Below are positions 1-64,000 of a DNA stretch of 64,000 nt, piece after piece. Each line of letters starts with the position of its first letter. Positions within the stretch are counted from its first letter, which is position 1. The DNA comes from Acinetobacter lactucae (lineage in GTDB: Bacteria; Pseudomonadota; Gammaproteobacteria; Pseudomonadales; Moraxellaceae): contig NZ_LRPE01000037.1 in assembly GCF_001605885.1 (NCBI RefSeq), positions 62,001 to 126,000 of the forward strand, written 5' to 3'. Made by a program: the position numbers and the translations under genes. Below the pieces are notes generated by a model. That model saw nothing but the letters and a program-made list of their open reading frames with translations, was not told the DNA's origin and did no database searches.

Positions 1-819
1 TTCGGCTTTACCAGTTACCAATGAGCCATCATCACTCAGCTGAGTTTGGGGAGCATCTGGAGCAATTGTGTCTTTACTACCAGTCACAACACCTGGTTTA
101 GAAATATTACCAGCAGCATCCTCCGCTAAAACATTTAGTTTATTCCCGTTCGCTAAAGGCTTATCGAGTTTGATTGTAAAATTTCCACTTGCATCTGCAA
201 CACCCGTTGCGACCATATTACCAGCAGCATCTTTAATATAAATTTTTGCATTTGCTTCGGCTTTACCAGTTACTGTAACAGTATCATCGGCAACAGTAGC
301 GGTCGGTACCTCAGGGGCTAAGATATCTACAGGTCCTGAAGAATCATCTTTGTCATCTTTATCAAAAGCCCATAGGTATAAACCTTCAGCAGCTAAAACT
401 GCCAAACCTGCTTTTAGGACGTTACCCATCGAAAAAGTTGGTGAATCATCAACTGCCATTGTCGAGGCTGGTTGACTGGTGCCGGTATAGGCTAAATCTG
501 TGACATGGTTTAAACCTGTATAGTCGATCACCTTACCCTGAGCATCAAATTGTGCTTCCACAAATTTTCCATGTTCAGTCGGAAGAACAACCGAATGTTC
601 TGTTGTATTCGTTGCTTCATTAAAGAAATTTTCTAAAACAAGGGTTTCACCATTTTTTAAATGGATGACTAGACTTCCACCCTGTTTTTCCACCGATGCT
701 ATATCTTTTTGACTAACGCCAATTTGAATAATAGAAGGTTTATTTAAAACAACTTTATTGAGCTGACCATCTTGCAGAACGTCCAAACCCTCTTTGGATG
801 CTACAATTATTCTTGTCAT
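1..819 (-). CDS. Bap/BapA-family biofilm adhesin, N-terminal part (cut by window edge)
   Basis: Only the first 273 codons are inside the window, with no stop; the reading frame is open to base 1. The protein begins MTRIIVASKEG. Residues 1 to about 125 resemble the N-terminal BapA prefix-like domain of Acinetobacter Bap and Bap-like proteins. A hydrophobic stretch (about 132-151) and an acidic KDDKDDSSG linker follow, then Ig-like repeats from about residue 165. DNA near base 1 repeats near base 256, a spacing of 85 codons, so at least one full bacterial Ig-like repeat and the start of the next are present. Proteins of this type are very large, exported by type I secretion and act in adhesion and biofilm; that role is family knowledge. 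A good ribosome site (AGGA) precedes the ATG. Whether it is Bap, BLP1 or BLP2 cannot be decided from the N-terminus. Confidence 0.85.
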   Translation of the reverse strand, partial: MTRIIVASKEGLDVLQDGQLNKVVLNKPSIIQIGVSQKDIASVEKQGGSLVIHLKNGETLVLENFFNEATNTTEHSVVLPTEHGKFVEAQFDAQGKVIDYTGLNHVTDLAYTGTSQPASTMAVDDSPTFSMGNVLKAGLAVLAAEGLYLWAFDKDDKDDSSGPVDILAPEVPTATVADDTVTVTGKAEANAKIYIKDAAGNMVATGVADASGNFTIKLDKPLANGNKLNVLAEDAAGNISKPGVVTGSKDTIAPDAPQTQLSDDGSLVTGKAE

Positions 820-1021
820 TATTTCCTGTCCTAAATTTCAGTTATATTTTTAAATGTCTAACTTTTTAAATATTTCATTTAAAAGCTATTTTATTGCTGT
901 TTAAAATATCAAAGTCAGGTGTTTATCACAATTCAAAAATTATATTTATCAATAATTATTTTTTACTTTCTATTAAAAATCTAAGCGTATTTAATAAGGC
1001 AACTGTGAATATTAACTTTAT
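820..1021. other. A+T-rich spacer upstream of the adhesin gene
   Basis: No gene is visible here. The stretch is very A+T-rich and must hold the adhesin promoter (leftward). I cannot pick a single promoter with confidence because many TATAAT-like words occur. Confidence 0.5.
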
Positions 1022-1050
1022 AAAAAAACCAGCATTTAAGCTGGTCTTTT
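1022..1050 (-). terminator. Intrinsic terminator of the sohB-like gene
   Basis: ACCAGC (1028-1033) pairs with GCTGGT (1040-1045). Read leftward the stem is followed by a run of T. It lies 23 bases past the end of the S49 peptidase gene. Confidence 0.75.
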
Positions 1051-1072
1051 ATAACATTTGAATTATATAAAC

Positions 1073-2035
1073 TTATAGTTTTGGATCACGTACCTGCACA
1101 AGCGTCGTATTGGCTTTTGCAAGGCTCTCCATTACTTTACTCATCACAGCTGGAATCAAACCATCTGCCATTTGCGCTGCTTGCAAACCTAGCTTTTCAC
1201 CCAAGGTCGCTTTCTTACGTGTATTAATGACGTATACATCGTGTTGGGGCAAAAGACCCAACAAATATTCATCAGATGTTTGCAGTTTATCAACAAGGTT
1301 TAAATCTAGCGCATCTTCACCATACCAATGCTCACCTGTAGCCACTTTATCAACATTAAGCTGTGGGCGATACTTTTCTACAAAGTGCTTAAATAACACA
1401 TGAGTTTGTTGTAGCTCTTCTTCAAACTTCGCTTTACCTTCAGGCGTATTTTCACCAAACATAGTTACAGTACGCTTATATTGCCCTGCTGTATAAAGCT
1501 CAAAGTCCACGTTATGTTCTTTTAAAAGACGATTAAAGTTTGGAACTTGAGCAACCACACCAATTGAACCCACAATAGCAAACGGCGCAGTAATAATTTC
1601 ATTTGCAATACATGCCATCATATAACCGCCACTTGCAGCGACCTTATCAACACAGATAGTCAAATGGAAACCTGCATCGCGTAAACGAACCAATTGAGCT
1701 GCTGCTAAACCATAACCATGGACCATACCGCCAGGGCTTTCAAGACGAACGACAACACGGTCACGTCCTGCTTTAGCAGTTGCTAAAATGAGGGTAATTT
1801 CTTCACGTAAGTTTTCAACTGCCGAAGCTTGGATATCGCCTTTGAAATCTAAAACAAAAATTTTCTGATTATTTTTACGGCGGATTTTTGCTTCTTTCAC
1901 AAGTTGTTGAGCTAATTGTAATAACTCTAAACGGCTTGCAGTTGTTTGTGCAATTTTTTTTCTCTGTTCATTTACACGTGCATTTAAATGACTAACACGT
2001 ATTTCTGCAGGGAGTTTAGGCAAATGGAATAACAT
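1073..2035 (-). CDS. sohB: SohB-like S49 family peptidase
   Basis: This is a 320-residue peptidase of the S49 (protease IV/SohB) family, which uses a Ser-Lys dyad to cleave membrane-associated peptides. The core matches E. coli SohB closely from memory: LESPGGMVHGYG at about 99-109, VDKVAASGGYMMA with the nucleophile Ser135, and YTAGQYKRT with the general base Lys187. A basic linker (about 20-58) precedes the domain. E. coli SohB has an N-terminal membrane helix; I see no hydrophobic segment here, so either the start lies elsewhere or the protein is soluble or peripheral. It sits alone with its own terminator, downstream of pstB in the same direction. No strong ribosome site precedes the ATG. 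Confidence 0.9.
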   Translation of the reverse strand: MLFHLPKLPAEIRVSHLNARVNEQRKKIAQTTASRLELLQLAQQLVKEAKIRRKNNQKIFVLDFKGDIQASAVENLREEITLILATAKAGRDRVVVRLESPGGMVHGYGLAAAQLVRLRDAGFHLTICVDKVAASGGYMMACIANEIITAPFAIVGSIGVVAQVPNFNRLLKEHNVDFELYTAGQYKRTVTMFGENTPEGKAKFEEELQQTHVLFKHFVEKYRPQLNVDKVATGEHWYGEDALDLNLVDKLQTSDEYLLGLLPQHDVYVINTRKKATLGEKLGLQAAQMADGLIPAVMSKVMESLAKANTTLVQVRDPKL

Positions 2036-2140
2036 AAAATTCTAAGCTCATAAGTTATCTTTTATAGCCTTAAGATGTGGTCCTTTTGATTAAAATTCAA
2101 TAGCGTTTTTGCAAAATAGAGTCATTTTCATTTATAGAAT

Positions 2141-2168
2141 AAAAAAAAGAGCACATGGCTCTTTTTCT
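2141..2168 (-). terminator. Terminator of the pst operon
   Basis: AAGAGC (2147-2152) pairs with GCTCTT (2158-2163); read leftward a long T run follows. It lies just past the pstB stop and ends the pstSCAB unit. Confidence 0.75.
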
Positions 2169-2183
2169 TGTATGACTTACGAA

Positions 2184-3086
2184 TCAACCGAAGCGTCCAG
2201 TAATATACGCTTCTGTTAACTGATGGTCAGGTTGAGTAAAGACTTTTTCAGTTGAGTTGACTTCAATCAAATCACCTAAATGGAAATAAGCGGTACGATC
2301 AGAAACACGTGCAGCTTGTTGCATTGAGTGAGTCACAATTACAATCGTGTATTGATTCGACAGTTCAGAAATCAATTCTTCTACTTTTGCTGTTGCGATT
2401 GGATCGAGTGCAGAACACGGCTCATCCATTAAAATCACTTCAGGACTGACCGCAATAGTACGTGCAATACATAAACGCTGTTGCTGACCACCAGATAAAC
2501 CTGTACCTGGTTGGTTCAAACGGTCTTTAACCTCTTCCCACAAACCCGCTTTACGTAAACTGTTTTCAACAATTTCTTCAAGGTCGTACTTATCACGTGC
2601 TAAACCATGAAGTTTAGGACCATAAGCCACGTTGTCAAAAATAGATTTAGGGAACGGGTTTGGCTTTTGGAATACCATTCCAACCTGAGCACGCAATAAT
2701 ACAACGTCTAGATTTGGATCATAAATATTGTGATTGTCGAGTGTAATTTTACCTGTTACTCGGCAACCATCAATGGTGTCATTCATACGGTTTAAAGTAC
2801 GAAGGAAAGTCGATTTACCACAACCTGACGGACCAATAAACGCGATTACTTCGTTTTGGTAAATATCTAGATCAATACCTTTAATGGCTTCAAAATCACC
2901 ATAATAAACATGGGCATCTTGTGCACTAATCTTGATTTCGGTCGAGTTCTGCTTTTTTGAAGCATGTGGTTCAAAATGCGAAACATACGAAGTGCCATGG
3001 TTCAGCGGTTTATCTGTAAATTGCGATTGTTCAGTATTCACTAACTTATCCTTTTCTAAGGAATTCGTAATATCAATAGTATTCAT
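2184..3086 (-). CDS. pstB: PstB, phosphate ABC transporter ATPase
   Basis: This is the cytoplasmic ATPase that powers high-affinity phosphate import through PstA and PstC. At 300 residues it is about 40 longer than E. coli PstB, the extra being a polar N-terminal tail (about 1-50). Visible motifs are Walker [10 protein letters not shown] (85-93), the Q-loop [11 protein letters not shown], the signature LSGGQQQR (197-204), Walker B VILMDEP (217-223) and the switch histidine in [10 protein letters not shown]. It lies 13 bases downstream of pstA as the last gene of the operon. No phoU follows, unlike E. coli; the next gene is the S49 peptidase. Confidence 0.97.
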
Positions 3087-3099
3087 GATTTATCCTCTA

Positions 3100-4497
3100 T
3101 TACCAACGCACTTCGAACTTTTTACGTAACCAAATTGCAAGACTATTTAAACCAATCATTAATGCAAGTAGTACGATAATCGCAGCGGCAGTACGGCCTT
3201 CGAAGAAGTTACGCAACTCATTACCTTGCCATAAGTAAACTTGGACAGGTAAAGCAGTTGCTTGATCAAATGGTGTTGTTGGAATACTTGCAACGAATGC
3301 ACTCATCCCGATTAAAAGTAAAGGTGCGGTTTCACCAAGTGCATGGGCAACACCAATAATTGCACCTGTCATAATGCCCGGTAATGCCAACGGTAAAACA
3401 TGGTGAAAAATAGTTTGGAACTTAGAAGCTCCCAAACCAAGTGCCGCTTGTCGAATAGAAGGTGGCACAGCTTTTAATGAAGCACGCGTGGTGATAATGA
3501 CTGTTGGTAATGTCATTAAGCTTAAAACCAAACCACCCACCAGCGGAGCTGATAGAGGTAAATGCATCCAGCCAATGAAAATTGCAGCACCGAGTAAACC
3601 AAATACGATTGAAGGAACAGCAGCAAGGTTATTAATATTTACTTCAATAATGTCGGTAAGAACATTTTTTGGAGCAAACTCTTCAAGATAAATTGCGCTG
3701 GCAACACCAATTGGAATTGCAATGATGATTACAATCAGCATCATGAATAATGAACCCATGAATGCACCTGCAAGACCACTGATTGCTGGTGAACTACGTG
3801 AGTCAGGGTTCTTAAATAAGTTCATGTTAAATGTACTTTCAAGAACGCCTTTTGCTTTTAAGTCATCGGCAAGCTTACGCACTTCTGGATCAAGTTGTTG
3901 CTGATCATCCGGTAATGAACGATCAATATTACCTTTTAACCAAACATCGACATTCGCATCGCCCAAGAAAGTAATATTTTCTTTCTTGCCAATGAGTGAT
4001 GGGTCTGCAAAAACCATATCACGTAAGCGATAAGCTTCTGAGCTTGCATATAAGCTACTTAAGTAATCACGTTGTGATGCAAGTGCAGGATCTTTAGCAA
4101 TCATTCCATTTACAATGATGCCATCCCAATCCACCATACCCATCTTAGTTTGCCAATCAACATAACGTTCTTGGTAATGCGCAGGTGTTTCCCCTTGAGT
4201 GCGCACAGGCACAGGACCTGCATCAATCACTTTCGGGTCAAAGTAAATTGGAACATTCATACTGGTTTGCCAAAAAGCTGGTAAACCTTTTGCCAAAATA
4301 CTACCGAACAAGAGAGCAACGAATGCAAGACCAATAACGACTGCCGAGAATCCCGCAAAGCGGAAAGCTTTTTCTTTGCGATGACGTTTAGCCAAAGATT
4401 TTTCAATAACCTGTTTACGTCGTTCACGAGTTTCAGCAGCAGCTTTCGGATCAAATACGTTCTGATCCATAGGAGACGATGTATTTGATGTACTCAT
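3100..4497 (-). CDS. pstA: PstA, phosphate ABC transporter permease
   Basis: This is one of the two inner-membrane channel subunits of the phosphate importer. At 465 residues it is much longer than E. coli PstA (about 296). A basic cytoplasmic N-terminus and first helix (about 43-72) are followed by about 170 polar residues, likely periplasmic, before the conserved permease core begins near residue 240. The core carries the EAA-like loop ASLKAVPPSIRQAALGLGASK. Large periplasmic insertions are also known in Pseudomonas PstA/PstC. The ATG overlaps the pstC stop by four bases (ATGA), a sign of translational coupling. Confidence 0.95.
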   Translation of the reverse strand: MSTSNTSSPMDQNVFDPKAAAETRERRKQVIEKSLAKRHRKEKAFRFAGFSAVVIGLAFVALLFGSILAKGLPAFWQTSMNVPIYFDPKVIDAGPVPVRTQGETPAHYQERYVDWQTKMGMVDWDGIIVNGMIAKDPALASQRDYLSSLYASSEAYRLRDMVFADPSLIGKKENITFLGDANVDVWLKGNIDRSLPDDQQQLDPEVRKLADDLKAKGVLESTFNMNLFKNPDSRSSPAISGLAGAFMGSLFMMLIVIIIAIPIGVASAIYLEEFAPKNVLTDIIEVNINNLAAVPSIVFGLLGAAIFIGWMHLPLSAPLVGGLVLSLMTLPTVIITTRASLKAVPPSIRQAALGLGASKFQTIFHHVLPLALPGIMTGAIIGVAHALGETAPLLLIGMSAFVASIPTTPFDQATALPVQVYLWQGNELRNFFEGRTAAAIIVLLALMIGLNSLAIWLRKKFEVRW

Positions 4498-5873
4498 TCG
4501 TATTGCTCACGGTATTTACGCACAATGTACAGTGCTACAATGTTTAATCCCAAGGTAATCACAAATAGTGTTAAACCTAGCGCGAATGCAACCAATGCTT
4601 GTGGACTTGAGAAGTCTGTATCTCCAGTCAATTGTTTGACAATAGTTACTGTCACAGTCGAAACAGCTTCAAATGGATTTGCATGTAAAAGTGGACTGTT
4701 CCCTGCTGCTAAAACCACAATCATGGTTTCCCCAACAGCACGAGAGACTGCCAATAAGAAAGCACCTGTAATACCCGGTAAAGCTGCTGGTAATACAACT
4801 TGACGAATCGTTTCAGACTTAGTCGCGCCAAGTCCTAAAGAGCCGTCACGCAGTGCACGCGGGACTTGAGTAATAATGTCATCAGACAAAGATGAAACAA
4901 ACGGGATAATCATAATCCCCATCACAAAGCCAGCAGTTAAAGCACTCGTTGCATTAATCTCTAAACCAATAGAAGCACCAGCTGCTTTAAAGAATGGTCC
5001 AATAATCATCATGGCAAATACACCATAAACAATTGTTGGAATACCAGCTAAAACTTCAATTGTTGGTTTTGCCCATGAGCGGAACCATGGTGAAGCATAT
5101 TCAGCTAAATAAATTGCAATCATTAATCCAACTGGAACAGCAACAAGTAGAGCAATACCACTGACCATGAGCGTACCCCATAGCAATGGTAATAAACCAT
5201 AACTGCCTTCCGCATTACCGGAAGTACTAAAGCCCGGATTCCACTCTGTACCAAAGAAAAAGTCTACTGGACTAACAAAACGGAAGAAGTGCATTGCTTC
5301 GCCAAACATCGACATTACGATCCCGATGGTGGTTAAAATCGCAACGCCAGAACATAAAATCAAAGCAACGTTAATGGCACGTTCAACTTGGTTACGAGCA
5401 CGATATTGTTGATTGATTTTTTTCTTAGCCCATACTAAACCTAGTAAAGCTGCACAAATTACAACAGCAAATTTGGCAAAAGAGCCAATGGTTTGAAATT
5501 TTGCAAACTGTTGAGCAGCAGCTAATTCATAAGCAGCTGGTTTGTCACTTACACCAAAACCTGAAGCAATTGATTGAACACGATCAACTAATACACTTCT
5601 GCCCGCTTCATCAAGCGAAGCACTTACAGACGCCGGAATATTATTAAAAATAATATGATTTAAAATACTTGGTTCAACCAAGTTCCAAATGATCAAAATT
5701 AAAAAAGCAGGGATACCGCACCAAAGACCAACCAGTGCGCCATAATAACCAGGACGAGAATGTAACGTCGCTGAGTTGCTTCCCTTACCTGCTATGTTAC
5801 GGCTCTTTCTCAGCCCAAGTTGATATGCGATTGCCACAAGGGCTAACAACACACCGATAAGTAGCAGATTCAT
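4494..5873 (-). CDS. pstC: PstC, phosphate ABC transporter permease
   Basis: This is the second permease subunit of the phosphate importer, 459 residues against about 319 in E. coli. The extra length is N-terminal: a short first helix (about 1-16), a second hydrophobic segment (about 45-67), a polar stretch with VSASLDEAGRS, then further helices. The conserved permease core starts near residue 225, with the EAA-like loop VPRALRDGSLGLGATKSETIRQVVLPAALPG split across the cytoplasmic loop. It follows pstS after a spacer that carries a hairpin, so pstC-pstA-pstB may be expressed at a lower level than pstS. Confidence 0.95.
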   Translation of the reverse strand: MNLLLIGVLLALVAIAYQLGLRKSRNIAGKGSNSATLHSRPGYYGALVGLWCGIPAFLILIIWNLVEPSILNHIIFNNIPASVSASLDEAGRSVLVDRVQSIASGFGVSDKPAAYELAAAQQFAKFQTIGSFAKFAVVICAALLGLVWAKKKINQQYRARNQVERAINVALILCSGVAILTTIGIVMSMFGEAMHFFRFVSPVDFFFGTEWNPGFSTSGNAEGSYGLLPLLWGTLMVSGIALLVAVPVGLMIAIYLAEYASPWFRSWAKPTIEVLAGIPTIVYGVFAMMIIGPFFKAAGASIGLEINATSALTAGFVMGIMIIPFVSSLSDDIITQVPRALRDGSLGLGATKSETIRQVVLPAALPGITGAFLLAVSRAVGETMIVVLAAGNSPLLHANPFEAVSTVTVTIVKQLTGDTDFSSPQALVAFALGLTLFVITLGLNIVALYIVRKYREQYE

Positions 5874-5921
5874 GTATTCTCCACTGTTTTCTCAATTGTC
5901 ATAATTTGGAAAAACAAGTTA

Positions 5922-5960
5922 GACAAAAAGGCTGATGAACTCTTAAGATCACCAGCCTTC
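5922..5960 (-). terminator. Intercistronic hairpin between pstS and pstC (attenuator-like)
   Basis: AAGGCTG (5928-5934) pairs with CAGCCTT (5953-5959), with inner TGA/TCA pairing. Read leftward it is followed by TTTTTG. It lies 13 bases past the pstS stop and about 50 bases before pstC, so partial termination would leave PstS in excess over the membrane subunits. This is inference from position and shape. Confidence 0.65.
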
Positions 5961-5972
5961 ATTCAAACTAAA

Positions 5973-7004
5973 TTATTTAACAGTTTTACCTGCTTTAAAG
6001 TCAGCCAAAACTTTTGCACGTTCAGCATCAGACATCGCGATTAAACCATCACGCTCAGCTTTAGAACCTTTACCAGTCGCTTTTTTGCTTACGAAATATT
6101 CTACATATTGCGGTAAGCCTTTAACTGATTTTAAGTGTTCGCCTTTCACGTAGAAGTACAATGGACGAGATACAGGGTATGTACCATTCAATACTGTCTT
6201 CTCAGATGGAACTACGTTGTTAACTGTTGCTACACGTAACTTGTCACGGTTCATGTCATAGAAACTTAAACCAAACACGCCTACTGCGCTTGGAGAAGTC
6301 TTTAAGCGAGCCAATGTTTCTGTATAGTCGCCAGCGATTTCAATTACACGACCATCTTTACGGAAAGTAGAACATGCTTTCTTCTGAGCATCTTTATCTA
6401 AGCTCTTGAAGTATTCATATGCTTCACAACCAGCTTCAACCATTTTCTCTTGGAAAACTTCACGAGTACCGTGGTTAGATGCAGGGATTACAAGAGTAAT
6501 CGGCTCATTTGGAAGCGTTTTGTCAATTTGGTTCCAGTTTGTATATGGGTTTGGAACCAATTTACCTTTTGAAGGCAACTGAGCAGCTAAAGCAGCAAAC
6601 ACATGGTAAGGTTTTAATTTATAAGCTGCTTTGTTTGAATTAGACGCAAATACAATACCGTCATAACCGATTTTGATTTCTTGAATTTGTTTTACACCAG
6701 CTTTATTACAAGCTTCGATTTCTGTGCTTTTGATTTTACGAGAAGAGTTTGCAACATCAATAGTATTGTCGCCAACACCTTGACAGAATTGTTTTAAACC
6801 AGCAGAAGAACCACCAGAACCAACTACAGGAGTTTTAAATTGAGGGAAAGTATTACCAAACTCTTCAGCTACAACGCTGGCAAACGGTAATACAGTTGAA
6901 GAACCAGCAATTTGAATCGTATCACGAGCTGCATTTGCAGTCGTTGTTACAGCTGCCCCAGTTACTGCTAACGCAATTGCGATTTGACGTGGATTTAAGC
7001 GCAT
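5973..7004 (-). CDS. pstS: PstS, periplasmic phosphate-binding protein
   Basis: This is the periplasmic receptor that delivers phosphate to PstC/PstA. The mature part starts near ARDTIQIAGSSTVLPFAS, the typical PstS opening with phosphate-contacting SST residues, and a second binding loop GSGGSSAGLKQFC follows. A signal peptide with a hydrophobic core (IAIALAVTGAAVTTTANA) is clear. Two in-frame ATGs are possible (7019 and 7004); I prefer 7004 because GAGAGAAC stands six bases before it, while the upstream ATG has no ribosome site. The protein is then 343 residues. It heads the pst operon, with a candidate Pho box upstream. Confidence 0.95.
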   Translation of the reverse strand: MRLNPRQIAIALAVTGAAVTTTANAARDTIQIAGSSTVLPFASVVAEEFGNTFPQFKTPVVGSGGSSAGLKQFCQGVGDNTIDVANSSRKIKSTEIEACNKAGVKQIQEIKIGYDGIVFASNSNKAAYKLKPYHVFAALAAQLPSKGKLVPNPYTNWNQIDKTLPNEPITLVIPASNHGTREVFQEKMVEAGCEAYEYFKSLDKDAQKKACSTFRKDGRVIEIAGDYTETLARLKTSPSAVGVFGLSFYDMNRDKLRVATVNNVVPSEKTVLNGTYPVSRPLYFYVKGEHLKSVKGLPQYVEYFVSKKATGKGSKAERDGLIAMSDAERAKVLADFKAGKTVK

Positions 7005-7094
7005 TCTGTTCTCTCTCATTAATGCAATAGGTTGTACGTCACTTTTTGTTGAGTGCTTGTACGCTCTTCGATAGCTGCATTGTGAATAGAAAAT

Positions 7095-7112
7095 ATGACA
7101 ATTAAGTTACAG
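7095..7112 (-). promoter_or_regulatory. Candidate Pho box upstream of pstS
   Basis: Read leftward the site is CTGTAACTTAATTGTCAT: two 7-base PhoB half-sites with a 4-base A+T spacer, matching the consensus CTGTCAT-N4-CTGTCAT at 5 of 7 and 6 of 7 bases. It lies about 90 bases before the preferred pstS start. PhoB control of pst operons is established in related bacteria; binding here is inference. Confidence 0.6.
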
Positions 7113-7427
7113 TATGATGACGCTTTAATGATTTCGATATTGTTAATTGTCACATTAATATTTTTTATGTACTATCAATTAGTTATTTTAAATATAGATG
7201 TTATTTTACCTTCTATATCAATCTATATTATGACATTTACTAAAAATATTAAATTTTACTTTTTATAAAATATAAAAATAGAAGATATTATAAATATATT
7301 AAAATCCGATAATTTACGTCTTTCTTGCTTTTATAATCTAAATATTTTCTTTCATTAAAATTATTATTAAAAATTTCTAGAAAAAATCATTTTCTTTGTA
7401 ACATGAAAATAATATGACAAAAGATAA
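7113..7427. other. Gene-free A+T-rich spacer between pstS and the AroP-like gene
   Basis: No credible ORF is visible on either strand. The sequence is extremely A+T-rich. A second, weaker Pho-like pattern lies near 7406-7420 on the leftward strand (TTGTCAT-ATTA-TTTTCAT), too far from pstS to call as its operator. Confidence 0.4.
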
Positions 7428-7456
7428 AGGGTTACCCATCTTAAGTCAGGTAACCG
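7421..7456 (-). terminator. Terminator of the AroP-like permease gene
   Basis: GGTTACC (7430-7436) pairs with GGTAACC (7449-7455), followed leftward by CTTTATCTTTT. It lies 25 bases past the permease stop codon. Confidence 0.65.
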
Positions 7457-7480
7457 CAATATCATTGTCAATTTAAACGA

Positions 7481-8860
7481 TTAATTCGACTGTACTTCTG
7501 GCAGAACAACCATTTTTTTACGATATTTTAAGAAATACATTACAGCTAAAACAGCAAGCCAGATTGGACCTAAAATAACAGCTAATCTCATATCTGGCGT
7601 TAATGCCATAATAATAAGAATAAAGCATACAAAGCTAATGGTTAAATAGTTACTCCATGGGCTAAGAATGCTTTGAAATTTAGTTTGACGTTTTTGCAAT
7701 TTCATCGCTTTAGTAAATTTCAAATGAGTCACTGAAATCATAAGCCAGTTAATAACAAGCGCTGCGACAACTAACATCATAAAGAGTTGAAAAGCTTGAC
7801 CAGGAATCAAATAGTTCACAACTACACATATTGCTGTAATAGATGCAGAAACAACTGCTGCTGGAACTGGAATACCACGACTGTTTACTTTTTTCAGAAT
7901 TGCAGGAGCATTACCCTGCTCTGCCAAACCATGCAACATACGACTATTACAATAGATACAACTGTTATAAACCGAAATAGCAGCAATTAGGACCACAAAG
8001 TTTAGAACGTTCGCAACACCGTTACTGTTTAATGACTGGAAAATCATGACAAATGGACTGCCACCTTCTGCCACCATATTCCATGGATAAAGGCATAAAA
8101 GAATACCAATTGCACCGATATAGAAAATTAAAATACGGTACACAATCTGATTGACTGCTTTAGGAATAGTCGTTTCAGGTTTCTTCGTTTCAGCTGCAGC
8201 AATACCAATTAATTCCAAGCCACCAAATGCAAACATAATGACAGCCAGAGCCATGACAAAACCGTGAATTCCGTGCGGGAAGAAACCACCGTGTTGCCAT
8301 AAATTTGCAATACCTGCTTGCGGACCTGCTGAACCTGAAAGTAAAAGATAAGCACCAAAGCCAATCATGCTTAAAATCGCAACAATTTTAATGCAGGAAA
8401 ATAAGAACTCGGATTCCCCAAAAAAGCGGACATTTACCAAGTTAATGCCATTAATTAAAATAAAGAAAAATAAAGCAGTCAGCCATATCGGAATTTCAGG
8501 CCACCAAAACTGTATAAACGTCCCAATCGCACTCAATTCAGCCATGCTGACGAGTACATATAATACCCAATAATTCCAGCCAGACATAAAACCAGCCATT
8601 TTGCCCCAGTATTTGTTCGCAAAATAACTAAAAGAACCACTGACTGGCTCTTCAACAACCATTTCACCTAAATGACGCATGATTAAAAAAGCGATCACAC
8701 CTGCAATTGCATATCCTAATAAGATTGAAGGACCTGCCAGTTTAATTGTTTGAGAAAGACCTAAGAATAAACCTGTTCCAATCGCCCCTCCGAGTGCGAT
8801 GAGTTGAATATGCCGATTGGATAAGCCTTGTTTTAACTCGTGCTTATTGTTTGCATCCAT
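7481..8860 (-). CDS. aroP: AroP-like aromatic amino acid permease (APC family)
   Basis: This is a 459-residue, 12-helix permease of the amino acid-polyamine-organocation superfamily. It is strikingly close to E. coli AroP, which imports Phe, Tyr and Trp with protons: GLSNRHIQLIALGGAIGTGLFLG at the N-terminus (helix 1), GEMVVEEPVSGSFS, GWNYWVLYVLVSMAEL, FGGLELIGIAAAE and VYNSCIYCNSRML are the shared blocks. The match is from memory, and PheP or another APC carrier cannot be fully excluded. It lies downstream of the arylpyruvate decarboxylase gene on the same strand, 141 bases apart, which fits a shared role in aromatic amino acid breakdown. That spacer has two hairpins, so the genes may be only partly co-transcribed. 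Confidence 0.88.
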   Translation of the reverse strand: MDANNKHELKQGLSNRHIQLIALGGAIGTGLFLGLSQTIKLAGPSILLGYAIAGVIAFLIMRHLGEMVVEEPVSGSFSYFANKYWGKMAGFMSGWNYWVLYVLVSMAELSAIGTFIQFWWPEIPIWLTALFFFILINGINLVNVRFFGESEFLFSCIKIVAILSMIGFGAYLLLSGSAGPQAGIANLWQHGGFFPHGIHGFVMALAVIMFAFGGLELIGIAAAETKKPETTIPKAVNQIVYRILIFYIGAIGILLCLYPWNMVAEGGSPFVMIFQSLNSNGVANVLNFVVLIAAISVYNSCIYCNSRMLHGLAEQGNAPAILKKVNSRGIPVPAAVVSASITAICVVVNYLIPGQAFQLFMMLVVAALVINWLMISVTHLKFTKAMKLQKRQTKFQSILSPWSNYLTISFVCFILIIMALTPDMRLAVILGPIWLAVLAVMYFLKYRKKMVVLPEVQSN

Positions 8861-8914
8861 AACATTATCTCCAATGTTGGTGTCACTTCCTGTACACCTT
8901 TATTCAGCACCATA

Positions 8915-8999
8915 TCCGAAGACCAGAAACCGACCTTCGGACATAAGTTTGCTGTAATGTGAGTCCATTTAATTTTTGAGAAGACGTGTCCTGTCTTCT
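8915..8999 (-). other. Two hairpins between the decarboxylase and permease genes
   Basis: AGAAGAC/GTCTTCT (8979-8999, loop 7) and TCCGAAG/CTTCGGA (8915-8941, loop 13) are both perfect 7-bp stems. Neither has a clean T run on the leftward strand, so they look more like mRNA processing or stabilising elements than terminators. Confidence 0.4.
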
Positions 9000-9001
9000 A
9001 T

Positions 9002-10723
9002 TTAAAAAGAGATTGCATCCTTACATTTAATAGGCTGGGAACGCTCCTTTAAAATTTCGTAACCGCGATCACCGTAGTCAAAACGAGCAATCACAGAAGC
9101 AAATTTTTTCAAACTTACCGGCGCATCCATTGCTGGTAGTTTTAATTCAATAAAAGTTAATTGATCATTTTGCTGAAGGTTATCTAAAACGCTCTTCAGT
9201 TGCCCTGCGGTTTCAACCACATAAGTGGTATGGCCTTTTTTACCGTTAAATACCGCTGGGATTTCAGTGTATTTCCAGTTTTGCACGTCGTTATAGGCTG
9301 CATTTTCACCCATAATTAAACGCTCAATGGTGTAACCGCCATTGTTCAGCAAGAAAATGGTTGGCTTTAAACCGTGACGGATAATCGTAGAAAGCTCTTG
9401 TACCGTAAGCTGGAATGAACCATCACCAATAAATAAAATTTGACGACGTTCAGGTGCGGCCAGCAAACTGCCAAGTAAAGCCGGTAAGGTATAACCAATA
9501 GAACCCCAAAGTGGCTGAGCAATATATTTAGCTGTAGCAGGAAGTTTTAAGCCAGACAAAGCTGAGTTTGAGGTTCCGACTTCACCAATAATTACATCGT
9601 CTTCTTTTAAGAAACCTGAAATGTAGTTCCAAAGTACATCTTGGCTTAACTTTTGTTGTGCTGGAGCTTCAACTACTTTCTGTGGTTGTTTTTCAAGAAA
9701 AGGGGTGGTCGATTTACGTGGTGCAACTTTTTTATTTAGCTCAACGAGTAACTGACCAATCTCAATACCCGGAAAATCCTGCCCAAAAATATTTAGGCCA
9801 TAAGATTTAATTTCGATGTAGTTCTTGGTTTCAATTTGATGAGTAAATACAGCCGAACCCACATCGGTAAAGCGTGCACCAACACCAATTAAGCAGTCAG
9901 ATTGTTCAATAATATTTTTCACATGCGGTTGGCTTGCTCCACCTACATAAGTTCCGATGTAACGAGGTGAGCCTTCATCCATAATATTTTTTGCAGTATT
10001 CATACCTGCAAATGGAATTGAGCATTTTTGTGATAAATCATTTAAAAGTGACGTTACACCAAAAACTGAAGCTTCATTATCAATCAAAAGCGCTGGACTC
10101 TGAGCATTCTCAATAATGTTACAGAGTTTGCTTACCACACTTTGCAATAATTCAGGTTCAACAGCTGGATAGCTTAGGTCGAGTGGACGTTCAGATACTT
10201 CAATCTTAACGTGAGTAATATCGCCTGGTAGTTGAATGTGCACAGGACGGCGTTCAAGGAAACACTGACGTAATACACGGTCAATTTCAAAAGCTGCATT
10301 TGCTGGAGTTAAACGTGTTTGGGCAACTGTAAACTCTTTCATACAGTTCATAATATTGTCGTAGTTACCATCGACAAGCGTGTGGTGTATTAGTGTGCCC
10401 TTTTGAACCGCATGTAAAGGCGGAATTCCTGAGATATGAATAAGAGGTACATTTTCTGCATAGGCACCTGCGATGCCATTAATCGCACTTAAGTCACCTA
10501 CACCATAAGTGGTTGCTAAGGCAGAAAAACCGTTAATTCGTGCATAACCATCTGCTGCATAGGCAGCATTTAATTCATTACAATTTCCAATAAATTCGAG
10601 TTGTGGGTCTGCTTCAACTTGTTCTAGATATGAGAGGTTAAAATCACCAGGTACACCAAAAAGATGTTGGATACCCATTTGTTTTAAACGAAGATTTAAA
10701 AAGTCACCGATTTCTATGAACAT
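9002..10723 (-). CDS. ipdC: Thiamine-diphosphate arylpyruvate decarboxylase (indolepyruvate/phenylpyruvate type)
   Basis: This 573-residue enzyme belongs to the pyruvate/indolepyruvate decarboxylase family and should turn an aryl- or branched 2-oxo acid into the aldehyde and CO2. The N-terminal domain carries the cofactor-activating Glu50 (GNCNELNAAYAADGYAR) and the active-site pair His113-His114 (LIHHTLVDG). The C-terminal domain carries the ThDP/Mg motif, starting GDGS at 433 and ending with Asn460-Asn461 before GGYTIER. The neighbours, an aromatic permease, an Lrp-type regulator and an aldehyde dehydrogenase, favour indolepyruvate or phenylpyruvate over pyruvate. Plain pyruvate or 2-keto-isovalerate activity cannot be excluded. 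The gene is divergent from the regulator, with 134 bases between start codons. Confidence 0.88.
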   Translation of the reverse strand: MFIEIGDFLNLRLKQMGIQHLFGVPGDFNLSYLEQVEADPQLEFIGNCNELNAAYAADGYARINGFSALATTYGVGDLSAINGIAGAYAENVPLIHISGIPPLHAVQKGTLIHHTLVDGNYDNIMNCMKEFTVAQTRLTPANAAFEIDRVLRQCFLERRPVHIQLPGDITHVKIEVSERPLDLSYPAVEPELLQSVVSKLCNIIENAQSPALLIDNEASVFGVTSLLNDLSQKCSIPFAGMNTAKNIMDEGSPRYIGTYVGGASQPHVKNIIEQSDCLIGVGARFTDVGSAVFTHQIETKNYIEIKSYGLNIFGQDFPGIEIGQLLVELNKKVAPRKSTTPFLEKQPQKVVEAPAQQKLSQDVLWNYISGFLKEDDVIIGEVGTSNSALSGLKLPATAKYIAQPLWGSIGYTLPALLGSLLAAPERRQILFIGDGSFQLTVQELSTIIRHGLKPTIFLLNNGGYTIERLIMGENAAYNDVQNWKYTEIPAVFNGKKGHTTYVVETAGQLKSVLDNLQQNDQLTFIELKLPAMDAPVSLKKFASVIARFDYGDRGYEILKERSQPIKCKDAISF

Positions 10724-10821
10724 TGCTCTATATCCTTTGAGACCAATTTTTATTCCATAGAAAAATAATATTTCATCTATCTTTTAGATTTCGTGCATAA
10801 TGAAAACGCATTTTAATAAAA

Positions 10822-10838
10822 ATACATGATTTGTGTAT
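10822..10838 (+). promoter_or_regulatory. Lrp-type operator candidate, 17-bp dyad (copy 1)
   Basis: ATACATGATTTGTGTAT has perfect 5-bp arms (ATACA/TGTAT). A nearly identical dyad lies at 13024-13040 upstream of the aldehyde dehydrogenase. This copy ends 19 bases before the regulator ATG, where binding would block its own expression, and lies about 100 bases upstream of the decarboxylase start. Confidence 0.6.
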
Positions 10839-10857
10839 CATAAAAGGATTTTATGCA

Positions 10858-11343
10858 ATGGATAAGTTCGACTGGCAAATCATTCAGGCACTACAAAAGA
10901 ATGGACGGCTCACCAATCAGGAAATAGGAGATTTAATTGGTTTATCAGCTTCGCAATGTTCAAGAAGAAGGCAGCTACTTGAGCAAAAAGGCATAATTTT
11001 AGGCTACACCGCACGCATCCAGCAACAGGCGCTAGGGCTGGAAGTTACAGCGATGATTCACATTAATTTAAGGACACACGAGGCAAAATCACAGCAGGCT
11101 TTTCAAGAGCTCATTGAAGCTGAAGATAATATTCAAGATGCTTTTTCAATTAGTGGTGATGCAGATTTTATTTTAAAAGTCGTCGCAGAAAACTTAGAAC
11201 AGCTCTCTCAATTTGTGACCGAAAGATTACTTTCTTATAATTTTATTGGTCATATAAAATCTTACATTGTTCTTAAAAAAATTAAAGAACAGAATCATTT
11301 TTTAATCAAACCTAAAAGCATGAGCTATCATCACTCCCAATAA
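10858..11343 (+). CDS. Lrp/AsnC-family transcriptional regulator
   Basis: This 161-residue protein has an N-terminal helix-turn-helix (about 1-60: FDWQIIQALQKNGR, then IGLSASQCSRR as the recognition region) and a C-terminal RAM ligand-binding domain (about 65-150) with SGDADFILKV as the usual effector-pocket loop. I chose the ATG at 10858 because AAAGGA precedes it at proper distance; a TTG at 10831 would add nine residues but has no ribosome site. It sits between the decarboxylase/permease genes and the aldehyde dehydrogenase, so it probably controls aromatic amino acid catabolism in response to an amino acid. The flanking dyads support this. Confidence 0.92.
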   Translation: MDKFDWQIIQALQKNGRLTNQEIGDLIGLSASQCSRRRQLLEQKGIILGYTARIQQQALGLEVTAMIHINLRTHEAKSQQAFQELIEAEDNIQDAFSISGDADFILKVVAENLEQLSQFVTERLLSYNFIGHIKSYIVLKKIKEQNHFLIKPKSMSYHHSQ

Positions 11344-11375
11344 ACAGCTTAGGTTTTCACTCTTAAAAGTGAAAA

Positions 11376-11408
11376 TAAAAAGGCGGATACTAGATCCGCC
11401 TTAAAATT
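11376..11408. terminator. Bidirectional terminator between the Lrp-type and aldehyde dehydrogenase genes
   Basis: AAGGCGGAT (11380-11388) pairs with ATCCGCCTT (11394-11402) between two convergent genes. The rightward run is AAAATT and the leftward run is TTTTTAT, so it serves the dehydrogenase best. Confidence 0.7.
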
Positions 11409-11413
11409 AATAT

Positions 11414-12844
11414 TTAGACTTTACTAATATGGACAGTTTGTCCAATCGTATTTTCAAGCAAGCCTTCCAGACCAAACTCAGCACCTAAGCCAGACATTTT
11501 CCAGCCACCAAAAGGTGCATGAGGCAGAACCTCCGCATGGGTATTAATCCAAACAGTTCCGCATTGAAGCTGACTAGCATAAGTCTGAGCTGCTTTAATA
11601 TCAGACGACCAAATTGAGCCACCTAAACCAAACTCACTATCATTGGCACGAGCAATAGCATCGTTGATATCTGTATATTTTAAAACAGGTAATACAGGAC
11701 CAAATTGTTCTTCTTGGACCACACGGCAAGAGTCAGAAACTTCAGTCAAAATAGTGGGTGCAATAAAGTAGCCTTGCTCTGATAACTGCTGTTGACCAGA
11801 AAGTGCTTTTGCACCTTGTTCAATGGCTTCAGCAATAAGGGCTTTCACCTTGTTATATTGCATTTGATTTTGCACAGGACCAAATGTTGTAGAAGATTCC
11901 ATTCCGTCACCCACGACTTGAGCGTTGGCAATGTCAGCTAATTTTTGAGATAGAGCTTTATATTGGCTTTCATGGACATATAAACGTTTTAATGCCGCAC
12001 ATGTTTGGCCTGCATTTAAGAATGCCATATTAAAAATCTTAGCTGCAATTTCATCTATATTTGCATCTGGCAATACAATACCAGCGTCATTACCACCAAG
12101 CTCTAAGGTTAGGTGTTTTAACTGTTGAGCTGCACCAGCCATGATGTGCTGACCTGTTCGAGTTGACCCCGTAAACACAACTTTTTGTACATCTGGATGA
12201 GAAGATAATGCTTCACCAATCTCACCAGCACCGACCACAATTGAGATTACGCCTGCTGGAACTTCTTGTTGAATAATTTCACATAAACGTAAAGTTGAGA
12301 GTGGTGTGTATTCAGAAGGTTTGCTAATGACCACATTGCCCGCACGCAATGCAGGCATGATATGCCAAACCGCAATCATCAGTGGCCAGTTCCAAGGAGT
12401 AATTGAAGCCACTACACCTAATGGTTGGCGGTGGCGTTCAATGCGCTTGCTTTCACTGTCTTCGATCACTTCAACAGGTAAATCCATAGCAGCCGCGTAA
12501 CGCGTCCAGCCAATTGCACCCTGCACTTCCATTTGTGCAAGTGCGAGTGGCTTACCTTGCTCAAGTACAACTAACTCTGCAAGCATTTCTGCGTGCTTTT
12601 CAATACCATCTGCAACCTTATTTAAGATCGACTTACGTTCATTATGGGAAACTTGTTGCCAAGCTTTAGATGCTTGTTTAGCTGCACTCACTGCCTGATT
12701 TACTTGCTCAACCGATGCTTTTGCGCAACGTGCGGCTGTTAGACCTGTAGCGGGGTTAATAATTTCTAGTTCACCTTGCTCACCTGAACAAAGCTGACCG
12801 CCAATAATGAGTTTAAATTCATTGAGCATATTCGCTTGTTGCAT
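11414..12844 (-). CDS. NAD(P)-dependent aldehyde dehydrogenase, probably for arylacetaldehyde
   Basis: This 476-residue enzyme has the full aldehyde dehydrogenase signature. Asn152 lies in TPWNWPL (oxyanion hole), the cofactor loop FTGSTRTG is at about 224-231, the general base Glu248 is in LTLELGG, and the nucleophile Cys282 is in NAGQTCAAL. It oxidises an aldehyde to the acid. Substrate cannot be read from sequence; next to an arylpyruvate decarboxylase, phenylacetaldehyde or indoleacetaldehyde is the natural guess, giving phenylacetate or indoleacetate. The promoter region carries a copy of the 17-bp dyad also found at the regulator gene. The start ATG has AAGGAAGAAG upstream on the leftward strand. 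Confidence 0.88.
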   Translation of the reverse strand: MQQANMLNEFKLIIGGQLCSGEQGELEIINPATGLTAARCAKASVEQVNQAVSAAKQASKAWQQVSHNERKSILNKVADGIEKHAEMLAELVVLEQGKPLALAQMEVQGAIGWTRYAAAMDLPVEVIEDSESKRIERHRQPLGVVASITPWNWPLMIAVWHIMPALRAGNVVISKPSEYTPLSTLRLCEIIQQEVPAGVISIVVGAGEIGEALSSHPDVQKVVFTGSTRTGQHIMAGAAQQLKHLTLELGGNDAGIVLPDANIDEIAAKIFNMAFLNAGQTCAALKRLYVHESQYKALSQKLADIANAQVVGDGMESSTTFGPVQNQMQYNKVKALIAEAIEQGAKALSGQQQLSEQGYFIAPTILTEVSDSCRVVQEEQFGPVLPVLKYTDINDAIARANDSEFGLGGSIWSSDIKAAQTYASQLQCGTVWINTHAEVLPHAPFGGWKMSGLGAEFGLEGLLENTIGQTVHISKV

Positions 12845-12990
12845 TTCTTCTTCCTTGTCTTAATTGTAATTACAGCCACTTACTTTTTTCAGTTAAAGCG
12901 GGATTATTTAAAGTAAGTACGATATTGATATATCAATGTGACCAAAAATATTGGGGACATACCAATACAATAAGAAATTTGCTCCCCATA

Positions 12991-13040
12991 AATCATGCAT
13001 AATTATTTTTGTTTTGTGAAAATATGCATGATTTGTGCAT
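12991..13040. promoter_or_regulatory. Lrp-type operator candidate (copy 2) with inverted half-site
   Basis: ATGCATGATTTGTGCAT (13024-13040) matches the dyad at 10822-10838 at 15 of 17 bases, with the two changes compensating so that the arms (ATGCA/TGCAT) stay perfect. AAATCATGCAT (12991-13001) is the exact inverse of its first 11 bases. The cluster lies about 150-195 bases upstream of the aldehyde dehydrogenase start. Confidence 0.6.
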
Positions 13041-13085
13041 TTATTCTTTTCTTCATACACATTTTAAATAAAAACAGTCTGCAAT

Positions 13086-13118
13086 AAAAAAGCCCGGTAA
13101 TAAACCGGGCTTTTTTTG
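13086..13118 (-). terminator. Terminator of the dat-ddc operon
   Basis: AAAGCCCGGT and ACCGGGCTTT pair around a short AATAA loop, with T runs on both sides. It lies immediately past the ddc stop codon. Confidence 0.85.
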
Positions 13119-13130
13119 TTATCAACTCAA

Positions 13131-14663
13131 TTAGTCGATTGGTGGTACATAGTTACCAGAAGCAATCGCATCTTTAATGCGGTCAGCTTCAGCCAATACT
13201 TGACCTAAAAGGTTTTTAACGTTTTCGAATGTCACAACAGGGCTTAATGTTGTCATTTTCAATGACTGTACATTACCAACTTTTGTTACACCGATATTTG
13301 CTTCCCCACGTGCAAACAATTCGTCCGCTACGTTTTGGTTCAAGCTATCGATAAACTCAACTGGGTAGCCTTGTGGCACAACACGGAACAATACCGAAGC
13401 AAATTGTGGTTCAACTAAAAGTTCTAAACCGTCAGTTGCCTTGATGTAATCTGCAACTTCACGAGTAAGTTTTACACCATGGTCAATCATTGAACCATAT
13501 AGGTCTTCACCTAGTGATTCAATTGTCATCCACAATTTCAATGCATCAAAACGACGAGTCGTTTGTAATGACTTAGAAACAAGGTTTGGTACACCGTGCT
13601 CTTCGTCATAAGCAGAGTTCAAGTATTCAGCTTCGTAGTGCATAAAGCGATAGTTCGCTTCATCTTTCAACAAGAACGCACCACAGCTAATGCTTTGGAA
13701 ATAATGCTTATGGAAGTCGAGGGTAATCGAGTCAGACAACTCAATACCATCAAGCATTGCACGGTAGTCATTTGACAGAATTAATGCACCGCCCCATGCC
13801 GCATCGATGTGCATCCATGAACCATACTTATTGGTAATTTCACGGATTTTCTTCAATGGGTCAATTGCACCAGCATCAGTAGTACCTGCTGTCGCAACGA
13901 CACAAGCAACAACTTTACCTTCAGACTGAAGATGAGCCATCGTTTTTTCGAGAGCATCCACATCCATCTGTGCATTTTCATTCACAGGAACAGTCACAAC
14001 TGACTGGAAGCCCATACCCATCATTGCCATGTTCTTTTGCACAGAGAAATGCGCATTTTCAGAACAAATGACTTTGACGTTTTTCATTGCATCGGCAGGA
14101 ATACCATCACGCTGTACAGACCATGGATTACCATTTTCGTCTTTCCAGTTTTTCGAGATACACCAGTCACGAGCAAGCAACACACCCATTAAGTTAGATT
14201 GAGTACCGCCAGAAGTGAAAACACCAGCCTGACCAGAACCATAACCTACTTTTTGACGCAACCAATCAATGAGCTGAACTTCCATTAATGAACCTGCAGG
14301 GCTTTGATCCCATGAGTCCATAGACTGGTTAGTTGCATTGATTAACACTTCCGCGATCTGGCTCATCACCATGGTTGGGCAGTGTAAATGTGCTAATGAA
14401 TGTGGATGATGTACTTTCAAGCTTTTATTCAAGAAAAGCTCAATCATACGTTGAAGAGATTCTTGTACACCCATACCTTCTTTTGAAGGTTGGAAAGAAA
14501 TTGCTGAACGCAATTCTTTAATGCTACCGCCAGTGTACATCTTTTCATTTTGCAACCATGCTGAAACGGCTTTTACCGCTTCGCCCATTGCTGACTCATA
14601 GTCAGCAATGGATTGTGCATCATTGCAGAGTAACGCTTTACGATGTTCTGCAAAATCCACCAT
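13131..14663 (-). CDS. ddc: L-2,4-diaminobutyrate decarboxylase
   Basis: This PLP-dependent group II decarboxylase makes 1,3-diaminopropane from L-2,4-diaminobutyrate, the product of Dat. The 510-residue protein shows the family layout: SGGTQSN (151-157) for phosphate binding, SENAHFS with His205 stacking on [11 protein letters not shown] with Asp287, and the Schiff-base lysine Lys319 in DFHKHYFQ. The dat-ddc pair and 1,3-diaminopropane formation are established in A. baumannii. It lies two bases downstream of dat, so the two are surely one operon. 1,3-Diaminopropane is the main polyamine of the genus. Confidence 0.95.
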
Positions 14664-14665
14664 AC

Positions 14666-16039
14666 TTATGCGCCTCGTACTGCAACCAATGCTTCTGCAA
14701 TTGCTTTCTTAAAGCGAGCAACTACTTCAACACACTCGTCTTGAGTGATGATTAGCGGGCAAAGTAAACGAATTACTGTACCGTTACGACCACCTTTTTC
14801 AAGCAATAATTTATTGTTGAAACAAGCAGTTTGAATTGCAGCAGCTAATTGTGAGTCGGCAGGATGCGAACCAATACGATCAGCTGGTTTACGCTCGTCA
14901 ACGATCTCAACACCGATCATTAAACCGCGACCACGTACGTTACCGATACATGGGAATTCTTGAGCTAATTTTTTAAATTCAGCTTGTAAGAAGTCACCAC
15001 GCTCTTGCGCATTTTGAGCAAGATTTTGTTCGCTAATCGTTTTTAATACGACAAGACCAGTACCCATAGCAAGTTGGTTACCACGGAAAGTACCCGTGTG
15101 ACCAGCAGGTTGCCAAGCATCAAATTTACGTTTAATACCTAATACTGCAAGTGGTAAACCACCACCTACTGCTTTAGACATTACAACAACATCAGGTTCA
15201 ATACCTGCATGTTCAAATGCAAACATTTTGCCTGAACGTGCAAAGCCAGCTTGAACTTCGTCTAAAATTAAAACGATGTTGTGCTTTTCAGTCACTTCAC
15301 GGATTTTTTGCAACCATTTTACAGGAGCTGTAACTACGCCGCCTTCACCTTGAATCGCTTCAAGAATAACAGCAGCAGGTTTTGTTACACCGCTTTCTAC
15401 ATCTTCAATAAAGTTTTCAAAGTAGTAAGTTAAAGCGTCAACACCTGCTTCCCCACCTAAACCAAGTGGGCAGCGGTATTCATGCGGATACGGCATGAAT
15501 TGTACGCCTGGCATTAAACCATTAACTGCATTTTTTGCACTTAAGTTACCAGTCATAGCAAGTGCACCATGGGTCATACCATGATAACCGCCAGAAAAAC
15601 TGATCACTGAACTACGGCCAGTGTAAGTTTTAGCAAGTTTGATTGCTGCTTCAGTTGCGTCTGCACCAGCAGGACCACAGAACTGCAAGCAATATTCTTC
15701 TTTACCACCAGGTAAATATGCTAACAATGCTTCAGTGAATGCATCTTTTAAAGGTGTGGTTAAGTCTAAAGTATGCAATGGCAAACCACTTGCCAATGTA
15801 TCTTGAATACTTTGAATCACCGCAGGATGATTATGACCTAAAGCCAATGTACCTGCCCCAGCTAAACAATCAAGGTACTGTGTACCTTCAACATCAGTAA
15901 CCCAGCATCCTTGTGCTTTCGCTATCGCTAACGGTAATTTACGTGGATAGCTACGAACATTTGATTCCATTTGACTTTGGCGAGTCAAATAATATTCGTT
16001 AGTAGCATTAGTGGCAGGGTTAACGGAAGTAACGCTCAT
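14666..16039 (-). CDS. dat: L-2,4-diaminobutyrate:2-oxoglutarate 4-aminotransferase
   Basis: This class III PLP aminotransferase interconverts aspartate 4-semialdehyde plus glutamate with L-2,4-diaminobutyrate plus 2-oxoglutarate. The 457-residue protein has [16 protein letters not shown] (121-136) for the PLP phosphate, [14 protein letters not shown] with Asp260, and [10 protein letters not shown] with the PLP lysine Lys289. It is the first gene of the dat-ddc operon, supplying the substrate of Ddc. The ribosome site is weak (GGTAATCC before the ATG). The long A+T-rich spacer upstream must hold the promoter. Siderophore systems use similar enzymes, but the ddc partner makes the polyamine role much more likely. 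Confidence 0.95.
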
Positions 16040-16506
16040 ATCGGATTACCATCTCTGATAGGGGTAGAAAGAAATAAGTCTGGTGACGATTGGTCCTTTG
16101 ACTCGGTGCTTTATAGAACTAGCAAAGACACTTATTTTATATCTTGTAACTAGGAGCGCGATGATACCTAATTTTACAAGAAAAAAAACGTCTTTTATGT
16201 ACTTTACTCATCTAATCTTATTGAAAAAATGTATCATCCCAATAGTTATGATGAATTATCATCATACTATGTGACAACCTAAAGAAAATATTCTTTTTTT
16301 ATATTACTTTGATTTTTTAAGTTACATTGAAACACTTTAATTTTAAGCTTTTAATTTTTAAAGACTTTATATTTACCAAAATTTAAAAAAACCTGATCTG
16401 AATATTACAAATACGCCACAAAATCTGCAAAAGTTATGCATAAGTTATGTTTAACATTTCTTAATGAAAAAAATTAAATTTATATTAATTTTTAAAGGAA
16501 AAATTT
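16040..16506. other. 467-base gene-free spacer between dat and the SIMPL gene
   Basis: The genes on each side are divergent, so both promoters lie here. Sequence is very A+T-rich. Short open frames (for example 16083-16274) lack ribosome sites and look accidental. No convincing RNA structure is visible. Confidence 0.5.
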
Positions 16507-17208
16507 ATGCGTACTTTAGCCCTCTCTACCCTTCTTTTAGGTTCCCTCCTTAGCCCTTTAGTTTTTGCTCAGGATGATAATGCTTTGAACTACAATATTA
16601 TAAATGTACAAGCTGAAGCTTCTCGCCAAGTTTCTAATGATGAAATGCATGCAACTTTATATATTGAAAAAAGTAATAAACAACCAGCAGAGCTTTCAAA
16701 TCAAATTAATCAATTGATGAATCAGGCGCTTAGCGTTTCTCGTAAATATCCTCAAGTCAAAGTGGAAACCGGTGCTCAAAGCACTTATCCAATTTACGAT
16801 AACGATAGCAATAAGCTAAAAGAATGGCGCGGTCGCGCTGAAATCCGTCTTGAAAGTAAAGACTTTAAAGCTGCTAGCCAGCTAGTAAACGAATTACAGC
16901 AAAACTTCCAAACACAATCGATTAATTTTACGGTTTCTGATGAACAACGTAAAAAGGTTGAGAATGAGTTGATGGTAGAAGCGTCTAAAAACTTCCAACA
17001 ACGTGCTCAAATGTTGACACAAGCATGGAATAAAAACCAATATACCTTGGTTACTCTAAACCTGAATACCAACAATTATTTCCCACAACCTGTAATGCGT
17101 GCCAGCATGGCTAAGTTCGCTATGGCCGAAGCTGCACCAGCTCAAGACATGGCAGCTGGTGAGTCTAAAATTACTGTAAATGCAAACGGTTCCATTCAGT
17201 TTAAATAA
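16507..17208 (+). CDS. SIMPL (DUF541) domain periplasmic protein
   Basis: This 233-residue protein begins with a clear signal peptide (TLLLGSLLSPLVFAQ) and is therefore periplasmic or outer-membrane associated. The rest matches the SIMPL/DUF541 pattern: an opening IINVQAEASRQVSNDEMHATLYIEKS-type strand, SNQINQLMNQALSVSRKYP, a central YPIYDNDSNKLKEWRGRAEIRLE-type strand, and a C-terminal end in ITVNANGSIQFK. The family is linked in other bacteria to oxidative stress defence (E. coli YggE), but no enzymatic activity is known and I see no catalytic motif. AAAGGA stands seven bases before the ATG. It is a single gene with its own terminator. Confidence 0.85.
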   Translation: MRTLALSTLLLGSLLSPLVFAQDDNALNYNIINVQAEASRQVSNDEMHATLYIEKSNKQPAELSNQINQLMNQALSVSRKYPQVKVETGAQSTYPIYDNDSNKLKEWRGRAEIRLESKDFKAASQLVNELQQNFQTQSINFTVSDEQRKKVENELMVEASKNFQQRAQMLTQAWNKNQYTLVTLNLNTNNYFPQPVMRASMAKFAMAEAAPAQDMAAGESKITVNANGSIQFK

Positions 17209-17219
17209 TTTCTATCTCT

Positions 17220-17253
17220 AAAAAAGCCGCATGAACGATGCGGCTTTTTTTTA
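17220..17253. terminator. Bidirectional terminator
   Basis: AAAAGCCGCAT and ATGCGGCTTTT pair around GAACG, with A and T runs. It separates the convergent SIMPL gene and TetR gene and can serve both. Confidence 0.85.
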
Positions 17254-17270
17254 TCGAGTGATAAAGATAT

Positions 17271-17900
17271 CTAACTCAAATTTTGCAAAGAATCCCACGC
17301 AGCTTTTGCCAAAATATCTTTATAAACTTTAGGGCTTGAAGGAACTTTTTGAGATAACCATGCACGGCAATAATTTTCTGTAGACCCGATCACAAGTGAA
17401 AGTAATAGCTCATGCGGTATAGATTTTAAAAAGTCAGATTCAGCATAATTTGAAATTGTATTAAAAATTTTTTGATTTCTTAATTTATTTTTCTGGGCGA
17501 GACGTTCTTGGTCTTCACCCCCCTGCATCACATTAAAACGAGCAGAGATTAAAAATTTAGCAAACTCTGGCTGTTCACTTACCCAATCAACATAGCTATG
17601 GATAAAAGCATATAAAACTTCTTTAAGCGATTTTGTGCGCTCAAGATAGTCATCTCTTAAGGCTGCTTGATCATCTAGAGCTGCAAAAAATAAAGTCGCA
17701 ACAATACCTTCTTTGTTTTTAAAGTGATGATAAATAGCCCCTACACTACTGTCGGATTTTGAACGAATCATTTCAATGCTTGTGGTTTCAATTCCATTTT
17801 CTAAAAAACAAAACAAGGCGTCTATTAAAATCTGTCTCTTTAAAGCAGCCCTTCTGCCTGGATATAACCGCTCCAATAACGCTTGTGCAGATTGCATCAT
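17271..17900 (-). CDS. TetR-family transcriptional regulator
   Basis: This 209-residue regulator has the TetR N-terminal DNA-binding domain (about 14-65) with the characteristic TSIEMIRSKSDSSVGAIYHHFKNKEGIVATLF segment: helix-turn-helix then the YHHFKNKE cap. The C-terminal part (about 70-205) is an all-helical ligand and dimer domain of unknown specificity. The gene is divergent from a DUF4442 hotdog protein gene, and the spacer has two 17-bp dyads that look like its operators, so the hotdog gene and itself are the likely targets. The ligand may be an acyl-CoA or fatty acid, judging only from the partner. Confidence 0.9.
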   Translation of the reverse strand: MMQSAQALLERLYPGRRAALKRQILIDALFCFLENGIETTSIEMIRSKSDSSVGAIYHHFKNKEGIVATLFFAALDDQAALRDDYLERTKSLKEVLYAFIHSYVDWVSEQPEFAKFLISARFNVMQGGEDQERLAQKNKLRNQKIFNTISNYAESDFLKSIPHELLLSLVIGSTENYCRAWLSQKVPSSPKVYKDILAKAAWDSLQNLS

Positions 17901-17955
17901 TTATTCCTTAACCAGTTATCGGAGATATTCTGAATGACTTGACTCATTTTTGTAA

Positions 17956-17990
17956 ACAGAATTATATTCTTTAACAGAACATAATTCTGT
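17956..17990. promoter_or_regulatory. Tandem TetR-type operators
   Basis: ACAGAATTATATTCTTT (17956-17972) and ACAGAACATAATTCTGT (17974-17990) are direct 17-bp repeats, each itself a dyad (AGAAT/ATTCT; ACAGAA/TTCTGT). Their outer halves also form a 12-bp inverted repeat. They lie 24 bases before the DUF4442 start and 56 bases before the TetR start. Confidence 0.65.
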
Positions 17991-18013
17991 TTTTTTATAT
18001 GGAGCCTTAAATC

Positions 18014-18478
18014 ATGGCAACCACTTTAGAACTTTGGAACAAAGTGTCTAGTTTTCCGAAAGGAAAATGGACTTTCTCACGTATGCTATGTTTGAAAGCC
18101 CCTTATTTTGGAAGTATTTCCCCGCTCTTTAGCGAGTTAAAACCCAACTATTGCAAAATATCTATTAAGAAAAAACGCTCAGTACTCAATCACATTGGAA
18201 CAATACATGCGATTGTGATGTGTAATATGGCAGAACTGGCAGGTGGAACAATGACAGAAGTTACTGTACCTTCTACACACCGCTGGATCCCTAAGGGCAT
18301 GACGGTCGAATATTTAAAAAAGGCAGAAACAGACCTAATTGCAATTGCAACGCCTGTAGAAAAAAATTATGACTGGGATAAAGCTGGTGAATATTTAGTA
18401 AATGTAGAAGTCTATGACGCTCAAAAAGATAAAGTTTTTCAAGCTACGATTACCATGTGGATTTCTAAAAAGAAATAA
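18014..18478 (+). CDS. DUF4442 hotdog-fold protein (thioesterase-like)
   Basis: This 154-residue protein reads as a DUF4442 member of the hotdog superfamily: a basic, hydrophobic N-terminus, FSELKPNYCKISI strand, RSVLNHIGTIHAIVMCNMAELAGGT as the central hotdog helix, then MTVEYLKKAETDLIAIA strands. Related hotdog proteins hydrolyse or bind acyl-CoA thioesters; activity here is unproven. There is no signal peptide, so it should be cytosolic. The central helix carries GTIHA and NMAELAGG where hotdog enzymes keep their active-site residues. TGGAGCC before the ATG is the ribosome site. It is divergent from a TetR gene and probably repressed by it. Confidence 0.8.
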   Translation: MATTLELWNKVSSFPKGKWTFSRMLCLKAPYFGSISPLFSELKPNYCKISIKKKRSVLNHIGTIHAIVMCNMAELAGGTMTEVTVPSTHRWIPKGMTVEYLKKAETDLIAIATPVEKNYDWDKAGEYLVNVEVYDAQKDKVFQATITMWISKKK

Positions 18479-18479
18479 T

Positions 18480-18510
18480 AAAAAGCCCTGAACTGATCAG
18501 GGCTTTTTTG
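18480..18510. terminator. Bidirectional terminator
   Basis: AAAAGCCCTGA and TCAGGGCTTTT pair around ACTGA with A and T runs, between the convergent DUF4442 gene and the desaturase gene. Confidence 0.85.
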
Positions 18511-18512
18511 AC

Positions 18513-19607
18513 TTATTTTTTAAACGGTAAAGCATATTTAAAGATACGGCCTACCACCTGTCCAAACTGTTTAGCCAGACTCGCATTGTTATAATTTAGA
18601 CCATATTTTTTACATACAGCTTCAACTTTTGGAGCCATTTGGCGATAACGACGCGCCGGAATATCAGGGAACAAATGGTGCTCAATCTGATGACTCAAAT
18701 GTCCGCTTAAAATATGTAATGCTTCTGAACCTTTTAGGTTAGAAGAACCACGAATCTGGCGCATATACCAGTGACCACGGCTTTCATCCTGTAAAACAGA
18801 CTTTGGAAATACTTCTGCATCTTTTGTGAAGTGACCACAGAAAATAATCGTAAATGTCCAGATATTACGAAGACCATTTGCAACTAGGTTACCAGTGAAA
18901 ACAGGTAAAGCTGCAGGACCTGCAATTAAAGGGAAGAAAACGTAGTCTTTAAAAAGTTGCGTACCAATCTTTTTATTAACAGGTTTTAATTCTTCCAAGA
19001 ATTTTGCCATGCTCTTACGTTTATAAAGGACACGTCCAATTTCAAGATTTTGAATGGCTACGCCCCATTGGAACAACAAACAAAATGGAATGCTATAAAC
19101 AGGTTGAAGTAAGAAACCTGGTTTCCAGCGTTGCTCTGGGAATAGACGAAGTAAACCGTAACCAATGTCATCATCAATACCTTTAATATTGGTATAAGTG
19201 TGATGTTTATAGTTATGAGTTTGACGCCAGTTATCAGAAGTACCGACAGTATCCCACTCGTAAGTTTGACCATTAAATTTAGGATCGTTCATCCAGTCAT
19301 ATTGACCGTGCATCACGTTATGACCGAGTTCCATGTTTTCCATGATTTTAGAGAAGCCTAATAGACCTGTTCCTAAAATCCACGCTGGTGGGAACCAACC
19401 TGCAAACAAACATGCACGACCTAAAAAGCTACTATAACGAATCGCGGCATAAACACGACGGATATATTTAGCATCTTTCTCGCCCAAATCATCCAATACT
19501 TCTTGTTTGATCTGATCGAGCTCTTTTGCAAATGCTTCAAGTTCTGCTGGAGTCAAATCACGATTTTTAGGATTTTTAAAATATTCGACTTTCACTGGCA
19601 TATTCAT
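18513..19607 (-). CDS. Membrane fatty acid desaturase
   Basis: This 364-residue membrane di-iron desaturase inserts a double bond into an acyl chain, using electrons from a reductase. The three histidine boxes are all present: HNVMH (96-100), HNYKHH (131-136) and HQIEHH (306-311). Hydrophobic helices lie around 65-92 and 165-190 and again around 225-258. The HQIEHH form is typical of front-end or linoleoyl-CoA-like desaturases and of bacterial acyl-CoA desaturases such as the Pseudomonas DesB/C group. It lies 12 bases downstream of a flavin/2Fe-2S reductase gene, the likely electron donor. A DesT/FabR-like regulator is divergent to the pair. Confidence 0.92.
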   Translation of the reverse strand: MNMPVKVEYFKNPKNRDLTPAELEAFAKELDQIKQEVLDDLGEKDAKYIRRVYAAIRYSSFLGRACLFAGWFPPAWILGTGLLGFSKIMENMELGHNVMHGQYDWMNDPKFNGQTYEWDTVGTSDNWRQTHNYKHHTYTNIKGIDDDIGYGLLRLFPEQRWKPGFLLQPVYSIPFCLLFQWGVAIQNLEIGRVLYKRKSMAKFLEELKPVNKKIGTQLFKDYVFFPLIAGPAALPVFTGNLVANGLRNIWTFTIIFCGHFTKDAEVFPKSVLQDESRGHWYMRQIRGSSNLKGSEALHILSGHLSHQIEHHLFPDIPARRYRQMAPKVEAVCKKYGLNYNNASLAKQFGQVVGRIFKYALPFKK

Positions 19608-19619
19608 AAGAGTTCTCTC

Positions 19620-20690
19620 TTAAAGATCAATAACTAGATCGGATTGTGCTGAGTTCACACAAATTTTGAGTAATTGGCTTGGTTCAGTGTTTTCACTGCC
19701 GTTGAGTAAATTACGTGTTGAACCTTGTGATTTATTACAAACACATTTATTACAAATTCCCATACGACAGCCATGAGTCGGTTTAAGGCCTTCATGTTCG
19801 AGGCTGACCAAAATTGATTGGCCTTTAGGAATTGCAATCACTTTATTAGACTGGGTTAATGTGACATTCACATAACCAATATCATCAGCAGAGCTTTCAT
19901 TTGTTAAGCTAAATGCTTCTGTTAAAACGGCTGGAGCTTTTTCAAAAAGTTGCTCAACAGTCGCCACAAAGCCAGAAGGTCCGCACGCATAAATTGTGCT
20001 GTTTTTAACATCATCAACTAATGCTAAATGCTCTGCATTTAAACGCTCATCATTTGGGGTTTCTTGGGTATAGAAAACCTGATAACTAAAATTCGGATAT
20101 TGCTGTGCAACTTTTTCAAAGTATTCAACAAAAGCTGCATCTGAGCGTTGCTTTACCCAATATAAAAGCTGTACTTGAACTTTATCTAACTGCTGACTTT
20201 GCTTAATCGCAGTAATTAGGCTCAACATTGGGGTAATACCACTCCCCGCAGCCAACATAATTAAATTCGGTGTTTTGATATTTTGTTGCATGTCGCCATA
20301 AGGTCGACCAAGCTCAAAAACATCGCCAATTTGGCTTTCAGCAATAAACCAGTTACTGACAATACCATCCGCAACTTTTTTAACTGTTAAACGTAAGTGC
20401 TGCGCATCAATTTGCGTCAAACTATACGTACGTTCATAGCGACGACCAGCAATTTCTACAATCACAGGATGATGCTGGCCTGCAACGCCCATTTTTACTA
20501 AGCGATTGCATTTTAGCGTCAAGCTCACCATGTCATGAGCGACAAATTCTTTTTTTACAATTTGAACAAGGCCATGTTTTACGGACCATAAAGGATTAAC
20601 TTTTTGTAGCCAGAAATTCGCCATTTCTTTATCAAAGATGGCTTGTGTCAATGAATTGAATAGAGAATTTCTCTTTTCGATTGCTTGCAT
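19620..20690 (-). CDS. Ferredoxin-NAD(P)H reductase with C-terminal 2Fe-2S domain (desaturase partner)
   Basis: This 356-residue protein has a FAD-binding domain (RRYERTYSLTQ at about 78-88 is the flavin motif), an NAD(P)-binding domain (MLAAGSGITPMLSLI at about 150-165; YACGPSGFV near 255) and a C-terminal plant-type 2Fe-2S domain with CRMGICNKCVC and a distant fourth ligand in KICVNS. It passes electrons from NAD(P)H to the adjacent desaturase. The same pairing is known in Pseudomonas and in mycobacterial desaturase systems. The promoter region holds strong palindromes between this gene and the divergent regulator. A role in another oxygenase is possible but less likely given the 12-base spacing. 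Confidence 0.9.
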   Translation of the reverse strand: MQAIEKRNSLFNSLTQAIFDKEMANFWLQKVNPLWSVKHGLVQIVKKEFVAHDMVSLTLKCNRLVKMGVAGQHHPVIVEIAGRRYERTYSLTQIDAQHLRLTVKKVADGIVSNWFIAESQIGDVFELGRPYGDMQQNIKTPNLIMLAAGSGITPMLSLITAIKQSQQLDKVQVQLLYWVKQRSDAAFVEYFEKVAQQYPNFSYQVFYTQETPNDERLNAEHLALVDDVKNSTIYACGPSGFVATVEQLFEKAPAVLTEAFSLTNESSADDIGYVNVTLTQSNKVIAIPKGQSILVSLEHEGLKPTHGCRMGICNKCVCNKSQGSTRNLLNGSENTEPSQLLKICVNSAQSDLVIDL

Positions 20691-20722
20691 AACTGAAGGC
20701 TCTGTCGCTCTTTTTTAATTAT

Positions 20723-20751
20723 TATACATATGTATATATATTTGTATATAC
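20723..20751. promoter_or_regulatory. Palindromic operator candidates of the desaturase operon
   Basis: TATACATATGTATA (20723-20736) is a perfect 14-bp palindrome, overlapped by GTATATA-N6-TATATAC (20732-20751). They lie 33-61 bases upstream of the reductase start and about 80 bases before the divergent regulator. The A+T-rich sequence makes chance dyads more likely, so confidence is moderate. Confidence 0.5.
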
Positions 20752-20830
20752 ACCCGTACTTTTAATTACAATTTCACAAGTTCAGCTTCTAAGGCTATAA
20801 TCCTGAGAGTTTACAAATATATTGAACAGC

Positions 20831-21526
20831 ATGACCCAATCTTCACTTTCTCAGAACATGAATGACACACCTCTTCAACAAGATGTCATTGAAATTAAAA
20901 CAGCTACGCGTTCTGTTGGAAGAAAAGCGACAATTACTAAAGAAGAACTTTTTCAGGCCGCTTTAAACCTTATTGGTCCGCAAAAAAGTATTGCTTCATT
21001 GAGTTTGCGTGAAGTAGCTCGAGAAGCAGGAATTGCACCAAATAGTTTCTATCGACACTTTAAAGATATTGATGAATTAGCAATTTCTTTAATTGACCGT
21101 GCAGGTATCGTTTTACGTAAAATTATCCGTCAAGCTCGCCTACGTGCTTCCTTACAAGAAAGTATTATTCGCAGTTCTGTCGATATTTTTCTTCAACAGC
21201 TCGATGCAGATGAAGGCAATTTAAGTTTATTACTACGTGAAAGTTTTACAGGTTCCGCTTCCTATAAAGCTGCTGTAGACCGCCAGCTCAACTTTTTTCA
21301 GCAAGAGTTGCAAGAAGATTTAATTCGTCTTGAACGCCTAAATAACAATCATCTGTATCATCCAGACCTTGTTGCAAAAGCAATTACTCAACTTGTGTTT
21401 CACATGGGTGCCAAAGTCATTGATCTTCCGATCAATCAACGTACAGAGGTTGCTGAACAAACCATGATTATGATTCGAATGATTTTAGAAGGCGCACGTC
21501 ATCTGGATGAAGCAAAAATTCGCTAA
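20831..21526 (+). CDS. DesT/FabR-like TetR-family regulator of unsaturated fatty acid synthesis
   Basis: The protein has 231 residues from the ATG at 20831; a TTG at 20822 would add three. The HTH region SLSLREVAREAGIAPNSFYRHFKDIDEL matches E. coli FabR and Pseudomonas DesT almost residue for residue from memory, and later blocks (RQARLRAS, LLLRESFTGSASYKAAV, MIRMILEGA) follow FabR too. These proteins sense the acyl-CoA pool and repress desaturase or fabA/fabB genes. The divergent desaturase and reductase genes are the expected target. An unstructured N-terminal tail of about 30 residues precedes the DNA-binding domain. Confidence 0.9.
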   Translation: MTQSSLSQNMNDTPLQQDVIEIKTATRSVGRKATITKEELFQAALNLIGPQKSIASLSLREVAREAGIAPNSFYRHFKDIDELAISLIDRAGIVLRKIIRQARLRASLQESIIRSSVDIFLQQLDADEGNLSLLLRESFTGSASYKAAVDRQLNFFQQELQEDLIRLERLNNNHLYHPDLVAKAITQLVFHMGAKVIDLPINQRTEVAEQTMIMIRMILEGARHLDEAKIR

Positions 21527-21538
21527 AATTATCTTAGA

Positions 21539-21568
21539 GATGGCTTGTTGATTAACAGGCCATTTTTA
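21539..21568 (+). terminator. Terminator of the DesT/FabR-like gene
   Basis: ATGGC-T-TGTT pairs with AACA-G-GCCAT around GATT, followed by TTTTTA. One T-G wobble interrupts the stem. Confidence 0.6.
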
Positions 21569-21692
21569 CATCTAACTCCTCTATTTTCCAATAAAAATAT
21601 AATTCATTGATTGAAGCTAATAGCTCGCGAGAGTATAAATAATCACTTCATTTGCTCTTTCTCCTATATTCCCAACGATCTCAGGGATCCAC

Positions 21693-22709
21693 ATGCAAAA
21701 TTTGAATAATCGTCAAAGTCTGATTGCAAGCTACATTCTTATGGGCATCTTTTTGCTTTCGGTTATCCCATTACATCTATTAGCAAGTTTTTTTGCAGGC
21801 TTTCTCATTTATGAAATTATTATTAGCTTAAGTTCGGTGGTAGAACGTTATATTGACGGCCAAAGAGCTCGTATTTTTATTAGTATTTTACTTAGTATTG
21901 TTACCATTTCGCTTCTTGGTTTTTTCATTACCAGCCTGATTAGTTTTGTTGTATATGATCTAAAAGGTGTCGGATTACATAGTATTAATAGCAAAGTTGA
22001 CCAAACACTCCTTCATTTACAAGCAGAGATCGGAAAATATCTTCCGGGTTATATTCCTGATAGCGTGACAGATCTAAAAGACGAAATCTTTGCATTTATG
22101 AAAGATAACGTCACCACCCTAAAAAATACCAGTTCCGATATTTTGCATAACTTCGTGACTATGGTCATGGGTTTAATTATTGGTATTTTGGTGGCGATAC
22201 ATGGTTTTCACCGCCGTACGCCTCAACCTGTTTTTAAGTCCCTACTTATCCAACGTATTCAAAAATTATCAATTTCATTTAAGAATGTGGTTTTTGCACA
22301 AATAAAAATTTCAGCAATTAATACTCTACTCTTTATTTTATTCGCCTTTATTTTATTACCGCTTTGGGGAACTCACCTTCCATTTGCCAAAACACTTACT
22401 ATTTTGACCTTTATGTTTGGGCTTATTCCAATTTTAGGTAATCTAATTTCAAATACTTTAACGTTTATTGCCGCTCTTACAATTTCTCTAGGACTCGCAA
22501 GCGTTGCATTACTTTATCTCGTTATGGTTCATAAACTTGAATATTTTATTAATGCTAAAATTATTGGGCATAAAATCAATGCAAGTGCGTGGGAGATTTT
22601 ATTGGCAATGTTAATCTGTGAGTCAATTTTTGGCTTAGGTGGTTTAATCGCAGCTCCAATTTTCTATGCATATTTAAAATTAGAACTAAAAGATGCTGGT
22701 CTTATCTAA
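21693..22709 (+). CDS. AI-2E family (PerM/YdgG-type) membrane permease
   Basis: This 338-residue protein has the AI-2E transporter family layout: a pair of helices at about 11-50, a third at about 62-90, a long polar segment (about 95-150), then helices at about 155-170, 205-235, 240-275 and 290-330. The ending (GLGGLIAAPIFYAYLKLELKD) is a family signature. Members have been linked to autoinducer-2 export, sodium-proton exchange or unknown roles; the substrate cannot be inferred here. It is a monocistronic gene; no regulator or enzyme for a specific substrate is adjacent. Confidence 0.8.
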   Translation: MQNLNNRQSLIASYILMGIFLLSVIPLHLLASFFAGFLIYEIIISLSSVVERYIDGQRARIFISILLSIVTISLLGFFITSLISFVVYDLKGVGLHSINSKVDQTLLHLQAEIGKYLPGYIPDSVTDLKDEIFAFMKDNVTTLKNTSSDILHNFVTMVMGLIIGILVAIHGFHRRTPQPVFKSLLIQRIQKLSISFKNVVFAQIKISAINTLLFILFAFILLPLWGTHLPFAKTLTILTFMFGLIPILGNLISNTLTFIAALTISLGLASVALLYLVMVHKLEYFINAKIIGHKINASAWEILLAMLICESIFGLGGLIAAPIFYAYLKLELKDAGLI

Positions 22710-22725
22710 TTTAAAATCGATGTAT

Positions 22726-22756
22726 AAAAAAAGCGCCTTATTGGCGCTTTTTTTAT
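22726..22756. terminator. Bidirectional terminator
   Basis: AAAAGCGCC (22729-22737) and GGCGCTTTT (22743-22751) pair around TTATT with long A and T runs, between the convergent AI-2E and rapA genes. Confidence 0.85.
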
Positions 22757-22765
22757 TTGAGTTGA

Positions 22766-25603
22766 TTATGGCTTAACCACAACTAATACTTGAATTGCTT
22801 CTGGTGTAACAGTTAAACCATCAAGCAAGCCGAGCCCTTCTTTTTGCAGTTTTTGTAAACGGTCAATTTCATCTTGGCGAATACTTGGGTTGAACTGTTT
22901 TAAGTAAGTTAAACGGTCAATTTCATATTGCCATTTATTACCATAGTGTTCTTTTGCTTGCTGTTGAAGCTGAGGTAAATCAACTTTCGCAATCTCTAAT
23001 GCTTGTTTATAGCGCTGCTCAATGATATCACGACGAGCCTTAACCACCTGACGACAGCTATTGCCATCTAAGTGATGTAAATACGGTTTTAAGATTGTCG
23101 GATCAATTTTTTCAGACAAATCTTGACCATTTTCACTCAATAATACGCGAATAAGCTGCTTAGGTAAGCTCGATGGTAAGTTCAGTGATTTCGGCGCAAC
23201 AACATCAACTTTAAACCAGACTTCAATTAATACTGAACCCTGCTTTAACGCATTCGATTTGAGCACAGCAACATTGGTACTACCAAATGATTGCGTACGG
23301 ATCATTTCCATAACACTTTCAATGAATGGATGCTCTAAAGTTAAATATTGAGCATCTTCACGAAGCTGAGCTTGATCGCGATAGAAGGTTGCTGTCATCC
23401 CTTCTTCGTCTAAAGCCAAACCTTGCACTTGCATTTGGTCGGTCGGTTTAATAATCACCGTACCATTACTTTGCTCATCAAAGTCGATATTGGTTGATGA
23501 CATGAAACGCTTCACAAACATTGGTAGCGTTGTATTGTCATCATAGTCTTCAAGGGCCTGAACAATTTCTTGTGCCACAATAGGACGACATGAATTATAT
23601 TCAAGTAAACGGTCTCGACCAGCTTGAAGTTCAGCTTCTAAGGCTTGGCGTTGAACATTCACCTCTTCAAGCAAATCTTCAAATGTTTGACCTTGGTCTG
23701 CAAGTAAACAGTCTTTTAATTCAACAATAAAGTTCTCTTGCAACGTTTGTGCTGTTGGCGAAATATTACTGAAAATATTAAGTGCTTCGTTATACCAACG
23801 GAACATACGTTCTTGAGCTGTTCCCATCAGGTATGGCACATGAATCTGAATACGATTTTCTTGACCAATACGGTCTAGACGCCCAATACGCTGCTCTAAA
23901 ACATCAGGGTTAGCTGGTAGATCAAATAAAATTAGATCACTGGCGAATTGGAAATTACGGCCTTCCGAACCAATTTCCGAACACAGTAGAATCTGTGCGC
24001 CATAGCTTTCCTCAGCAAAATAAGCAGCAGCTTGGTCACGTTCAAGTAAGCTCATGCCTTCATGGAACATTGCAGTACGAATACCTGCATGCAAACGCAA
24101 CACATTTTCTAAAGACTCAACCACTGGTCCGCTACGCGCGATTAAAAGCACTTTTTTATGCTTAAGATCTTTGCGTAAAATTTCCATTAACCATGGCACA
24201 CGCGGATCATTTTGCATCCATGAACCATCAATTTGCGCTTCTTCAGGCCACATCTGCTCACGCAGTTTGCCATCTTTTGACCAATCTTCTGGTGCTGGTA
24301 ACGGTGCTGGCTGACAATCACGGCCTGGGAAGCCCTGAATCGCTTCACGTGTATTACGGAATAAAATACGTCCAGTACCGTGACGGTCTAATAATTCGTG
24401 AATAGCTCTAAAGCGTTGATCAGGCTGGTCTTCAATACTGTGACCTAATAAACCTTCTAAAGCTGATAAATGCTCTGGCGTTAAAGCTTGATCCGACATG
24501 AGCACTTCAGCAATTTTTGCAGTCTGCTGGTACTGAGTTTCTTCATCTAAGAAACGCTCTAAACTATTAAAACGTTGTGGATCAAGTAAACGTAAGCGAG
24601 CGAAATGGCTTTCTACGCCTAATTGTTCAGGTGTTGCAGTGAGTAATAATACTCCTGCCGTATTTTCAGCTAACTCTTCAACTAAATCGTAGCGATCATT
24701 ACCGCCTTCTTCTTCGCTCCACATCAAATGATGTGCTTCATCAACTACGAGCAAATCGAATCCAGCTTCTATGGCTTGCTCACGCAAATCATCATGGTCA
24801 ACCATTAAGTCAACGCTGGCAATAATGCATTGCTCAGTCAAGAATGGGTTAAGCTCTGGATCATGTTCTTTAATAGATGCCGTACGCGTTAAATCAAATA
24901 GAGAGAATTGCAAGTTAAAACGGCGACGCATTTCAATCATCCACTGATACTGAAGAGAATCAGGGACTAAAATAAGAATTCGTTCTGAACGTCCTGTTTT
25001 AAGCTGTTGGTGGATAATTAAACCAGCTTCAATTGTTTTACCTAAACCTACTTCATCGGCAAGTAAAACACGAGGTGCAAAACGTTTACCAACTTCATGT
25101 GCGATATAAAGCTGATGAGGGATCAAGCCAACGCGTGCACCGACCATACCACGTAGAGGGCTATTCTGCATTTGCGCTTGCATCAACATCGCTTCAATAC
25201 GCAGGTCATACCACTCTTTATAATCAACTTGACTTGCAAGTAAACGATCTAAAGGTTTCGACAACTGAATTTGCGCACCAATACGCGTTTCATTTAACGC
25301 TTTACGCTCTTGCTCACCACTTTCTAAAGTACGAACGACGTTGTAACGTAAAACACCATGACGATCTTCAATCGACTCAACGATCCACTTCTGACCTTCT
25401 TGATCTTGAACTTCATCATTCGTATTGAAGATGATACGAGATAGTGGAGCATTATTACGTGCATAGACACGTGTCTCATCACTTTTGGGGAATAAAATGC
25501 TGACAGATCTTTCATCTACATCAATAAGAACACCTAAACCGAGCTCAGTTTCTGTGTCTGATAGCCAACGTTGACCAATAGCATACTGCTGCAATTTTTC
25601 CAC
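22766..25603 (-). CDS. rapA: RapA, RNA polymerase-associated SWI2/SNF2 ATPase
   Basis: RapA recycles RNA polymerase stalled after termination, using ATP. The 945-residue protein (E. coli 968) has the N-terminal Tudor-like region (about 1-110, RWLSDTETELGLG), the Snf2 helicase core with DEVGLGKT (183-190), DEAH (288-291) and a second RecA lobe containing EIGSEGRNFQF and QRIGRLDRIGQ. The C-terminal part is the RapA-specific domain with AREDAQY-like and NPSIRQDEIDRL blocks. Translation appears to start at GTG (25603) with AAAGG just upstream; a TTG nine bases later is an alternative. It is a single gene. Confidence 0.96.
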   Translation of the reverse strand: MEKLQQYAIGQRWLSDTETELGLGVLIDVDERSVSILFPKSDETRVYARNNAPLSRIIFNTNDEVQDQEGQKWIVESIEDRHGVLRYNVVRTLESGEQERKALNETRIGAQIQLSKPLDRLLASQVDYKEWYDLRIEAMLMQAQMQNSPLRGMVGARVGLIPHQLYIAHEVGKRFAPRVLLADEVGLGKTIEAGLIIHQQLKTGRSERILILVPDSLQYQWMIEMRRRFNLQFSLFDLTRTASIKEHDPELNPFLTEQCIIASVDLMVDHDDLREQAIEAGFDLLVVDEAHHLMWSEEEGGNDRYDLVEELAENTAGVLLLTATPEQLGVESHFARLRLLDPQRFNSLERFLDEETQYQQTAKIAEVLMSDQALTPEHLSALEGLLGHSIEDQPDQRFRAIHELLDRHGTGRILFRNTREAIQGFPGRDCQPAPLPAPEDWSKDGKLREQMWPEEAQIDGSWMQNDPRVPWLMEILRKDLKHKKVLLIARSGPVVESLENVLRLHAGIRTAMFHEGMSLLERDQAAAYFAEESYGAQILLCSEIGSEGRNFQFASDLILFDLPANPDVLEQRIGRLDRIGQENRIQIHVPYLMGTAQERMFRWYNEALNIFSNISPTAQTLQENFIVELKDCLLADQGQTFEDLLEEVNVQRQALEAELQAGRDRLLEYNSCRPIVAQEIVQALEDYDDNTTLPMFVKRFMSSTNIDFDEQSNGTVIIKPTDQMQVQGLALDEEGMTATFYRDQAQLREDAQYLTLEHPFIESVMEMIRTQSFGSTNVAVLKSNALKQGSVLIEVWFKVDVVAPKSLNLPSSLPKQLIRVLLSENGQDLSEKIDPTILKPYLHHLDGNSCRQVVKARRDIIEQRYKQALEIAKVDLPQLQQQAKEHYGNKWQYEIDRLTYLKQFNPSIRQDEIDRLQKLQKEGLGLLDGLTVTPEAIQVLVVVKP

Positions 25604-25748
25604 CTTTCTCTCAAGTTCGCACTACATATTGTACGATGCAAATTAGCTTATTTTTGCATCTTTTTATGTAGTCTTTAAAGCAAAATTTTGAAGCAAAAAC
25701 CAATTAAATCGCTTTGCTACAAAAAATTACTCATCAAAAGTTTTTACA

Positions 25749-26426
25749 TTAAAACGGTACAGGACAGTCAAAAGTTAATGTTTCTGCTGTGACAGGATGA
25801 TTAAAACTTAACTGTTTGGCATGCAAACATAAACGCGGAACAAGTTGCTGCTCCGGTGTTGCATACAGCGTGTCACCTACAATTGGATGTCCAAGATATT
25901 GCATGTGTACACGGAGTTGATGGGATCGACCCGTAATTGGTGTTAATTTCACACGAGTTACAGGCTGCCCCTGAATTTGAAAATGTTCTAAGGCCTGCCA
26001 ATGTGTTAAAGCAGGTTTGTTGTGAGAAGCGTCGACAATATGTAAAGGCGGTCGACTTGGGTCATAGATGACAGGAATATCTACAGTCCCTTCACCTTCT
26101 AAATGACCTGCGACAAGCGCTTCATATATTTTTGAAGTCTGACGATCTTGAAATTGACGTGCAATTGCACTTTGACCGCGCTTCGATAAACCAAATACTA
26201 AAATACCTGAAGTATCTCGGTCTAGACGATGAATGAGCAAGGTTTTAGGTTCAATCGCAACCAACCTTGTCAAAACGCTATCATGTAAATCACCCTTACC
26301 AGGAACACTCAAAATGTCCGAAGGTTTATGAATCACCATAAAATCATCATCACGATAGATCAGATGTTCACTTAGAAAATCACTCAAAGTTGTATTCCCA
26401 AGGTAAGATGAAAAACAAGCGGGCAA
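25749..26426 (-). CDS. rluA: RluA-family pseudouridine synthase
   Basis: This 225-residue enzyme isomerises uridine to pseudouridine. The length and absence of an S4 domain match E. coli RluA, which acts on 23S rRNA U746 and tRNA U32. Visible motifs are VIHKPSDILSVPGKG (31-45), the catalytic Asp69 in HRLDRDTSG, and ITGRSHQLRVHMQYLGHPIVGD near 165-185. I assign RluA rather than RluC or RluD on length and on the SVPG motif; the exact RNA target is inferred. The nearest downstream gene is rapA, 145 bases away. Confidence 0.88.
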   Translation of the reverse strand: MPACFSSYLGNTTLSDFLSEHLIYRDDDFMVIHKPSDILSVPGKGDLHDSVLTRLVAIEPKTLLIHRLDRDTSGILVFGLSKRGQSAIARQFQDRQTSKIYEALVAGHLEGEGTVDIPVIYDPSRPPLHIVDASHNKPALTHWQALEHFQIQGQPVTRVKLTPITGRSHQLRVHMQYLGHPIVGDTLYATPEQQLVPRLCLHAKQLSFNHPVTAETLTFDCPVPF

Positions 26427-26519
26427 TAATAAAAAGCTTACGTCCGAATTACAATGCCGTTCGGGTAAATTAACAGCAGAATTTGCAAATATTATGGATC
26501 ACTTGAGGTGTATCGTCAG

Positions 26520-27224
26520 TCAAGGCTTCAATAACTGCATAATATGCTGCAATGTCGGTGCTTGCATTAACTCTTCAGCACTTAAGCTTGCACCATTTGC
26601 ACGCCATATATCGACCAGATAATTCACAGCAGACTGATCTAGTCCGTAGTTTCTTAAATCAATTTCAGGATGGATCTCCATAGGATGTCGCCCCACCTGT
26701 TCAGCAATTGCCAATAAAATTCCTTTATCTGACAAGATATAGGAAGATGGCGCACTTAAAGACCATAAGCGTATTAAAGTCTTTGTGTTTACATGTTGAA
26801 TGGAGTCAAAACTGATCTTTTCAACCCATTGGATATGCTGCTCTAAGTTACTCGCCAAGATTGCATCATTTACAATACTGACCTGATCTGTAATCGATAA
26901 AATAAGCTGCATGACTTGTTTAAACACAGGCGACAAATCACCTGCCATCATAACTTGAGCTTTAGTATTTGATGACAAACGCTGACCAAGCTCCAACATG
27001 GTTTGTTGAAGCTGAGATGTCTCAATAAAAATAACTGGAATTTCGAGTGATTGAGCTCGTTTACTCAACAGTTCTAAATGGTTTGCCAATGGTTGCACAG
27101 ACCAATCTGGTCGTACTCTAAGCTCATTGAGCCCAACCATGAGCAAAATACTTTGCGCTGACTCAATTGACCAATTTGAAGTACTTGCGACTAACTGGAT
27201 TTTTCGAGGTAAGGGGTAAAACAT
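26520..27224 (-). CDS. Degenerate EntB-like protein: isochorismatase-like domain plus carrier-like domain
   Basis: This 234-residue protein appears to be a decayed relative of bifunctional isochorismatase/aryl carrier proteins (EntB, DhbB, BasF). The N-terminus (YPLPRK..., NWSIESAQSILLMVGLNE) lines up with the EntB opening, but the Asp of the EntB IHDMQ block is missing (VGLN here). The C-terminal 60 residues (EIDLRNYGLDQSAVNYLVDIWRAN, then a TLQHIMQLL helix) line up with the aryl carrier domain, but the serine that takes phosphopantetheine (GLDS in EntB) is Gln197. The domain between is short. So neither activity should remain. This alignment is from memory and is inference. It lies between rluA and hemL, away from any siderophore gene. 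Confidence 0.6.
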   Translation of the reverse strand: MFYPLPRKIQLVASTSNWSIESAQSILLMVGLNELRVRPDWSVQPLANHLELLSKRAQSLEIPVIFIETSQLQQTMLELGQRLSSNTKAQVMMAGDLSPVFKQVMQLILSITDQVSIVNDAILASNLEQHIQWVEKISFDSIQHVNTKTLIRLWSLSAPSSYILSDKGILLAIAEQVGRHPMEIHPEIDLRNYGLDQSAVNYLVDIWRANGASLSAEELMQAPTLQHIMQLLKP

Positions 27225-27255
27225 TATTCTCTACAAATATAAAAATAGCTCAAAT

Positions 27256-27286
27256 TAAAAAGCCCGTTTAACACGGGCTTTTTTAC
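27256..27286 (-). terminator. Terminator of hemL
   Basis: AAAGCCCGT and ACGGGCTTT pair around TTAAC with A and T runs; it abuts the hemL stop codon. Confidence 0.85.
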
Positions 27287-28585
27287 TTACTTCATTTCAG
27301 CGAATGTTTCTTTTGCAGCCTGAATCGTAAATTCGATATCTTCATCTGAATGAGCAGATGAAATAAAGCCTGCTTCAAATGCTGAAGGTGCCAAGTTTAC
27401 CCCACGCTTTAACATGCCATGGAAGAACTTTTTGAAAGCTTCAATATCACAGGCCAACATTGAGTCAAAGCTTGTAATGTCTTCTTGGTCGGTAAAATAA
27501 AGACCGAACATTGCGCCAGCTTGTTGAGTCTTAAATGGAATACCCGCTTCATCAGCTGCAGCTTGTAGGCCTGCAAGTAACTTTTCAAGTTGAGCAGATA
27601 AGTTGCTGTAAAAGTCTGGTTGGCGTAAATGTTTGAACATCTCGATACCAGCACGCATAGCAAGTGGGTTACCAGATAATGTACCTGCTTGATATACCCC
27701 ACCTAAAGGTGCGATACATTCCATGATTTCACGTTTACCACCAAACGCACCAACTGGCAGACCTGCACCAATAATTTTACCTAAAGTGGTTAAATCAGGT
27801 TTAACGTTATAAACCGATTGCGCACCACCTAAAGCAACACGGAAACCTGTCATCACTTCATCAATAATGAATACAGATTTATATTCATCACAAATATCAC
27901 GAATGGCTTGTAAGAAACCGTCAATCGGTTTCACCATATTCATGTTACCTGCTACAGGTTCAATAATAACGCCCGCAATTTCATGACCAAATTTAGCAAA
28001 GCATTCTTTTAATGCAGCAATATCGTTGTAAGGTAGCGTTAAAGTGTGCTTAGCAAAATCTACAGGCACACCTTTCGAAGTCGGTTCACCCTCACCTAAA
28101 GTGAGTAAACCCGAACCTGCTTTTACTAAAAGTGAGTCTGAGTGTCCATGGTAACAACCTTCGAACTTCACAATCTTGTCACGGCCAGTATAACCACGTG
28201 CTAAACGAATAGCGGTCATGGTCGCTTCTGTTCCTGAGTTAGTCATACGTACCAACTCAATTGATGGCATGATTTCACAGATAATATCTGCCAAGGTTGT
28301 TTCATGTACGGTTGGCGCACCAAAACTTAAACCATCTTCTGCTGCTGTTTGTACTGCTTTAATAATTTCTGGATGAGCATGGCCCAAAATCATTGGCCCC
28401 CAAGAACCAACATAGTCAACATAACGCTTACCATCTACGTCCCATAAATAAGCACCTTTTGCTTTCTCAATGAAAACAGGTGTTCCTCCAACGCCATTAA
28501 AGGCACGTACCGGAGAGTTCACACCACCTGGAATGTGTTTGCTGGCTTGTTTAAATAACTGTTCTTGCTTTGGAGATAAACTCAT
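27287..28585 (-). CDS. hemL: Glutamate-1-semialdehyde 2,1-aminomutase
   Basis: HemL converts glutamate 1-semialdehyde to 5-aminolevulinate in the C5 route to haem, using PLP. The 432-residue protein is of standard length. It shows [16 protein letters not shown] (115-130), [20 protein letters not shown] with Asp242, and the PLP lysine Lys270 in [19 protein letters not shown]. It lies 42 bases downstream of thiE on the same strand, so the two may share a transcript, though there is no pathway link. A GGAGATAAACTC-type start region is visible; the ATG at 28585 is preceded by GACGAGC. Confidence 0.97.
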
Positions 28586-28627
28586 GGAAATGCTCGTCTT
28601 AAATATCTAAAAAATAATTTTGAAAGC

Positions 28628-29239
28628 TTAAGAAAATAATTGTGCCCAGGCCTGTACACGGGCAGGAATTTCAGCAGTTGATCGGCCTAATATATCACTA
28701 ATGACTGCACACAGGTCAGCCCCAGCCTCAATCACAGGTTTTGAGTTTTCAACACTTAAACCACCAATCGCACAAATTGGTAAATCATATTGAGCTGCTG
28801 CTTGCTTAATCACTTCGATACCCACATTACCTGCTTCAGGTTTTGTAGAGGTCGCGTAGACTGCACCAAATGCAATATAAGTCGCGCCATCTGCAATTGC
28901 TTTTTGTGCAAGCTCTAAAGAGTTCAGGCAAGTACGACCAATAATGACATCTTCTGGTAATTGCGATTTTGCATCGGTAATTTCACCATCACTTTGTCCC
29001 AAATGCACACCTAAACCGAACTGAGCAGCCAGTTTTAAATCATCATTAATCACAAAAGGAACCTGATATTTTTCACATAATATTTTGATGTGCTCAACTT
29101 CAGCAGGTTGATCTGCTTTGTCTACTTTTTTACGGCGGTACTGTAAAATTGCGACCTGACGAGTTGCGAGCGCGGTATCTAATTTTTCTAATAATAGTTG
29201 GATTGGGTCATCATTGGTAATGAGATATAAACCGCGCAT
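28628..29239 (-). CDS. thiE: Thiamine-phosphate synthase
   Basis: ThiE joins the pyrimidine (HMP-PP) and thiazole phosphate halves of thiamine. The 203-residue TIM-barrel protein has the family blocks: RGLYLITND at the start, QYRRKKVDK for pyrophosphate binding, FVINDDLKLAAQFGLGVHLGQSDG, GRTCLN, YIAFGAVYATSTKP and CAIGGLSVENSKPVIEAGAD. No TPP riboswitch is visible in the 115-base spacer upstream, and no other thi gene lies in the window. That spacer carries a strong inverted repeat. Confidence 0.95.
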   Translation of the reverse strand: MRGLYLITNDDPIQLLLEKLDTALATRQVAILQYRRKKVDKADQPAEVEHIKILCEKYQVPFVINDDLKLAAQFGLGVHLGQSDGEITDAKSQLPEDVIIGRTCLNSLELAQKAIADGATYIAFGAVYATSTKPEAGNVGIEVIKQAAAQYDLPICAIGGLSVENSKPVIEAGADLCAVISDILGRSTAEIPARVQAWAQLFS

Positions 29240-29297
29240 ACTCTACTCTCGCTTTAAAAAACTTGGCTAGTATAACGGATTTATAGAACATCATAAG

Positions 29298-29333
29298 TAC
29301 CGATTGATATAGGCTTACCAGTACCAATCGGTA
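29298..29333. repeat. Inverted repeat upstream of thiE
   Basis: TACCGATTG (29298-29306) and CAATCGGTA (29325-29333) are perfect 9-bp arms separated by 18 bases. It lies 59-94 bases upstream of thiE and 22 bases past the stop of the Mpo1-like gene. It has no T run on either side, so a protein site or mRNA hairpin is more likely than a terminator. Confidence 0.55.
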
Positions 29334-29354
29334 TATTTAGAATAGATATAAAAA

Positions 29355-29738
29355 TTAACTCGGAATTTTATCAAACTTACGATCAACCAAACTCAAACGG
29401 CCACGTGCAACATCAGACAACATTCGCCAATCAGAAATAAAACTATAGAAAGGTTGTTTAAAACTGGCAGGCTTATTTTTTTCAAACACAAAATGTCCAA
29501 CCCATGCATTTGCGTAACCCGCGACCAAACCATAGAGCACATATTTGGCTTGTTTCTTACGGACTGCTTTTGAAAAAAAGTATATACCAATACTGCTACC
29601 CACCACATGCAAACGTCTGCTCATGATGTTACGGTGTTCAGTTAAATAAAAACGATAAAATTCCTGATAGTTTTTAATCGGTAATTCAAACTCTGGCTGA
29701 GCTTCATGGCTAAAGTTTATTGGTGCATTCACGATCAT
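29355..29738 (-). CDS. Mpo1-like (DUF962) protein
   Basis: This 127-residue membrane protein matches the Mpo1/YGL010w family (DUF962). The signature is complete: FYLTEHRNIMSRRLHVVGSS with His35 and His44, then WVGHFVFEKNKPASF with His82, and a C-terminal YSFISDWRML. Yeast Mpo1 is an Fe(II)-dependent dioxygenase that removes a carbon from 2-hydroxy fatty acids, and these histidines bind the metal. Bacterial members are mostly uncharacterised, so function here is inference. Hydrophobic segments lie at about 46-56 and 66-83. Upstream, GGAAGATC precedes the ATG. Confidence 0.8.
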   Translation of the reverse strand: MIVNAPINFSHEAQPEFELPIKNYQEFYRFYLTEHRNIMSRRLHVVGSSIGIYFFSKAVRKKQAKYVLYGLVAGYANAWVGHFVFEKNKPASFKQPFYSFISDWRMLSDVARGRLSLVDRKFDKIPS

Positions 29739-29903
29739 CTTCCTGATTTTTATTTGATCAAAACGTCACCTGATTGTACACCTAAATAAAAGTATAGCGT
29801 CATATGTTTGATTGTAACTTTGTCTATCAAAACCATTAATTTTAGTACTAAGCTATTATACTTATTCAAGATAGTTTAAATACCTGATTCAGGGAGATAT
29901 ATT

Positions 29904-31367
29904 ATGGTCGAAGTCGAGCTAAAGTTTCAGTTACCTGAATCGAAGAAAAAAACTGTCCAGCAATACTTAAAAAAGCACAAAGCAAAGAACATTCACTTAC
30001 AGGCAAAGTATTACGATACTCCTGATCGACTACTTGCTAAAAATGGCATGGCCCTGCGTCTACGTAAAGAAGATGATCAATGGGTACAAACATTTAAAGC
30101 CGCAGGTCAAAGCCACCTACACCGTGTTGAAGAAGAAATTCATTTAGGTAAGTGTGAGCAAGAACCTGACTTAAACCTTGAATTATACAAAGATAATAAA
30201 GAGGTAACTGATTTAATTAATACGGCTTTAGGAACACAAGCTGAAAAACTAAGTTTGCAGTTTGAGACTGATGTACAACGTACCTTTCATATATTTGAAG
30301 CAGACGATACGGCTATTGAAGTTTGCTTAGATGATGGTTTGGTAAAAACTGCAGATGCACAAAGTGTAATTTGTGAAGTTGAATTTGAACTCAAACAAGG
30401 TGCAGTAAAAACGCTTATTCAATTTGCCCAGCAATGGATTAATCGTTATGCACTTTGGCTTGATGTAAGAAGTAAAGCCGAGCGTGGCAACTTATTAGCA
30501 CTAGGGCAAGCAGCCTCGCCTGCTGTTCATGCTAAAGCTTTGACATTAAATAAAGATATTACTGCTGAACAGGCTCTCAAAAAGATTGTCGAAAACTGTT
30601 TAGAACAATTTTTGCCAAATATGGCTGTAATTGCCGATGGGGTTGCCGAAGCTGAGCATATCCATCAGGCACGTGTAAGTCTACGACGTTTGCGTAGTGC
30701 GTTTAAGCATTTTTCAGGCTGGTCAGGCGAGCTAAATTCACTTTGGGAAGAACAAATTGCTGAGCTTTTCCGTAAGCTTGGCGACACTCGTGATGAAGAT
30801 GCAATTCGTACCGAAGTGTTACCTGTCATACAACAACACGGTTCACCTGAACTTTTACTACCAGTTTCAGCCCAGCCCTCAACAGAACTCTCAACAATCT
30901 TTACCTCTGCAGACACGATTAAGCTCTTACTCGGGTTACTAGCATTTGCTTATTCAGAAGAAGACTCAAAGAAAAAAACAAGTGGGCTAAAAAAACACAT
31001 TAAAAAGAGTTTAGATAAGTTACATCATAAAGTAATTAACAATGCTGAACACTTCTCTGAGCTTGAAGTGACTGAACAACACAAAATAAGAAAGCAAGCT
31101 AAGCAGTTACGTTATTGTGTTGAGTTTATTTCGAGTCTTTATCCAAATAAAAAGGTACAACAATATTTAAAACAGCTACAACCTGTGCAAAATACGCTTG
31201 GGCAATATAACGATTTATTTATCGCAGAAGGTATTTTTAATAAAGCTGTCGAAAATGACTCATCTTTCTGGTTTGCCCTAGGCTGGGTCAAAGCCAAACA
31301 GCCTCAATTACAAAAGCGCTCAGCAAAAGCTTTACAAACTTTTAGTGAGGTTGAAACTTTCTGGTAA
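29904..31367 (+). CDS. CYTH-CHAD domain inorganic triphosphatase (YgiF-like)
   Basis: The 487-residue protein has an N-terminal CYTH tunnel domain (about 1-200) and a C-terminal CHAD helical domain (about 215-480). The CYTH signature ExExK is at Glu3-Glu5-Lys7 (VEVELKF), followed by LRLRKEDDQW and a conserved EVCLDDG strand. CHAD shows HQARVSLRRLRSAF and HKIRKQAKQLRYCVEF, helices rich in His, Arg and Lys that bind polyphosphate. E. coli YgiF, of the same architecture, hydrolyses inorganic triphosphate. Polyphosphate granule binding is a known property of CHAD proteins and could apply here. AGGGAGAT precedes the ATG. Confidence 0.88.
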   Translation: MVEVELKFQLPESKKKTVQQYLKKHKAKNIHLQAKYYDTPDRLLAKNGMALRLRKEDDQWVQTFKAAGQSHLHRVEEEIHLGKCEQEPDLNLELYKDNKEVTDLINTALGTQAEKLSLQFETDVQRTFHIFEADDTAIEVCLDDGLVKTADAQSVICEVEFELKQGAVKTLIQFAQQWINRYALWLDVRSKAERGNLLALGQAASPAVHAKALTLNKDITAEQALKKIVENCLEQFLPNMAVIADGVAEAEHIHQARVSLRRLRSAFKHFSGWSGELNSLWEEQIAELFRKLGDTRDEDAIRTEVLPVIQQHGSPELLLPVSAQPSTELSTIFTSADTIKLLLGLLAFAYSEEDSKKKTSGLKKHIKKSLDKLHHKVINNAEHFSELEVTEQHKIRKQAKQLRYCVEFISSLYPNKKVQQYLKQLQPVQNTLGQYNDLFIAEGIFNKAVENDSSFWFALGWVKAKQPQLQKRSAKALQTFSEVETFW

Positions 31368-31373
31368 GTTATA

Positions 31374-31403
31374 AAAAGTCGCTGTAAACACGCAGCGACT
31401 TTT
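31374..31403. terminator. Bidirectional terminator
   Basis: AAAAGTCGCTG (31374-31384) and CAGCGACTTTT (31393-31403) pair around TAAACACG. It separates two convergent genes and overlaps the last codon region of the leftward gene by two bases. Confidence 0.8.
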
Positions 31404-32034
31404 ATCGATACTTACCAAATACTTTCCATACGCCGTTATCTGCTAACGGGTCACTATAGCTATCACTGCGCTGCTTTCTTGGCTTATCACGAGCATCGAC
31501 CAATTTAAAATGCGGCTCAACCCCTAGCACAATACCATTGGTATAAAAACGCGAACGGGTATATTCACTTTGCCCGTGCTGGAATACATAGGTTCTTAAA
31601 TCAATGAATTCACGGTGAGCAACCAGAGCCGCTGTATCGTCGCTTTGCAACCATTCTTGCATCGTCAATATCTGGTCTGTTTCAAACTGCCCGCATTTTT
31701 CAATAAGACTCGCCACACCACGGAAAGTTTTAGATTCTTTTGCGCGTGTTTTATTAATCCGAATTCGGTCTACATGAAAAAAGAACAGCGGTAAATTTAA
31801 GTGACTTGGTAAATGAATGGCATCTGGTAATTCATCTTCCATAAATGGCTGAAAAAGCTCTTGTGCCCTTTCAATTAGCCCCTGCCATTGTTGGTAATAA
31901 TTTTCGACTTCTTTTTGCAAGCCATAATAAATCGGCAATCCTTCGACATGTTCTAAATATTGAGGTGGGAAAACATGCTGGCGTAATAAAGCAATATCTG
32001 TTTTTAAACTTTGAATCGCAATTGCATCTTGCAT
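31402..32034 (-). CDS. Conserved protein of unknown function (210 residues)
   Basis: I do not recognise this protein. The ATG at 32034 is preferred because GCAGGAGAG lies eight bases before it; a TTG at 32052 would add six residues that overlap that ribosome site. The product is soluble, with no signal peptide or membrane helix. A mostly helical first half (YYGLQKEVENYYQQWQGLIERAQ) precedes a basic middle (HVDRIRINKTRAKESKTFRG) and a C-terminal part rich in basic residues (ARDKPRKQRSDSYSDP). Good codon-like sequence, a clear ribosome site and a shared terminator support a real gene. It is divergent from the DUF3144 gene. Confidence 0.75.
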   Translation of the reverse strand: MQDAIAIQSLKTDIALLRQHVFPPQYLEHVEGLPIYYGLQKEVENYYQQWQGLIERAQELFQPFMEDELPDAIHLPSHLNLPLFFFHVDRIRINKTRAKESKTFRGVASLIEKCGQFETDQILTMQEWLQSDDTAALVAHREFIDLRTYVFQHGQSEYTRSRFYTNGIVLGVEPHFKLVDARDKPRKQRSDSYSDPLADNGVWKVFGKYR

Positions 32035-32141
32035 ATTAGGCTCTCCTGCCAATACTTAGGCTATTTACAGACTAAGTCAAAGGTTTTGTTTCCGCAAGCG
32101 TTTGCCTATAATAAGCAGCTCTATTTTTGCGGGAATAAGTC

Positions 32142-32525
32142 ATGTCTCAAAAGATTAATGCAACAGATATTACTGAAGAAGAAGCGCTAAATGCTGTTTT
32201 CTTTGAGCGTGCGGATGAGTTTATTAAACAGGCTAATGATTTTTGTCGCCCGCCAAAAGATAAAAAAGTAGATCCGGCTGAGTTACGTGGTCAAGTGAGT
32301 GCTGCAATGTTATTTGCTACTGCCCGCTTTAATACATGGGTAGCTGCAAATAACTTTAAAGATGGTAATGAAATGCGTGATGCGAAAGATCAGGTCATGT
32401 CTTACCTTCTTCAACAATTTCAAATGATGCTTGAAGATAACTTTGATGAATATTGTGAACAATTCGAAAATTATTTACGTTTCCGTAAAAATGAAGATTT
32501 TCACGCGCATAAACACGATCATTAA
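32142..32525 (+). CDS. DUF3144 domain protein
   Basis: This 127-residue soluble protein contains the DUF3144 domain (about 20-105): FFERADEFIKQANDFC, RGQVSAAMLFATARFNTWVAANNF and a helical MSYLLQQFQMMLEDNFDEYCEQFENY. No function is known for the family. The tail is His-rich (HAHKHDH), which might bind metal. A GCGGGAATAAGTC stretch precedes the ATG. It is monocistronic with a clear terminator. Confidence 0.85.
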   Translation: MSQKINATDITEEEALNAVFFERADEFIKQANDFCRPPKDKKVDPAELRGQVSAAMLFATARFNTWVAANNFKDGNEMRDAKDQVMSYLLQQFQMMLEDNFDEYCEQFENYLRFRKNEDFHAHKHDH

Positions 32526-32545
32526 TATGATTTAAAGATCCAAAT

Positions 32546-32574
32546 AAAAAGCCACGATTCAGTGGCTTTTTATT
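32546..32574. terminator. Bidirectional terminator
   Basis: AAAAAGCCAC and GTGGCTTTTT pair around GATTCA, between the convergent DUF3144 gene and the M16 peptidase gene. Confidence 0.85.
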
Positions 32575-32586
32575 TGCGACAAGTCT

Positions 32587-35349
32587 TTATTTTTTTGCTG
32601 CCTGACCATATTGATCAGCCATTACTTCGACCAAATGCTCAGGTTTAATATATTTCTTAATTACTCTATTAACGTCAGCAACAGTCAATTTAGTTAACTC
32701 TTGATCATGACGAACGCGGTCTTGCAAGGTTTTGCCTGTTTCAAGCTGTAGATTTAACATGCCATGAATATTACGCTCATCTTCTAATGCCGTAACTCGT
32801 TTCTTCATGATATCTGCTTTAGCAGCTTCAAGCTCTTGCTCAGTCACGCCATTTTTAACCAAGTCATTTAACACTTTATGTATTGAAGCAGACACTTGTG
32901 CTGAACGACCCGAATTATAATTTGCACTAATACTCAAAGCCCCTACATTCGTGTCACGGTCAAGTTGCAGTCCACTTCCAAAACCATACACTAGGGCATT
33001 TTTCTCACGAAGCTCTTGAGCCAAACGTGATGAAATTTGAGATTCGCCTAAAATATAGTTCATTAAAATAAGAGCAGATGCATCTGGATGGTTTTTCCCA
33101 ACTGGCAATGAAAGTACGCTCTGGTAACTACCAAATTCACGTTGCTCAGATAAAACATGAACTTTCTGTGCTGGAAAATCAACGTGATCAATCAAGATTT
33201 TTTGATATGGCTGCTTACCGTTCCAACGACCAAATTCCTGATTCAGTAATTTCTGCATCTTTTTCGCATCAAATTCACCTGTAATGGCAATTTGAGCATG
33301 GTTCATTGCAAAGAAACGCTCATATAACTCTTTCACTTGCTCTTGAGTTGCGTTTTTCAACTGCTGTTTTGCCAGCTCAGGTTCAAAGTGATAACGCAAA
33401 TCACCCGGTTGATATTCTTCAAGTAAACGTGAAAGTGTTAAGCCAGCTACCACATCTGGCTCGGTATAAGGACGATCAAGGCTTGATAAACTTTGTGATT
33501 TAATTAAATCAAATTGAGATTGTTCAAATTTCGGATTTTTCATCACATCAAGAACAAACTTGAAAAACTCATCAAATTTTTCTGATTTAGACTGAATATT
33601 AATGGTCATGCCATTGCCGTCAGCACTTGCATAAGCCGCGCCGCCTGCATCAATTGATTTATCGGCAATATCTTGCAAACTGTATTTATCAGAACCACGA
33701 AGCAATAAGTAGGAAGTTAAATCAACTACCGTACCTTTATTAAATAAAGATTTTTCTGTTCCGAAGTCCATGGTAATCGTTGCATAAGTACGATCATCAC
33801 GTGTTTCAACTGGGAATAAAGCATACTTCATTCCATTTTTTAGTTTCCCGCGGATAATCTTTTTCTCATTACTTTCAACATATTGCTTTGAAGTTTTTAA
33901 AAACTCAGCGACTTCTTGTTGATATACTTTCGGATCTTTTAAAGGCTCAGCCTTTGCTTCTACCTGATCTAGAGTTTTAGGTGTCTCTTTTGAATTTTGC
34001 TGTTGAGCTTTTTTCTGGTCTTCTGGCGTTGGTAGAATTTCACCATCAATACGATGCTCAGCCACAAGGAACTGTTTTAAAGTTTGATTTACTTCATCTA
34101 GCTTAACTTTTTCTACTGAATCTAAATCTTTAAAATATTGATCCCACTGCCCACCAGCAACGGTGTAATCACTTAACCGTGACCCCAGTGCCACCGCATC
34201 TTTCGTGATTAGGTCACCTTGGGTCTTCATTAAACTTTTAACACGATTTAATTCAACTTCAGTAAATGGCTTCCCTTTTTCAATGCCTGCTAACAAAGAA
34301 CTTTCAACTTTTTTAGGGTCATTACTTGGTGAATAAATCGCACCTAAAAACACCACATTAAAATCTTGATCTAACCAAGTGCTAGACTCAACATTTGTGG
34401 TAATGCCTGTTTCAACCATGTCCTGATATAAATGACCACTTGGCTGCATGGTATATAACAAAGGGGCTAAAGCGAGTGTTGGCTGAATTTTGGTATTTTT
34501 ACCATTCATATAGATATGGAATTTAGCCAAATCACTGCCCTTTTTCACCATGAACTGACGATTTTTTATTTTTGTAGAGTCAAGCACAGGAATCTGTACA
34601 GGCTTTGGAACCTCTCGTGCCGCAATTGGACTAAAATATTGGTCAATTGTTTTTAAGACATCTGTCTTATTAAACTTACCAGAAATCACCATCACTGCAT
34701 TATTTGGCGCATACCAGCTACGATAGAACTGGTTCAATTCAGGCATCTTAATAGATTTAAGCTCAGGCAAATCGCCAATCGGTAAACGACCTAAATATTG
34801 ATTACCATAAGCTGACTTCCACATTTGATCCATCAGTACAGCAAAAGGCTGATCCATACGGACTTCACGTTCGCGCTTTACAATTTCAATTTCGGAAGGA
34901 ACGAATTTTTCTTGAAGAACTAATTTATCCATACGCTCAGATTCAAGATACAACACTTGATCAAGCGCAGTTTTCTCTGGACGAACGATATTGGTATATT
35001 TTGTTGAGTAATAATCGGTGCTGGCGTTTGTCATCAATGTATATTGATCTAAACGACGCTGGAATTCTTCCCCTTTAACATTTTGTGTCCCCTTAAAAGC
35101 CAAATGCTCAAGCAAATGAGCTAAGCCACTTTTGCCTTGCGGGTCATTTAATGAACCAGTTAAATAAATGGTATTAATAAAGATTTTATTTTCTTTGTCA
35201 TTCGGTGCAAGCACAATCCGAAAACCATTATCTAATTTATATTCCTCAATATTTTGCTTACTTTTTACTAATGTAGTTTGTGCCCAAGACGCAGCACTTA
35301 AACCAAGAATACATAGGGAGAGTGTCAGTTGTTTAAACTGCATAAACAT
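32587..35349 (-). CDS. M16 family zinc metallopeptidase, periplasmic (PqqL/pitrilysin type)
   Basis: This 920-residue protease has a signal peptide (QLTLSLCILGLSAASWAQ) and two M16 halves. The N-terminal half carries the inverted zinc motif HLLEH (His78, Glu81, His82) within GLAHLLEHLAFKGT, so it is the active half. The C-terminal half (about 490-900) has the fold-matching segments FGTEKSLFNKGTVVDL and HAQIAITGEFD but no HxxEH, as usual for the second half. A Gln/Lys-rich linker lies near 440-470. The family degrades peptides in the periplasm; PqqL-like members act on small imported proteins. Two adjacent start ATGs (35349 and 35343) are both possible. Confidence 0.9.
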   Translation of the reverse strand: MFMQFKQLTLSLCILGLSAASWAQTTLVKSKQNIEEYKLDNGFRIVLAPNDKENKIFINTIYLTGSLNDPQGKSGLAHLLEHLAFKGTQNVKGEEFQRRLDQYTLMTNASTDYYSTKYTNIVRPEKTALDQVLYLESERMDKLVLQEKFVPSEIEIVKREREVRMDQPFAVLMDQMWKSAYGNQYLGRLPIGDLPELKSIKMPELNQFYRSWYAPNNAVMVISGKFNKTDVLKTIDQYFSPIAAREVPKPVQIPVLDSTKIKNRQFMVKKGSDLAKFHIYMNGKNTKIQPTLALAPLLYTMQPSGHLYQDMVETGITTNVESSTWLDQDFNVVFLGAIYSPSNDPKKVESSLLAGIEKGKPFTEVELNRVKSLMKTQGDLITKDAVALGSRLSDYTVAGGQWDQYFKDLDSVEKVKLDEVNQTLKQFLVAEHRIDGEILPTPEDQKKAQQQNSKETPKTLDQVEAKAEPLKDPKVYQQEVAEFLKTSKQYVESNEKKIIRGKLKNGMKYALFPVETRDDRTYATITMDFGTEKSLFNKGTVVDLTSYLLLRGSDKYSLQDIADKSIDAGGAAYASADGNGMTINIQSKSEKFDEFFKFVLDVMKNPKFEQSQFDLIKSQSLSSLDRPYTEPDVVAGLTLSRLLEEYQPGDLRYHFEPELAKQQLKNATQEQVKELYERFFAMNHAQIAITGEFDAKKMQKLLNQEFGRWNGKQPYQKILIDHVDFPAQKVHVLSEQREFGSYQSVLSLPVGKNHPDASALILMNYILGESQISSRLAQELREKNALVYGFGSGLQLDRDTNVGALSISANYNSGRSAQVSASIHKVLNDLVKNGVTEQELEAAKADIMKKRVTALEDERNIHGMLNLQLETGKTLQDRVRHDQELTKLTVADVNRVIKKYIKPEHLVEVMADQYGQAAKK

Positions 35350-35443
35350 ATAAATACCAATTAATTTGAATAATAAAAAATCAATAGTTGTGGGACTATA
35401 GTAGGAAATTTAAACTAATTTTCATAGTAAAGTTTTGAAAAGA

Positions 35444-35468
35444 AAGCCGTTTATTTAAACGGCCTTAT
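35444..35468 (-). terminator. Terminator of the PhzF-like gene
   Basis: GCCGTTTA and TAAACGGC form a near-continuous palindrome with little loop. Leftward it is followed by CTTTTC. It overlaps the spacer 3' of the PhzF-like gene. Confidence 0.65.
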
Positions 35469-35471
35469 ATT

Positions 35472-36287
35472 TTAAGGAAAAATTTCGGCTTGCATATAAA
35501 GCTTCCCATACCCTGAAATCTCAATACGCTCTTCCGTTAGAACATTGCAATATAAAATGCCTCCACGGCTAGATGCCTGATAAGCAATAATATTATTTTT
35601 AGCGAGTTTCTCTGCCCATAATGGCGCTATTGCCGTATGAATTGAACCTGTAACTGGGTCTTCATCAATTCCCGCGACAGGAGCAAAATACCGAGATACA
35701 CAATCATAATGCTGGTCTGCTTTTGAAGTTATTGCAACATCCATCGCTGTAGTTGTAATTGCAGTTCTCTTACCTAGAGCTTTGAGCAAATTCATGTCAG
35801 GCTGCTCATCTACCACATCTTGCACTGATTCATACTCAACAATGTAGGCTTGAACATTTTGATAAACTGCTTTAAAAGGCTTTGTTAATGCTTGACGTAA
35901 AATAGCTGGATAATCTTCAACTTGATGAGCTTTACGAATTGGAAAATCCATTCTGATTTTGCCATCTTCATCTTGGTGAACCACAAAAAGACCCAAATTT
36001 CGGACATGGAAATTAATTGTCTTTTTCTCGGTAAAATCTTTAAATATTACAAAAGCGCTGGCAAGAGTCGCATGCCCACAAAAATCAACCTCAACCGTTG
36101 GAGTAAACCAACGGATTTCATAATTTTCAGAGTCTATAATTTTTACAAAAGCAGTTTCAGATAAGTTGTTTTCAAGTGCTATCTTTTGCATTACATTTGC
36201 ATCTAACCACTCTTTCTCAACAACGACAGCGGCTGGATTTCCACGAAATAACTCTTTTGTAAAAGCATCGACTTGATACATTTTCAT
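35472..36287 (-). CDS. PhzF-family epimerase/isomerase-like protein
   Basis: This 271-residue protein has the PhzF double diaminopimelate-epimerase-like fold. Signatures are YQVDAFTKELFRGNPAAVV (4-22), the active-site Glu44 in NNLSETAFV, the phosphate/ligand loop CGHATLAS, and DEDPVTGSIHTAIAPLWAEKL near the C-terminus. PhzF itself isomerises a phenazine intermediate, but no other phenazine gene is present; most bacterial members have unknown substrates. The gene is monocistronic. AGAGAGCACT precedes the ATG. Confidence 0.9.
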   Translation of the reverse strand: MKMYQVDAFTKELFRGNPAAVVVEKEWLDANVMQKIALENNLSETAFVKIIDSENYEIRWFTPTVEVDFCGHATLASAFVIFKDFTEKKTINFHVRNLGLFVVHQDEDGKIRMDFPIRKAHQVEDYPAILRQALTKPFKAVYQNVQAYIVEYESVQDVVDEQPDMNLLKALGKRTAITTTAMDVAITSKADQHYDCVSRYFAPVAGIDEDPVTGSIHTAIAPLWAEKLAKNNIIAYQASSRGGILYCNVLTEERIEISGYGKLYMQAEIFP

Positions 36288-36393
36288 GATAGTGCTCTCT
36301 TTTGTAATAGGCTCATTTTCGAAAATTATTTAAAAGAAAAACAGATACAGTTTTTTTAAAATTAACATCACAGTGGCAATTTATGCATATAAA

Positions 36394-36425
36394 AAAACGG
36401 CTCATCCAATGTGGAGAGCCGTTTA
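36394..36425. terminator. Terminator of tcyP
   Basis: AAACGGCTC (36395-36403) and GAGCCGTTT (36416-36424) pair with a 12-base loop. Leftward it is followed by TTTT. It lies just past the tcyP stop. Confidence 0.75.
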
Positions 36426-36435
36426 ATACTAATTC

Positions 36436-37830
36436 TTAATGATGTTGAGTTAACTCAATTTCATCTTCACTGTTTAATATTTCTTTATCAGTCTGGCCCA
36501 TTAACTGACTCGTCACAACACCAGCAGTCATTGAACCATTTACGTTTAAGGCAGTACGACCCATATCAATGAGTGGCTCGATTGAAATAAGCAGTGCAAC
36601 CAAAGTCACTGGTAACCCCATAGCAGGAAGTACAATCAACGCAGCGAAAGTCGCACCACCACCTACTCCAGCAACACCAATTGAACTTAAAGTCACAATA
36701 CCAACCAACGATGCAATCCACATTGGGTCTAGAGTGTTAATCCCCATGGTTGGCGCAACCATCACCGCGAGCATTGCAGGATATAAACCCGCACAACCAT
36801 TTTGTCCAATGGTTGCCCCAAAAGAAGCTGAGAAACTCGCAATAGATTCAGGGATACCTAATCGACGAGTTTGCGTTTCAATGCTCAGAGGAATACTGGC
36901 AGCGCTTGAACGGCTAGTAAATGCAAACGTCAAAACAGGAGCAACTTTTTTGAAGAACTTAAGCGGAGAAACGCCAGTCAGGGTCAAGATAATGGCATGA
37001 ACAACAAACATGATGGCTAAACCTAAATAGGATGCCACCAAAAACCCGCCTAAATTTAAAATATCTGCAACATTCGAACTTGCCACGACTTTTGTCATAA
37101 GCGCAAAAACACCATACGGTGTAAGTGTCATAACCAAACGAACAAGCTTCATTACCCAAGACTGTAAAGTCTGAATTGCAATCAGAATACGCTGGCCTTT
37201 CTCTGCATCATCTTTCATTAGATTGAGTGCTGCTATCCCTAAAAAGACAGCAAAAATCACCACACTAATAATTGAAGTTGGGTTTGCACCAGTTAATTCA
37301 GCAAATGGATTACTTGGAATAAAGGAAAGAATAAACTGCGGTACGCTTAAATCGGTAACTTTGTCTACATAATCTGTATTAATCGCAGTTAAACGCGCAG
37401 TTTCAGCAGCACCTTGCACCAAACCTTTTGCCGTTAAGCCAAACAGGTTTGTAACAAATACGCCTACCAGTGCAGCAATCAGCGTTGTAAAGAGTAAAGT
37501 GCCGATTGTATAAAAACTGATTTTGCCTAAAGATGAGGCTTGGTGTAATTTTGCAACTGCTCCCAAAATAGACACAAATACCAAAGGCATAACAACCATT
37601 TGTAAAAGTTTTACATAGCCGTTTCCAACGATATTAAACCAGCTAATAGATTCAGCAAGAATCGGATGGCCACCGCCATAAATCAAATGTAGTCCTAAAC
37701 CAAACACCACACCGAGAACTAAGCCAGCCAGAACTTTTTTCGATAAGCTCCAGTCTGTTTTACGTGTTTGGGCGAGTAAAAATATTAACCCGACAAAAAC
37801 CACAATATTGATGATTAAGGGTATATTCAT
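36436..37830 (-). CDS. tcyP: L-cystine:cation symporter (TcyP/YdjN-like)
   Basis: This dicarboxylate/amino acid:cation symporter closely resembles E. coli TcyP (YdjN), an L-cystine importer: [23 protein letters not shown] at the start, [52 protein letters not shown] and [21 protein letters not shown] are near-identical blocks from memory. The protein is 464 residues if the ATG at 37830 is used; GGAG stands seven bases before it. An upstream ATG at 37860 would add ten residues with no ribosome site. It should sit in the inner membrane with eight helices and two re-entrant loops. The family can also carry sulfur amino acids such as selenocystine. Confidence 0.9.
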
Positions 37831-38038
37831 TCCCAAACTCCAAATTATTGCTTGTGTCATCTTTCAAGGGGGCATATTTGACCATAGCCAGCCTATATAA
37901 ACTACCCTTTTCCACAATTTTATAGCATCAAGATGATTACAAACCTGCGTGAGAATATAAAATGACTTTTAAATACATATATATCACTTTTAATTTATAA
38001 ATTACGTAAGATATTTATGTATAAAAATCAGCCTCTAC

Positions 38039-38920
38039 TTAAGCAACCTTTAATTCAAATTGTTGTTCAATAAAATGAATGAACTGCTTTAAATTGGTGC
38101 CCCATGTTTCTGGTAACTGGGCAACCAAGTAGGTAGTAAACTGAGCAGATTCCGTATTCAATCCAAAACAATTGACCGAAACTTTATCTTCAACTTTTGT
38201 AAGATATGATTTAGGTAATAAGGCAAAACCCACTCCCAATTCTACACAGCTTATGATTCCGTCAAGGCTTCCCATTTCCATGATTTGTGAAGGCGGAACA
38301 CTAAAATCATTCAAGAAAAGCTCTATGGCATGTCGATATGAGCAACCTTGCCGAAATGCTATAAATCTGGTCTTTGCAAGGGTTGCCTTGTCTGGAAAGC
38401 TCACTTGTTGCTTAGGGCAAACCAGAACCAGTTCTTCGTGCCATACAGGAAAACTATATAATTCAGGAATTGAATGTTTAGATGCCACAAAAGCACAGTC
38501 CACTTCTCCCTGATGTACAGCATTTAATAAATAACGTGTCGGATGAGTCTGCAGCTCGATGGGTAAAGTAGGGTATCGCTGCATACATTGATTGAGTAGC
38601 TGAGGCAAACGTATCGCGGCAGTTGTTTCCATACTGCCTAAACGAATAGTTTCATTCGGGTCAATATCACCTTCTTGAAACATCTTCTTAGCTTTGTCAT
38701 GCAGCGCAATCATTTGAACAGCATAACTATGGAGCTGTTGACCGGCATTGGTTAAGGTCACTGGGTTATTACGATTGAATAAAATAACCCCCAACTCTTC
38801 TTCAAGTTTTTTTATATGGCTCGTGATATTCGATTGAACGGTATACATTTTTTGTGCAGCTAATGAAAAACTTCCACCCTCTGCAACCGCTAAAAAAAAC
38901 TCTAGAGACTTAAGTAACAT
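38039..38920 (-). CDS. LysR-family transcriptional regulator
   Basis: This 293-residue regulator has the LysR N-terminal helix-turn-helix (about 1-60; FFLAVAEGGSFSLAAQKMYTVQSNITSHIKKLEEELGV) and a C-terminal effector domain (about 90-290) with the typical GSMETTAAIRLPQLL opening. It is divergent from an MFS exporter gene, with 96 bases between starts, which is the standard LysR arrangement; the exporter is the likely target. GATAATTATTATC (38939-38951) in the spacer is a 13-bp dyad that contains a T-N11-A-like pattern. The effector cannot be inferred. Confidence 0.92.
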   Translation of the reverse strand: MLLKSLEFFLAVAEGGSFSLAAQKMYTVQSNITSHIKKLEEELGVILFNRNNPVTLTNAGQQLHSYAVQMIALHDKAKKMFQEGDIDPNETIRLGSMETTAAIRLPQLLNQCMQRYPTLPIELQTHPTRYLLNAVHQGEVDCAFVASKHSIPELYSFPVWHEELVLVCPKQQVSFPDKATLAKTRFIAFRQGCSYRHAIELFLNDFSVPPSQIMEMGSLDGIISCVELGVGFALLPKSYLTKVEDKVSVNCFGLNTESAQFTTYLVAQLPETWGTNLKQFIHFIEQQFELKVA

Positions 38921-38938
38921 TTCACTATCTCAAAATAA

Positions 38939-38951
38939 GATAATTATTATC
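38939..38951. promoter_or_regulatory. LysR-type dyad between the lysR and MFS genes
   Basis: GATAAT-T-ATTATC is a perfect 13-bp dyad within A+T-rich DNA, 19 bases before the LysR gene start and 66 before the MFS start. It fits a LysR box but could be chance. Confidence 0.4.
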
Positions 38952-39016
38952 ATATTAAATCATTTTTAAAGATAGATAAACTCGCTTTTAATAATAAAAA
39001 AATTGAGCGTCTTCTC

Positions 39017-40195
39017 ATGTCTACATTTTATCGAATGAGCTTAATTGTCTTTTTGGCAACTTGTTTGGGAATTGGCGTTTTTAGATTTTCCTATACTGCG
39101 CTTATGCCCATCGTGATCGAGCAATACCACTGGACCCATGATTTTGCCAGTTTCTTAGGCAGTGCAAATTTATTGGGATATCTCATAGGTGCCTTATTAG
39201 CGCTATTGAGTATTAAAGAAAAGTACATCCCATCCCTCATCGTACTTTCGGCTGTAGCTGGCAGTCTCAGCCTACTATGCTGTTCATTCATGGATATGCC
39301 TCTGGTGTGGTTTATTTTTTGGCGTACGATTTCAGGTATTGCCGGTGGTTTACTTATGATTTTGGCGCCTAGTTTTGCAATGAAATACACTCCCAACACA
39401 CAAAGATTAAAAGTTAATTTTTTAGGATTTAGCGGGATTGGCGTCGGCGTTTTATCCGCTACCATTATTATTCCCCTACTTAAAAATATGCCCGTACATT
39501 ATGTTTGGGATATTTTTGCGGGTCTTTCTCTATTAGGAAGCTTAACTCTTTATCGATTATTAACTCGTAATACAGCACAGATTATTAAAGCGCAATCTAC
39601 TACTTTACCGGCCCCACAAAAATCACGTTTAGGCATTGTCATTATTATTGCCTATATGTGTAGTGCCTTTGCCTATATTCCACATTCTTTGTTTTGGATG
39701 GATTATTTATCTGGAACTCTGCATTTTCCATTACAGCAAAGAAATTTATTTTGGGTTCTCTATGGATTGGGAAGCTGCATTGGTGCACTCATCGCCTATT
39801 GCTTAAGCCGAATAATCGGATATTTACAGACTATTAAATGGTTATATGCCATTTACTGCCTCGCTGTTGTTTTACCTTTCCTTTCACAGACCACTTCTTT
39901 ACTGGCCTTATCTTCGCTTCTGACAGGCTTACTCACTCCCGCAACCGTTTTTATTAGTTCTTATAGTCTGCTACAGATTTATGAGCAACGTTATCAAAAG
40001 CTTTGGAGCCTTGCCACTATTGGGTTTGCTAGCACTCAGCTTTTAGGTGGGGTTGTTATTAGTACTTTGCATCATTTGCATTGGTCTTATGCCCATCTCT
40101 TTCTTTTGGGTGGAATCGTTCTTCTTTTTGCGATTTGCCTTTTGCTGCCTGTACGCCCGTCTTTCACCTCAACTCTCGGAGAAACCAAATCGTGA
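39017..40195 (+). CDS. MFS transporter, YbfB/YjiJ type
   Basis: This 392-residue, 12-helix major facilitator has the YbfB/YjiJ family opening: FLATCLGIGVFRFSYTALMPIVIEQYHW, then FLGSANLLGYLIGALLAL and FWRTISGIAGGLLMILAPS. A cytoplasmic loop at about 187-205 separates the two halves. The substrate is unknown; related members are predicted exporters. It is divergent from a LysR gene, and the small ORF that follows starts in its stop codon, so the two are translationally coupled. The start ATG is preceded by GAGCGTC. Confidence 0.88.
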   Translation: MSTFYRMSLIVFLATCLGIGVFRFSYTALMPIVIEQYHWTHDFASFLGSANLLGYLIGALLALLSIKEKYIPSLIVLSAVAGSLSLLCCSFMDMPLVWFIFWRTISGIAGGLLMILAPSFAMKYTPNTQRLKVNFLGFSGIGVGVLSATIIIPLLKNMPVHYVWDIFAGLSLLGSLTLYRLLTRNTAQIIKAQSTTLPAPQKSRLGIVIIIAYMCSAFAYIPHSLFWMDYLSGTLHFPLQQRNLFWVLYGLGSCIGALIAYCLSRIIGYLQTIKWLYAIYCLAVVLPFLSQTTSLLALSSLLTGLLTPATVFISSYSLLQIYEQRYQKLWSLATIGFASTQLLGGVVISTLHHLHWSYAHLFLLGGIVLLFAICLLLPVRPSFTSTLGETKS

Positions 40196-40317
40196 AAACT
40201 CTGCTCTTTCCTTTATTTCTAGTTGCTTTCGTTCTTGTTATTCAAGCCCTAGACCAGAGTTATCAAAAGAAAACTGGTTTTATTAAAACTCCGAAACATC
40301 CCGAATTTATGCAATAA
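40192..40317 (+). CDS. Small membrane-anchored protein (41 residues) coupled to the MFS gene
   Basis: GTG at 40192 overlaps the MFS stop (GTGA). The product is 41 residues: MKTLLFPLFLVAFVLVIQAL as a single hydrophobic segment, then a polar tail QSYQKKTGFIKTPKHPEFMQ. I do not recognise it. GGAG lies upstream of the GTG at a slightly long spacing. A clean terminator directly after the stop codon and the four-base overlap support a real gene. It could be a small accessory subunit of the exporter. A membrane-inserting N-terminal signal without cleavage is the likely topology. Confidence 0.6.
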   Translation: MKTLLFPLFLVAFVLVIQALDQSYQKKTGFIKTPKHPEFMQ

Positions 40318-40345
40318 AAAAAGCCCTCAACTGAGGGCTTTTTAA
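40316..40345. terminator. Bidirectional terminator
   Basis: AAAGCCCTC and GAGGGCTTT pair around AACT, with A and T runs, between the small membrane ORF and the convergent icd. Confidence 0.85.
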
Positions 40346-40352
40346 TAGAAGA

Positions 40353-41609
40353 TTACTCTCCCATATGTTTAATAATCGCATCACCAAACTCAGAACAACG
40401 TAACAAGGTTGCACCCGGCATTAAGCGCTCAAAATCATACGTTACGGTTTTGGCAGCAATTGCTCCAGAAATTCCTTTAATGATCAGGTCAGCAGCCTCT
40501 GTCCACCCCATATCACGTAGCATCATTTCCGCAGAAAGAATGATAGACCCGGGGTTTACTTTATCCTGACCTGCATATTTAGGCGCAGTGCCATGAGTTG
40601 CTTCATAAACTGCAATTGCGCCACCAATATTTGCACCTGGTGCAATACCAATGCCGCCTACTTCTGCTGCTAAAGCATCAGAAATATAATCACCGTTTAA
40701 ATTTAGGGTGGCAATCACAGAGTAATCGGCTGGACGCATAAGGATCTGTTGTAAAAACGCATCTGCAATGACATCTTTGATAATGATGTCTTTACCAGTT
40801 CTAGGATTTTTAATTTTAACCCATGGGCCACCATCAATTAGCTCCCCACCGAAACGATCCAAAGCCAACTCATAGCCCCACTCTTTAAATGCGCCTTCGG
40901 TGTATTTCATGATATTGCCCTTGTGAACGAGCGTCACAGAAGGCTTGTCATTTTCAATTGCGAACTGAATGGCTTTACGGACTAAACGCTGTGTTCCTTC
41001 TTTTGAAACAGGTTTAATTCCTATGCCACATCCTTCAGGGAAACGAATTTTTGTGACACCCATTTCTTCTTGAAGGAACTTAATGACTTTTTTTGCCTCT
41101 TCAGAATCAGCTTTCCATTCAATACCGGCATAGATATCTTCCGAGTTCTCACGAAAAATCACCATATCGGTTAATTCGGGGTGTTGAACGGGTGAAGGAA
41201 CGCCTTCAAACCAACGCACTGGTCGTACGCAAACATACAGATCTAATTCTTGGCGCAAAGCAACGTTGAGTGAACGAATGCCCCCACCTACTGGTGTGGT
41301 TAAAGGACCTTTGATTGATACCACAAACTCACGAAGTGCTTCGAACGTTTCTTCGGGCATATAATTGCCATAAATTTTATTGGCTTTTTCACCGCAATAC
41401 ACTTCCATCCATTCGATTGAGCGTTTGCCACCGTAAGCTTTTAAAATCGCAGCATCTACGACTGCTTTCATTGTTGGTGTAATATCCACACCAATACCAT
41501 CACCCTCAATGAAAGGAATAATTGGATGATTTGGTACGTTCAGTGATAGGTCTGCATTTACTTTGATTTTGTCGCCGTCGGCAGGAACCACGATCTTCTG
41601 ATAACCCAT
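40353..41609 (-). CDS. icd: NADP-dependent isocitrate dehydrogenase, dimeric type
   Basis: This TCA-cycle enzyme converts isocitrate to 2-oxoglutarate with NADP. The 418-residue protein has the E. coli Icd length and blocks: [14 protein letters not shown] at about 32-45, [28 protein letters not shown] with the isocitrate-binding [21 protein letters not shown], and [26 protein letters not shown] for the NADP region. GGGAGA precedes the ATG. It stands divergent from rluE, and a second, structurally unrelated isocitrate dehydrogenase gene follows 1.1 kb further on. Confidence 0.97.
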
Positions 41610-41805
41610 TGTGTAGATTCTCCCTTTTATAATACTTAATTAACTAAAAATAATTATCGATAAACAATACTTTCAACTTTTATTAACGCATAATAGCTTA
41701 ATCGAATTTAATTCTTTTTGAGATTTATGTGAGAAATAAGCAAATTTCGCACTTAAATATAGCTCAATGTTTTCTCTAGTTATTTGAAAGAAGAAGCCAT
41801 TTTTT

Positions 41806-42597
41806 ATGAAAATTGTGATTCTCAACAAGCCATATGACGTTCTCTCCCAGTTTCGTAAAGACGAAGCACATATGACCGTCTCTGACTTTGTTGATGACCC
41901 GACTTTGCGCTTGGCAGGCCGTCTTGATATGGACTCTGAGGGTTTAGTTTTTTTAACCGATCATGGTGGTCTGAATCAGTTCATTACCAACCCTGCAAAT
42001 AAAAAATACAAAACGTATTTAGTTCAAGTTGATGGCGATGTAACCGAAGAAGCGCTTGAGCAACTTCGTAAAGGTGTAGAACTGAATGATGGTATGACGC
42101 TTCCAGCCAAAGCCATTAAAGTCAGTGAACCTGAATGGTTATGGGAACGTAATCCGCCAGTACGTTACCGTGCAAATATTCCTACATCTTGGATTGAGAT
42201 TTCAATTTGCGAAGGCCGTAACCGTCAAGTTCGTCGTATGACTTCTGCGGTAGGTTTTCCAACTTTACGTTTAATTCGTACTAAAATTGGCTCAATCGAC
42301 TTAGTTCAACTTGGCTTAAAACCAGGTGATGTTAAAGAAATTGAACCATTACTCTACCCTGACTTTAAAGATGTGCCAGCTGAACAGCCTTATCGTTCAC
42401 GCTCATATGTGAAAAAACCAGGCGGTACAGGCGGCAAGCCAATGGTTCGCAAAAACAAAGATGGTTCTGCGAAAAAGTCTGGTACAAAACGTATTTGGCA
42501 AATGGATGAAAGCGAGAAACCACGTCGTAAGACCAACGGTACAACTCGTCCAAATACCAAAGCACCACGTGGTCGTGGGCGTAATAATAGTCGATAA
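41806..42597 (+). CDS. rluE: RluE, 23S rRNA pseudouridine synthase, with basic C-terminal extension
   Basis: The first 190 residues match E. coli RluE, which makes pseudouridine 2457 in 23S rRNA: ILNKPYDVLSQF, AGRLDMDSEGLVFLTDHG with catalytic Asp41, LNDGMTLPAKA, and EGRNRQVRRMTSAVGFPTLRLIR. There is no S4 domain, as in RluE. The last 70 residues form a low-complexity basic tail rich in Lys, Arg, Gly and Thr (KKPGGTGGKP, KNKDGSAKKSGTKR, PRGRGRNNSR). E. coli RluE ends near 217 residues, so the tail is an addition and may bind rRNA. The gene is divergent from icd. Confidence 0.92.
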   Translation: MKIVILNKPYDVLSQFRKDEAHMTVSDFVDDPTLRLAGRLDMDSEGLVFLTDHGGLNQFITNPANKKYKTYLVQVDGDVTEEALEQLRKGVELNDGMTLPAKAIKVSEPEWLWERNPPVRYRANIPTSWIEISICEGRNRQVRRMTSAVGFPTLRLIRTKIGSIDLVQLGLKPGDVKEIEPLLYPDFKDVPAEQPYRSRSYVKKPGGTGGKPMVRKNKDGSAKKSGTKRIWQMDESEKPRRKTNGTTRPNTKAPRGRGRNNSR

Positions 42598-42612
42598 ACA
42601 CATTTAAGTTTT

Positions 42613-42640
42613 AAAGCTCACATCAGTGGGCTTTTTTAAT
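42613..42640 (+). terminator. Terminator of rluE
   Basis: AAAGC-T-CAC pairs with GTG-G-GCTTT around ATCA (one wobble), followed by a T run. Confidence 0.75.
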
Positions 42641-42660
42641 GTCTTTTATTTTTAGACAAT

Positions 42661-42690
42661 AAAAAACCGGTGCATATGCACCGGTTCTTA
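42661..42690 (-). terminator. Terminator of the monomeric isocitrate dehydrogenase gene
   Basis: AACCGGTGCATATGCACCGGTT (22 bases, 42665-42686) is a perfect palindrome flanked leftward by a T run, 25 bases past the stop codon. Confidence 0.8.
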
Positions 42691-42714
42691 AGCTAATTAC
42701 TAACGACTTAGTAA

Positions 42715-44952
42715 TTAAGCCTCAACTGTCGCAAGAGCTGCATTGAATGTAGCACTTGGACGCATTACAGCATTTACTTTAGTCGGATCAATTGCGTAGT
42801 AACCACCGATGTCCGCTGGTTTACCTTGTACTTGAGCAAGTTCAGCAACAATTTTCTCTTCATTTTCAGCTAAAGCTTTAGCAAGAGGAGCAAATTTAGC
42901 TTTCAACTCAGCATCTTCGTTCTGAGCAGCAAGTGCTTCAGCCCAGTAAAGTGACAAGTAGAAGTGGCTGCCACGGTTGTCGATTTCACCAGTACGACGT
43001 GATGGAGACTTGTCATTGTCAAGCAATTTACCAGTCGCTTCATCAAGAGTATTGGCGAGTAACTTAGCACGAGCATTATTTTCTTTAATACCCATTTCTT
43101 CTAAAGATACTGCAAGCGCAAGGAATTCACCAAGTGAGTCCCAACGCAAGTGGTTTTCTTCAACAAGTTGTTGTACGTGTTTTGGCGCTGAACCACCTGC
43201 ACCAGTTTCGTACATCCCACCACCTGCCATAAGCGGAACGATAGACAACATTTTTGCAGAAGTACCAAGTTCCATAATTGGGAACAAGTCAGTTAAGTAG
43301 TCACGTAAAATGTTACCAGTCACAGAAATCGTGTCTAAACCACGCACTACGCGCTCAAGTGTGTAACGCATTGCACGTACTTGAGACATGATTTGGATAT
43401 CGAGACCAGTTGTATCATGATCTTTTAAGTACTTTTGTACTTTCTTGATCAATTCGTTTTCGTGTGGACGGTACGGGTCAAGCCAGAAGATTGCAGGCAT
43501 GCCTGAGTTACGTGCACGAGTTACTGCAAGTTTAACCCAGTCACGAATCGGAGCATCTTTAACCTGACACATACGCCAGATATCGCCTTCTTCCACATTT
43601 TGAGTCAATAACACTTCACCAGTGTCAAGATCGGTAATGTTTGCAATACCCGCTTCTGAAATCTCAAAAGTCTTGTCGTGAGAACCGTATTCTTCAGCTT
43701 TTTGAGCCATCAAACCAACGTTTGGTACTGTGCCCATAGTCTTCGGATCGAAGTTACCATGCCATTTACAGAAATTGATCATTTCTTGGTAAATACGGGC
43801 AAATGTTGATTCTGGCATAACAGCTTTAGCATCATATTGCTTACCATCAGCACCCCACATTTTACCACCGGCGCGGATCATTGCTGGCATAGAAGCATCA
43901 ACGATGATGTCGTTTGGTGAGTGGAAGTTTGTGATGCCTTTTGCCGAGTCAACCATTGCAAGTGCAGGACGGTGTTCTTGACAAGCATGTAAGTCTTCAA
44001 TGATTTCTTCACGTAATGACGTTGGAAGAGTTTCGATTTTCTCGTATAACCCAGCCATACCGTTATTTACGTTAATGCCTAACTCGTCAAATAACTTACC
44101 GTGTTTTTCGAAAGCTTCTTTGTAATAGATTTTCACACAGTGACCGAAAACGATCGGGTGTGAAACTTTCATCATTGTCGCTTTTACGTGTAAAGAGAAT
44201 AAAATTCCCGCTTCTTTACAATCATCAAGTTCTTTTTCATAGAAATCACAAAGTGCTTTCTTGCTCATGAACATTGAATCAATGATTTCACCTTCTTGAA
44301 GCGCAACTTTTGGCTTAAGAACAATGCTCTTACCACTGTTAGTGATAAGTTCCATTTTCACATTACGCGCGCGATCAAGTGTCATTGATTTTTCACCATG
44401 GTAGAAGTCACCTTCTTCCATATGTGAAACGTGAGTTTGTGACCACTGTTTCCACTCGCTCATTGAGTGAGGGTGTTTTTTCGCATAGTTTTTAACTGCT
44501 GCAGGAGCACGGCGGTCAGAGTTACCTTCACGAAGGACAGGGTTTACTGCTGAACCAAGGCACTTACCATAACGAGCTTTGATTGATTTTTCTTCTTCAG
44601 TCGTCGGATTTTCCGGATAATCAGGAATTGCGTAACCTTTTGATTGAAGCTCTTTGATACATGCAGTTAATTGCGCAACAGACGCACTAATGTTCGGGAG
44701 TTTGATAATGTTTGTATCTGGATCTTGTGTAAGACGACCTAGCTCTGCAAGGTTGTCAGATACCTTTTGCTCTTCACTTAGGTAATCAGCGAATTCTGCG
44801 AGCACACGTGCAGCTACAGAGATGTCACTTTTAATAATCTCGATGCCAGCTGGCTTGGTAAAGGTCTCAATGATCGGCAGTAGCGAATAGGTCGCCAATA
44901 ATGGCGCCTCATCAGTCAGTGTGTAAATAATAGTTGACTTTTCACCAGCCAT
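42715..44952 (-). CDS. NADP-dependent isocitrate dehydrogenase, monomeric type
   Basis: This 745-residue enzyme belongs to the monomeric isocitrate dehydrogenase family (about 740 residues, unrelated in sequence to the dimeric enzyme). It begins [26 protein letters not shown], as in Azotobacter and Corynebacterium members, and has [36 protein letters not shown] and the [17 protein letters not shown] and [16 protein letters not shown] blocks. The reaction is the same as for icd. Carrying both types so close together is unusual; in other bacteria the monomeric form can be cold- or carbon-source-regulated. A strong ribosome site (GGAAGGGG) precedes the ATG, in keeping with high expression. Confidence 0.95.
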
Positions 44953-45302
44953 ATATAGCCCCTTCCGTTTGATTGAGTGTTGAGGACCGAGCTTGTGGCC
45001 CAGTGCCTACGAACCGATATGCTTAAATAAAACCCTGAGAGTATCGGCTCTCATTGTCTTCCAGTCAACGAAATATCCAGTGATAACGACATTTCGCAGT
45101 GAAATAATACATAATTTAAATCTATTAATAATATTCTTATACCTAACTTAGAGTAATACACACAGCTTTACCAACCTTCTAGGTATAGAACAGTCTTAAA
45201 TTACATGAGATATCTTTCAGAGTTCTGACAATTATTATACTTTTCATTCAAAACAAACTCAAAGATAACGCGTCTTACTATTTCTTAATACCATTAAAAA
45301 AG
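44953..45302. other. 350-base spacer upstream of monomeric icd, with structured leader
   Basis: No gene is visible. Within the 110 bases before the start codon the leftward strand has a hairpin (GAGAG/CTCTC, 45037-45052) whose whole loop is complementary to a downstream hexamer at 45014-45019. The rest is A+T-rich and must hold the icd2 promoter. Confidence 0.5.
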
Positions 45303-45332
45303 AAAAACCGATGTGCAAAACATCGGTTTTTT
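45303..45332 (-). terminator. Terminator of the M61 peptidase gene
   Basis: AAAAACCGATGT pairs with ACATCGGTTTTT around a short GCAAA loop, leftward T run. Located 21 bases past the gene. Confidence 0.85.
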
Positions 45333-45352
45333 ATAAACTATTTAACTATTAT

Positions 45353-47056
45353 TTAAGCTTTTAACCATTTTTCGGTTTTGGCCTGATCTTCAATGACAAG
45401 TTCAACTTCAGTTAAATCAGATGTAGCACACCCAACGTCAAAAGATAGTAACTCATCGCGGCGGAAAGCGAACACTGTATAAGTACCACCCTGCTTTGCA
45501 TACTTCTCAACAAGTTTAGTGGTCGCTTTTAACCCATCAATTGCAATAATTACATCATTAGCAGAAATACCTGCTTTAGCTGCTGCGCCATCACGACGAG
45601 CACTTTGTACGAGTACACCTTCTGGCTTATCAACAAGTTTTAAACCTAGTGGCAAAGATTTGTCAGTTTTAACTCTATAACTTAAGCCAAACTCAGGGAA
45701 CAATTGATCAAGTGGTAACTCATCAGTGGTATTAATCAAATGATTAATTTGTTCAATCCAGCTATCACCCGTCAGTTCTTTACATAAATCAAAAATGGTT
45801 CTTTCATTTACTTGCATACCATTTTGGGTATTTTCATATAACCGACGCATTAAAGCATCAAGACTAGAACCACGTAGACGTAAACCTAAATCTAAACATA
45901 ACGCAACTAACGAACCTTTATTGTAGTAACTGGTGCCCGCATTATTCGAGTTTTCATCTTGACGATAAAATTTAATCCACGCATCAAAACTTGACTCTGC
46001 AACTGTTTGAACAAAACGGCCAGGATTTTGCAAATAACGGTCAATTTGTGCTTTGAGTAAATCAAGATAAGACTTCTGTGAAATCACGCCGCTACGTAAT
46101 AAAATCAAGTCATCATAATATGAAGTAAAGCCTTCAAATATCCAAAGTAAAGAGGTATAGCCTTCTTGATGCAAGTTATAGTTTGCAAAGTTTTCTGGAC
46201 GGATAAACTTGACTAACCATGAATGAAAATATTCATGACTACATAAACCTAAAAAACGTTGATAGTCTTTAGAAGGTTCAGTTGGCTCATTCGACTTTGG
46301 CAAATCGTCACGTGGTGTAATCAAGCTTGTGCTATTGCAATGCTCTAATCCGCCATAACTATTACCTGTTGCCATGGTCATAAAGGTATAGTTTTTAAAT
46401 GGTGCTGAACCGAACATATTTATTTCAGCTGCACAAATTTTTTCAATATCGGCTTTTAGACGATCAATATTAGTATTATGCGAACCAGAAATTACGAACT
46501 CATGTTCAATACCGTTCGTCTCAAAACTAAAGCGTGTTTGATCAGCCAATTCAAATGGACTATCAATCAACTGATCGTAATGATCTGCTTTTAAAGTAAA
46601 TCGACCTTTAACTAAGCTTTTTGAAGCTAAGCCCGTTGCTAATTGAAAATGTTTTAATTCATCTGGCAAGAAAACTTCGACTTCACAAGCAGATTGCTCC
46701 TGCCCTTCTAAAGCCAAACATACACATGCTGGATTAATATATAGACGAGTCTGGTCGACATACGCACCACGTACCGACAAATCATATGCATACACATCAT
46801 ATTCAATCGTCATTAGCTCATGATCTGTATTAAATAAACGCCAGCGATTCTTGCTCGTTTTTTTAATGTCTAGCAAACGACCAGCTTCATCATAAGCTTT
46901 AACGGATTCAATATGTTTTGAGAACTCTCGAATTAGATAACTACCCGGAATCCACGTTGGTAACCAAAGTTCCTGATTTGGATTGGCTAAAAAACGAATT
47001 GTCACGTGAACAAGGTGTTGTTTGTAATCATCGAACTCAATTTGATAATGCAACAT
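45353..47056 (-). CDS. M61 family metallopeptidase (glycyl aminopeptidase type) with PDZ domain
   Basis: This 567-residue peptidase has the M61 layout: an N-terminal beta domain (about 1-170, LPTWIPGSYLIREFSKHIE), a thermolysin-like zinc domain and a C-terminal PDZ domain. The zinc motif HEYFH is at 274-278 with the third ligand Glu308 in WIFEGFTSYYDD; GGLEHCNST (235-243) supplies the substrate-binding exopeptidase motif. PDZ lies at about 460-535 (LVDKPEGVLVQSARRDGAAAKAGI and VIIAIDGLKA). There is no signal peptide, so it is probably cytoplasmic. Members release N-terminal Gly or Ala. Confidence 0.92.
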   Translation of the reverse strand: MLHYQIEFDDYKQHLVHVTIRFLANPNQELWLPTWIPGSYLIREFSKHIESVKAYDEAGRLLDIKKTSKNRWRLFNTDHELMTIEYDVYAYDLSVRGAYVDQTRLYINPACVCLALEGQEQSACEVEVFLPDELKHFQLATGLASKSLVKGRFTLKADHYDQLIDSPFELADQTRFSFETNGIEHEFVISGSHNTNIDRLKADIEKICAAEINMFGSAPFKNYTFMTMATGNSYGGLEHCNSTSLITPRDDLPKSNEPTEPSKDYQRFLGLCSHEYFHSWLVKFIRPENFANYNLHQEGYTSLLWIFEGFTSYYDDLILLRSGVISQKSYLDLLKAQIDRYLQNPGRFVQTVAESSFDAWIKFYRQDENSNNAGTSYYNKGSLVALCLDLGLRLRGSSLDALMRRLYENTQNGMQVNERTIFDLCKELTGDSWIEQINHLINTTDELPLDQLFPEFGLSYRVKTDKSLPLGLKLVDKPEGVLVQSARRDGAAAKAGISANDVIIAIDGLKATTKLVEKYAKQGGTYTVFAFRRDELLSFDVGCATSDLTEVELVIEDQAKTEKWLKA

Positions 47057-47226
47057 AAATTCTTCAATTTAAAATAAGAACGGCTTCACATTAGATTATC
47101 ACTTTTTTGTATCGTCTTGCGTAGATGTATTTTTTGGCAACAATTCCCACTAGCCTTCCATGAAAAAAAGGCATAGCATGCTGTGCATCTGTGTCCCGTA
47201 TTTGCCAGTGAAAGTTAAGGTCATCC

Positions 47227-48546
47227 GTGAAATTTTTTCTATCTCTTTTTACCCTCTTTAGTATTTTTTGTACTACCCTAACCAATGCTGCATTACTCAA
47301 TATTGCACCTGAAAGTGTTGAAGCTGCTGCATGGACTATTGTAGATACTCAATCGGGTCAAATTATTGCTGAGCATAATAGCCATGTACAACGTGCACCA
47401 GCATCTTTAACCAAAATGATGGTTGCCTACATTGCCTTAAAAGAGATTAAAGCCGGCAAACTGAAAAAAGAAGAAATCATTACTGCGACTCCTGTTGTAA
47501 GTGTTGTGCAGTGGGATGAATCACAAATGTATCTTAAAGCTGGTGAACAAATTTCAGTTGATCAGTTATTGGCAGGTTTAATTGTGATGTCTGCTAATGA
47601 TGCAGCCGTGACTTTAGCTGAAAAAATTTCTGGTGATGTTCCACGCTTTGTACAACGTATGAATCAGGAAGCTCAAGCTTTGGGTATGAAGGATACTCAT
47701 TTTAGTAATCCTGCCGGAATCACGATGCCTGATCATTTCACTACAGCACACGACCTTAGTTTATTAAGTCAGGCTGTAATTAAGCAGACCCCTGAATATT
47801 TACATTATTCAAAAATGCCAAGCTTTAGCTATAACCAACGTTTCCACCACGCGACTAACCTTGCTTTGAAATATGATCCATCTGTAGATGGCTTAAAAAC
47901 GGGATATACCAAAGCAGCAGGTTATAACTTGGCTTTAACAGCTTCACGTCCTTCATTCTCATCTGACTTAACTCAAAGACGTTTATTGGTCATTGTTTTA
48001 GGTACGCCAAGTGCAGTAAAACGCGCTGAGATTGCAGACAAGTTAATGAATCTTGCTTATGCCTATACACGTGATGAAGTGATTATTCCTGAGCAAAAAT
48101 TAATTGCAGAGCTACCTGTTGTAAAATCGACTTTAAAAATGTTTAAGGTTGAAACGAAGCAACCGACCATTGTAACGACTTCTTTATATGCAGACCCAGC
48201 ACCAATTGACTTAAATAATTTCGACAATGTGACTCAACGCGTCCAAGTTCTCGACAGCAACATGCAACCAAAGATTATTGCACCGCTCGAAACGACCCAA
48301 ACTCGTGTAAACATTGAGCTCAACGAAAAACAATTAACTGCACCATTAATGAAAGTTGTAAGTTTGGCAACAGTATCAATTTATCAAAATAATCAACTGA
48401 TCCGTAGTCTTCAAATCGAAGATAACGTACATATTGAAGAAGCCAATATTTTCCAAAAAATCGCAATGTGGTTTTCTAGCCTCTTCTCTATTTTTTCATC
48501 AAGTGAACATAGCGCGGCAAAACTCTACCCTGTAGATTCGCACTAA
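47227..48546 (+). CDS. D-alanyl-D-alanine carboxypeptidase, low-mass penicillin-binding protein (PBP5/6 family, PBP6b-like)
   Basis: This 439-residue serine peptidase trims the terminal D-Ala of peptidoglycan stem peptides. A signal peptide (FFLSLFTLFSIFCTTLTNAA) leads to the periplasm. The three active-site motifs are clear: SLTK (Ser60-Lys63), SAN (122-124) and KTG (224-226). The C-terminal part has a beta domain and ends in an amphipathic, hydrophobic stretch (IFQKIAMWFSSLFSIFSS) that likely anchors it to the membrane. It starts with GTG. The length suggests the PBP6b/DacD type known in A. baumannii rather than the shorter DacC, but I am not certain of the symbol. The upstream gene, M61, is divergent. 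Confidence 0.9.
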   Translation: MKFFLSLFTLFSIFCTTLTNAALLNIAPESVEAAAWTIVDTQSGQIIAEHNSHVQRAPASLTKMMVAYIALKEIKAGKLKKEEIITATPVVSVVQWDESQMYLKAGEQISVDQLLAGLIVMSANDAAVTLAEKISGDVPRFVQRMNQEAQALGMKDTHFSNPAGITMPDHFTTAHDLSLLSQAVIKQTPEYLHYSKMPSFSYNQRFHHATNLALKYDPSVDGLKTGYTKAAGYNLALTASRPSFSSDLTQRRLLVIVLGTPSAVKRAEIADKLMNLAYAYTRDEVIIPEQKLIAELPVVKSTLKMFKVETKQPTIVTTSLYADPAPIDLNNFDNVTQRVQVLDSNMQPKIIAPLETTQTRVNIELNEKQLTAPLMKVVSLATVSIYQNNQLIRSLQIEDNVHIEEANIFQKIAMWFSSLFSIFSSSEHSAAKLYPVDSH

Positions 48547-48590
48547 AAACATCAAATTGTGCACAGACGCACAATAAATTTTATAAATAA

Positions 48591-48619
48591 AAGATGGCAT
48601 AATTCAGCCATCTTTTTTT
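48591..48619 (+). terminator. Terminator of the DD-carboxypeptidase gene
   Basis: AAGATGGC (48591-48598) pairs with GCCATCTT (48607-48614), followed by a T run. A second small hairpin ATTGTGC/GCACAAT lies just before it. Confidence 0.8.
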
Positions 48620-48644
48620 ATAGAAAAATAATTAGGTGGAAAAA

Positions 48645-49931
48645 ATGACCCAAAATTTACATCATATTGTCATTGTTGGTGGTGGCGCTGGTGGTTTAGA
48701 ACTGGCGACACAACTCGGTGAAACTTTTGGGAAAAACCATAAAGCGAAGATTACACTGGTTGACCAAAACCTTACCCATATTTGGAAACCTTTGCTTCAC
48801 GAAATTGCTGCTGGCTCTTTAAATCCTCACGAAGAACAAACTAACTATTTTGCGCACTCAGAAAAACATCATTATGAATTTGTGCTCGGAACATTAGTTG
48901 GAATCAATAAAGATAAAAAATTAATTGAGTTAATTGCCCCTCAAGTGTCTAAGGATCAACAGACTCATTCGCAAGAGCTAAGTTATGACACACTTATTTT
49001 AGCACTTGGTTCAGTATCAAATGACTTTAATACCACTGGTGTCCGTGAAAACTGCCATTTCCTCGATAGCAGAAAACAAGCCGATGTTTTCCAGCAAGAT
49101 TTATTACATCTCTATATTGAAGCGCAAAATCAACCTAATCAACGAACCTTAAATATTGGAATTGTTGGTGCTGGAGCAACAGGCGTAGAGCTTGCAGCTG
49201 AGTTAATTGAAACAACCAAAAACTTTTATCGATATGGTTTAAAGAAGATTCATCCAAACCAAGTCAAAATCACACTAATTGAAGCTTCTGAACGTATTTT
49301 ACCTGCTTTAAGTGATAAAACTGCCGACCACAGTGCCGAGCAACTCAAAAAAATGGGTGTTGAAATTTTAACTCAACACCGTGTTGAAAAAATTGATGAA
49401 CATTGCATCTACTTTAGTAATGGTAACCAACTCAAAAGTGATATTACCGTTTGGGCAGCAGGCGTAAAAGCACCTAAAGTACTAGAAAGTTTTACAGACT
49501 TTAAACGCGATAACATTAACCGTTTAATGGTGCATGCAACCTTGCAAACTTATTCCGACCCAAATGTATTTGCGTTTGGTGACTGTGCTCATTGCCAACT
49601 TGATGCAAGACATCCTCCACTTGGCCCACGTGCTCAAGTTGCAAGCCAACAAGCGAGTTTTTTAGTCGATGCTATGGCTGCTCGACTAAATGGCCGATCA
49701 CAACCTATGTTTACCTTTAACGACAAAGGTTCACTCGTGTCTTTAAGTCGTCATAAAGCCGTTGGAGAATTACTTGGGGATGTAAGCGTGCAAGGCTATA
49801 TTGCGAAAACAATGTATGTTTCTTTATATCGTTTACATCAAGCAACAATTCACGGATATACTCAAGCTGGACTACTCACAATGAAAGATTTACTTACAAG
49901 ACGTGTACGTCCAAAAATTAAGCTGTATTAA
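48645..49931 (+). CDS. ndh: Type II NADH dehydrogenase (NDH-2)
   Basis: This 428-residue membrane-associated flavoprotein passes electrons from NADH to ubiquinone without pumping protons. It has a FAD Rossmann motif at the start (VIVGGGAGGLELATQLGE), a second NADH Rossmann motif (IGIVGAGATGVELAAELIE near 175-195), and FAFGDCAHC for FAD binding. The C-terminal YRLHQATIHGY segment matches the membrane-association region of NDH-2. I chose the ATG at 48645 with AGGTGGA just upstream; the GTG at 48636 overlaps that ribosome site. It is monocistronic. Confidence 0.93.
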   Translation: MTQNLHHIVIVGGGAGGLELATQLGETFGKNHKAKITLVDQNLTHIWKPLLHEIAAGSLNPHEEQTNYFAHSEKHHYEFVLGTLVGINKDKKLIELIAPQVSKDQQTHSQELSYDTLILALGSVSNDFNTTGVRENCHFLDSRKQADVFQQDLLHLYIEAQNQPNQRTLNIGIVGAGATGVELAAELIETTKNFYRYGLKKIHPNQVKITLIEASERILPALSDKTADHSAEQLKKMGVEILTQHRVEKIDEHCIYFSNGNQLKSDITVWAAGVKAPKVLESFTDFKRDNINRLMVHATLQTYSDPNVFAFGDCAHCQLDARHPPLGPRAQVASQQASFLVDAMAARLNGRSQPMFTFNDKGSLVSLSRHKAVGELLGDVSVQGYIAKTMYVSLYRLHQATIHGYTQAGLLTMKDLLTRRVRPKIKLY

Positions 49932-49996
49932 GTTGAATTTTTTAAGTTCGTCCCTATTTATATAAAAACGCATCAGAAAAAGTGCCAAAGATTAAG

Positions 49997-50015
49997 ATTT
50001 TGTAGTCTACAAAAT
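49997..50015. other. Perfect 19-base dyad between ndh and slyD
   Basis: ATTTTGTA-GTC-TACAAAAT has 8-bp perfect arms and is followed by TTATTTTT. It could be the ndh terminator (low GC) or an operator for the slyD promoter; I cannot separate the two. Confidence 0.5.
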
Positions 50016-50066
50016 TTATTTTTCACTTTATGATGTACGCTTCAATTGATTGAATGGATCAAAAAC

Positions 50067-50549
50067 ATGACTGCTATTGCAAATAACCACGTGGTTTCAT
50101 TCCACTACAAATTAACAAACGCTGAGGGTGAAACACTTGATCAATCTCAAGGTGAACCACTTGCCTATTTGCACGGTGCAGGCAATATCATTCCTGGTTT
50201 AGAAAATGCATTAACAGGTAAAACTGTTGGCGAAAAATTTACTGTTAACGTTCCAGCTGCTGAAGGTTATGGCGAATACAACCCAGACCTAGTTCAAGAA
50301 GTTCCAGCTCAAATGTTCCAAGGTGTTGAGAACATTCAACCTGGTATGCAATTCCAAGCTCAAACAGATGACGGCGTACAGATCGTTACTGTTAAAGCGG
50401 TTGAAGGCGACAACGTTGTTGTTGATGCTAACTTCCCACTTGCTGGTCAAGATTTAACTTTTGAAGTTGAAATCGTAGAAATCCGTGATGCTTCTCAAGA
50501 AGAATTAGATCACGGTCACGTACACGGTGCTGGTGGTCATCACCACTAA
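50067..50549 (+). CDS. slyD: SlyD-like FKBP-type peptidyl-prolyl isomerase
   Basis: This 160-residue protein has the SlyD layout: a short FKBP domain interrupted by an insert-in-flap chaperone domain. HYKLTNAEGETLDQSQG and YLHGAGNIIPGLENALTGK are the FKBP strands; AAEGYGEYNPDLVQEVPAQMF starts the flap insert; the FKBP fold resumes at NVVVDANFPLAGQDLTFEVEI. The short His-rich tail (HGHVHGAGGHHH) fits metal binding, as in E. coli SlyD. An upstream TTG would add seven residues; the ATG at 50067 gives the family start. It ends with a strong UUCG-loop terminator. Confidence 0.9.
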   Translation: MTAIANNHVVSFHYKLTNAEGETLDQSQGEPLAYLHGAGNIIPGLENALTGKTVGEKFTVNVPAAEGYGEYNPDLVQEVPAQMFQGVENIQPGMQFQAQTDDGVQIVTVKAVEGDNVVVDANFPLAGQDLTFEVEIVEIRDASQEELDHGHVHGAGGHHH

Positions 50550-50568
50550 TTCATCTTTAAAGATGATA

Positions 50569-50599
50569 AAAGCAAAGCTTCGGCTTTGCTTTTTTTATG
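50569..50599 (+). terminator. Terminator of slyD with UUCG tetraloop
   Basis: AAAGCAAAGC and GCTTTGCTTT pair around TTCG (50569-50592), followed by a T run: a textbook stable tetraloop terminator. Confidence 0.9.
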
Positions 50600-50667
50600 T
50601 CTTTATTTTTATATAATATTTTGATAATAATTCTTTAACTCATTTCACTCTATAAAGGCCAATTTTC

Positions 50668-52110
50668 ATGTCAAACGTAAATCAGCTAATTTGGTTTCGT
50701 CAAGATTTGAGAGTTCGAGACCATGCTGCTTTATGGCATGCCTCTCAACAAGGACCTTGTATTGGATTAATTATTTTATCGCCTGAACAATGGAAAATTC
50801 ATCACGATGCACCTATAAAAATTAATTTCTATTTGCGTCAACTTCAACAGCTCAAAAAAGAACTAGAACAACTTAATATTCCCCTTATTATCCAAGTCAT
50901 TCCTTTTTGGAAAGATATCGCTAATCATATTGGTGAACTTAGCACTCAACTTAATATTGAAAATGTCTATTCAAATATAGAAATCGGTGTTAATGAATTA
51001 AAAAGAGATAAAACTGTACAAGAAGTTTTAAACCAGCAAGCTAAAGAGCTCTTTTTATTCCATGACCGTACGATTTTTCCTTTACGCTCGATTCGCACTC
51101 AGTCACAACAGCCCTATCAGGTTTTCGGTGCATTCAAAAAAGCCTGTTATTCAAAATTGGATATCAGTGGTTTACCTCAATGCTATCCGATTCCTGAAAA
51201 ACAAAATGACTACCCCACTTCTTTTTCAGAAATAAGCAGCTTAACTTTAGAAGATATCGAAGCGTTTTTTGACTCATCTGATCCTAAAGAGCAAGATGAT
51301 TTATGGCCAGTTGGAGAAGATTTTGCACTAGAGCAGCTCGATGTATTTATTAAAGATCATTTATCTAATTATAAATTAGAACGTGACTTTCCAAATGTAA
51401 AAGGTACTAGCCAACTTTCCCCTTATCTGAACATCGGAGTTTTATCTATTCGTCAATGTTTACAAGCTCTTTTTAGGGATGAACATGGTAACTTTCATTT
51501 GACAAATGAAGGGCAGCAAACATGGTTAGATGAACTGCTTTGGCGAGAATTTTATCAGCATATTTTATTTGATTTCCCTCATGTTTCTAAACATATTCCA
51601 TTTAAAAAGAATACTCAGAAAATCAAGTGGAATCATAATCCAGAACATCTAACGGCATGGCAAACTGGCCAGACGGGTATACCGATTATTGATGCTGGAA
51701 TGCGTCAACTTTTAGAAACTGGATGGATGCATAATCGTGTTCGCATGATTACTGCCATGTTTTTATGTAAAAACTTGCTTATCGATTGGAGAATAGGTGA
51801 ACAATGGTTTATGGAGCATTTAATAGATGGTGATTTAGCAGCAAATAATGGAGGTTGGCAATGGTGCGCTTCTACGGGAACAGATGCTGTACCTTACTTT
51901 AGAATTTTTAATCCTATTGCTCAATCAAAGAAATTCGATCCAGATGGAGACTATATTCGTCAATGGGTTAAAGAATTAGCTCATTTAGACAATAAAACCA
52001 TTCATGAGCCCTACTCGACCAAAACGAATACTCACTTAAATTATCCAAAACCAATAGTTGATTTAAAGGAAACTCGCCTTAAGGCTATTGAAACTTTCAA
52101 GAGTATTTAG
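50668..52110 (+). CDS. phrB: Deoxyribodipyrimidine photolyase (CPD class I)
   Basis: This 480-residue flavoprotein repairs cyclobutane pyrimidine dimers with blue light. The N-terminal alpha/beta antenna domain begins LIWFRQDLRVRDH; the C-terminal helical FAD domain has TSQLSPYLNIGVLSIRQ (near 250-268), LLWREFYQHILFDFP, the substrate-contact stretch HNRVRMITAMFLCKNLLIDWR, and the terminal DAVPYFRIFNPIAQSKKFDPDGDYIRQW. Length and motifs match E. coli PhrB (472 residues). It appears to be monocistronic, with a hairpin overlapping its stop codon. Confidence 0.95.
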   Translation: MSNVNQLIWFRQDLRVRDHAALWHASQQGPCIGLIILSPEQWKIHHDAPIKINFYLRQLQQLKKELEQLNIPLIIQVIPFWKDIANHIGELSTQLNIENVYSNIEIGVNELKRDKTVQEVLNQQAKELFLFHDRTIFPLRSIRTQSQQPYQVFGAFKKACYSKLDISGLPQCYPIPEKQNDYPTSFSEISSLTLEDIEAFFDSSDPKEQDDLWPVGEDFALEQLDVFIKDHLSNYKLERDFPNVKGTSQLSPYLNIGVLSIRQCLQALFRDEHGNFHLTNEGQQTWLDELLWREFYQHILFDFPHVSKHIPFKKNTQKIKWNHNPEHLTAWQTGQTGIPIIDAGMRQLLETGWMHNRVRMITAMFLCKNLLIDWRIGEQWFMEHLIDGDLAANNGGWQWCASTGTDAVPYFRIFNPIAQSKKFDPDGDYIRQWVKELAHLDNKTIHEPYSTKTNTHLNYPKPIVDLKETRLKAIETFKSI

Positions 52111-52142
52111 ATAAGAGTTGCGTCTTATCTGTTTATTTTTAA
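52109..52142 (+). terminator. Terminator of phrB, overlapping its stop codon
   Basis: AGATAAGAG pairs with the tail CTTATCT around TTGCGT, followed by GTTTATTTTT. The stem starts inside the TAG stop codon. Confidence 0.7.
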
Positions 52143-52304
52143 TTAAAAAATAATAACAATATTTGACTAAATGGTGACTTTGATCTACAAATAACCATAA
52201 TAGCTACTTAAAAAGGTCATAAACAACAATAACTTCGCAATGTCTCACATTTAGTAATAAAAGTATAAAAAAATTAACATTACAAGAAGGTAGCCATAGG
52301 TCGC

Positions 52305-53054
52305 ATGCAACACCAACAAAAGAACCCTGGAAGAACACTCGTCTTATGGATTATCGCAGCTCATCTATTTATGGGCATAGTGGCCTATGAGTGGTTGCCT
52401 GTAAGTTTTAGAGGAAGCTGGATCTTTATTCTTATTCTTTTAATCTCCGGGGCTTTTTTACAAGTCGGTGCATCTTTAATCGTTGGTTTAATTGCGTTCG
52501 TAGGCGTTGCAGTATATTTCTTACTCGATTTAGGAGCTCAAACTCATATTGAGAGGCAGCTCCTTTTACTTTTCATTATTCCCCTCATTCCACTTTTTCT
52601 CAGTGCTATACGCCACAATATTGAAATTAATGTTCAAAAATATCGCGATATTCAAAGTTATGACCGGAATTATCGCCGTGATATTTTCCCGCTCAGCGCA
52701 CTCAAATATTTTCAACGTAGCTTCTTTAAGCTTCTTGATCATCATCACATACAAGACTATGAAGTCTTTGAAATTAGAATTCTCAACCGAAGCTTAATTA
52801 AAGAAATGTTAGGCGATGATGTTTGGAAAACCACGCAAAATGAGATGATCAAAATTTTAAGCCAACATCATCCACAAGAAATTGTTTTCCAGTTTGCTGA
52901 TGATGATCTTGAAAATATATACAGTATTGTAATTCGCAAGCAGAAAACGGATGAAGATCCAGATTTCATTAAAAAGCTAAAAGAAATTATGACCTTGCGG
53001 CTTGAAGTAGAATACAAAATTATTCAAATTCCACCTGAAGAGGAGATGACTTAA
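52305..53054 (+). CDS. Four-helix membrane protein with degenerate GGDEF-like cytoplasmic domain (exopolysaccharide operon)
   Basis: This 249-residue protein has four membrane helices (about 12-32, 41-62, 64-80, 88-108) and a cytoplasmic part from about 115. That part (LKYFQRSFFKLLDHHH, a YEVFEIRILN strand, SLIKEMLGDDVWKTTQNEMIKIL, then EIVFQFADDDLENIYSIVI) has the strand-helix order of a GGDEF domain, but the GGDEF residues are absent and no RxxD inhibitory site is visible. The layout recalls PelD, the c-di-GMP receptor of the Pel polysaccharide system, without its GAF domain. The match is structural intuition. It opens the rightward exopolysaccharide operon and its stop codon shares a base with the next start. 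Confidence 0.7.
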   Translation: MQHQQKNPGRTLVLWIIAAHLFMGIVAYEWLPVSFRGSWIFILILLISGAFLQVGASLIVGLIAFVGVAVYFLLDLGAQTHIERQLLLLFIIPLIPLFLSAIRHNIEINVQKYRDIQSYDRNYRRDIFPLSALKYFQRSFFKLLDHHHIQDYEVFEIRILNRSLIKEMLGDDVWKTTQNEMIKILSQHHPQEIVFQFADDDLENIYSIVIRKQKTDEDPDFIKKLKEIMTLRLEVEYKIIQIPPEEEMT

Positions 53055-53950
53055 TGTCTAATCTCTTTAATATCTGTGGAATTATTATTGCATCTAGCCA
53101 GTATCCTGATGCCACGTTACAACAGTTTTATCAGCAATATTATCATTGTGAAATTAAAGCAGAACAAACTAAAACAGAAGTTCAAAGTACAGATGACCTT
53201 TCCATGTTTTTCCCCTATCAAGATACATGGTGGCCTGTTTTTACAATTGACCAAATCAGTTCAGATAGTTTCCAACAGCTAATTCATAAAGGAATAAAGC
53301 CCGGCATTATATTACCGGATGAAGTTTTCAGCTTTTCTCATTATTTCTTGCTTAAAGAAGCAGTCAGCCAAGGTGCTATTCCGATTGCACTTTTTAAACC
53401 TGAGCAACCTCAATATTTTGCAGCCAAAGCGACATTTTCGACTGCAATTGGCTTACGGCCACTGGCTGCTTTTGTAAGCAAAGGTTGGGATGAAAATTTA
53501 ATTTCACAACCTGCGGGTAGTTATCTCATTCAATTTAATCCGTCACAGCTTCCTCTACCTTCTAGAGAAATTAAGCAAAAACAGCATTTATTTTATTCAG
53601 TTAAAAGTTTTAATGGCCATATTTCGGGTTATGAAATTATTGTTAATCCTCCTACAGATCTATCGGTAACAAATATTCGATACCCTCAACTCGGCATTTC
53701 TTGGAGGTTTAATAAGATTAATTATGTAAGTACGCCTGAAGAAGTAGAGACGAGCCTGATTGGCTACATTTTCATTGCATTAAGTACGGTTGTAGTTCCA
53801 CTTGATCTTATTTTAACGAGTAATTATCCAAACCTTCTCGGTACATTTGGCAGCTATATTTCTTGGTTTTCACTGGTAGTCGGACTAATTTTATTGTTGT
53901 TACTCATCTCGTCTATTATCAGGAGGGTCCGAAAAAATGGCTCCAATTGA
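53054..53950 (+). CDS. Membrane protein of unknown function (exopolysaccharide operon)
   Basis: I do not recognise this 298-residue protein. It has no signal peptide; two C-terminal membrane helices (about 235-258 and 270-290) follow a soluble N-terminal part of about 230 residues, and it ends in a basic RRVRKNGSN. The soluble part, presumably cytoplasmic, contains alternating strand-helix segments (PGIILPDEVFSF, AIPIALFKPEQPQYF, GLRPLAAFVSKGW). The ATG shares a base with the stop of the first gene, and its end overlaps the GT2 gene by 14 bases, so it is surely translated with them. Its place next to the synthase suggests an assembly or regulatory subunit. Confidence 0.7.
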   Translation: MSNLFNICGIIIASSQYPDATLQQFYQQYYHCEIKAEQTKTEVQSTDDLSMFFPYQDTWWPVFTIDQISSDSFQQLIHKGIKPGIILPDEVFSFSHYFLLKEAVSQGAIPIALFKPEQPQYFAAKATFSTAIGLRPLAAFVSKGWDENLISQPAGSYLIQFNPSQLPLPSREIKQKQHLFYSVKSFNGHISGYEIIVNPPTDLSVTNIRYPQLGISWRFNKINYVSTPEEVETSLIGYIFIALSTVVVPLDLILTSNYPNLLGTFGSYISWFSLVVGLILLLLLISSIIRRVRKNGSN

Positions 53951-55187
53951 TATTCTTTTCTTATTTGGCTTTTTGGGAATTTGGATTCCACAGGCGTTTT
54001 GGGCGTGGCTAAGTTATCAAGCTTGGAAATATTCAAAGACAGCAGAAAAAGAGTTACAAAACCTTCCTATACCAGAGAGATGGCCCGTTTTGAGTGTCTT
54101 GATCCCTGCCTATAATGAGGGCGTTGTGATTGAAGATACTTTGCATGCAATTGCTCAACAAGATTATCCAGCCGAAGCATATGAAGTGTTACTGATTAAT
54201 GATGGGTCAAAGGATAACACACTAGAAATTGCTGAGAATTTGGCACAAATTTATCCTTGTATAAAAATTGTCAATGTTCCTAAAGGCATGGGCGGCAAAG
54301 GTAAATCTAGAACACTTAATAATGGCTTACCTCATGCTAGAGGCGAATTGATTGTTGTCTATGATGCGGACAGTACGCCTGAACCCGATTGTGTCCGCTT
54401 GCTCGCTCAAACCTTGCTTGCCGATAAAAAATTAGTGGCTGTCAATGGAAAAGTAAGAACGCGTAATTGGCAAGACAGTATTTTGACCCGATTTATCGCA
54501 ATCGAATTCATTTTTTTCCAATGGATTTTCCAAGGCGGTCGTTGGCAACGTTTTGAATTATCCACATTAATGGGTACAAACTATGTCATTTGGCGTGATG
54601 CTTTAGAAACCTTAGGTGGCTTTGATGAAAAGTCATTGGTTGATGATACAGAAATGAGTTTTAGGATTTTTATCGGCCAAAAACGAATTAAATGGGTACC
54701 CTATGCGATTGGTTGGCAACAAGATCCACCCTCTTTAAGTGTATTTGTTAAACAGCGCTCACGTTGGACTCAGGGTAACTTTTATGTAACTCGTAAATAT
54801 TTACCCGTAGCATTAAGAACGCCTTTTCCTATCGGAATTGAAATTCTAAATAACATTATGTGCTACATACTTTTTGTACCCGCTTTATTCTGGAGTCATA
54901 TCACTTTAACTCTCGGGTTACTGGATATTGCAGGTATTTCAGTTCCAGGGCCATTTACCACCTTGTGGGGGCTCTCATTTTGCCTATATGTCGCACAAAT
55001 GTGGTTTACCCTTTCACTCGAAAAAGTCAAACCAGAACTCTACTTTTACTCTGTTATATCTTATGTAAGTTACTCACAAATCTTTCTTTTTATTGTATTT
55101 AAAGCCGCATATGACATGCTTAAAAATAAAATTCAGGGTAATTCCCTTCAATGGTATAAAACGGAACGTAGCAAGGAGAAAAAATAA
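53937..55187 (+). CDS. Processive GT2 glycosyltransferase (cellulose/PNAG synthase-like)
   Basis: This 416-residue inner-membrane enzyme has the complete processive GT2 signature: Asp89 in NDGS, DAD with Asp143 and Asp145, a TED-like DDTE at 236-239 and QRSRW at 273-277. An N-terminal helix (about 5-27) and C-terminal helices (about 298-320, 325-375, 380-400) form the polymer channel. BcsA has a C-terminal PilZ and NfrB an MshEN c-di-GMP domain; here neither is present, the protein ending shortly after the last helix. Its substrate is probably a UDP-HexNAc, given the WecB-type epimerase nearby. The start overlaps the previous gene by 14 bases; AGGAGGGTC is a strong ribosome site. Confidence 0.92.
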   Translation: MAPIDILFLFGFLGIWIPQAFWAWLSYQAWKYSKTAEKELQNLPIPERWPVLSVLIPAYNEGVVIEDTLHAIAQQDYPAEAYEVLLINDGSKDNTLEIAENLAQIYPCIKIVNVPKGMGGKGKSRTLNNGLPHARGELIVVYDADSTPEPDCVRLLAQTLLADKKLVAVNGKVRTRNWQDSILTRFIAIEFIFFQWIFQGGRWQRFELSTLMGTNYVIWRDALETLGGFDEKSLVDDTEMSFRIFIGQKRIKWVPYAIGWQQDPPSLSVFVKQRSRWTQGNFYVTRKYLPVALRTPFPIGIEILNNIMCYILFVPALFWSHITLTLGLLDIAGISVPGPFTTLWGLSFCLYVAQMWFTLSLEKVKPELYFYSVISYVSYSQIFLFIVFKAAYDMLKNKIQGNSLQWYKTERSKEKK

Positions 55188-57032
55188 ATGAAAAAGACTT
55201 TTGATATTTATAAAACAGCTCAAGTGCTCCTTGCCAGCACCAGTCTTATGCTCGCCATGTCTACTCATGCCTACACATGGAAATTAGATGATATTAGTAC
55301 CTCAACTAAATATACGGTGGAGCCTCATTTTTTCTATATTGGCAAAGGTGCTCAGTGGCAAAACATTCAATTTTCAAGTGATTACTCAACGGAAAGTGAT
55401 ACAACTTTACTCGTAAAATATGATGATAAACTCATTTATAACACTACGCTAAGTGGTGATGGGCAACTCAAATTTGACATCCCGGTAAGTCAGAGTGGCT
55501 TTCATCGTTTAGATTTTATTATTCAACAATATGCGAAACCCACTACGCTGAATCAAACCAAACAAACATTCTGTACAGAAGATATTGATCACTTAACTTA
55601 TTTAAGTAATTCCCAAATCGACTTTACACCTATTCGCAATGAATACCGGTTAAAAGATTTACCAGATGCTTTATATAACCCACAAGCGAGAAGGCCCACC
55701 CCATTTGTTGGCATTTTAAAATATAACCGTAAAGAGATTATAGAAGCGTCCATGCTCGCTAGATTAGCAAGTTCATGGACCTCAATAACCCCTGTTGAAT
55801 GGGTCGATTCAGGACAAATCAATTTAAATCCTGAAACCAACTTTATTATTGAAGTGATTCGCTCACCGACGCCATTAAAAGGCGGAGCATTAGTACAAAT
55901 CACGAAACCTGTAGACGGTGTGCCTACTCTATCGATTACTTACCATTCCCAACAAGATTTAACGAGTGCAATAAATGGACTAATTAATCCTTCTTATGTA
56001 CAACAATTGAGTACAGGAAACGCAATTTTTCCAAATACGATATCCAATCCCACTTGGGCTCAATTTAAAAAAATTAATACACTTGCCGATTTAGGTATTG
56101 AAGATTTCAGATTAAATCACGCTGAAAAAAACTTATATCTTGATTTTCCTTCGGTATGGCAACCAACCGATATTTTACAAGGACAAATTGCACTTCGTAT
56201 CCAAAGTGGTCTATTAGAAGGTTCTAATATTACGGCTTGGATTGATGGTGGGCTTGCAGGAAGTATGAAAACAGCGGATCTTGCTTCCGATCCAGTAAAC
56301 CGTCAGTTCAATATTTTTGCAAAAACCATTTCTAATACGACAAATTTTAGTCTAAAGCTAGAGAACTCAATCATTGCTAATTCACAGTGTTTACCCACTG
56401 CTCATGGTTCGCTCTGGATTGATACAGCCAAGTCTACTGTAAAGCTACCTCATAAACTCAAAAATGGCGTAGCTGCAATTTCAATGACTTTAGCAACGAC
56501 TCCGACTATTGCGATTGATGATCAATCTGGTGCATTAAATATCGCGATTGTATTAGGTCAAACAGCGAAAAAAATGCTTTTAACCCAAGCACCAATGCCT
56601 CTCAACCTAGTTCGTTATTCGCCTAGTGCACCTCAATCTATAAATGTTCGCGTAAATAAAGATATTTATCAACAACAGGTATTAATGCATCAGGATATTA
56701 TTTATGCACCTGCGGCCCAAAATGGTTTCATTGTCAGTTATAACAATAATCGCTTTGATGTGATTACTGACTCACAAGGCGGTGCACAAGCTTTCATGCA
56801 TCTTTGGGAAAAGATACAGCATAAAATTCCAAACAACGTGACAAAAATGCTAGTTTCAGAAAATGGGAATATCTATGTTTTACAAAAACTCATTGTCGGA
56901 AATCAAAAGGCACCTTTAGTCCAACAATCTTCTTTCTTCTTACTAGTTGTGATTATCTCTGCAATTATGATAATAATTATCTTCTTGTGGTACTGGTTAA
57001 GACGAAATAATGAAAAAACAGATACCAATTAA
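55188..57032 (+). CDS. BcsB-like periplasmic polysaccharide-synthesis protein
   Basis: This 614-residue protein has a signal peptide (TAQVLLASTSLMLAMSTHA), a large periplasmic part and a single C-terminal membrane helix (about 583-604) followed by WYWLRRNNEKTD. The layout and jelly-roll-like strand pattern resemble BcsB, which anchors to the synthase and guides the emerging polymer across the periplasm. Supporting blocks are YIGKGAQWQNIQFSSDY, FHRLDFIIQQYA, and repeated modules near 330-400. It starts directly after the GT2 stop codon with no gap. Sequence similarity is weak to my eye, so confidence rests on architecture and context. Confidence 0.75.
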   Translation: MKKTFDIYKTAQVLLASTSLMLAMSTHAYTWKLDDISTSTKYTVEPHFFYIGKGAQWQNIQFSSDYSTESDTTLLVKYDDKLIYNTTLSGDGQLKFDIPVSQSGFHRLDFIIQQYAKPTTLNQTKQTFCTEDIDHLTYLSNSQIDFTPIRNEYRLKDLPDALYNPQARRPTPFVGILKYNRKEIIEASMLARLASSWTSITPVEWVDSGQINLNPETNFIIEVIRSPTPLKGGALVQITKPVDGVPTLSITYHSQQDLTSAINGLINPSYVQQLSTGNAIFPNTISNPTWAQFKKINTLADLGIEDFRLNHAEKNLYLDFPSVWQPTDILQGQIALRIQSGLLEGSNITAWIDGGLAGSMKTADLASDPVNRQFNIFAKTISNTTNFSLKLENSIIANSQCLPTAHGSLWIDTAKSTVKLPHKLKNGVAAISMTLATTPTIAIDDQSGALNIAIVLGQTAKKMLLTQAPMPLNLVRYSPSAPQSINVRVNKDIYQQQVLMHQDIIYAPAAQNGFIVSYNNNRFDVITDSQGGAQAFMHLWEKIQHKIPNNVTKMLVSENGNIYVLQKLIVGNQKAPLVQQSSFFLLVVIISAIMIIIIFLWYWLRRNNEKTDTN

Positions 57033-57927
57033 AATAGCTGCATTTATTATTTTAATTATATGTAGTGTTGTCGTATATGCGGGGCTTTTCACACATCAAG
57101 GTCAAGCCCCTCATATTGAAGGAATTTTCTGGCAGCCCGACAATAATACAACGCCACCTGAGGGAAATTGGCACTACTTGGGTGTCGATACATTTGTTCC
57201 CCAATGGTCTGTGGTTGAATCTAAATCGTGGTGGAAAGAATCAAATTTTCCTCAATGGGAAAAAGCAATTAATTTAGAAAAAATCAAACAAGAGCCATGG
57301 GCAAAAAACGTTATATTGGGCCTGGCAGGTGAATATAATGAACCTAAAGCTCGAGCTAATGTTATTGAGTTAGGTGAAAAATCTACCCAAATTATAAAAG
57401 AACAAGAAATAGCACCTAAAGGTTATTACTTTCCGGTAGAAGCTGATCCAACTTGGCTACGAGTCAGTGCTTTAGGTCAAGTGTTGTCTAAACTTCCTTC
57501 ACCAGTCTGGGTAAGTATTTATAGTGGCGAAAGTGAGCCTGAAAATTATGATTTGTGGGTTAAAAGCTGGCTACCTGACCATACTGGAGTTTTTTTTCAA
57601 GATGGCGTTGGTGTTGGTGTTCGCTCACCTAAACAAGCCAAACATATTTTGGAACAACTTGAACATAAACTTGGAAAAGACAAAGTAATTATAGTGTTAG
57701 AAGCTTTTAGGGTAAAAAAGAATGGGCAATTTAGAGCCGCATATCCTTGGGAAATTATTTCTCAGCTAAAAGCATATGAAGGCAAAACTGTTTATATTTT
57801 TGATGGTCCTCATTACATGAGCCGCTGGTGCGTTAATATTGTGAGCTTATGGTACCGTCTCACTTATGGTGATAACAAAGCCATAAGTGAGAAAAAATCC
57901 TTAAATCATAATTATGCCAATTCATAA
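57010..57927 (+). CDS. Membrane-anchored TIM-barrel-like protein (possible glycoside hydrolase, DUF4434-like)
   Basis: This 305-residue protein has an N-terminal uncleaved signal-anchor (about 8-25) and a periplasmic domain. Segments such as WHYLGVDTFVPQW, KNVILGLAGEYNEP, KGYYFPVEADPTWL, PSPVWVSIYSGE, GVFFQDGVGVGVRSPKQA and KDKVIIVLEAFRV have the strand order and acidic residues of a TIM-barrel glycosidase, and recall DUF4434 proteins. The catalytic acids cannot be assigned by eye. It overlaps the BcsB-like gene by 23 bases and its last 16 bases overlap the convergent epimerase gene. A hydrolase in a polymer operon may trim or release chains, as BcsZ does. Confidence 0.7.
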   Translation: MKKQIPIKIAAFIILIICSVVVYAGLFTHQGQAPHIEGIFWQPDNNTTPPEGNWHYLGVDTFVPQWSVVESKSWWKESNFPQWEKAINLEKIKQEPWAKNVILGLAGEYNEPKARANVIELGEKSTQIIKEQEIAPKGYYFPVEADPTWLRVSALGQVLSKLPSPVWVSIYSGESEPENYDLWVKSWLPDHTGVFFQDGVGVGVRSPKQAKHILEQLEHKLGKDKVIIVLEAFRVKKNGQFRAAYPWEIISQLKAYEGKTVYIFDGPHYMSRWCVNIVSLWYRLTYGDNKAISEKKSLNHNYANS

Positions 57928-59054
57928 GATTTAGCAATTTGATCGAGAATACGTTGAGCAGCTTGCCCATCACCAAATGGGTTTTCTACATGTGCCATTT
58001 TCTCATAGTGCTGTTGGTCAGTGAGTAGCTTTTCAGCTTCTTGAATAATTTTTTGTTGGTTTGTCCCCACTAAAACACCTGCTCCAACTTCAACAACTTC
58101 AGGCCGCTCTGTAGTATCTCGTAAGATTAAAACTGGCTTATTAAATGATGGGCTTTCTTCTTGTAAACCACCCGAATCTGTCAAAATAAAAGTAGATCGG
58201 TCTATGACTGCCAATAAACTAGGATAGTCTAATGGTTTAACAAGATGGATCTGCGAATGATCTTTAAACTTATCATGAACCACATTATGTACGGCTGGGT
58301 TTAAATGCACTGGCCAAATAAAATGTAAATCAGGATGATCTTGAGCTAGATGCTCAACCGCATTGCAAATATTTTGAATTCCACCGCCAAAGTTTTCACG
58401 ACGATGGGCAGTAATGAGTACAACTTTGTCATCTTGCTTTAGTTGAATTCCATAAGGTTCAAGCTGGTTCTTCAAATCAGATTTTTCGGAAATTAACTTA
58501 CGTCCTAAATACACCGCATCAACGACTGTATTGCCTGTAACAGTAATGAGTTCCTGTGGAATTTGTTCATTGAGTAAATTTCTTTTTGATTGTTCAGTCG
58601 GAGCAAAATGCCATTTGGTAATACGTGAAACTAACTGACGATTGCCCTCTTCGGGAAAAGGATGATCTAAATCATAAGAACGTAAACCAGCTTCAACATG
58701 TGCAACAGGAACTTTCATTGAAAAAGCTACCAAGCCAGCGGCCAAAACAGTTGTTGTGTCCCCCTGAATAACAATTGCATCTCTTTTTTGTCCATCAGTG
58801 TATACACTCTCGATTTGGCTCAAACCATGAATTAATAGCTGGTTTAAACTTTGTCCCGCATTCATAATTTTAAGACGGTGGTCAATTTCAACCCCAAAGA
58901 AATCTATCGCATCTCTTACTAGTTCGTCATGTTGCCCAGTAAAAATCACCTCAACTTGAAAGCGAGGATCTTGTTTTGCCAATAAAATAACAGGAGCAAG
59001 TTTGATTAATTCAGGACGAGTTCCAAATACAATAGATATAAAAACTTTCTTCAT
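57912..59054 (-). CDS. wecB: UDP-N-acetylglucosamine 2-epimerase (non-hydrolysing)
   Basis: WecB interconverts UDP-GlcNAc and UDP-ManNAc. The 380-residue protein keeps the catalytic set of E. coli WecB: Glu121 in HVEAGLRS, Glu135 in PFPEEGNR and His217 in TAHRRENFG, plus TGQHDELV, VTGNTVVDAV and SGGLQEESP. It is one base downstream of the NfrA-like gene on the same strand, so the two are co-transcribed. In E. coli the NfrA/NfrB glycan system needs WecB; this link supports the locus model. A role in capsule or another glycan cannot be ruled out, as wecB-type genes are common in those loci. Confidence 0.92.
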   Translation of the reverse strand: MKKVFISIVFGTRPELIKLAPVILLAKQDPRFQVEVIFTGQHDELVRDAIDFFGVEIDHRLKIMNAGQSLNQLLIHGLSQIESVYTDGQKRDAIVIQGDTTTVLAAGLVAFSMKVPVAHVEAGLRSYDLDHPFPEEGNRQLVSRITKWHFAPTEQSKRNLLNEQIPQELITVTGNTVVDAVYLGRKLISEKSDLKNQLEPYGIQLKQDDKVVLITAHRRENFGGGIQNICNAVEHLAQDHPDLHFIWPVHLNPAVHNVVHDKFKDHSQIHLVKPLDYPSLLAVIDRSTFILTDSGGLQEESPSFNKPVLILRDTTERPEVVEVGAGVLVGTNQQKIIQEAEKLLTDQQHYEKMAHVENPFGDGQAAQRILDQIAKSYELA

Positions 59055-59055
59055 T

Positions 59056-60273
59056 TTAAAAATCCTTATAAAAAACGAGTTCTACTCGAGTATTGTTGTA
59101 ATGATCTTTCGTATTTACTGGCACATCTTTAAAGTAATTGCCATATAATCGTTCTACACGTAATTTTATAGGTTGATAATTAAAAGGCTGCCATGAAATA
59201 CCTGGACCATATTCAAATAAATTATTGTAATATTCATCTTTAGTATCAGCTAAACCATGTAATTTCAAATAAGCCTGTACAGTGCCCGCTTCTCCTTTAT
59301 AGACATTCAAACCCGTGCGTAATCTCAAATCACCAATAACGTTATAATCTTCTCTAGAATAAGTTGCTGCATTGCCATATAAATCAGTGAAGTAATCATT
59401 AAAGCAAAGTGACTGATTACAACTATTTTGAGAATACCACTCTTGATAACCTGTCACTCCACCGACAACACTTTCACGAAATTTATCTCTATTTCGATCA
59501 ATCAAATCGTAACTTCCCCCCACTTCTAAATACATGCGCACTGGTATAGAAGTCCAAGGCTGATAATTAGCGCCCACACCTAGAGTTACTGCATTTTCAT
59601 CAATAATTTCAGGTCGTACACCGCCCTGAGATTGAGTATCGCGGTTTAAATTTAAAAAGCCATACACCTGTGCTCGGCCATTATCGAGGTTCTTACCATA
59701 ACGGGCTTTAAGTGGGAAAATTACATCGTCATAACGTGACTCATATGAAGGCGCAAAATAAACATCTCGGAAATAAGTCTTGACTTCCCCTCCACTTAGA
59801 TTTTTTACAGCCTGTGTCGCTTTAGTGGCAATATCAGCATCTTTTGATTGTGTAAGCTCCTTAAAAACCACTAAAGCCTCTTTATTATTTTTTTGAGAAT
59901 TGAGCAAATAGGCTTCTTGTAATTTTAAATTATCATCTGCTGGGTCCAATGCCTCTGCTTTTCTTAAACTTTGTAAAGCTGCTTCTTGTTTCCCCATCCT
60001 AATCTGCAAATAAGTTAGACTTTTCCAGACTTTAATATCTTGTGGTGTCATCTCTCCAAGTTCTAATAATAACTTCTCGGCATTTTCAGGTTGAGTTTTC
60101 TCAATTTTATAAAATTGGTCCCATTTATCATAAATCGGATTACCCGGTTTATAGTCTTGATTCACAATCTCTTGCGCAAATGTAGTCTCAATACTTAACA
60201 GGCTTAAAGCTGGACAGATCGAACCAATAACGATAAAAGAACGGGTTAGAGATTTTATTGTTTTGCTATTCAT
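59056..60273 (-). CDS. NfrA-like outer-membrane protein with TPR repeats (polysaccharide export)
   Basis: This 405-residue protein has a signal peptide (SFIVIGSICPALSLLSIETTFAQ), TPR-like helices (about 60-160: ENAEKLLLELGEMTPQDIKVWKSL, AALQSLRKAEALDPADDN) and a C-terminal beta-barrel-like part rich in aromatic alternating strands, ending in Phe (VFYKDF), the classic outer-membrane signal. It resembles the C-terminal region of NfrA, the phage N4 receptor and glycan exporter of E. coli, though it is much shorter than NfrA. BcsC and PgaA share the TPR-barrel logic. It heads the leftward operon with wecB. The spacer upstream, shared with the VIT gene, holds its promoter. Confidence 0.82.
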   Translation of the reverse strand: MNSKTIKSLTRSFIVIGSICPALSLLSIETTFAQEIVNQDYKPGNPIYDKWDQFYKIEKTQPENAEKLLLELGEMTPQDIKVWKSLTYLQIRMGKQEAALQSLRKAEALDPADDNLKLQEAYLLNSQKNNKEALVVFKELTQSKDADIATKATQAVKNLSGGEVKTYFRDVYFAPSYESRYDDVIFPLKARYGKNLDNGRAQVYGFLNLNRDTQSQGGVRPEIIDENAVTLGVGANYQPWTSIPVRMYLEVGGSYDLIDRNRDKFRESVVGGVTGYQEWYSQNSCNQSLCFNDYFTDLYGNAATYSREDYNVIGDLRLRTGLNVYKGEAGTVQAYLKLHGLADTKDEYYNNLFEYGPGISWQPFNYQPIKLRVERLYGNYFKDVPVNTKDHYNNTRVELVFYKDF

Positions 60274-60539
60274 TGAGACCTCTAGAGTAAAGTGAATAGA
60301 ATGTTTGCGTAGAAATAAAATTAAAATTTAATCAATAAGTATTATAATTAAACTTATAAATTACACTGTTTAAGTCTGTAGAAGGATTCCATAAGTCGTT
60401 CATTTTATCTCCTTTTATATTATGTTTTAGAAAGTACTTATCTGATTGTTTTTCCTATAATGACACATTTTTTAATCGTTTTATTGTAAATAATCTTATA
60501 GGATAAGATAAAAATTTATAACTACAAATAGGGGAAAAT

Positions 60540-61241
60540 ATGTCCTTTTCTCAACATCCAGAACATCATTTTATTCATCGCTCAGGTTGGTTAAGGGCAG
60601 CCGTATTAGGTGCTAATGATGGAATTATTTCCGTTACTAGCCTAATTATGGGAATGGCTGCAAGTGGGGCCACTGCTCATACGCTTCTTATTACTTGTAT
60701 TGCTGGTTTAATTTCCGGTGCAACTTCTATGGCTGCCGGAGAGTATATTTCTGTAAAATCACAAGAAGATATTGAAAAAGCAAACTTAAAGTTTGAGGCA
60801 CAAGAACTCAAAAAGCATCCGCAACGTGAACTGGATGAACTCACTCAAATTTATATAGCCAGAGGTTTAGAACCTGTTTTAGCTCAACAAGTTGCTACAC
60901 AGCTTACAAACCACGATGCCTTGGGCGCTCACGCACGCGATGAAATTGGCATTCATGAAAATACCGCAGCAAATCCTATCCAAGCCGCGTTAGCTTCAGC
61001 TGGCTCATTTTCATTTGGGGCATTGTTTCCTATGCTGGCTATTTTACTCAGCCCGGAAGTTTGGATCGAAAAAACCGTCTTAATATTCGGCATTATTTCA
61101 TTGGCTTTTTTAGGAGCGCTATCAAGTCATTTTGCGGGCACTTCTAAGCTTAAAGGAAGTTTACGTATTACCTTGTGGGGAATTTTAGCGATGGCTTTTT
61201 CAAGCTGGATTGGGTCTTTATTTCATGTTACTCCACTTTAA
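60540..61241 (+). CDS. VIT family (CCC1-like) membrane transporter
   Basis: This 233-residue protein belongs to the vacuolar iron transporter (VIT1/CCC1) family, which exports or sequesters Fe(II) or Mn(II). GWLRAAVLGANDGIISVTSLIMGMAASGA (about 16-45) is the family opening, and GLISGATSMAAGEYISVKSQED the second helix pair. A polar, acidic/basic loop (residues about 78-130, with HARDEIGIHE) follows, as usual for the metal-binding region. Helices continue at about 150-230. GGGGAAAAT precedes the ATG. Substrate is uncertain. Confidence 0.85.
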   Translation: MSFSQHPEHHFIHRSGWLRAAVLGANDGIISVTSLIMGMAASGATAHTLLITCIAGLISGATSMAAGEYISVKSQEDIEKANLKFEAQELKKHPQRELDELTQIYIARGLEPVLAQQVATQLTNHDALGAHARDEIGIHENTAANPIQAALASAGSFSFGALFPMLAILLSPEVWIEKTVLIFGIISLAFLGALSSHFAGTSKLKGSLRITLWGILAMAFSSWIGSLFHVTPL

Positions 61242-61358
61242 AAAATCAGAACTTATTAATATTGAAGAACTAAATATTTAAAAACTAAATGCCCAATATT
61301 ATTTGCGCTTGGTTCTGATTTCACGTTATGGTGAACACAAAGAAATGAGGTGAATAAA

Positions 61359-62405
61359 ATGACCCTATTACAACAACTTGAAATTAAACATCCGATTTTT
61401 CTTGCGCCTATGGCAGGTGTATCTACACCTGAACTTGCAGCAGAAGTTTCTAATCAGGGTGGTTTTGGGTCCTTAGGTTTAGGTGCAAATACGGCGCAAA
61501 GTGCACGTGAACAGATTTTAAAAACTCAAACACTTACAGAAAAATCATTTCAGGTTAATTTTTTCTGCCATCACCCCGAACAACTAAATTCTCAAACCTC
61601 AACACAATGGATTGAATATTTACGTCCACAATTTGAAAAGTTTGGAGAACAACCTCCTCAAAACTTAAACTGTATTTATCCAAGTTTTCTTGATAACGAT
61701 GATTTTCTAAATGTGGTATTAGAAACCAAACCTAAAGCTGTCAGTTTTCATTTTGGAATTCCCCATCCCGATCAAATTCAGGCATTAAAAGATGCTGGAA
61801 TTATCACTATGGTGTCTGCTACCAATTTAGTTGAAGCTCAAGCCATTGAAGCGGCTGGTATTGATATTATTATTGCTCAAGGTATTGAAGCAGGCGGCCA
61901 TCGTGGAATCTTTAATAAGACCTTTGATGCAGCAATTAAAACAAGTGATTTAGTACATCTGATTGTCCAACATTGCAAACGCCCTGTGGTAGCTGCTGGT
62001 GGAATTATGAACGGAGCACAAGCACGGCATATGTTGAGCTTAGGAGCTACTGCTGTTCAACTCGGAACTGCTTTCGTTCAATGTCCATCTTCAAATGCAT
62101 CTGCCGAATATCGTAAAGCTTTATTTAATGAGTCTGTGACGCAAATCAGCGCCAGTCTTTCTGGACGTCCTGCACGTGGCCTGCTCAACCATTGGCATAC
62201 TCAAATTGATTTACCTGATCGCCCTCCTCAACCAGAATATCCATATACCTATGATTTGGCCAAGCAACTCAATGCAATTGCAAGCAAGAATAAAGACTAT
62301 GGCTTCGGTGCTTTTTGGGCAGGTAGTAATGTTTCGCAAATAAGAGAGCTAGATGCTGCTGATCTGGTTAACCAGTTAGTCGTAGAAATGTTAGAAGATG
62401 AGTAA
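61359..62405 (+). CDS. Nitronate monooxygenase-like (2-nitropropane dioxygenase family) flavoprotein
   Basis: This 348-residue FMN TIM-barrel enzyme begins LEIKHPIFLAPMAGVSTPELAAEVSNQGGFGSLG, the hallmark of nitronate monooxygenases, and has GIDIIIAQGIEAGGHRG and RPVVAAGGIMNGAQARHMLSLGATAVQLGTAFVQCPSS for FMN and substrate loops. It oxidises propionate-3-nitronate or other alkyl nitronates, a detoxification role; related FMN enzymes exist, so the exact substrate is inference. I chose the ATG at 61359 (GAGGTGA just upstream) over a GTG at 61350 that overlaps that ribosome site. A terminator follows. Confidence 0.88.
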   Translation: MTLLQQLEIKHPIFLAPMAGVSTPELAAEVSNQGGFGSLGLGANTAQSAREQILKTQTLTEKSFQVNFFCHHPEQLNSQTSTQWIEYLRPQFEKFGEQPPQNLNCIYPSFLDNDDFLNVVLETKPKAVSFHFGIPHPDQIQALKDAGIITMVSATNLVEAQAIEAAGIDIIIAQGIEAGGHRGIFNKTFDAAIKTSDLVHLIVQHCKRPVVAAGGIMNGAQARHMLSLGATAVQLGTAFVQCPSSNASAEYRKALFNESVTQISASLSGRPARGLLNHWHTQIDLPDRPPQPEYPYTYDLAKQLNAIASKNKDYGFGAFWAGSNVSQIRELDAADLVNQLVVEMLEDE

Positions 62406-62409
62406 ATCT

Positions 62410-62442
62410 AAAAAAGCCAGTAACCGTATACTGGCTTTTATT
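62410..62442. terminator. Bidirectional terminator
   Basis: AAAGCCAGTA and TACTGGCTTT pair around ACCGTA with A and T runs, between the convergent flavoprotein and dusB genes. Confidence 0.85.
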
Positions 62443-63467
62443 TAATGAGTTTCTAGTAAATTAACTTGCTCAACTTGTACATCACTCATCAAATTTCCTT
62501 CAGCCAATAGCTGATTAAAATAGTTTTCGACTACTACTGCTTGTTCAGCAGTACTTTCAACTTTATACATATTTTGGCGGAATTCGTTACTTGAACGTAA
62601 TCCTTTGGTGTACCAAGCAATGTGTTTACGAGCAATACGGCATCCAGAATATTCACCATAAAATTGATAAAGTTCTGATAAATGCCCAAGTAATACCTGT
62701 TTCACCTCTTCAATATTAGGTGCAGCTAAGTACTCTCCAGTTTTTAAATAATGAGCAATTTCACGGAAAATCCATGGTCGGCCTTGAGCAGCACGACCAA
62801 TCATGATTGCATCAGCTCCAGTGTAATCCAGTACATATTTCGCTTTTTCAGGACTATCAATATCACCGTTCGCAATAAGTGGAATATTGATTAATTCTTT
62901 AACATGTTTGATTAAATCATAGCGTGCCGTATTTAAATACATATCTTCACGGGTACGGCCATGTAACGCTAGCGCAGCAATTCCTGCTTCTTCTGCTCTC
63001 TTTGCGACTCTTAAAATATTTTCTTGACCATTTAAAAAGCCCAAACGGGTTTTTAAAGTCACAGGAACATCAACAGCTGCGACAACCGCATCAAGAATTC
63101 GCGCCACCAAGTCTTCATCTTGTAATAATGCTGAGCCGGCAAGTTTGTTACATACTTTCTTGGCCGGACATCCCATATTAATATCAACAATTTGTGCGCC
63201 ATTTGCGACTTGATAACGTGCAGCCTCTGCTAACTGTTCAGGATCAGAACCTGCAATTTGAGCAGAGATTGGGGCGAGTTCACCATCAAAATTTGCACGG
63301 TAGAGGCTCTTCTTGCTCATCCGCAAAGTTTTATCGGCAGTCATCATTTCACTGACGGCATGGCCGGCACCAAAATACTTGCAGAGTGTTCTAAATGGAC
63401 GGTCAGTGACTCCGGCCATAGGAGCAACAATTAAATTATTTGACAGTTGATAGGGACCAATATACAT
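62442..63467 (-). CDS. dusB: DusB, tRNA-dihydrouridine synthase
   Basis: DusB reduces specific uridines to dihydrouridine in tRNA using FMN and NADPH. The 341-residue protein shows NLIVAPMAGVTDRPFR near the N-terminus, NMGCPAKKVCNKLAGSALLQ with catalytic Cys100, LKTRLGF, ALHGRTREDMY, IPLIANGDIDSPEKA and GADAIMIGRAAQGRPWIF. Length and the CPAKKVC motif select DusB over DusA and DusC. The fis gene does not follow here; instead the next stop region is a terminator shared with the convergent flavoprotein gene. Strong match. Confidence 0.94.
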   Translation of the reverse strand: MYIGPYQLSNNLIVAPMAGVTDRPFRTLCKYFGAGHAVSEMMTADKTLRMSKKSLYRANFDGELAPISAQIAGSDPEQLAEAARYQVANGAQIVDINMGCPAKKVCNKLAGSALLQDEDLVARILDAVVAAVDVPVTLKTRLGFLNGQENILRVAKRAEEAGIAALALHGRTREDMYLNTARYDLIKHVKELINIPLIANGDIDSPEKAKYVLDYTGADAIMIGRAAQGRPWIFREIAHYLKTGEYLAAPNIEEVKQVLLGHLSELYQFYGEYSGCRIARKHIAWYTKGLRSSNEFRQNMYKVESTAEQAVVVENYFNQLLAEGNLMSDVQVEQVNLLETH

Positions 63468-63550
63468 ATATATTCATACAATTGATGATCAACATAGTAT
63501 ACTTCATCCGCTTAATCGGCTCATCTTTTTATGCAGGTGCTTTCCTCGCC

Positions 63551-64000
63551 ATGAACAAACCGTTGTCTTCCCGTTTTTTATTAAAATCATTCGGCATGGC
63601 TGCCGTATGCATGAGTTTAGCTGCTTGTGGTGATAAAGCTTGGTGGTCAAACAATGATGAGCCTGAACTAGAAAGCCAACAGATTAAACGTCTAATCCCA
63701 TCGCGTGTGAATGATCGTGAGTCTTGGGCTAATGATATCGATGATATTATGCAAGATTTAGATGTACCTAAAACTAAAAAAAATGTATGCAGCATTATTG
63801 CCGTGGTGGATCAAGAGTCGAATTTTGTAGCAGATCCACAAGTCCCTGGGCTAGGCACAAAAGCAGTTCAAGAAGTAAATACTCGTTTACAAGAAAAATT
63901 CGAAGCAAAACTGGGTCAAAAAATTGGTGGTACAGTTGCAGGCTATTTTGAAGAAGTTCTTAAAACCCAGCCATCACCAGACGACAATTATATGAGTCGT
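63551..64000 (+). CDS. DUF1615-type lipoprotein (cut by right edge)
   Basis: The first 150 codons are in the window and the frame is open to the end. The N-terminus MNKPLSSRFLLKSFGMAAVCMSLAACGD has a lipobox ending LAAC, so it is a lipoprotein. The mature part (SNNDEPELESQQIKRLIPSRVNDRESWANDIDDIM, later AVVDQESNFVADPQVPGLG) is typical of DUF1615 proteins, whose VxQESxF pattern recalls lysozyme-like transglycosylases; the activity is unproven. AGGTG lies 13 bases before the ATG. It is divergent from dusB with 83 bases between starts. Confidence 0.8.
   Translation, partial: MNKPLSSRFLLKSFGMAAVCMSLAACGDKAWWSNNDEPELESQQIKRLIPSRVNDRESWANDIDDIMQDLDVPKTKKNVCSIIAVVDQESNFVADPQVPGLGTKAVQEVNTRLQEKFEAKLGQKIGGTVAGYFEEVLKTQPSPDDNYMSR

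Follow-up and report, generated by a model that had tools for sequence, protein, structure and literature searches.

The seven genes at positions 52305-60273 of the window (the 64,000-nucleotide stretch of Acinetobacter lactucae DNA that was analysed) most probably constitute the PGR ("phage glycan receptor") locus, pgrABCDE and pgrFG, and would make a ManNAc-containing polymer by the mechanism proposed below; we place the probability of this reading at roughly 0.87. The PGR locus, pgrA-pgrG, was described in A. baumannii in September 2025; broad-range phages of A. baumannii are reported to use it as their receptor, and its glycan is called uncharacterised (PMC12507263). According to that study, resistance to phage StAb3 arises from insertions in pgrD or a point mutation in pgrF, and a clean pgrD deletion in A. 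baumannii MC47.2 abolishes StAb3 adsorption (PMC12507263). At least part of the locus was reported in 958 of 994 complete A. baumannii genomes, with enrichment in the calcoaceticus-baumannii complex (PMC12507263), and a "phage glycan receptor" of Acinetobacter is also named in a review (PMC13018119).

The window, which comes from another genome of the same complex, matches the published locus in seven predicted functions and in their letter order (PMC12507263), an identity judged by gene order and protein family rather than by direct alignment to the A. baumannii genes. The initial annotation knew of no described system with exactly this gene order; because PMC12507263 describes the PGR locus, that claim has been superseded since September 2025. 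Its functional model (a GT2 synthase, a BcsB-like guide, a TIM-barrel protein, a UDP-ManNAc source and an outer-membrane exporter) holds and lies near the published one, so far as the latter is set out in PMC12507263. The word "hybrid", used there for the locus, is also a fair description: the locus shares the BcsB fold with cellulose systems and, with the Nfr system, a YbcH-family protein as well as a dependence on WecB. The system itself is known already; what is added here is a comparative result on wecB and the assignment of PgrE to the YbcH family.

Seven open frames make up the locus, arranged in two convergent units of five and two genes, at the positions and in the two operons first annotated:

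52305-53054, plus strand: pgrA, an open frame, unit 1
53054-53950, plus strand: pgrB, an open frame, unit 1
53937-55187, plus strand: pgrC, predicted GT2 synthase, unit 1
55188-57032, plus strand: pgrD, predicted BcsB-fold subunit, unit 1
57010-57927, plus strand: pgrE, predicted YbcH/DUF4434-family protein, unit 1
57912-59054, minus strand: pgrF, predicted WecB, second gene of unit 2
59056-60273, minus strand: pgrG, TPR protein with a presumed outer-membrane barrel, first gene of unit 2

Within the units, neighbouring genes overlap by 1-23 bases or are separated by 0-1 base, and this tight spacing is the reason for reading the locus as two transcription units. The tails of pgrE and pgrF overlap by 16 bases. 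A promoter scan of the locus gave 28 candidates against 30.8 in shuffled sequence, at or near shuffle level, and a terminator scan gave 9 against 6.2, with nothing clear above shuffle level. Comparison of five proteins of the locus with PHROGs returned a best E of only 0.06.

In the proposed mechanism, PgrF would convert UDP-GlcNAc to UDP-ManNAc, and the GT2 enzyme PgrC would polymerise a ManNAc-containing chain and thread it across the inner membrane. PgrD, with its BcsB fold, would guide the chain in the periplasm; PgrE, of the YbcH family, would bind, trim or hydrolyse it; and PgrG would pass it across the outer membrane. PgrA and PgrB are probably regulatory, with soluble parts predicted to be cytoplasmic and to lie beside the synthase. 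There they may take over from a c-di-GMP-binding domain such as PilZ or MshEN, neither of which was found in PgrC, as a control pair of an inactive cyclase and an inactive deacetylase fold replacing the c-di-GMP domain. We infer the composition of the polymer, the order of the steps and the roles of PgrA, PgrB and PgrE.

PgrC (416 aa), initially labelled a GT2 synthase, is one of processive type. Its Pfam GT2 match has an E of 2.8e-31; apart from noise, all of its Pfam and NCBIfam matches are to GT2 families; and each of the 52 sequences compared has the motifs DAD, DDTE and QRSRW unchanged, a further sequence having been set aside for its premature stop. Neither PilZ nor MshEN was found in PgrC with Pfam or NCBIfam.

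Its neighbour PgrD was modelled with AlphaFold2 (pLDDT 77.3), and the model matches BcsB both in Foldseek (E 5.5e-25) and in VIA-align, where 483 residues superpose at 4.5 A with about 11% identity (Z 21.3), which indicates a full-length BcsB-fold periplasmic subunit with a C-terminal membrane helix. The BcsB-like label first given to this protein is thus borne out by fold, not by sequence. The Pfam BcsB model matches none of 27 PgrD homologues, and a profile comparison with BcsB gave an E of 0.0096 at 4.3% probability. This profile result is no more than suggestive; it was the fold that decided the assignment. A single E. coli BcsB query matched 6 of 143 class-level genomes, the source genome not being among them.

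In cellulose BcsA-BcsB, too, a GT2 synthase adjoins a BcsB-fold subunit whose C-terminus carries a membrane helix. Another reading takes the locus for a variant of a cellulose or PNAG synthase that makes one of those polymers. Besides the fold of PgrD, this reading can draw on PgaC, which tops the NCBIfam scores of PgrC, far below its cut-off (143 vs 422 bits). We reject it as extremely unlikely. The locus includes a WecB, which is lacking only from genomes that have a second copy; PgrC scores 75 on the CelA equivalog, against a cut-off of 699; the genome holds two other PgaB/PgaC-looking deacetylase/GT2 gene pairs elsewhere, and PilZ, BcsZ and BcsC were not found among the seven genes. The absence of these three and the roughly 11% identity between PgrD and BcsB likewise set the locus apart from Bcs.

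The assignment of PgrE comes from profile comparison. Against a YbcH profile of three sequences it scored 98.9% probability (E 3.6e-17) over nearly its full length, and against a PgaB profile of eight sequences only 0.2%, with no match. A DUF4434 match falls below the Pfam cut-off; among 27 homologues, 23 match this family at E<=0.1. A single E. coli YbcH query matched 2 of 143 class-level genomes, the source genome not being one of them, and a PDB sequence search with the PgrE profile returned two chance-level matches only. On this evidence PgrE is assigned to the YbcH family, which would tie the locus to Nfr; the same component is related in PMC12507263 to PgaB, through structural similarity to the PgaB C-terminal domain. 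Residues E111, E144, D146, D198, E231, E248, D265 and H268 are invariant in 53 of 53 sequences, and eight invariant acidic or His residues would fit an active enzyme. The protein is membrane-anchored in the window; many other species have a lipobox-like GGC instead.

PgrG, by reading, starts with a signal peptide, followed by TPRs at about 58-160 and a presumed outer-membrane barrel at about 170-405. The TPR matches all lie under the Pfam cut-offs, and the C-terminal Phe, F405, is invariant in 27 homologues. It was proposed as an outer-membrane porin or barrel in A. baumannii (PMC12507263). The earlier description of this protein as NfrA-like stands as to TPRs and presumed barrel; beyond these it was not confirmed by sequence: NfrA_C was not found in the Pfam search, and the profile match to a single NfrA sequence has a probability of 1.0%. 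A profile comparison with one PgaA sequence gave no match either, and the top matches of a PDB sequence search were TPR proteins only.

Several of these components bear on another reading of the locus, as a variant form of Nfr, the NGR glycan system of E. coli. PgrE as a YbcH homologue speaks for such a reading; both systems also combine WecB, a GT2 synthase and a TPR/barrel exporter, and both polymers act as phage receptors (PMC8669469, PMC8669472, PMC12507263). The likeness to E. coli NfrB-NfrA-YbcH with WecB thus takes in the YbcH-family protein, the GT2 synthase, the TPR/outer-membrane exporter, the need for WecB and the role as a phage receptor (PMC8669469, PMC8669472). The PGR locus differs, however, in its additional BcsB-fold subunit, in PgrA and PgrB and in having wecB inside the locus. 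The accounts of NfrB, NfrA and YbcH considered here name no BcsB-fold subunit, and BcsB goes unmentioned in PMC8669469; nor do PgrA and PgrB have a counterpart in the accounts considered from PMC8669469 and PMC8669472. PgrC has 416 aa against 745, with no MshEN c-di-GMP domain found by Pfam or NCBIfam, and PgrG, at 405 aa compared with 990, did not match the one NfrA sequence used in the profile comparison. A variant of Nfr is therefore unlikely, and we retain the identification with the PGR locus, to which the YbcH link adds one more component connecting the Acinetobacter and E. coli systems.

The two remaining proteins were the hardest to place. PgrA has about four membrane helices (by reading) and a C-terminal domain, presumably cytoplasmic, and was said to show structural likeness to a diguanylate cyclase in which the GGDEF motif is absent (PMC12507263). 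A relationship to GGDEF, also suggested in the initial annotation, was not confirmed by sequence: the PgrA profile matched none of nine GGDEF domains of the same genome, the stretch where the motif would fall is not conserved among 27 homologues, and neither Pfam nor NCBIfam gave a family match.

PgrB, a name that does not occur in the main text of PMC12507263, combines a soluble alpha/beta domain at about 1-230 with two membrane helices C-terminal to it, and its AlphaFold2 model is confident (pLDDT 85.6). The best VIA-align match of the soluble part is to a polysaccharide deacetylase (Z 9.4), while the PgaB N-domain reaches Z 6.3; in Foldseek nothing matched at E<=0.001, and the PgrB profile matched none of 17 CE4 domains. 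By eye, the CE4 His motif is apparently absent from PgrB. This weak fold likeness is a lead to PgrB as a possible inactive relative of polysaccharide deacetylases. Four K/R residues occur among its last ten and none in the loop between the helices. Because of this charged tail after two helices, and by the positive-inside rule, the soluble domain is predicted to be cytoplasmic. None of the profiles of PgrA, PgrB and PgrD matched a PDB sequence at E<=1.

Within the genus, pgrD was found in 53 of 175 Acinetobacter genomes; outside it, the pgrD profile matched one of 390 genomes of an order-level sample, namely the source genome itself. The nearest pgrD to that of the window among the 175 genomes is 96% identical, and the nearest named one, from A. 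pittii, 95%. Eight named loci carry pgrD at 88-95% identity, from A. pittii (two), A. nosocomialis (two), A. calcoaceticus (two), A. lactucae and A. sp. WC-141. The genomes behind these records probably carry all seven genes, one (G014) with a stop in pgrC.

Across Acinetobacter the gene set is conserved: the first 40 loci fetched all have the arrangement A B C D E / F G, save for missing pgrF and two split pgrD genes. Flanking photolyase, FKBP and VIT-family genes persist around most loci of the nearer species, not the distant ones. Not all loci are functional: pgrD is split in G166 and disrupted in G085, in addition to the pgrC stop in G014.

PgrF matches the WecB model TIGR00236 at 438.8 bits, above the cut-off of 210.15, in agreement with its original label; it is a non-hydrolysing UDP-GlcNAc 2-epimerase and the predicted source of UDP-ManNAc. 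In 12 of the first 40 loci pgrF was missing or a remnant, with pgrE and pgrG then close together. Of the 53 pgrD-positive genomes (52 fetched loci and the window), 37 have an intact pgrF, 15 have none or only a remnant, with the ends of pgrE and pgrG then -4 to 98 bases apart, and one has a pgrF interrupted by a stop. Over the 37 intact loci pgrF shares the descent of the locus (distance correlation 0.99), so its absence is best read as loss.

Whole-genome searches with PgrF revealed another wecB in all 16 of these F-less genomes (E 1e-92 to 1e-106), in six of the 37 with intact pgrF and in 27 of the 122 lacking pgrD. Epimerase matches as weak as E 1e-31 to 1e-38 did not qualify as backups; of the 122 pgrD-less genomes, 29 had a match at 1e-30, which in two was too weak to count. 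By Fisher's test, 16/16 differs from 6/37 (p 5e-9) and from 27/122 (p 8e-10), and the latter two do not differ from each other (p 0.50). The 53 pgrD-positive genomes thus support the conclusion that the locus is retained only together with a WecB somewhere. None of these genomes lacks an intact pgrF without having another wecB, a pattern that also supports UDP-ManNAc as a precursor of the polymer, the backups being presumed from their sequence to be active epimerases.

Shared ancestry or capsule richness, rather than a need for UDP-ManNAc, could also produce an association of this kind as a by-product, and at least 12 of the 16 F-less species do fall in one part of the locus tree. On that tree, which is a locus tree and not a species tree, the F-less genomes nevertheless form nine separate clades, also after nodes with support below 0.8 were collapsed, and at clade level the association persists (9/9 vs 6/37, p 4.5e-6). 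The E-G junction sequences differ between F-less lineages, and a remnant of pgrF is kept in G166; this genome, with its split pgrD, is uninformative alone, and omitting it leaves 15 of 15 F-less genomes with another wecB. The backups of G098 and G172, which belong to one F-less clade, are only 58% identical. When the trait was simulated on the locus tree independently of pgrF, 16/16 was reached in one of 200,000 runs. As a control for capsule richness, TviB, a capsule-type UDP-sugar dehydrogenase, was searched at E<=1e-120; 9 of the 16 F-less genomes have it, as do 31 of the 37 with intact pgrF. There is no positive link to pgrF loss, and TviB is if anything less common where pgrF is lost (p 0.04). 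We reject shared ancestry as the cause on the nine clades, the differing junctions, the 58% identity of the two backups, the simulation and the TviB control, and the by-product reading as a whole is very unlikely; a need for UDP-ManNAc remains the preferred explanation.

The neighbourhoods of the backups point to where this precursor may come from. All 16 in F-less genomes have at least one capsule-type or UDP-sugar marker in their fetched flanks: wza/wzc/fkpA or itr/galU in 12, and only wecC/TviB-type dehydrogenases in four. Among the six backups of F-intact genomes, that of G068 has none of those markers. One backup region, read gene by gene, resembles a capsule locus (FKBP genes, wzc and wza, then wecB, tviB and tviC), and the source genome has its second wecB near itr-like, galU and ugd-like genes. 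For A. baumannii, mnaA genes have been described in K loci (PMC9676051). Loci lacking pgrF receive no mention in the parts of the main text of PMC12507263 drawn on here; its supplements S5-S7 may show them.

In F-less species, these data suggest, the polymer relies on sugar loci other than its own, in many cases that of the capsule. Whether the fuller picture is right, in which F-less PGR loci would live on UDP-ManNAc from another sugar locus, often that of the capsule, while PgrA and PgrB would form a cytoplasmic control pair, we consider an even bet. If it is, capsule switching would turn a phage-receptor glycan on or off, and strains with a wecB (mnaA) in the capsule locus, including that of the window, could not escape StAb3-like phages through pgrF mutation. 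The comparative result supports a ManNAc-containing polymer by an independent route, and it predicts from the other sugar loci of a strain whether loss of pgrF would remove the receptor.

The gene for the GT2 synthase, pgrC, is naturally broken in one Acinetobacter genome (G014), and pgrD, which encodes the BcsB-fold subunit, is naturally broken in two (G085 and G166); the three loci are L042, L066 and L067. The breaks call to mind A. baumannii, in which both mutants that escape phage and disrupted loci have been reported. In an alignment of PgrE homologues (A5, columns 30-45), a lipobox-like GGC is present in many other species and absent from the group to which the window belongs; thus, judging from sequence, PgrE anchoring seems to have changed between the two. 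In G170 (L063), the interval from pgrE to pgrG exceeds that of its nearest relatives by about 860 bases.

Away from this locus, the A. lactucae genome (G000) carries further genes:

Contigs C1 and C13: two distinct pairs of a deacetylase-domain protein and a GT2 synthase, L002/L152 and L003/L142
Contig C10, about 45200-46324: a second wecB (L090)

The pairs look like PgaB/PgaC; the reading frames of their deacetylase-domain proteins are 612 and 673 aa long. Close to the second wecB lie itr-like, galU and ugd-like genes. Because this second copy is present, pgrF, the local wecB, would be dispensable in this genome under a model in which PgrF or another WecB supplies UDP-ManNAc for the PGR polymer.
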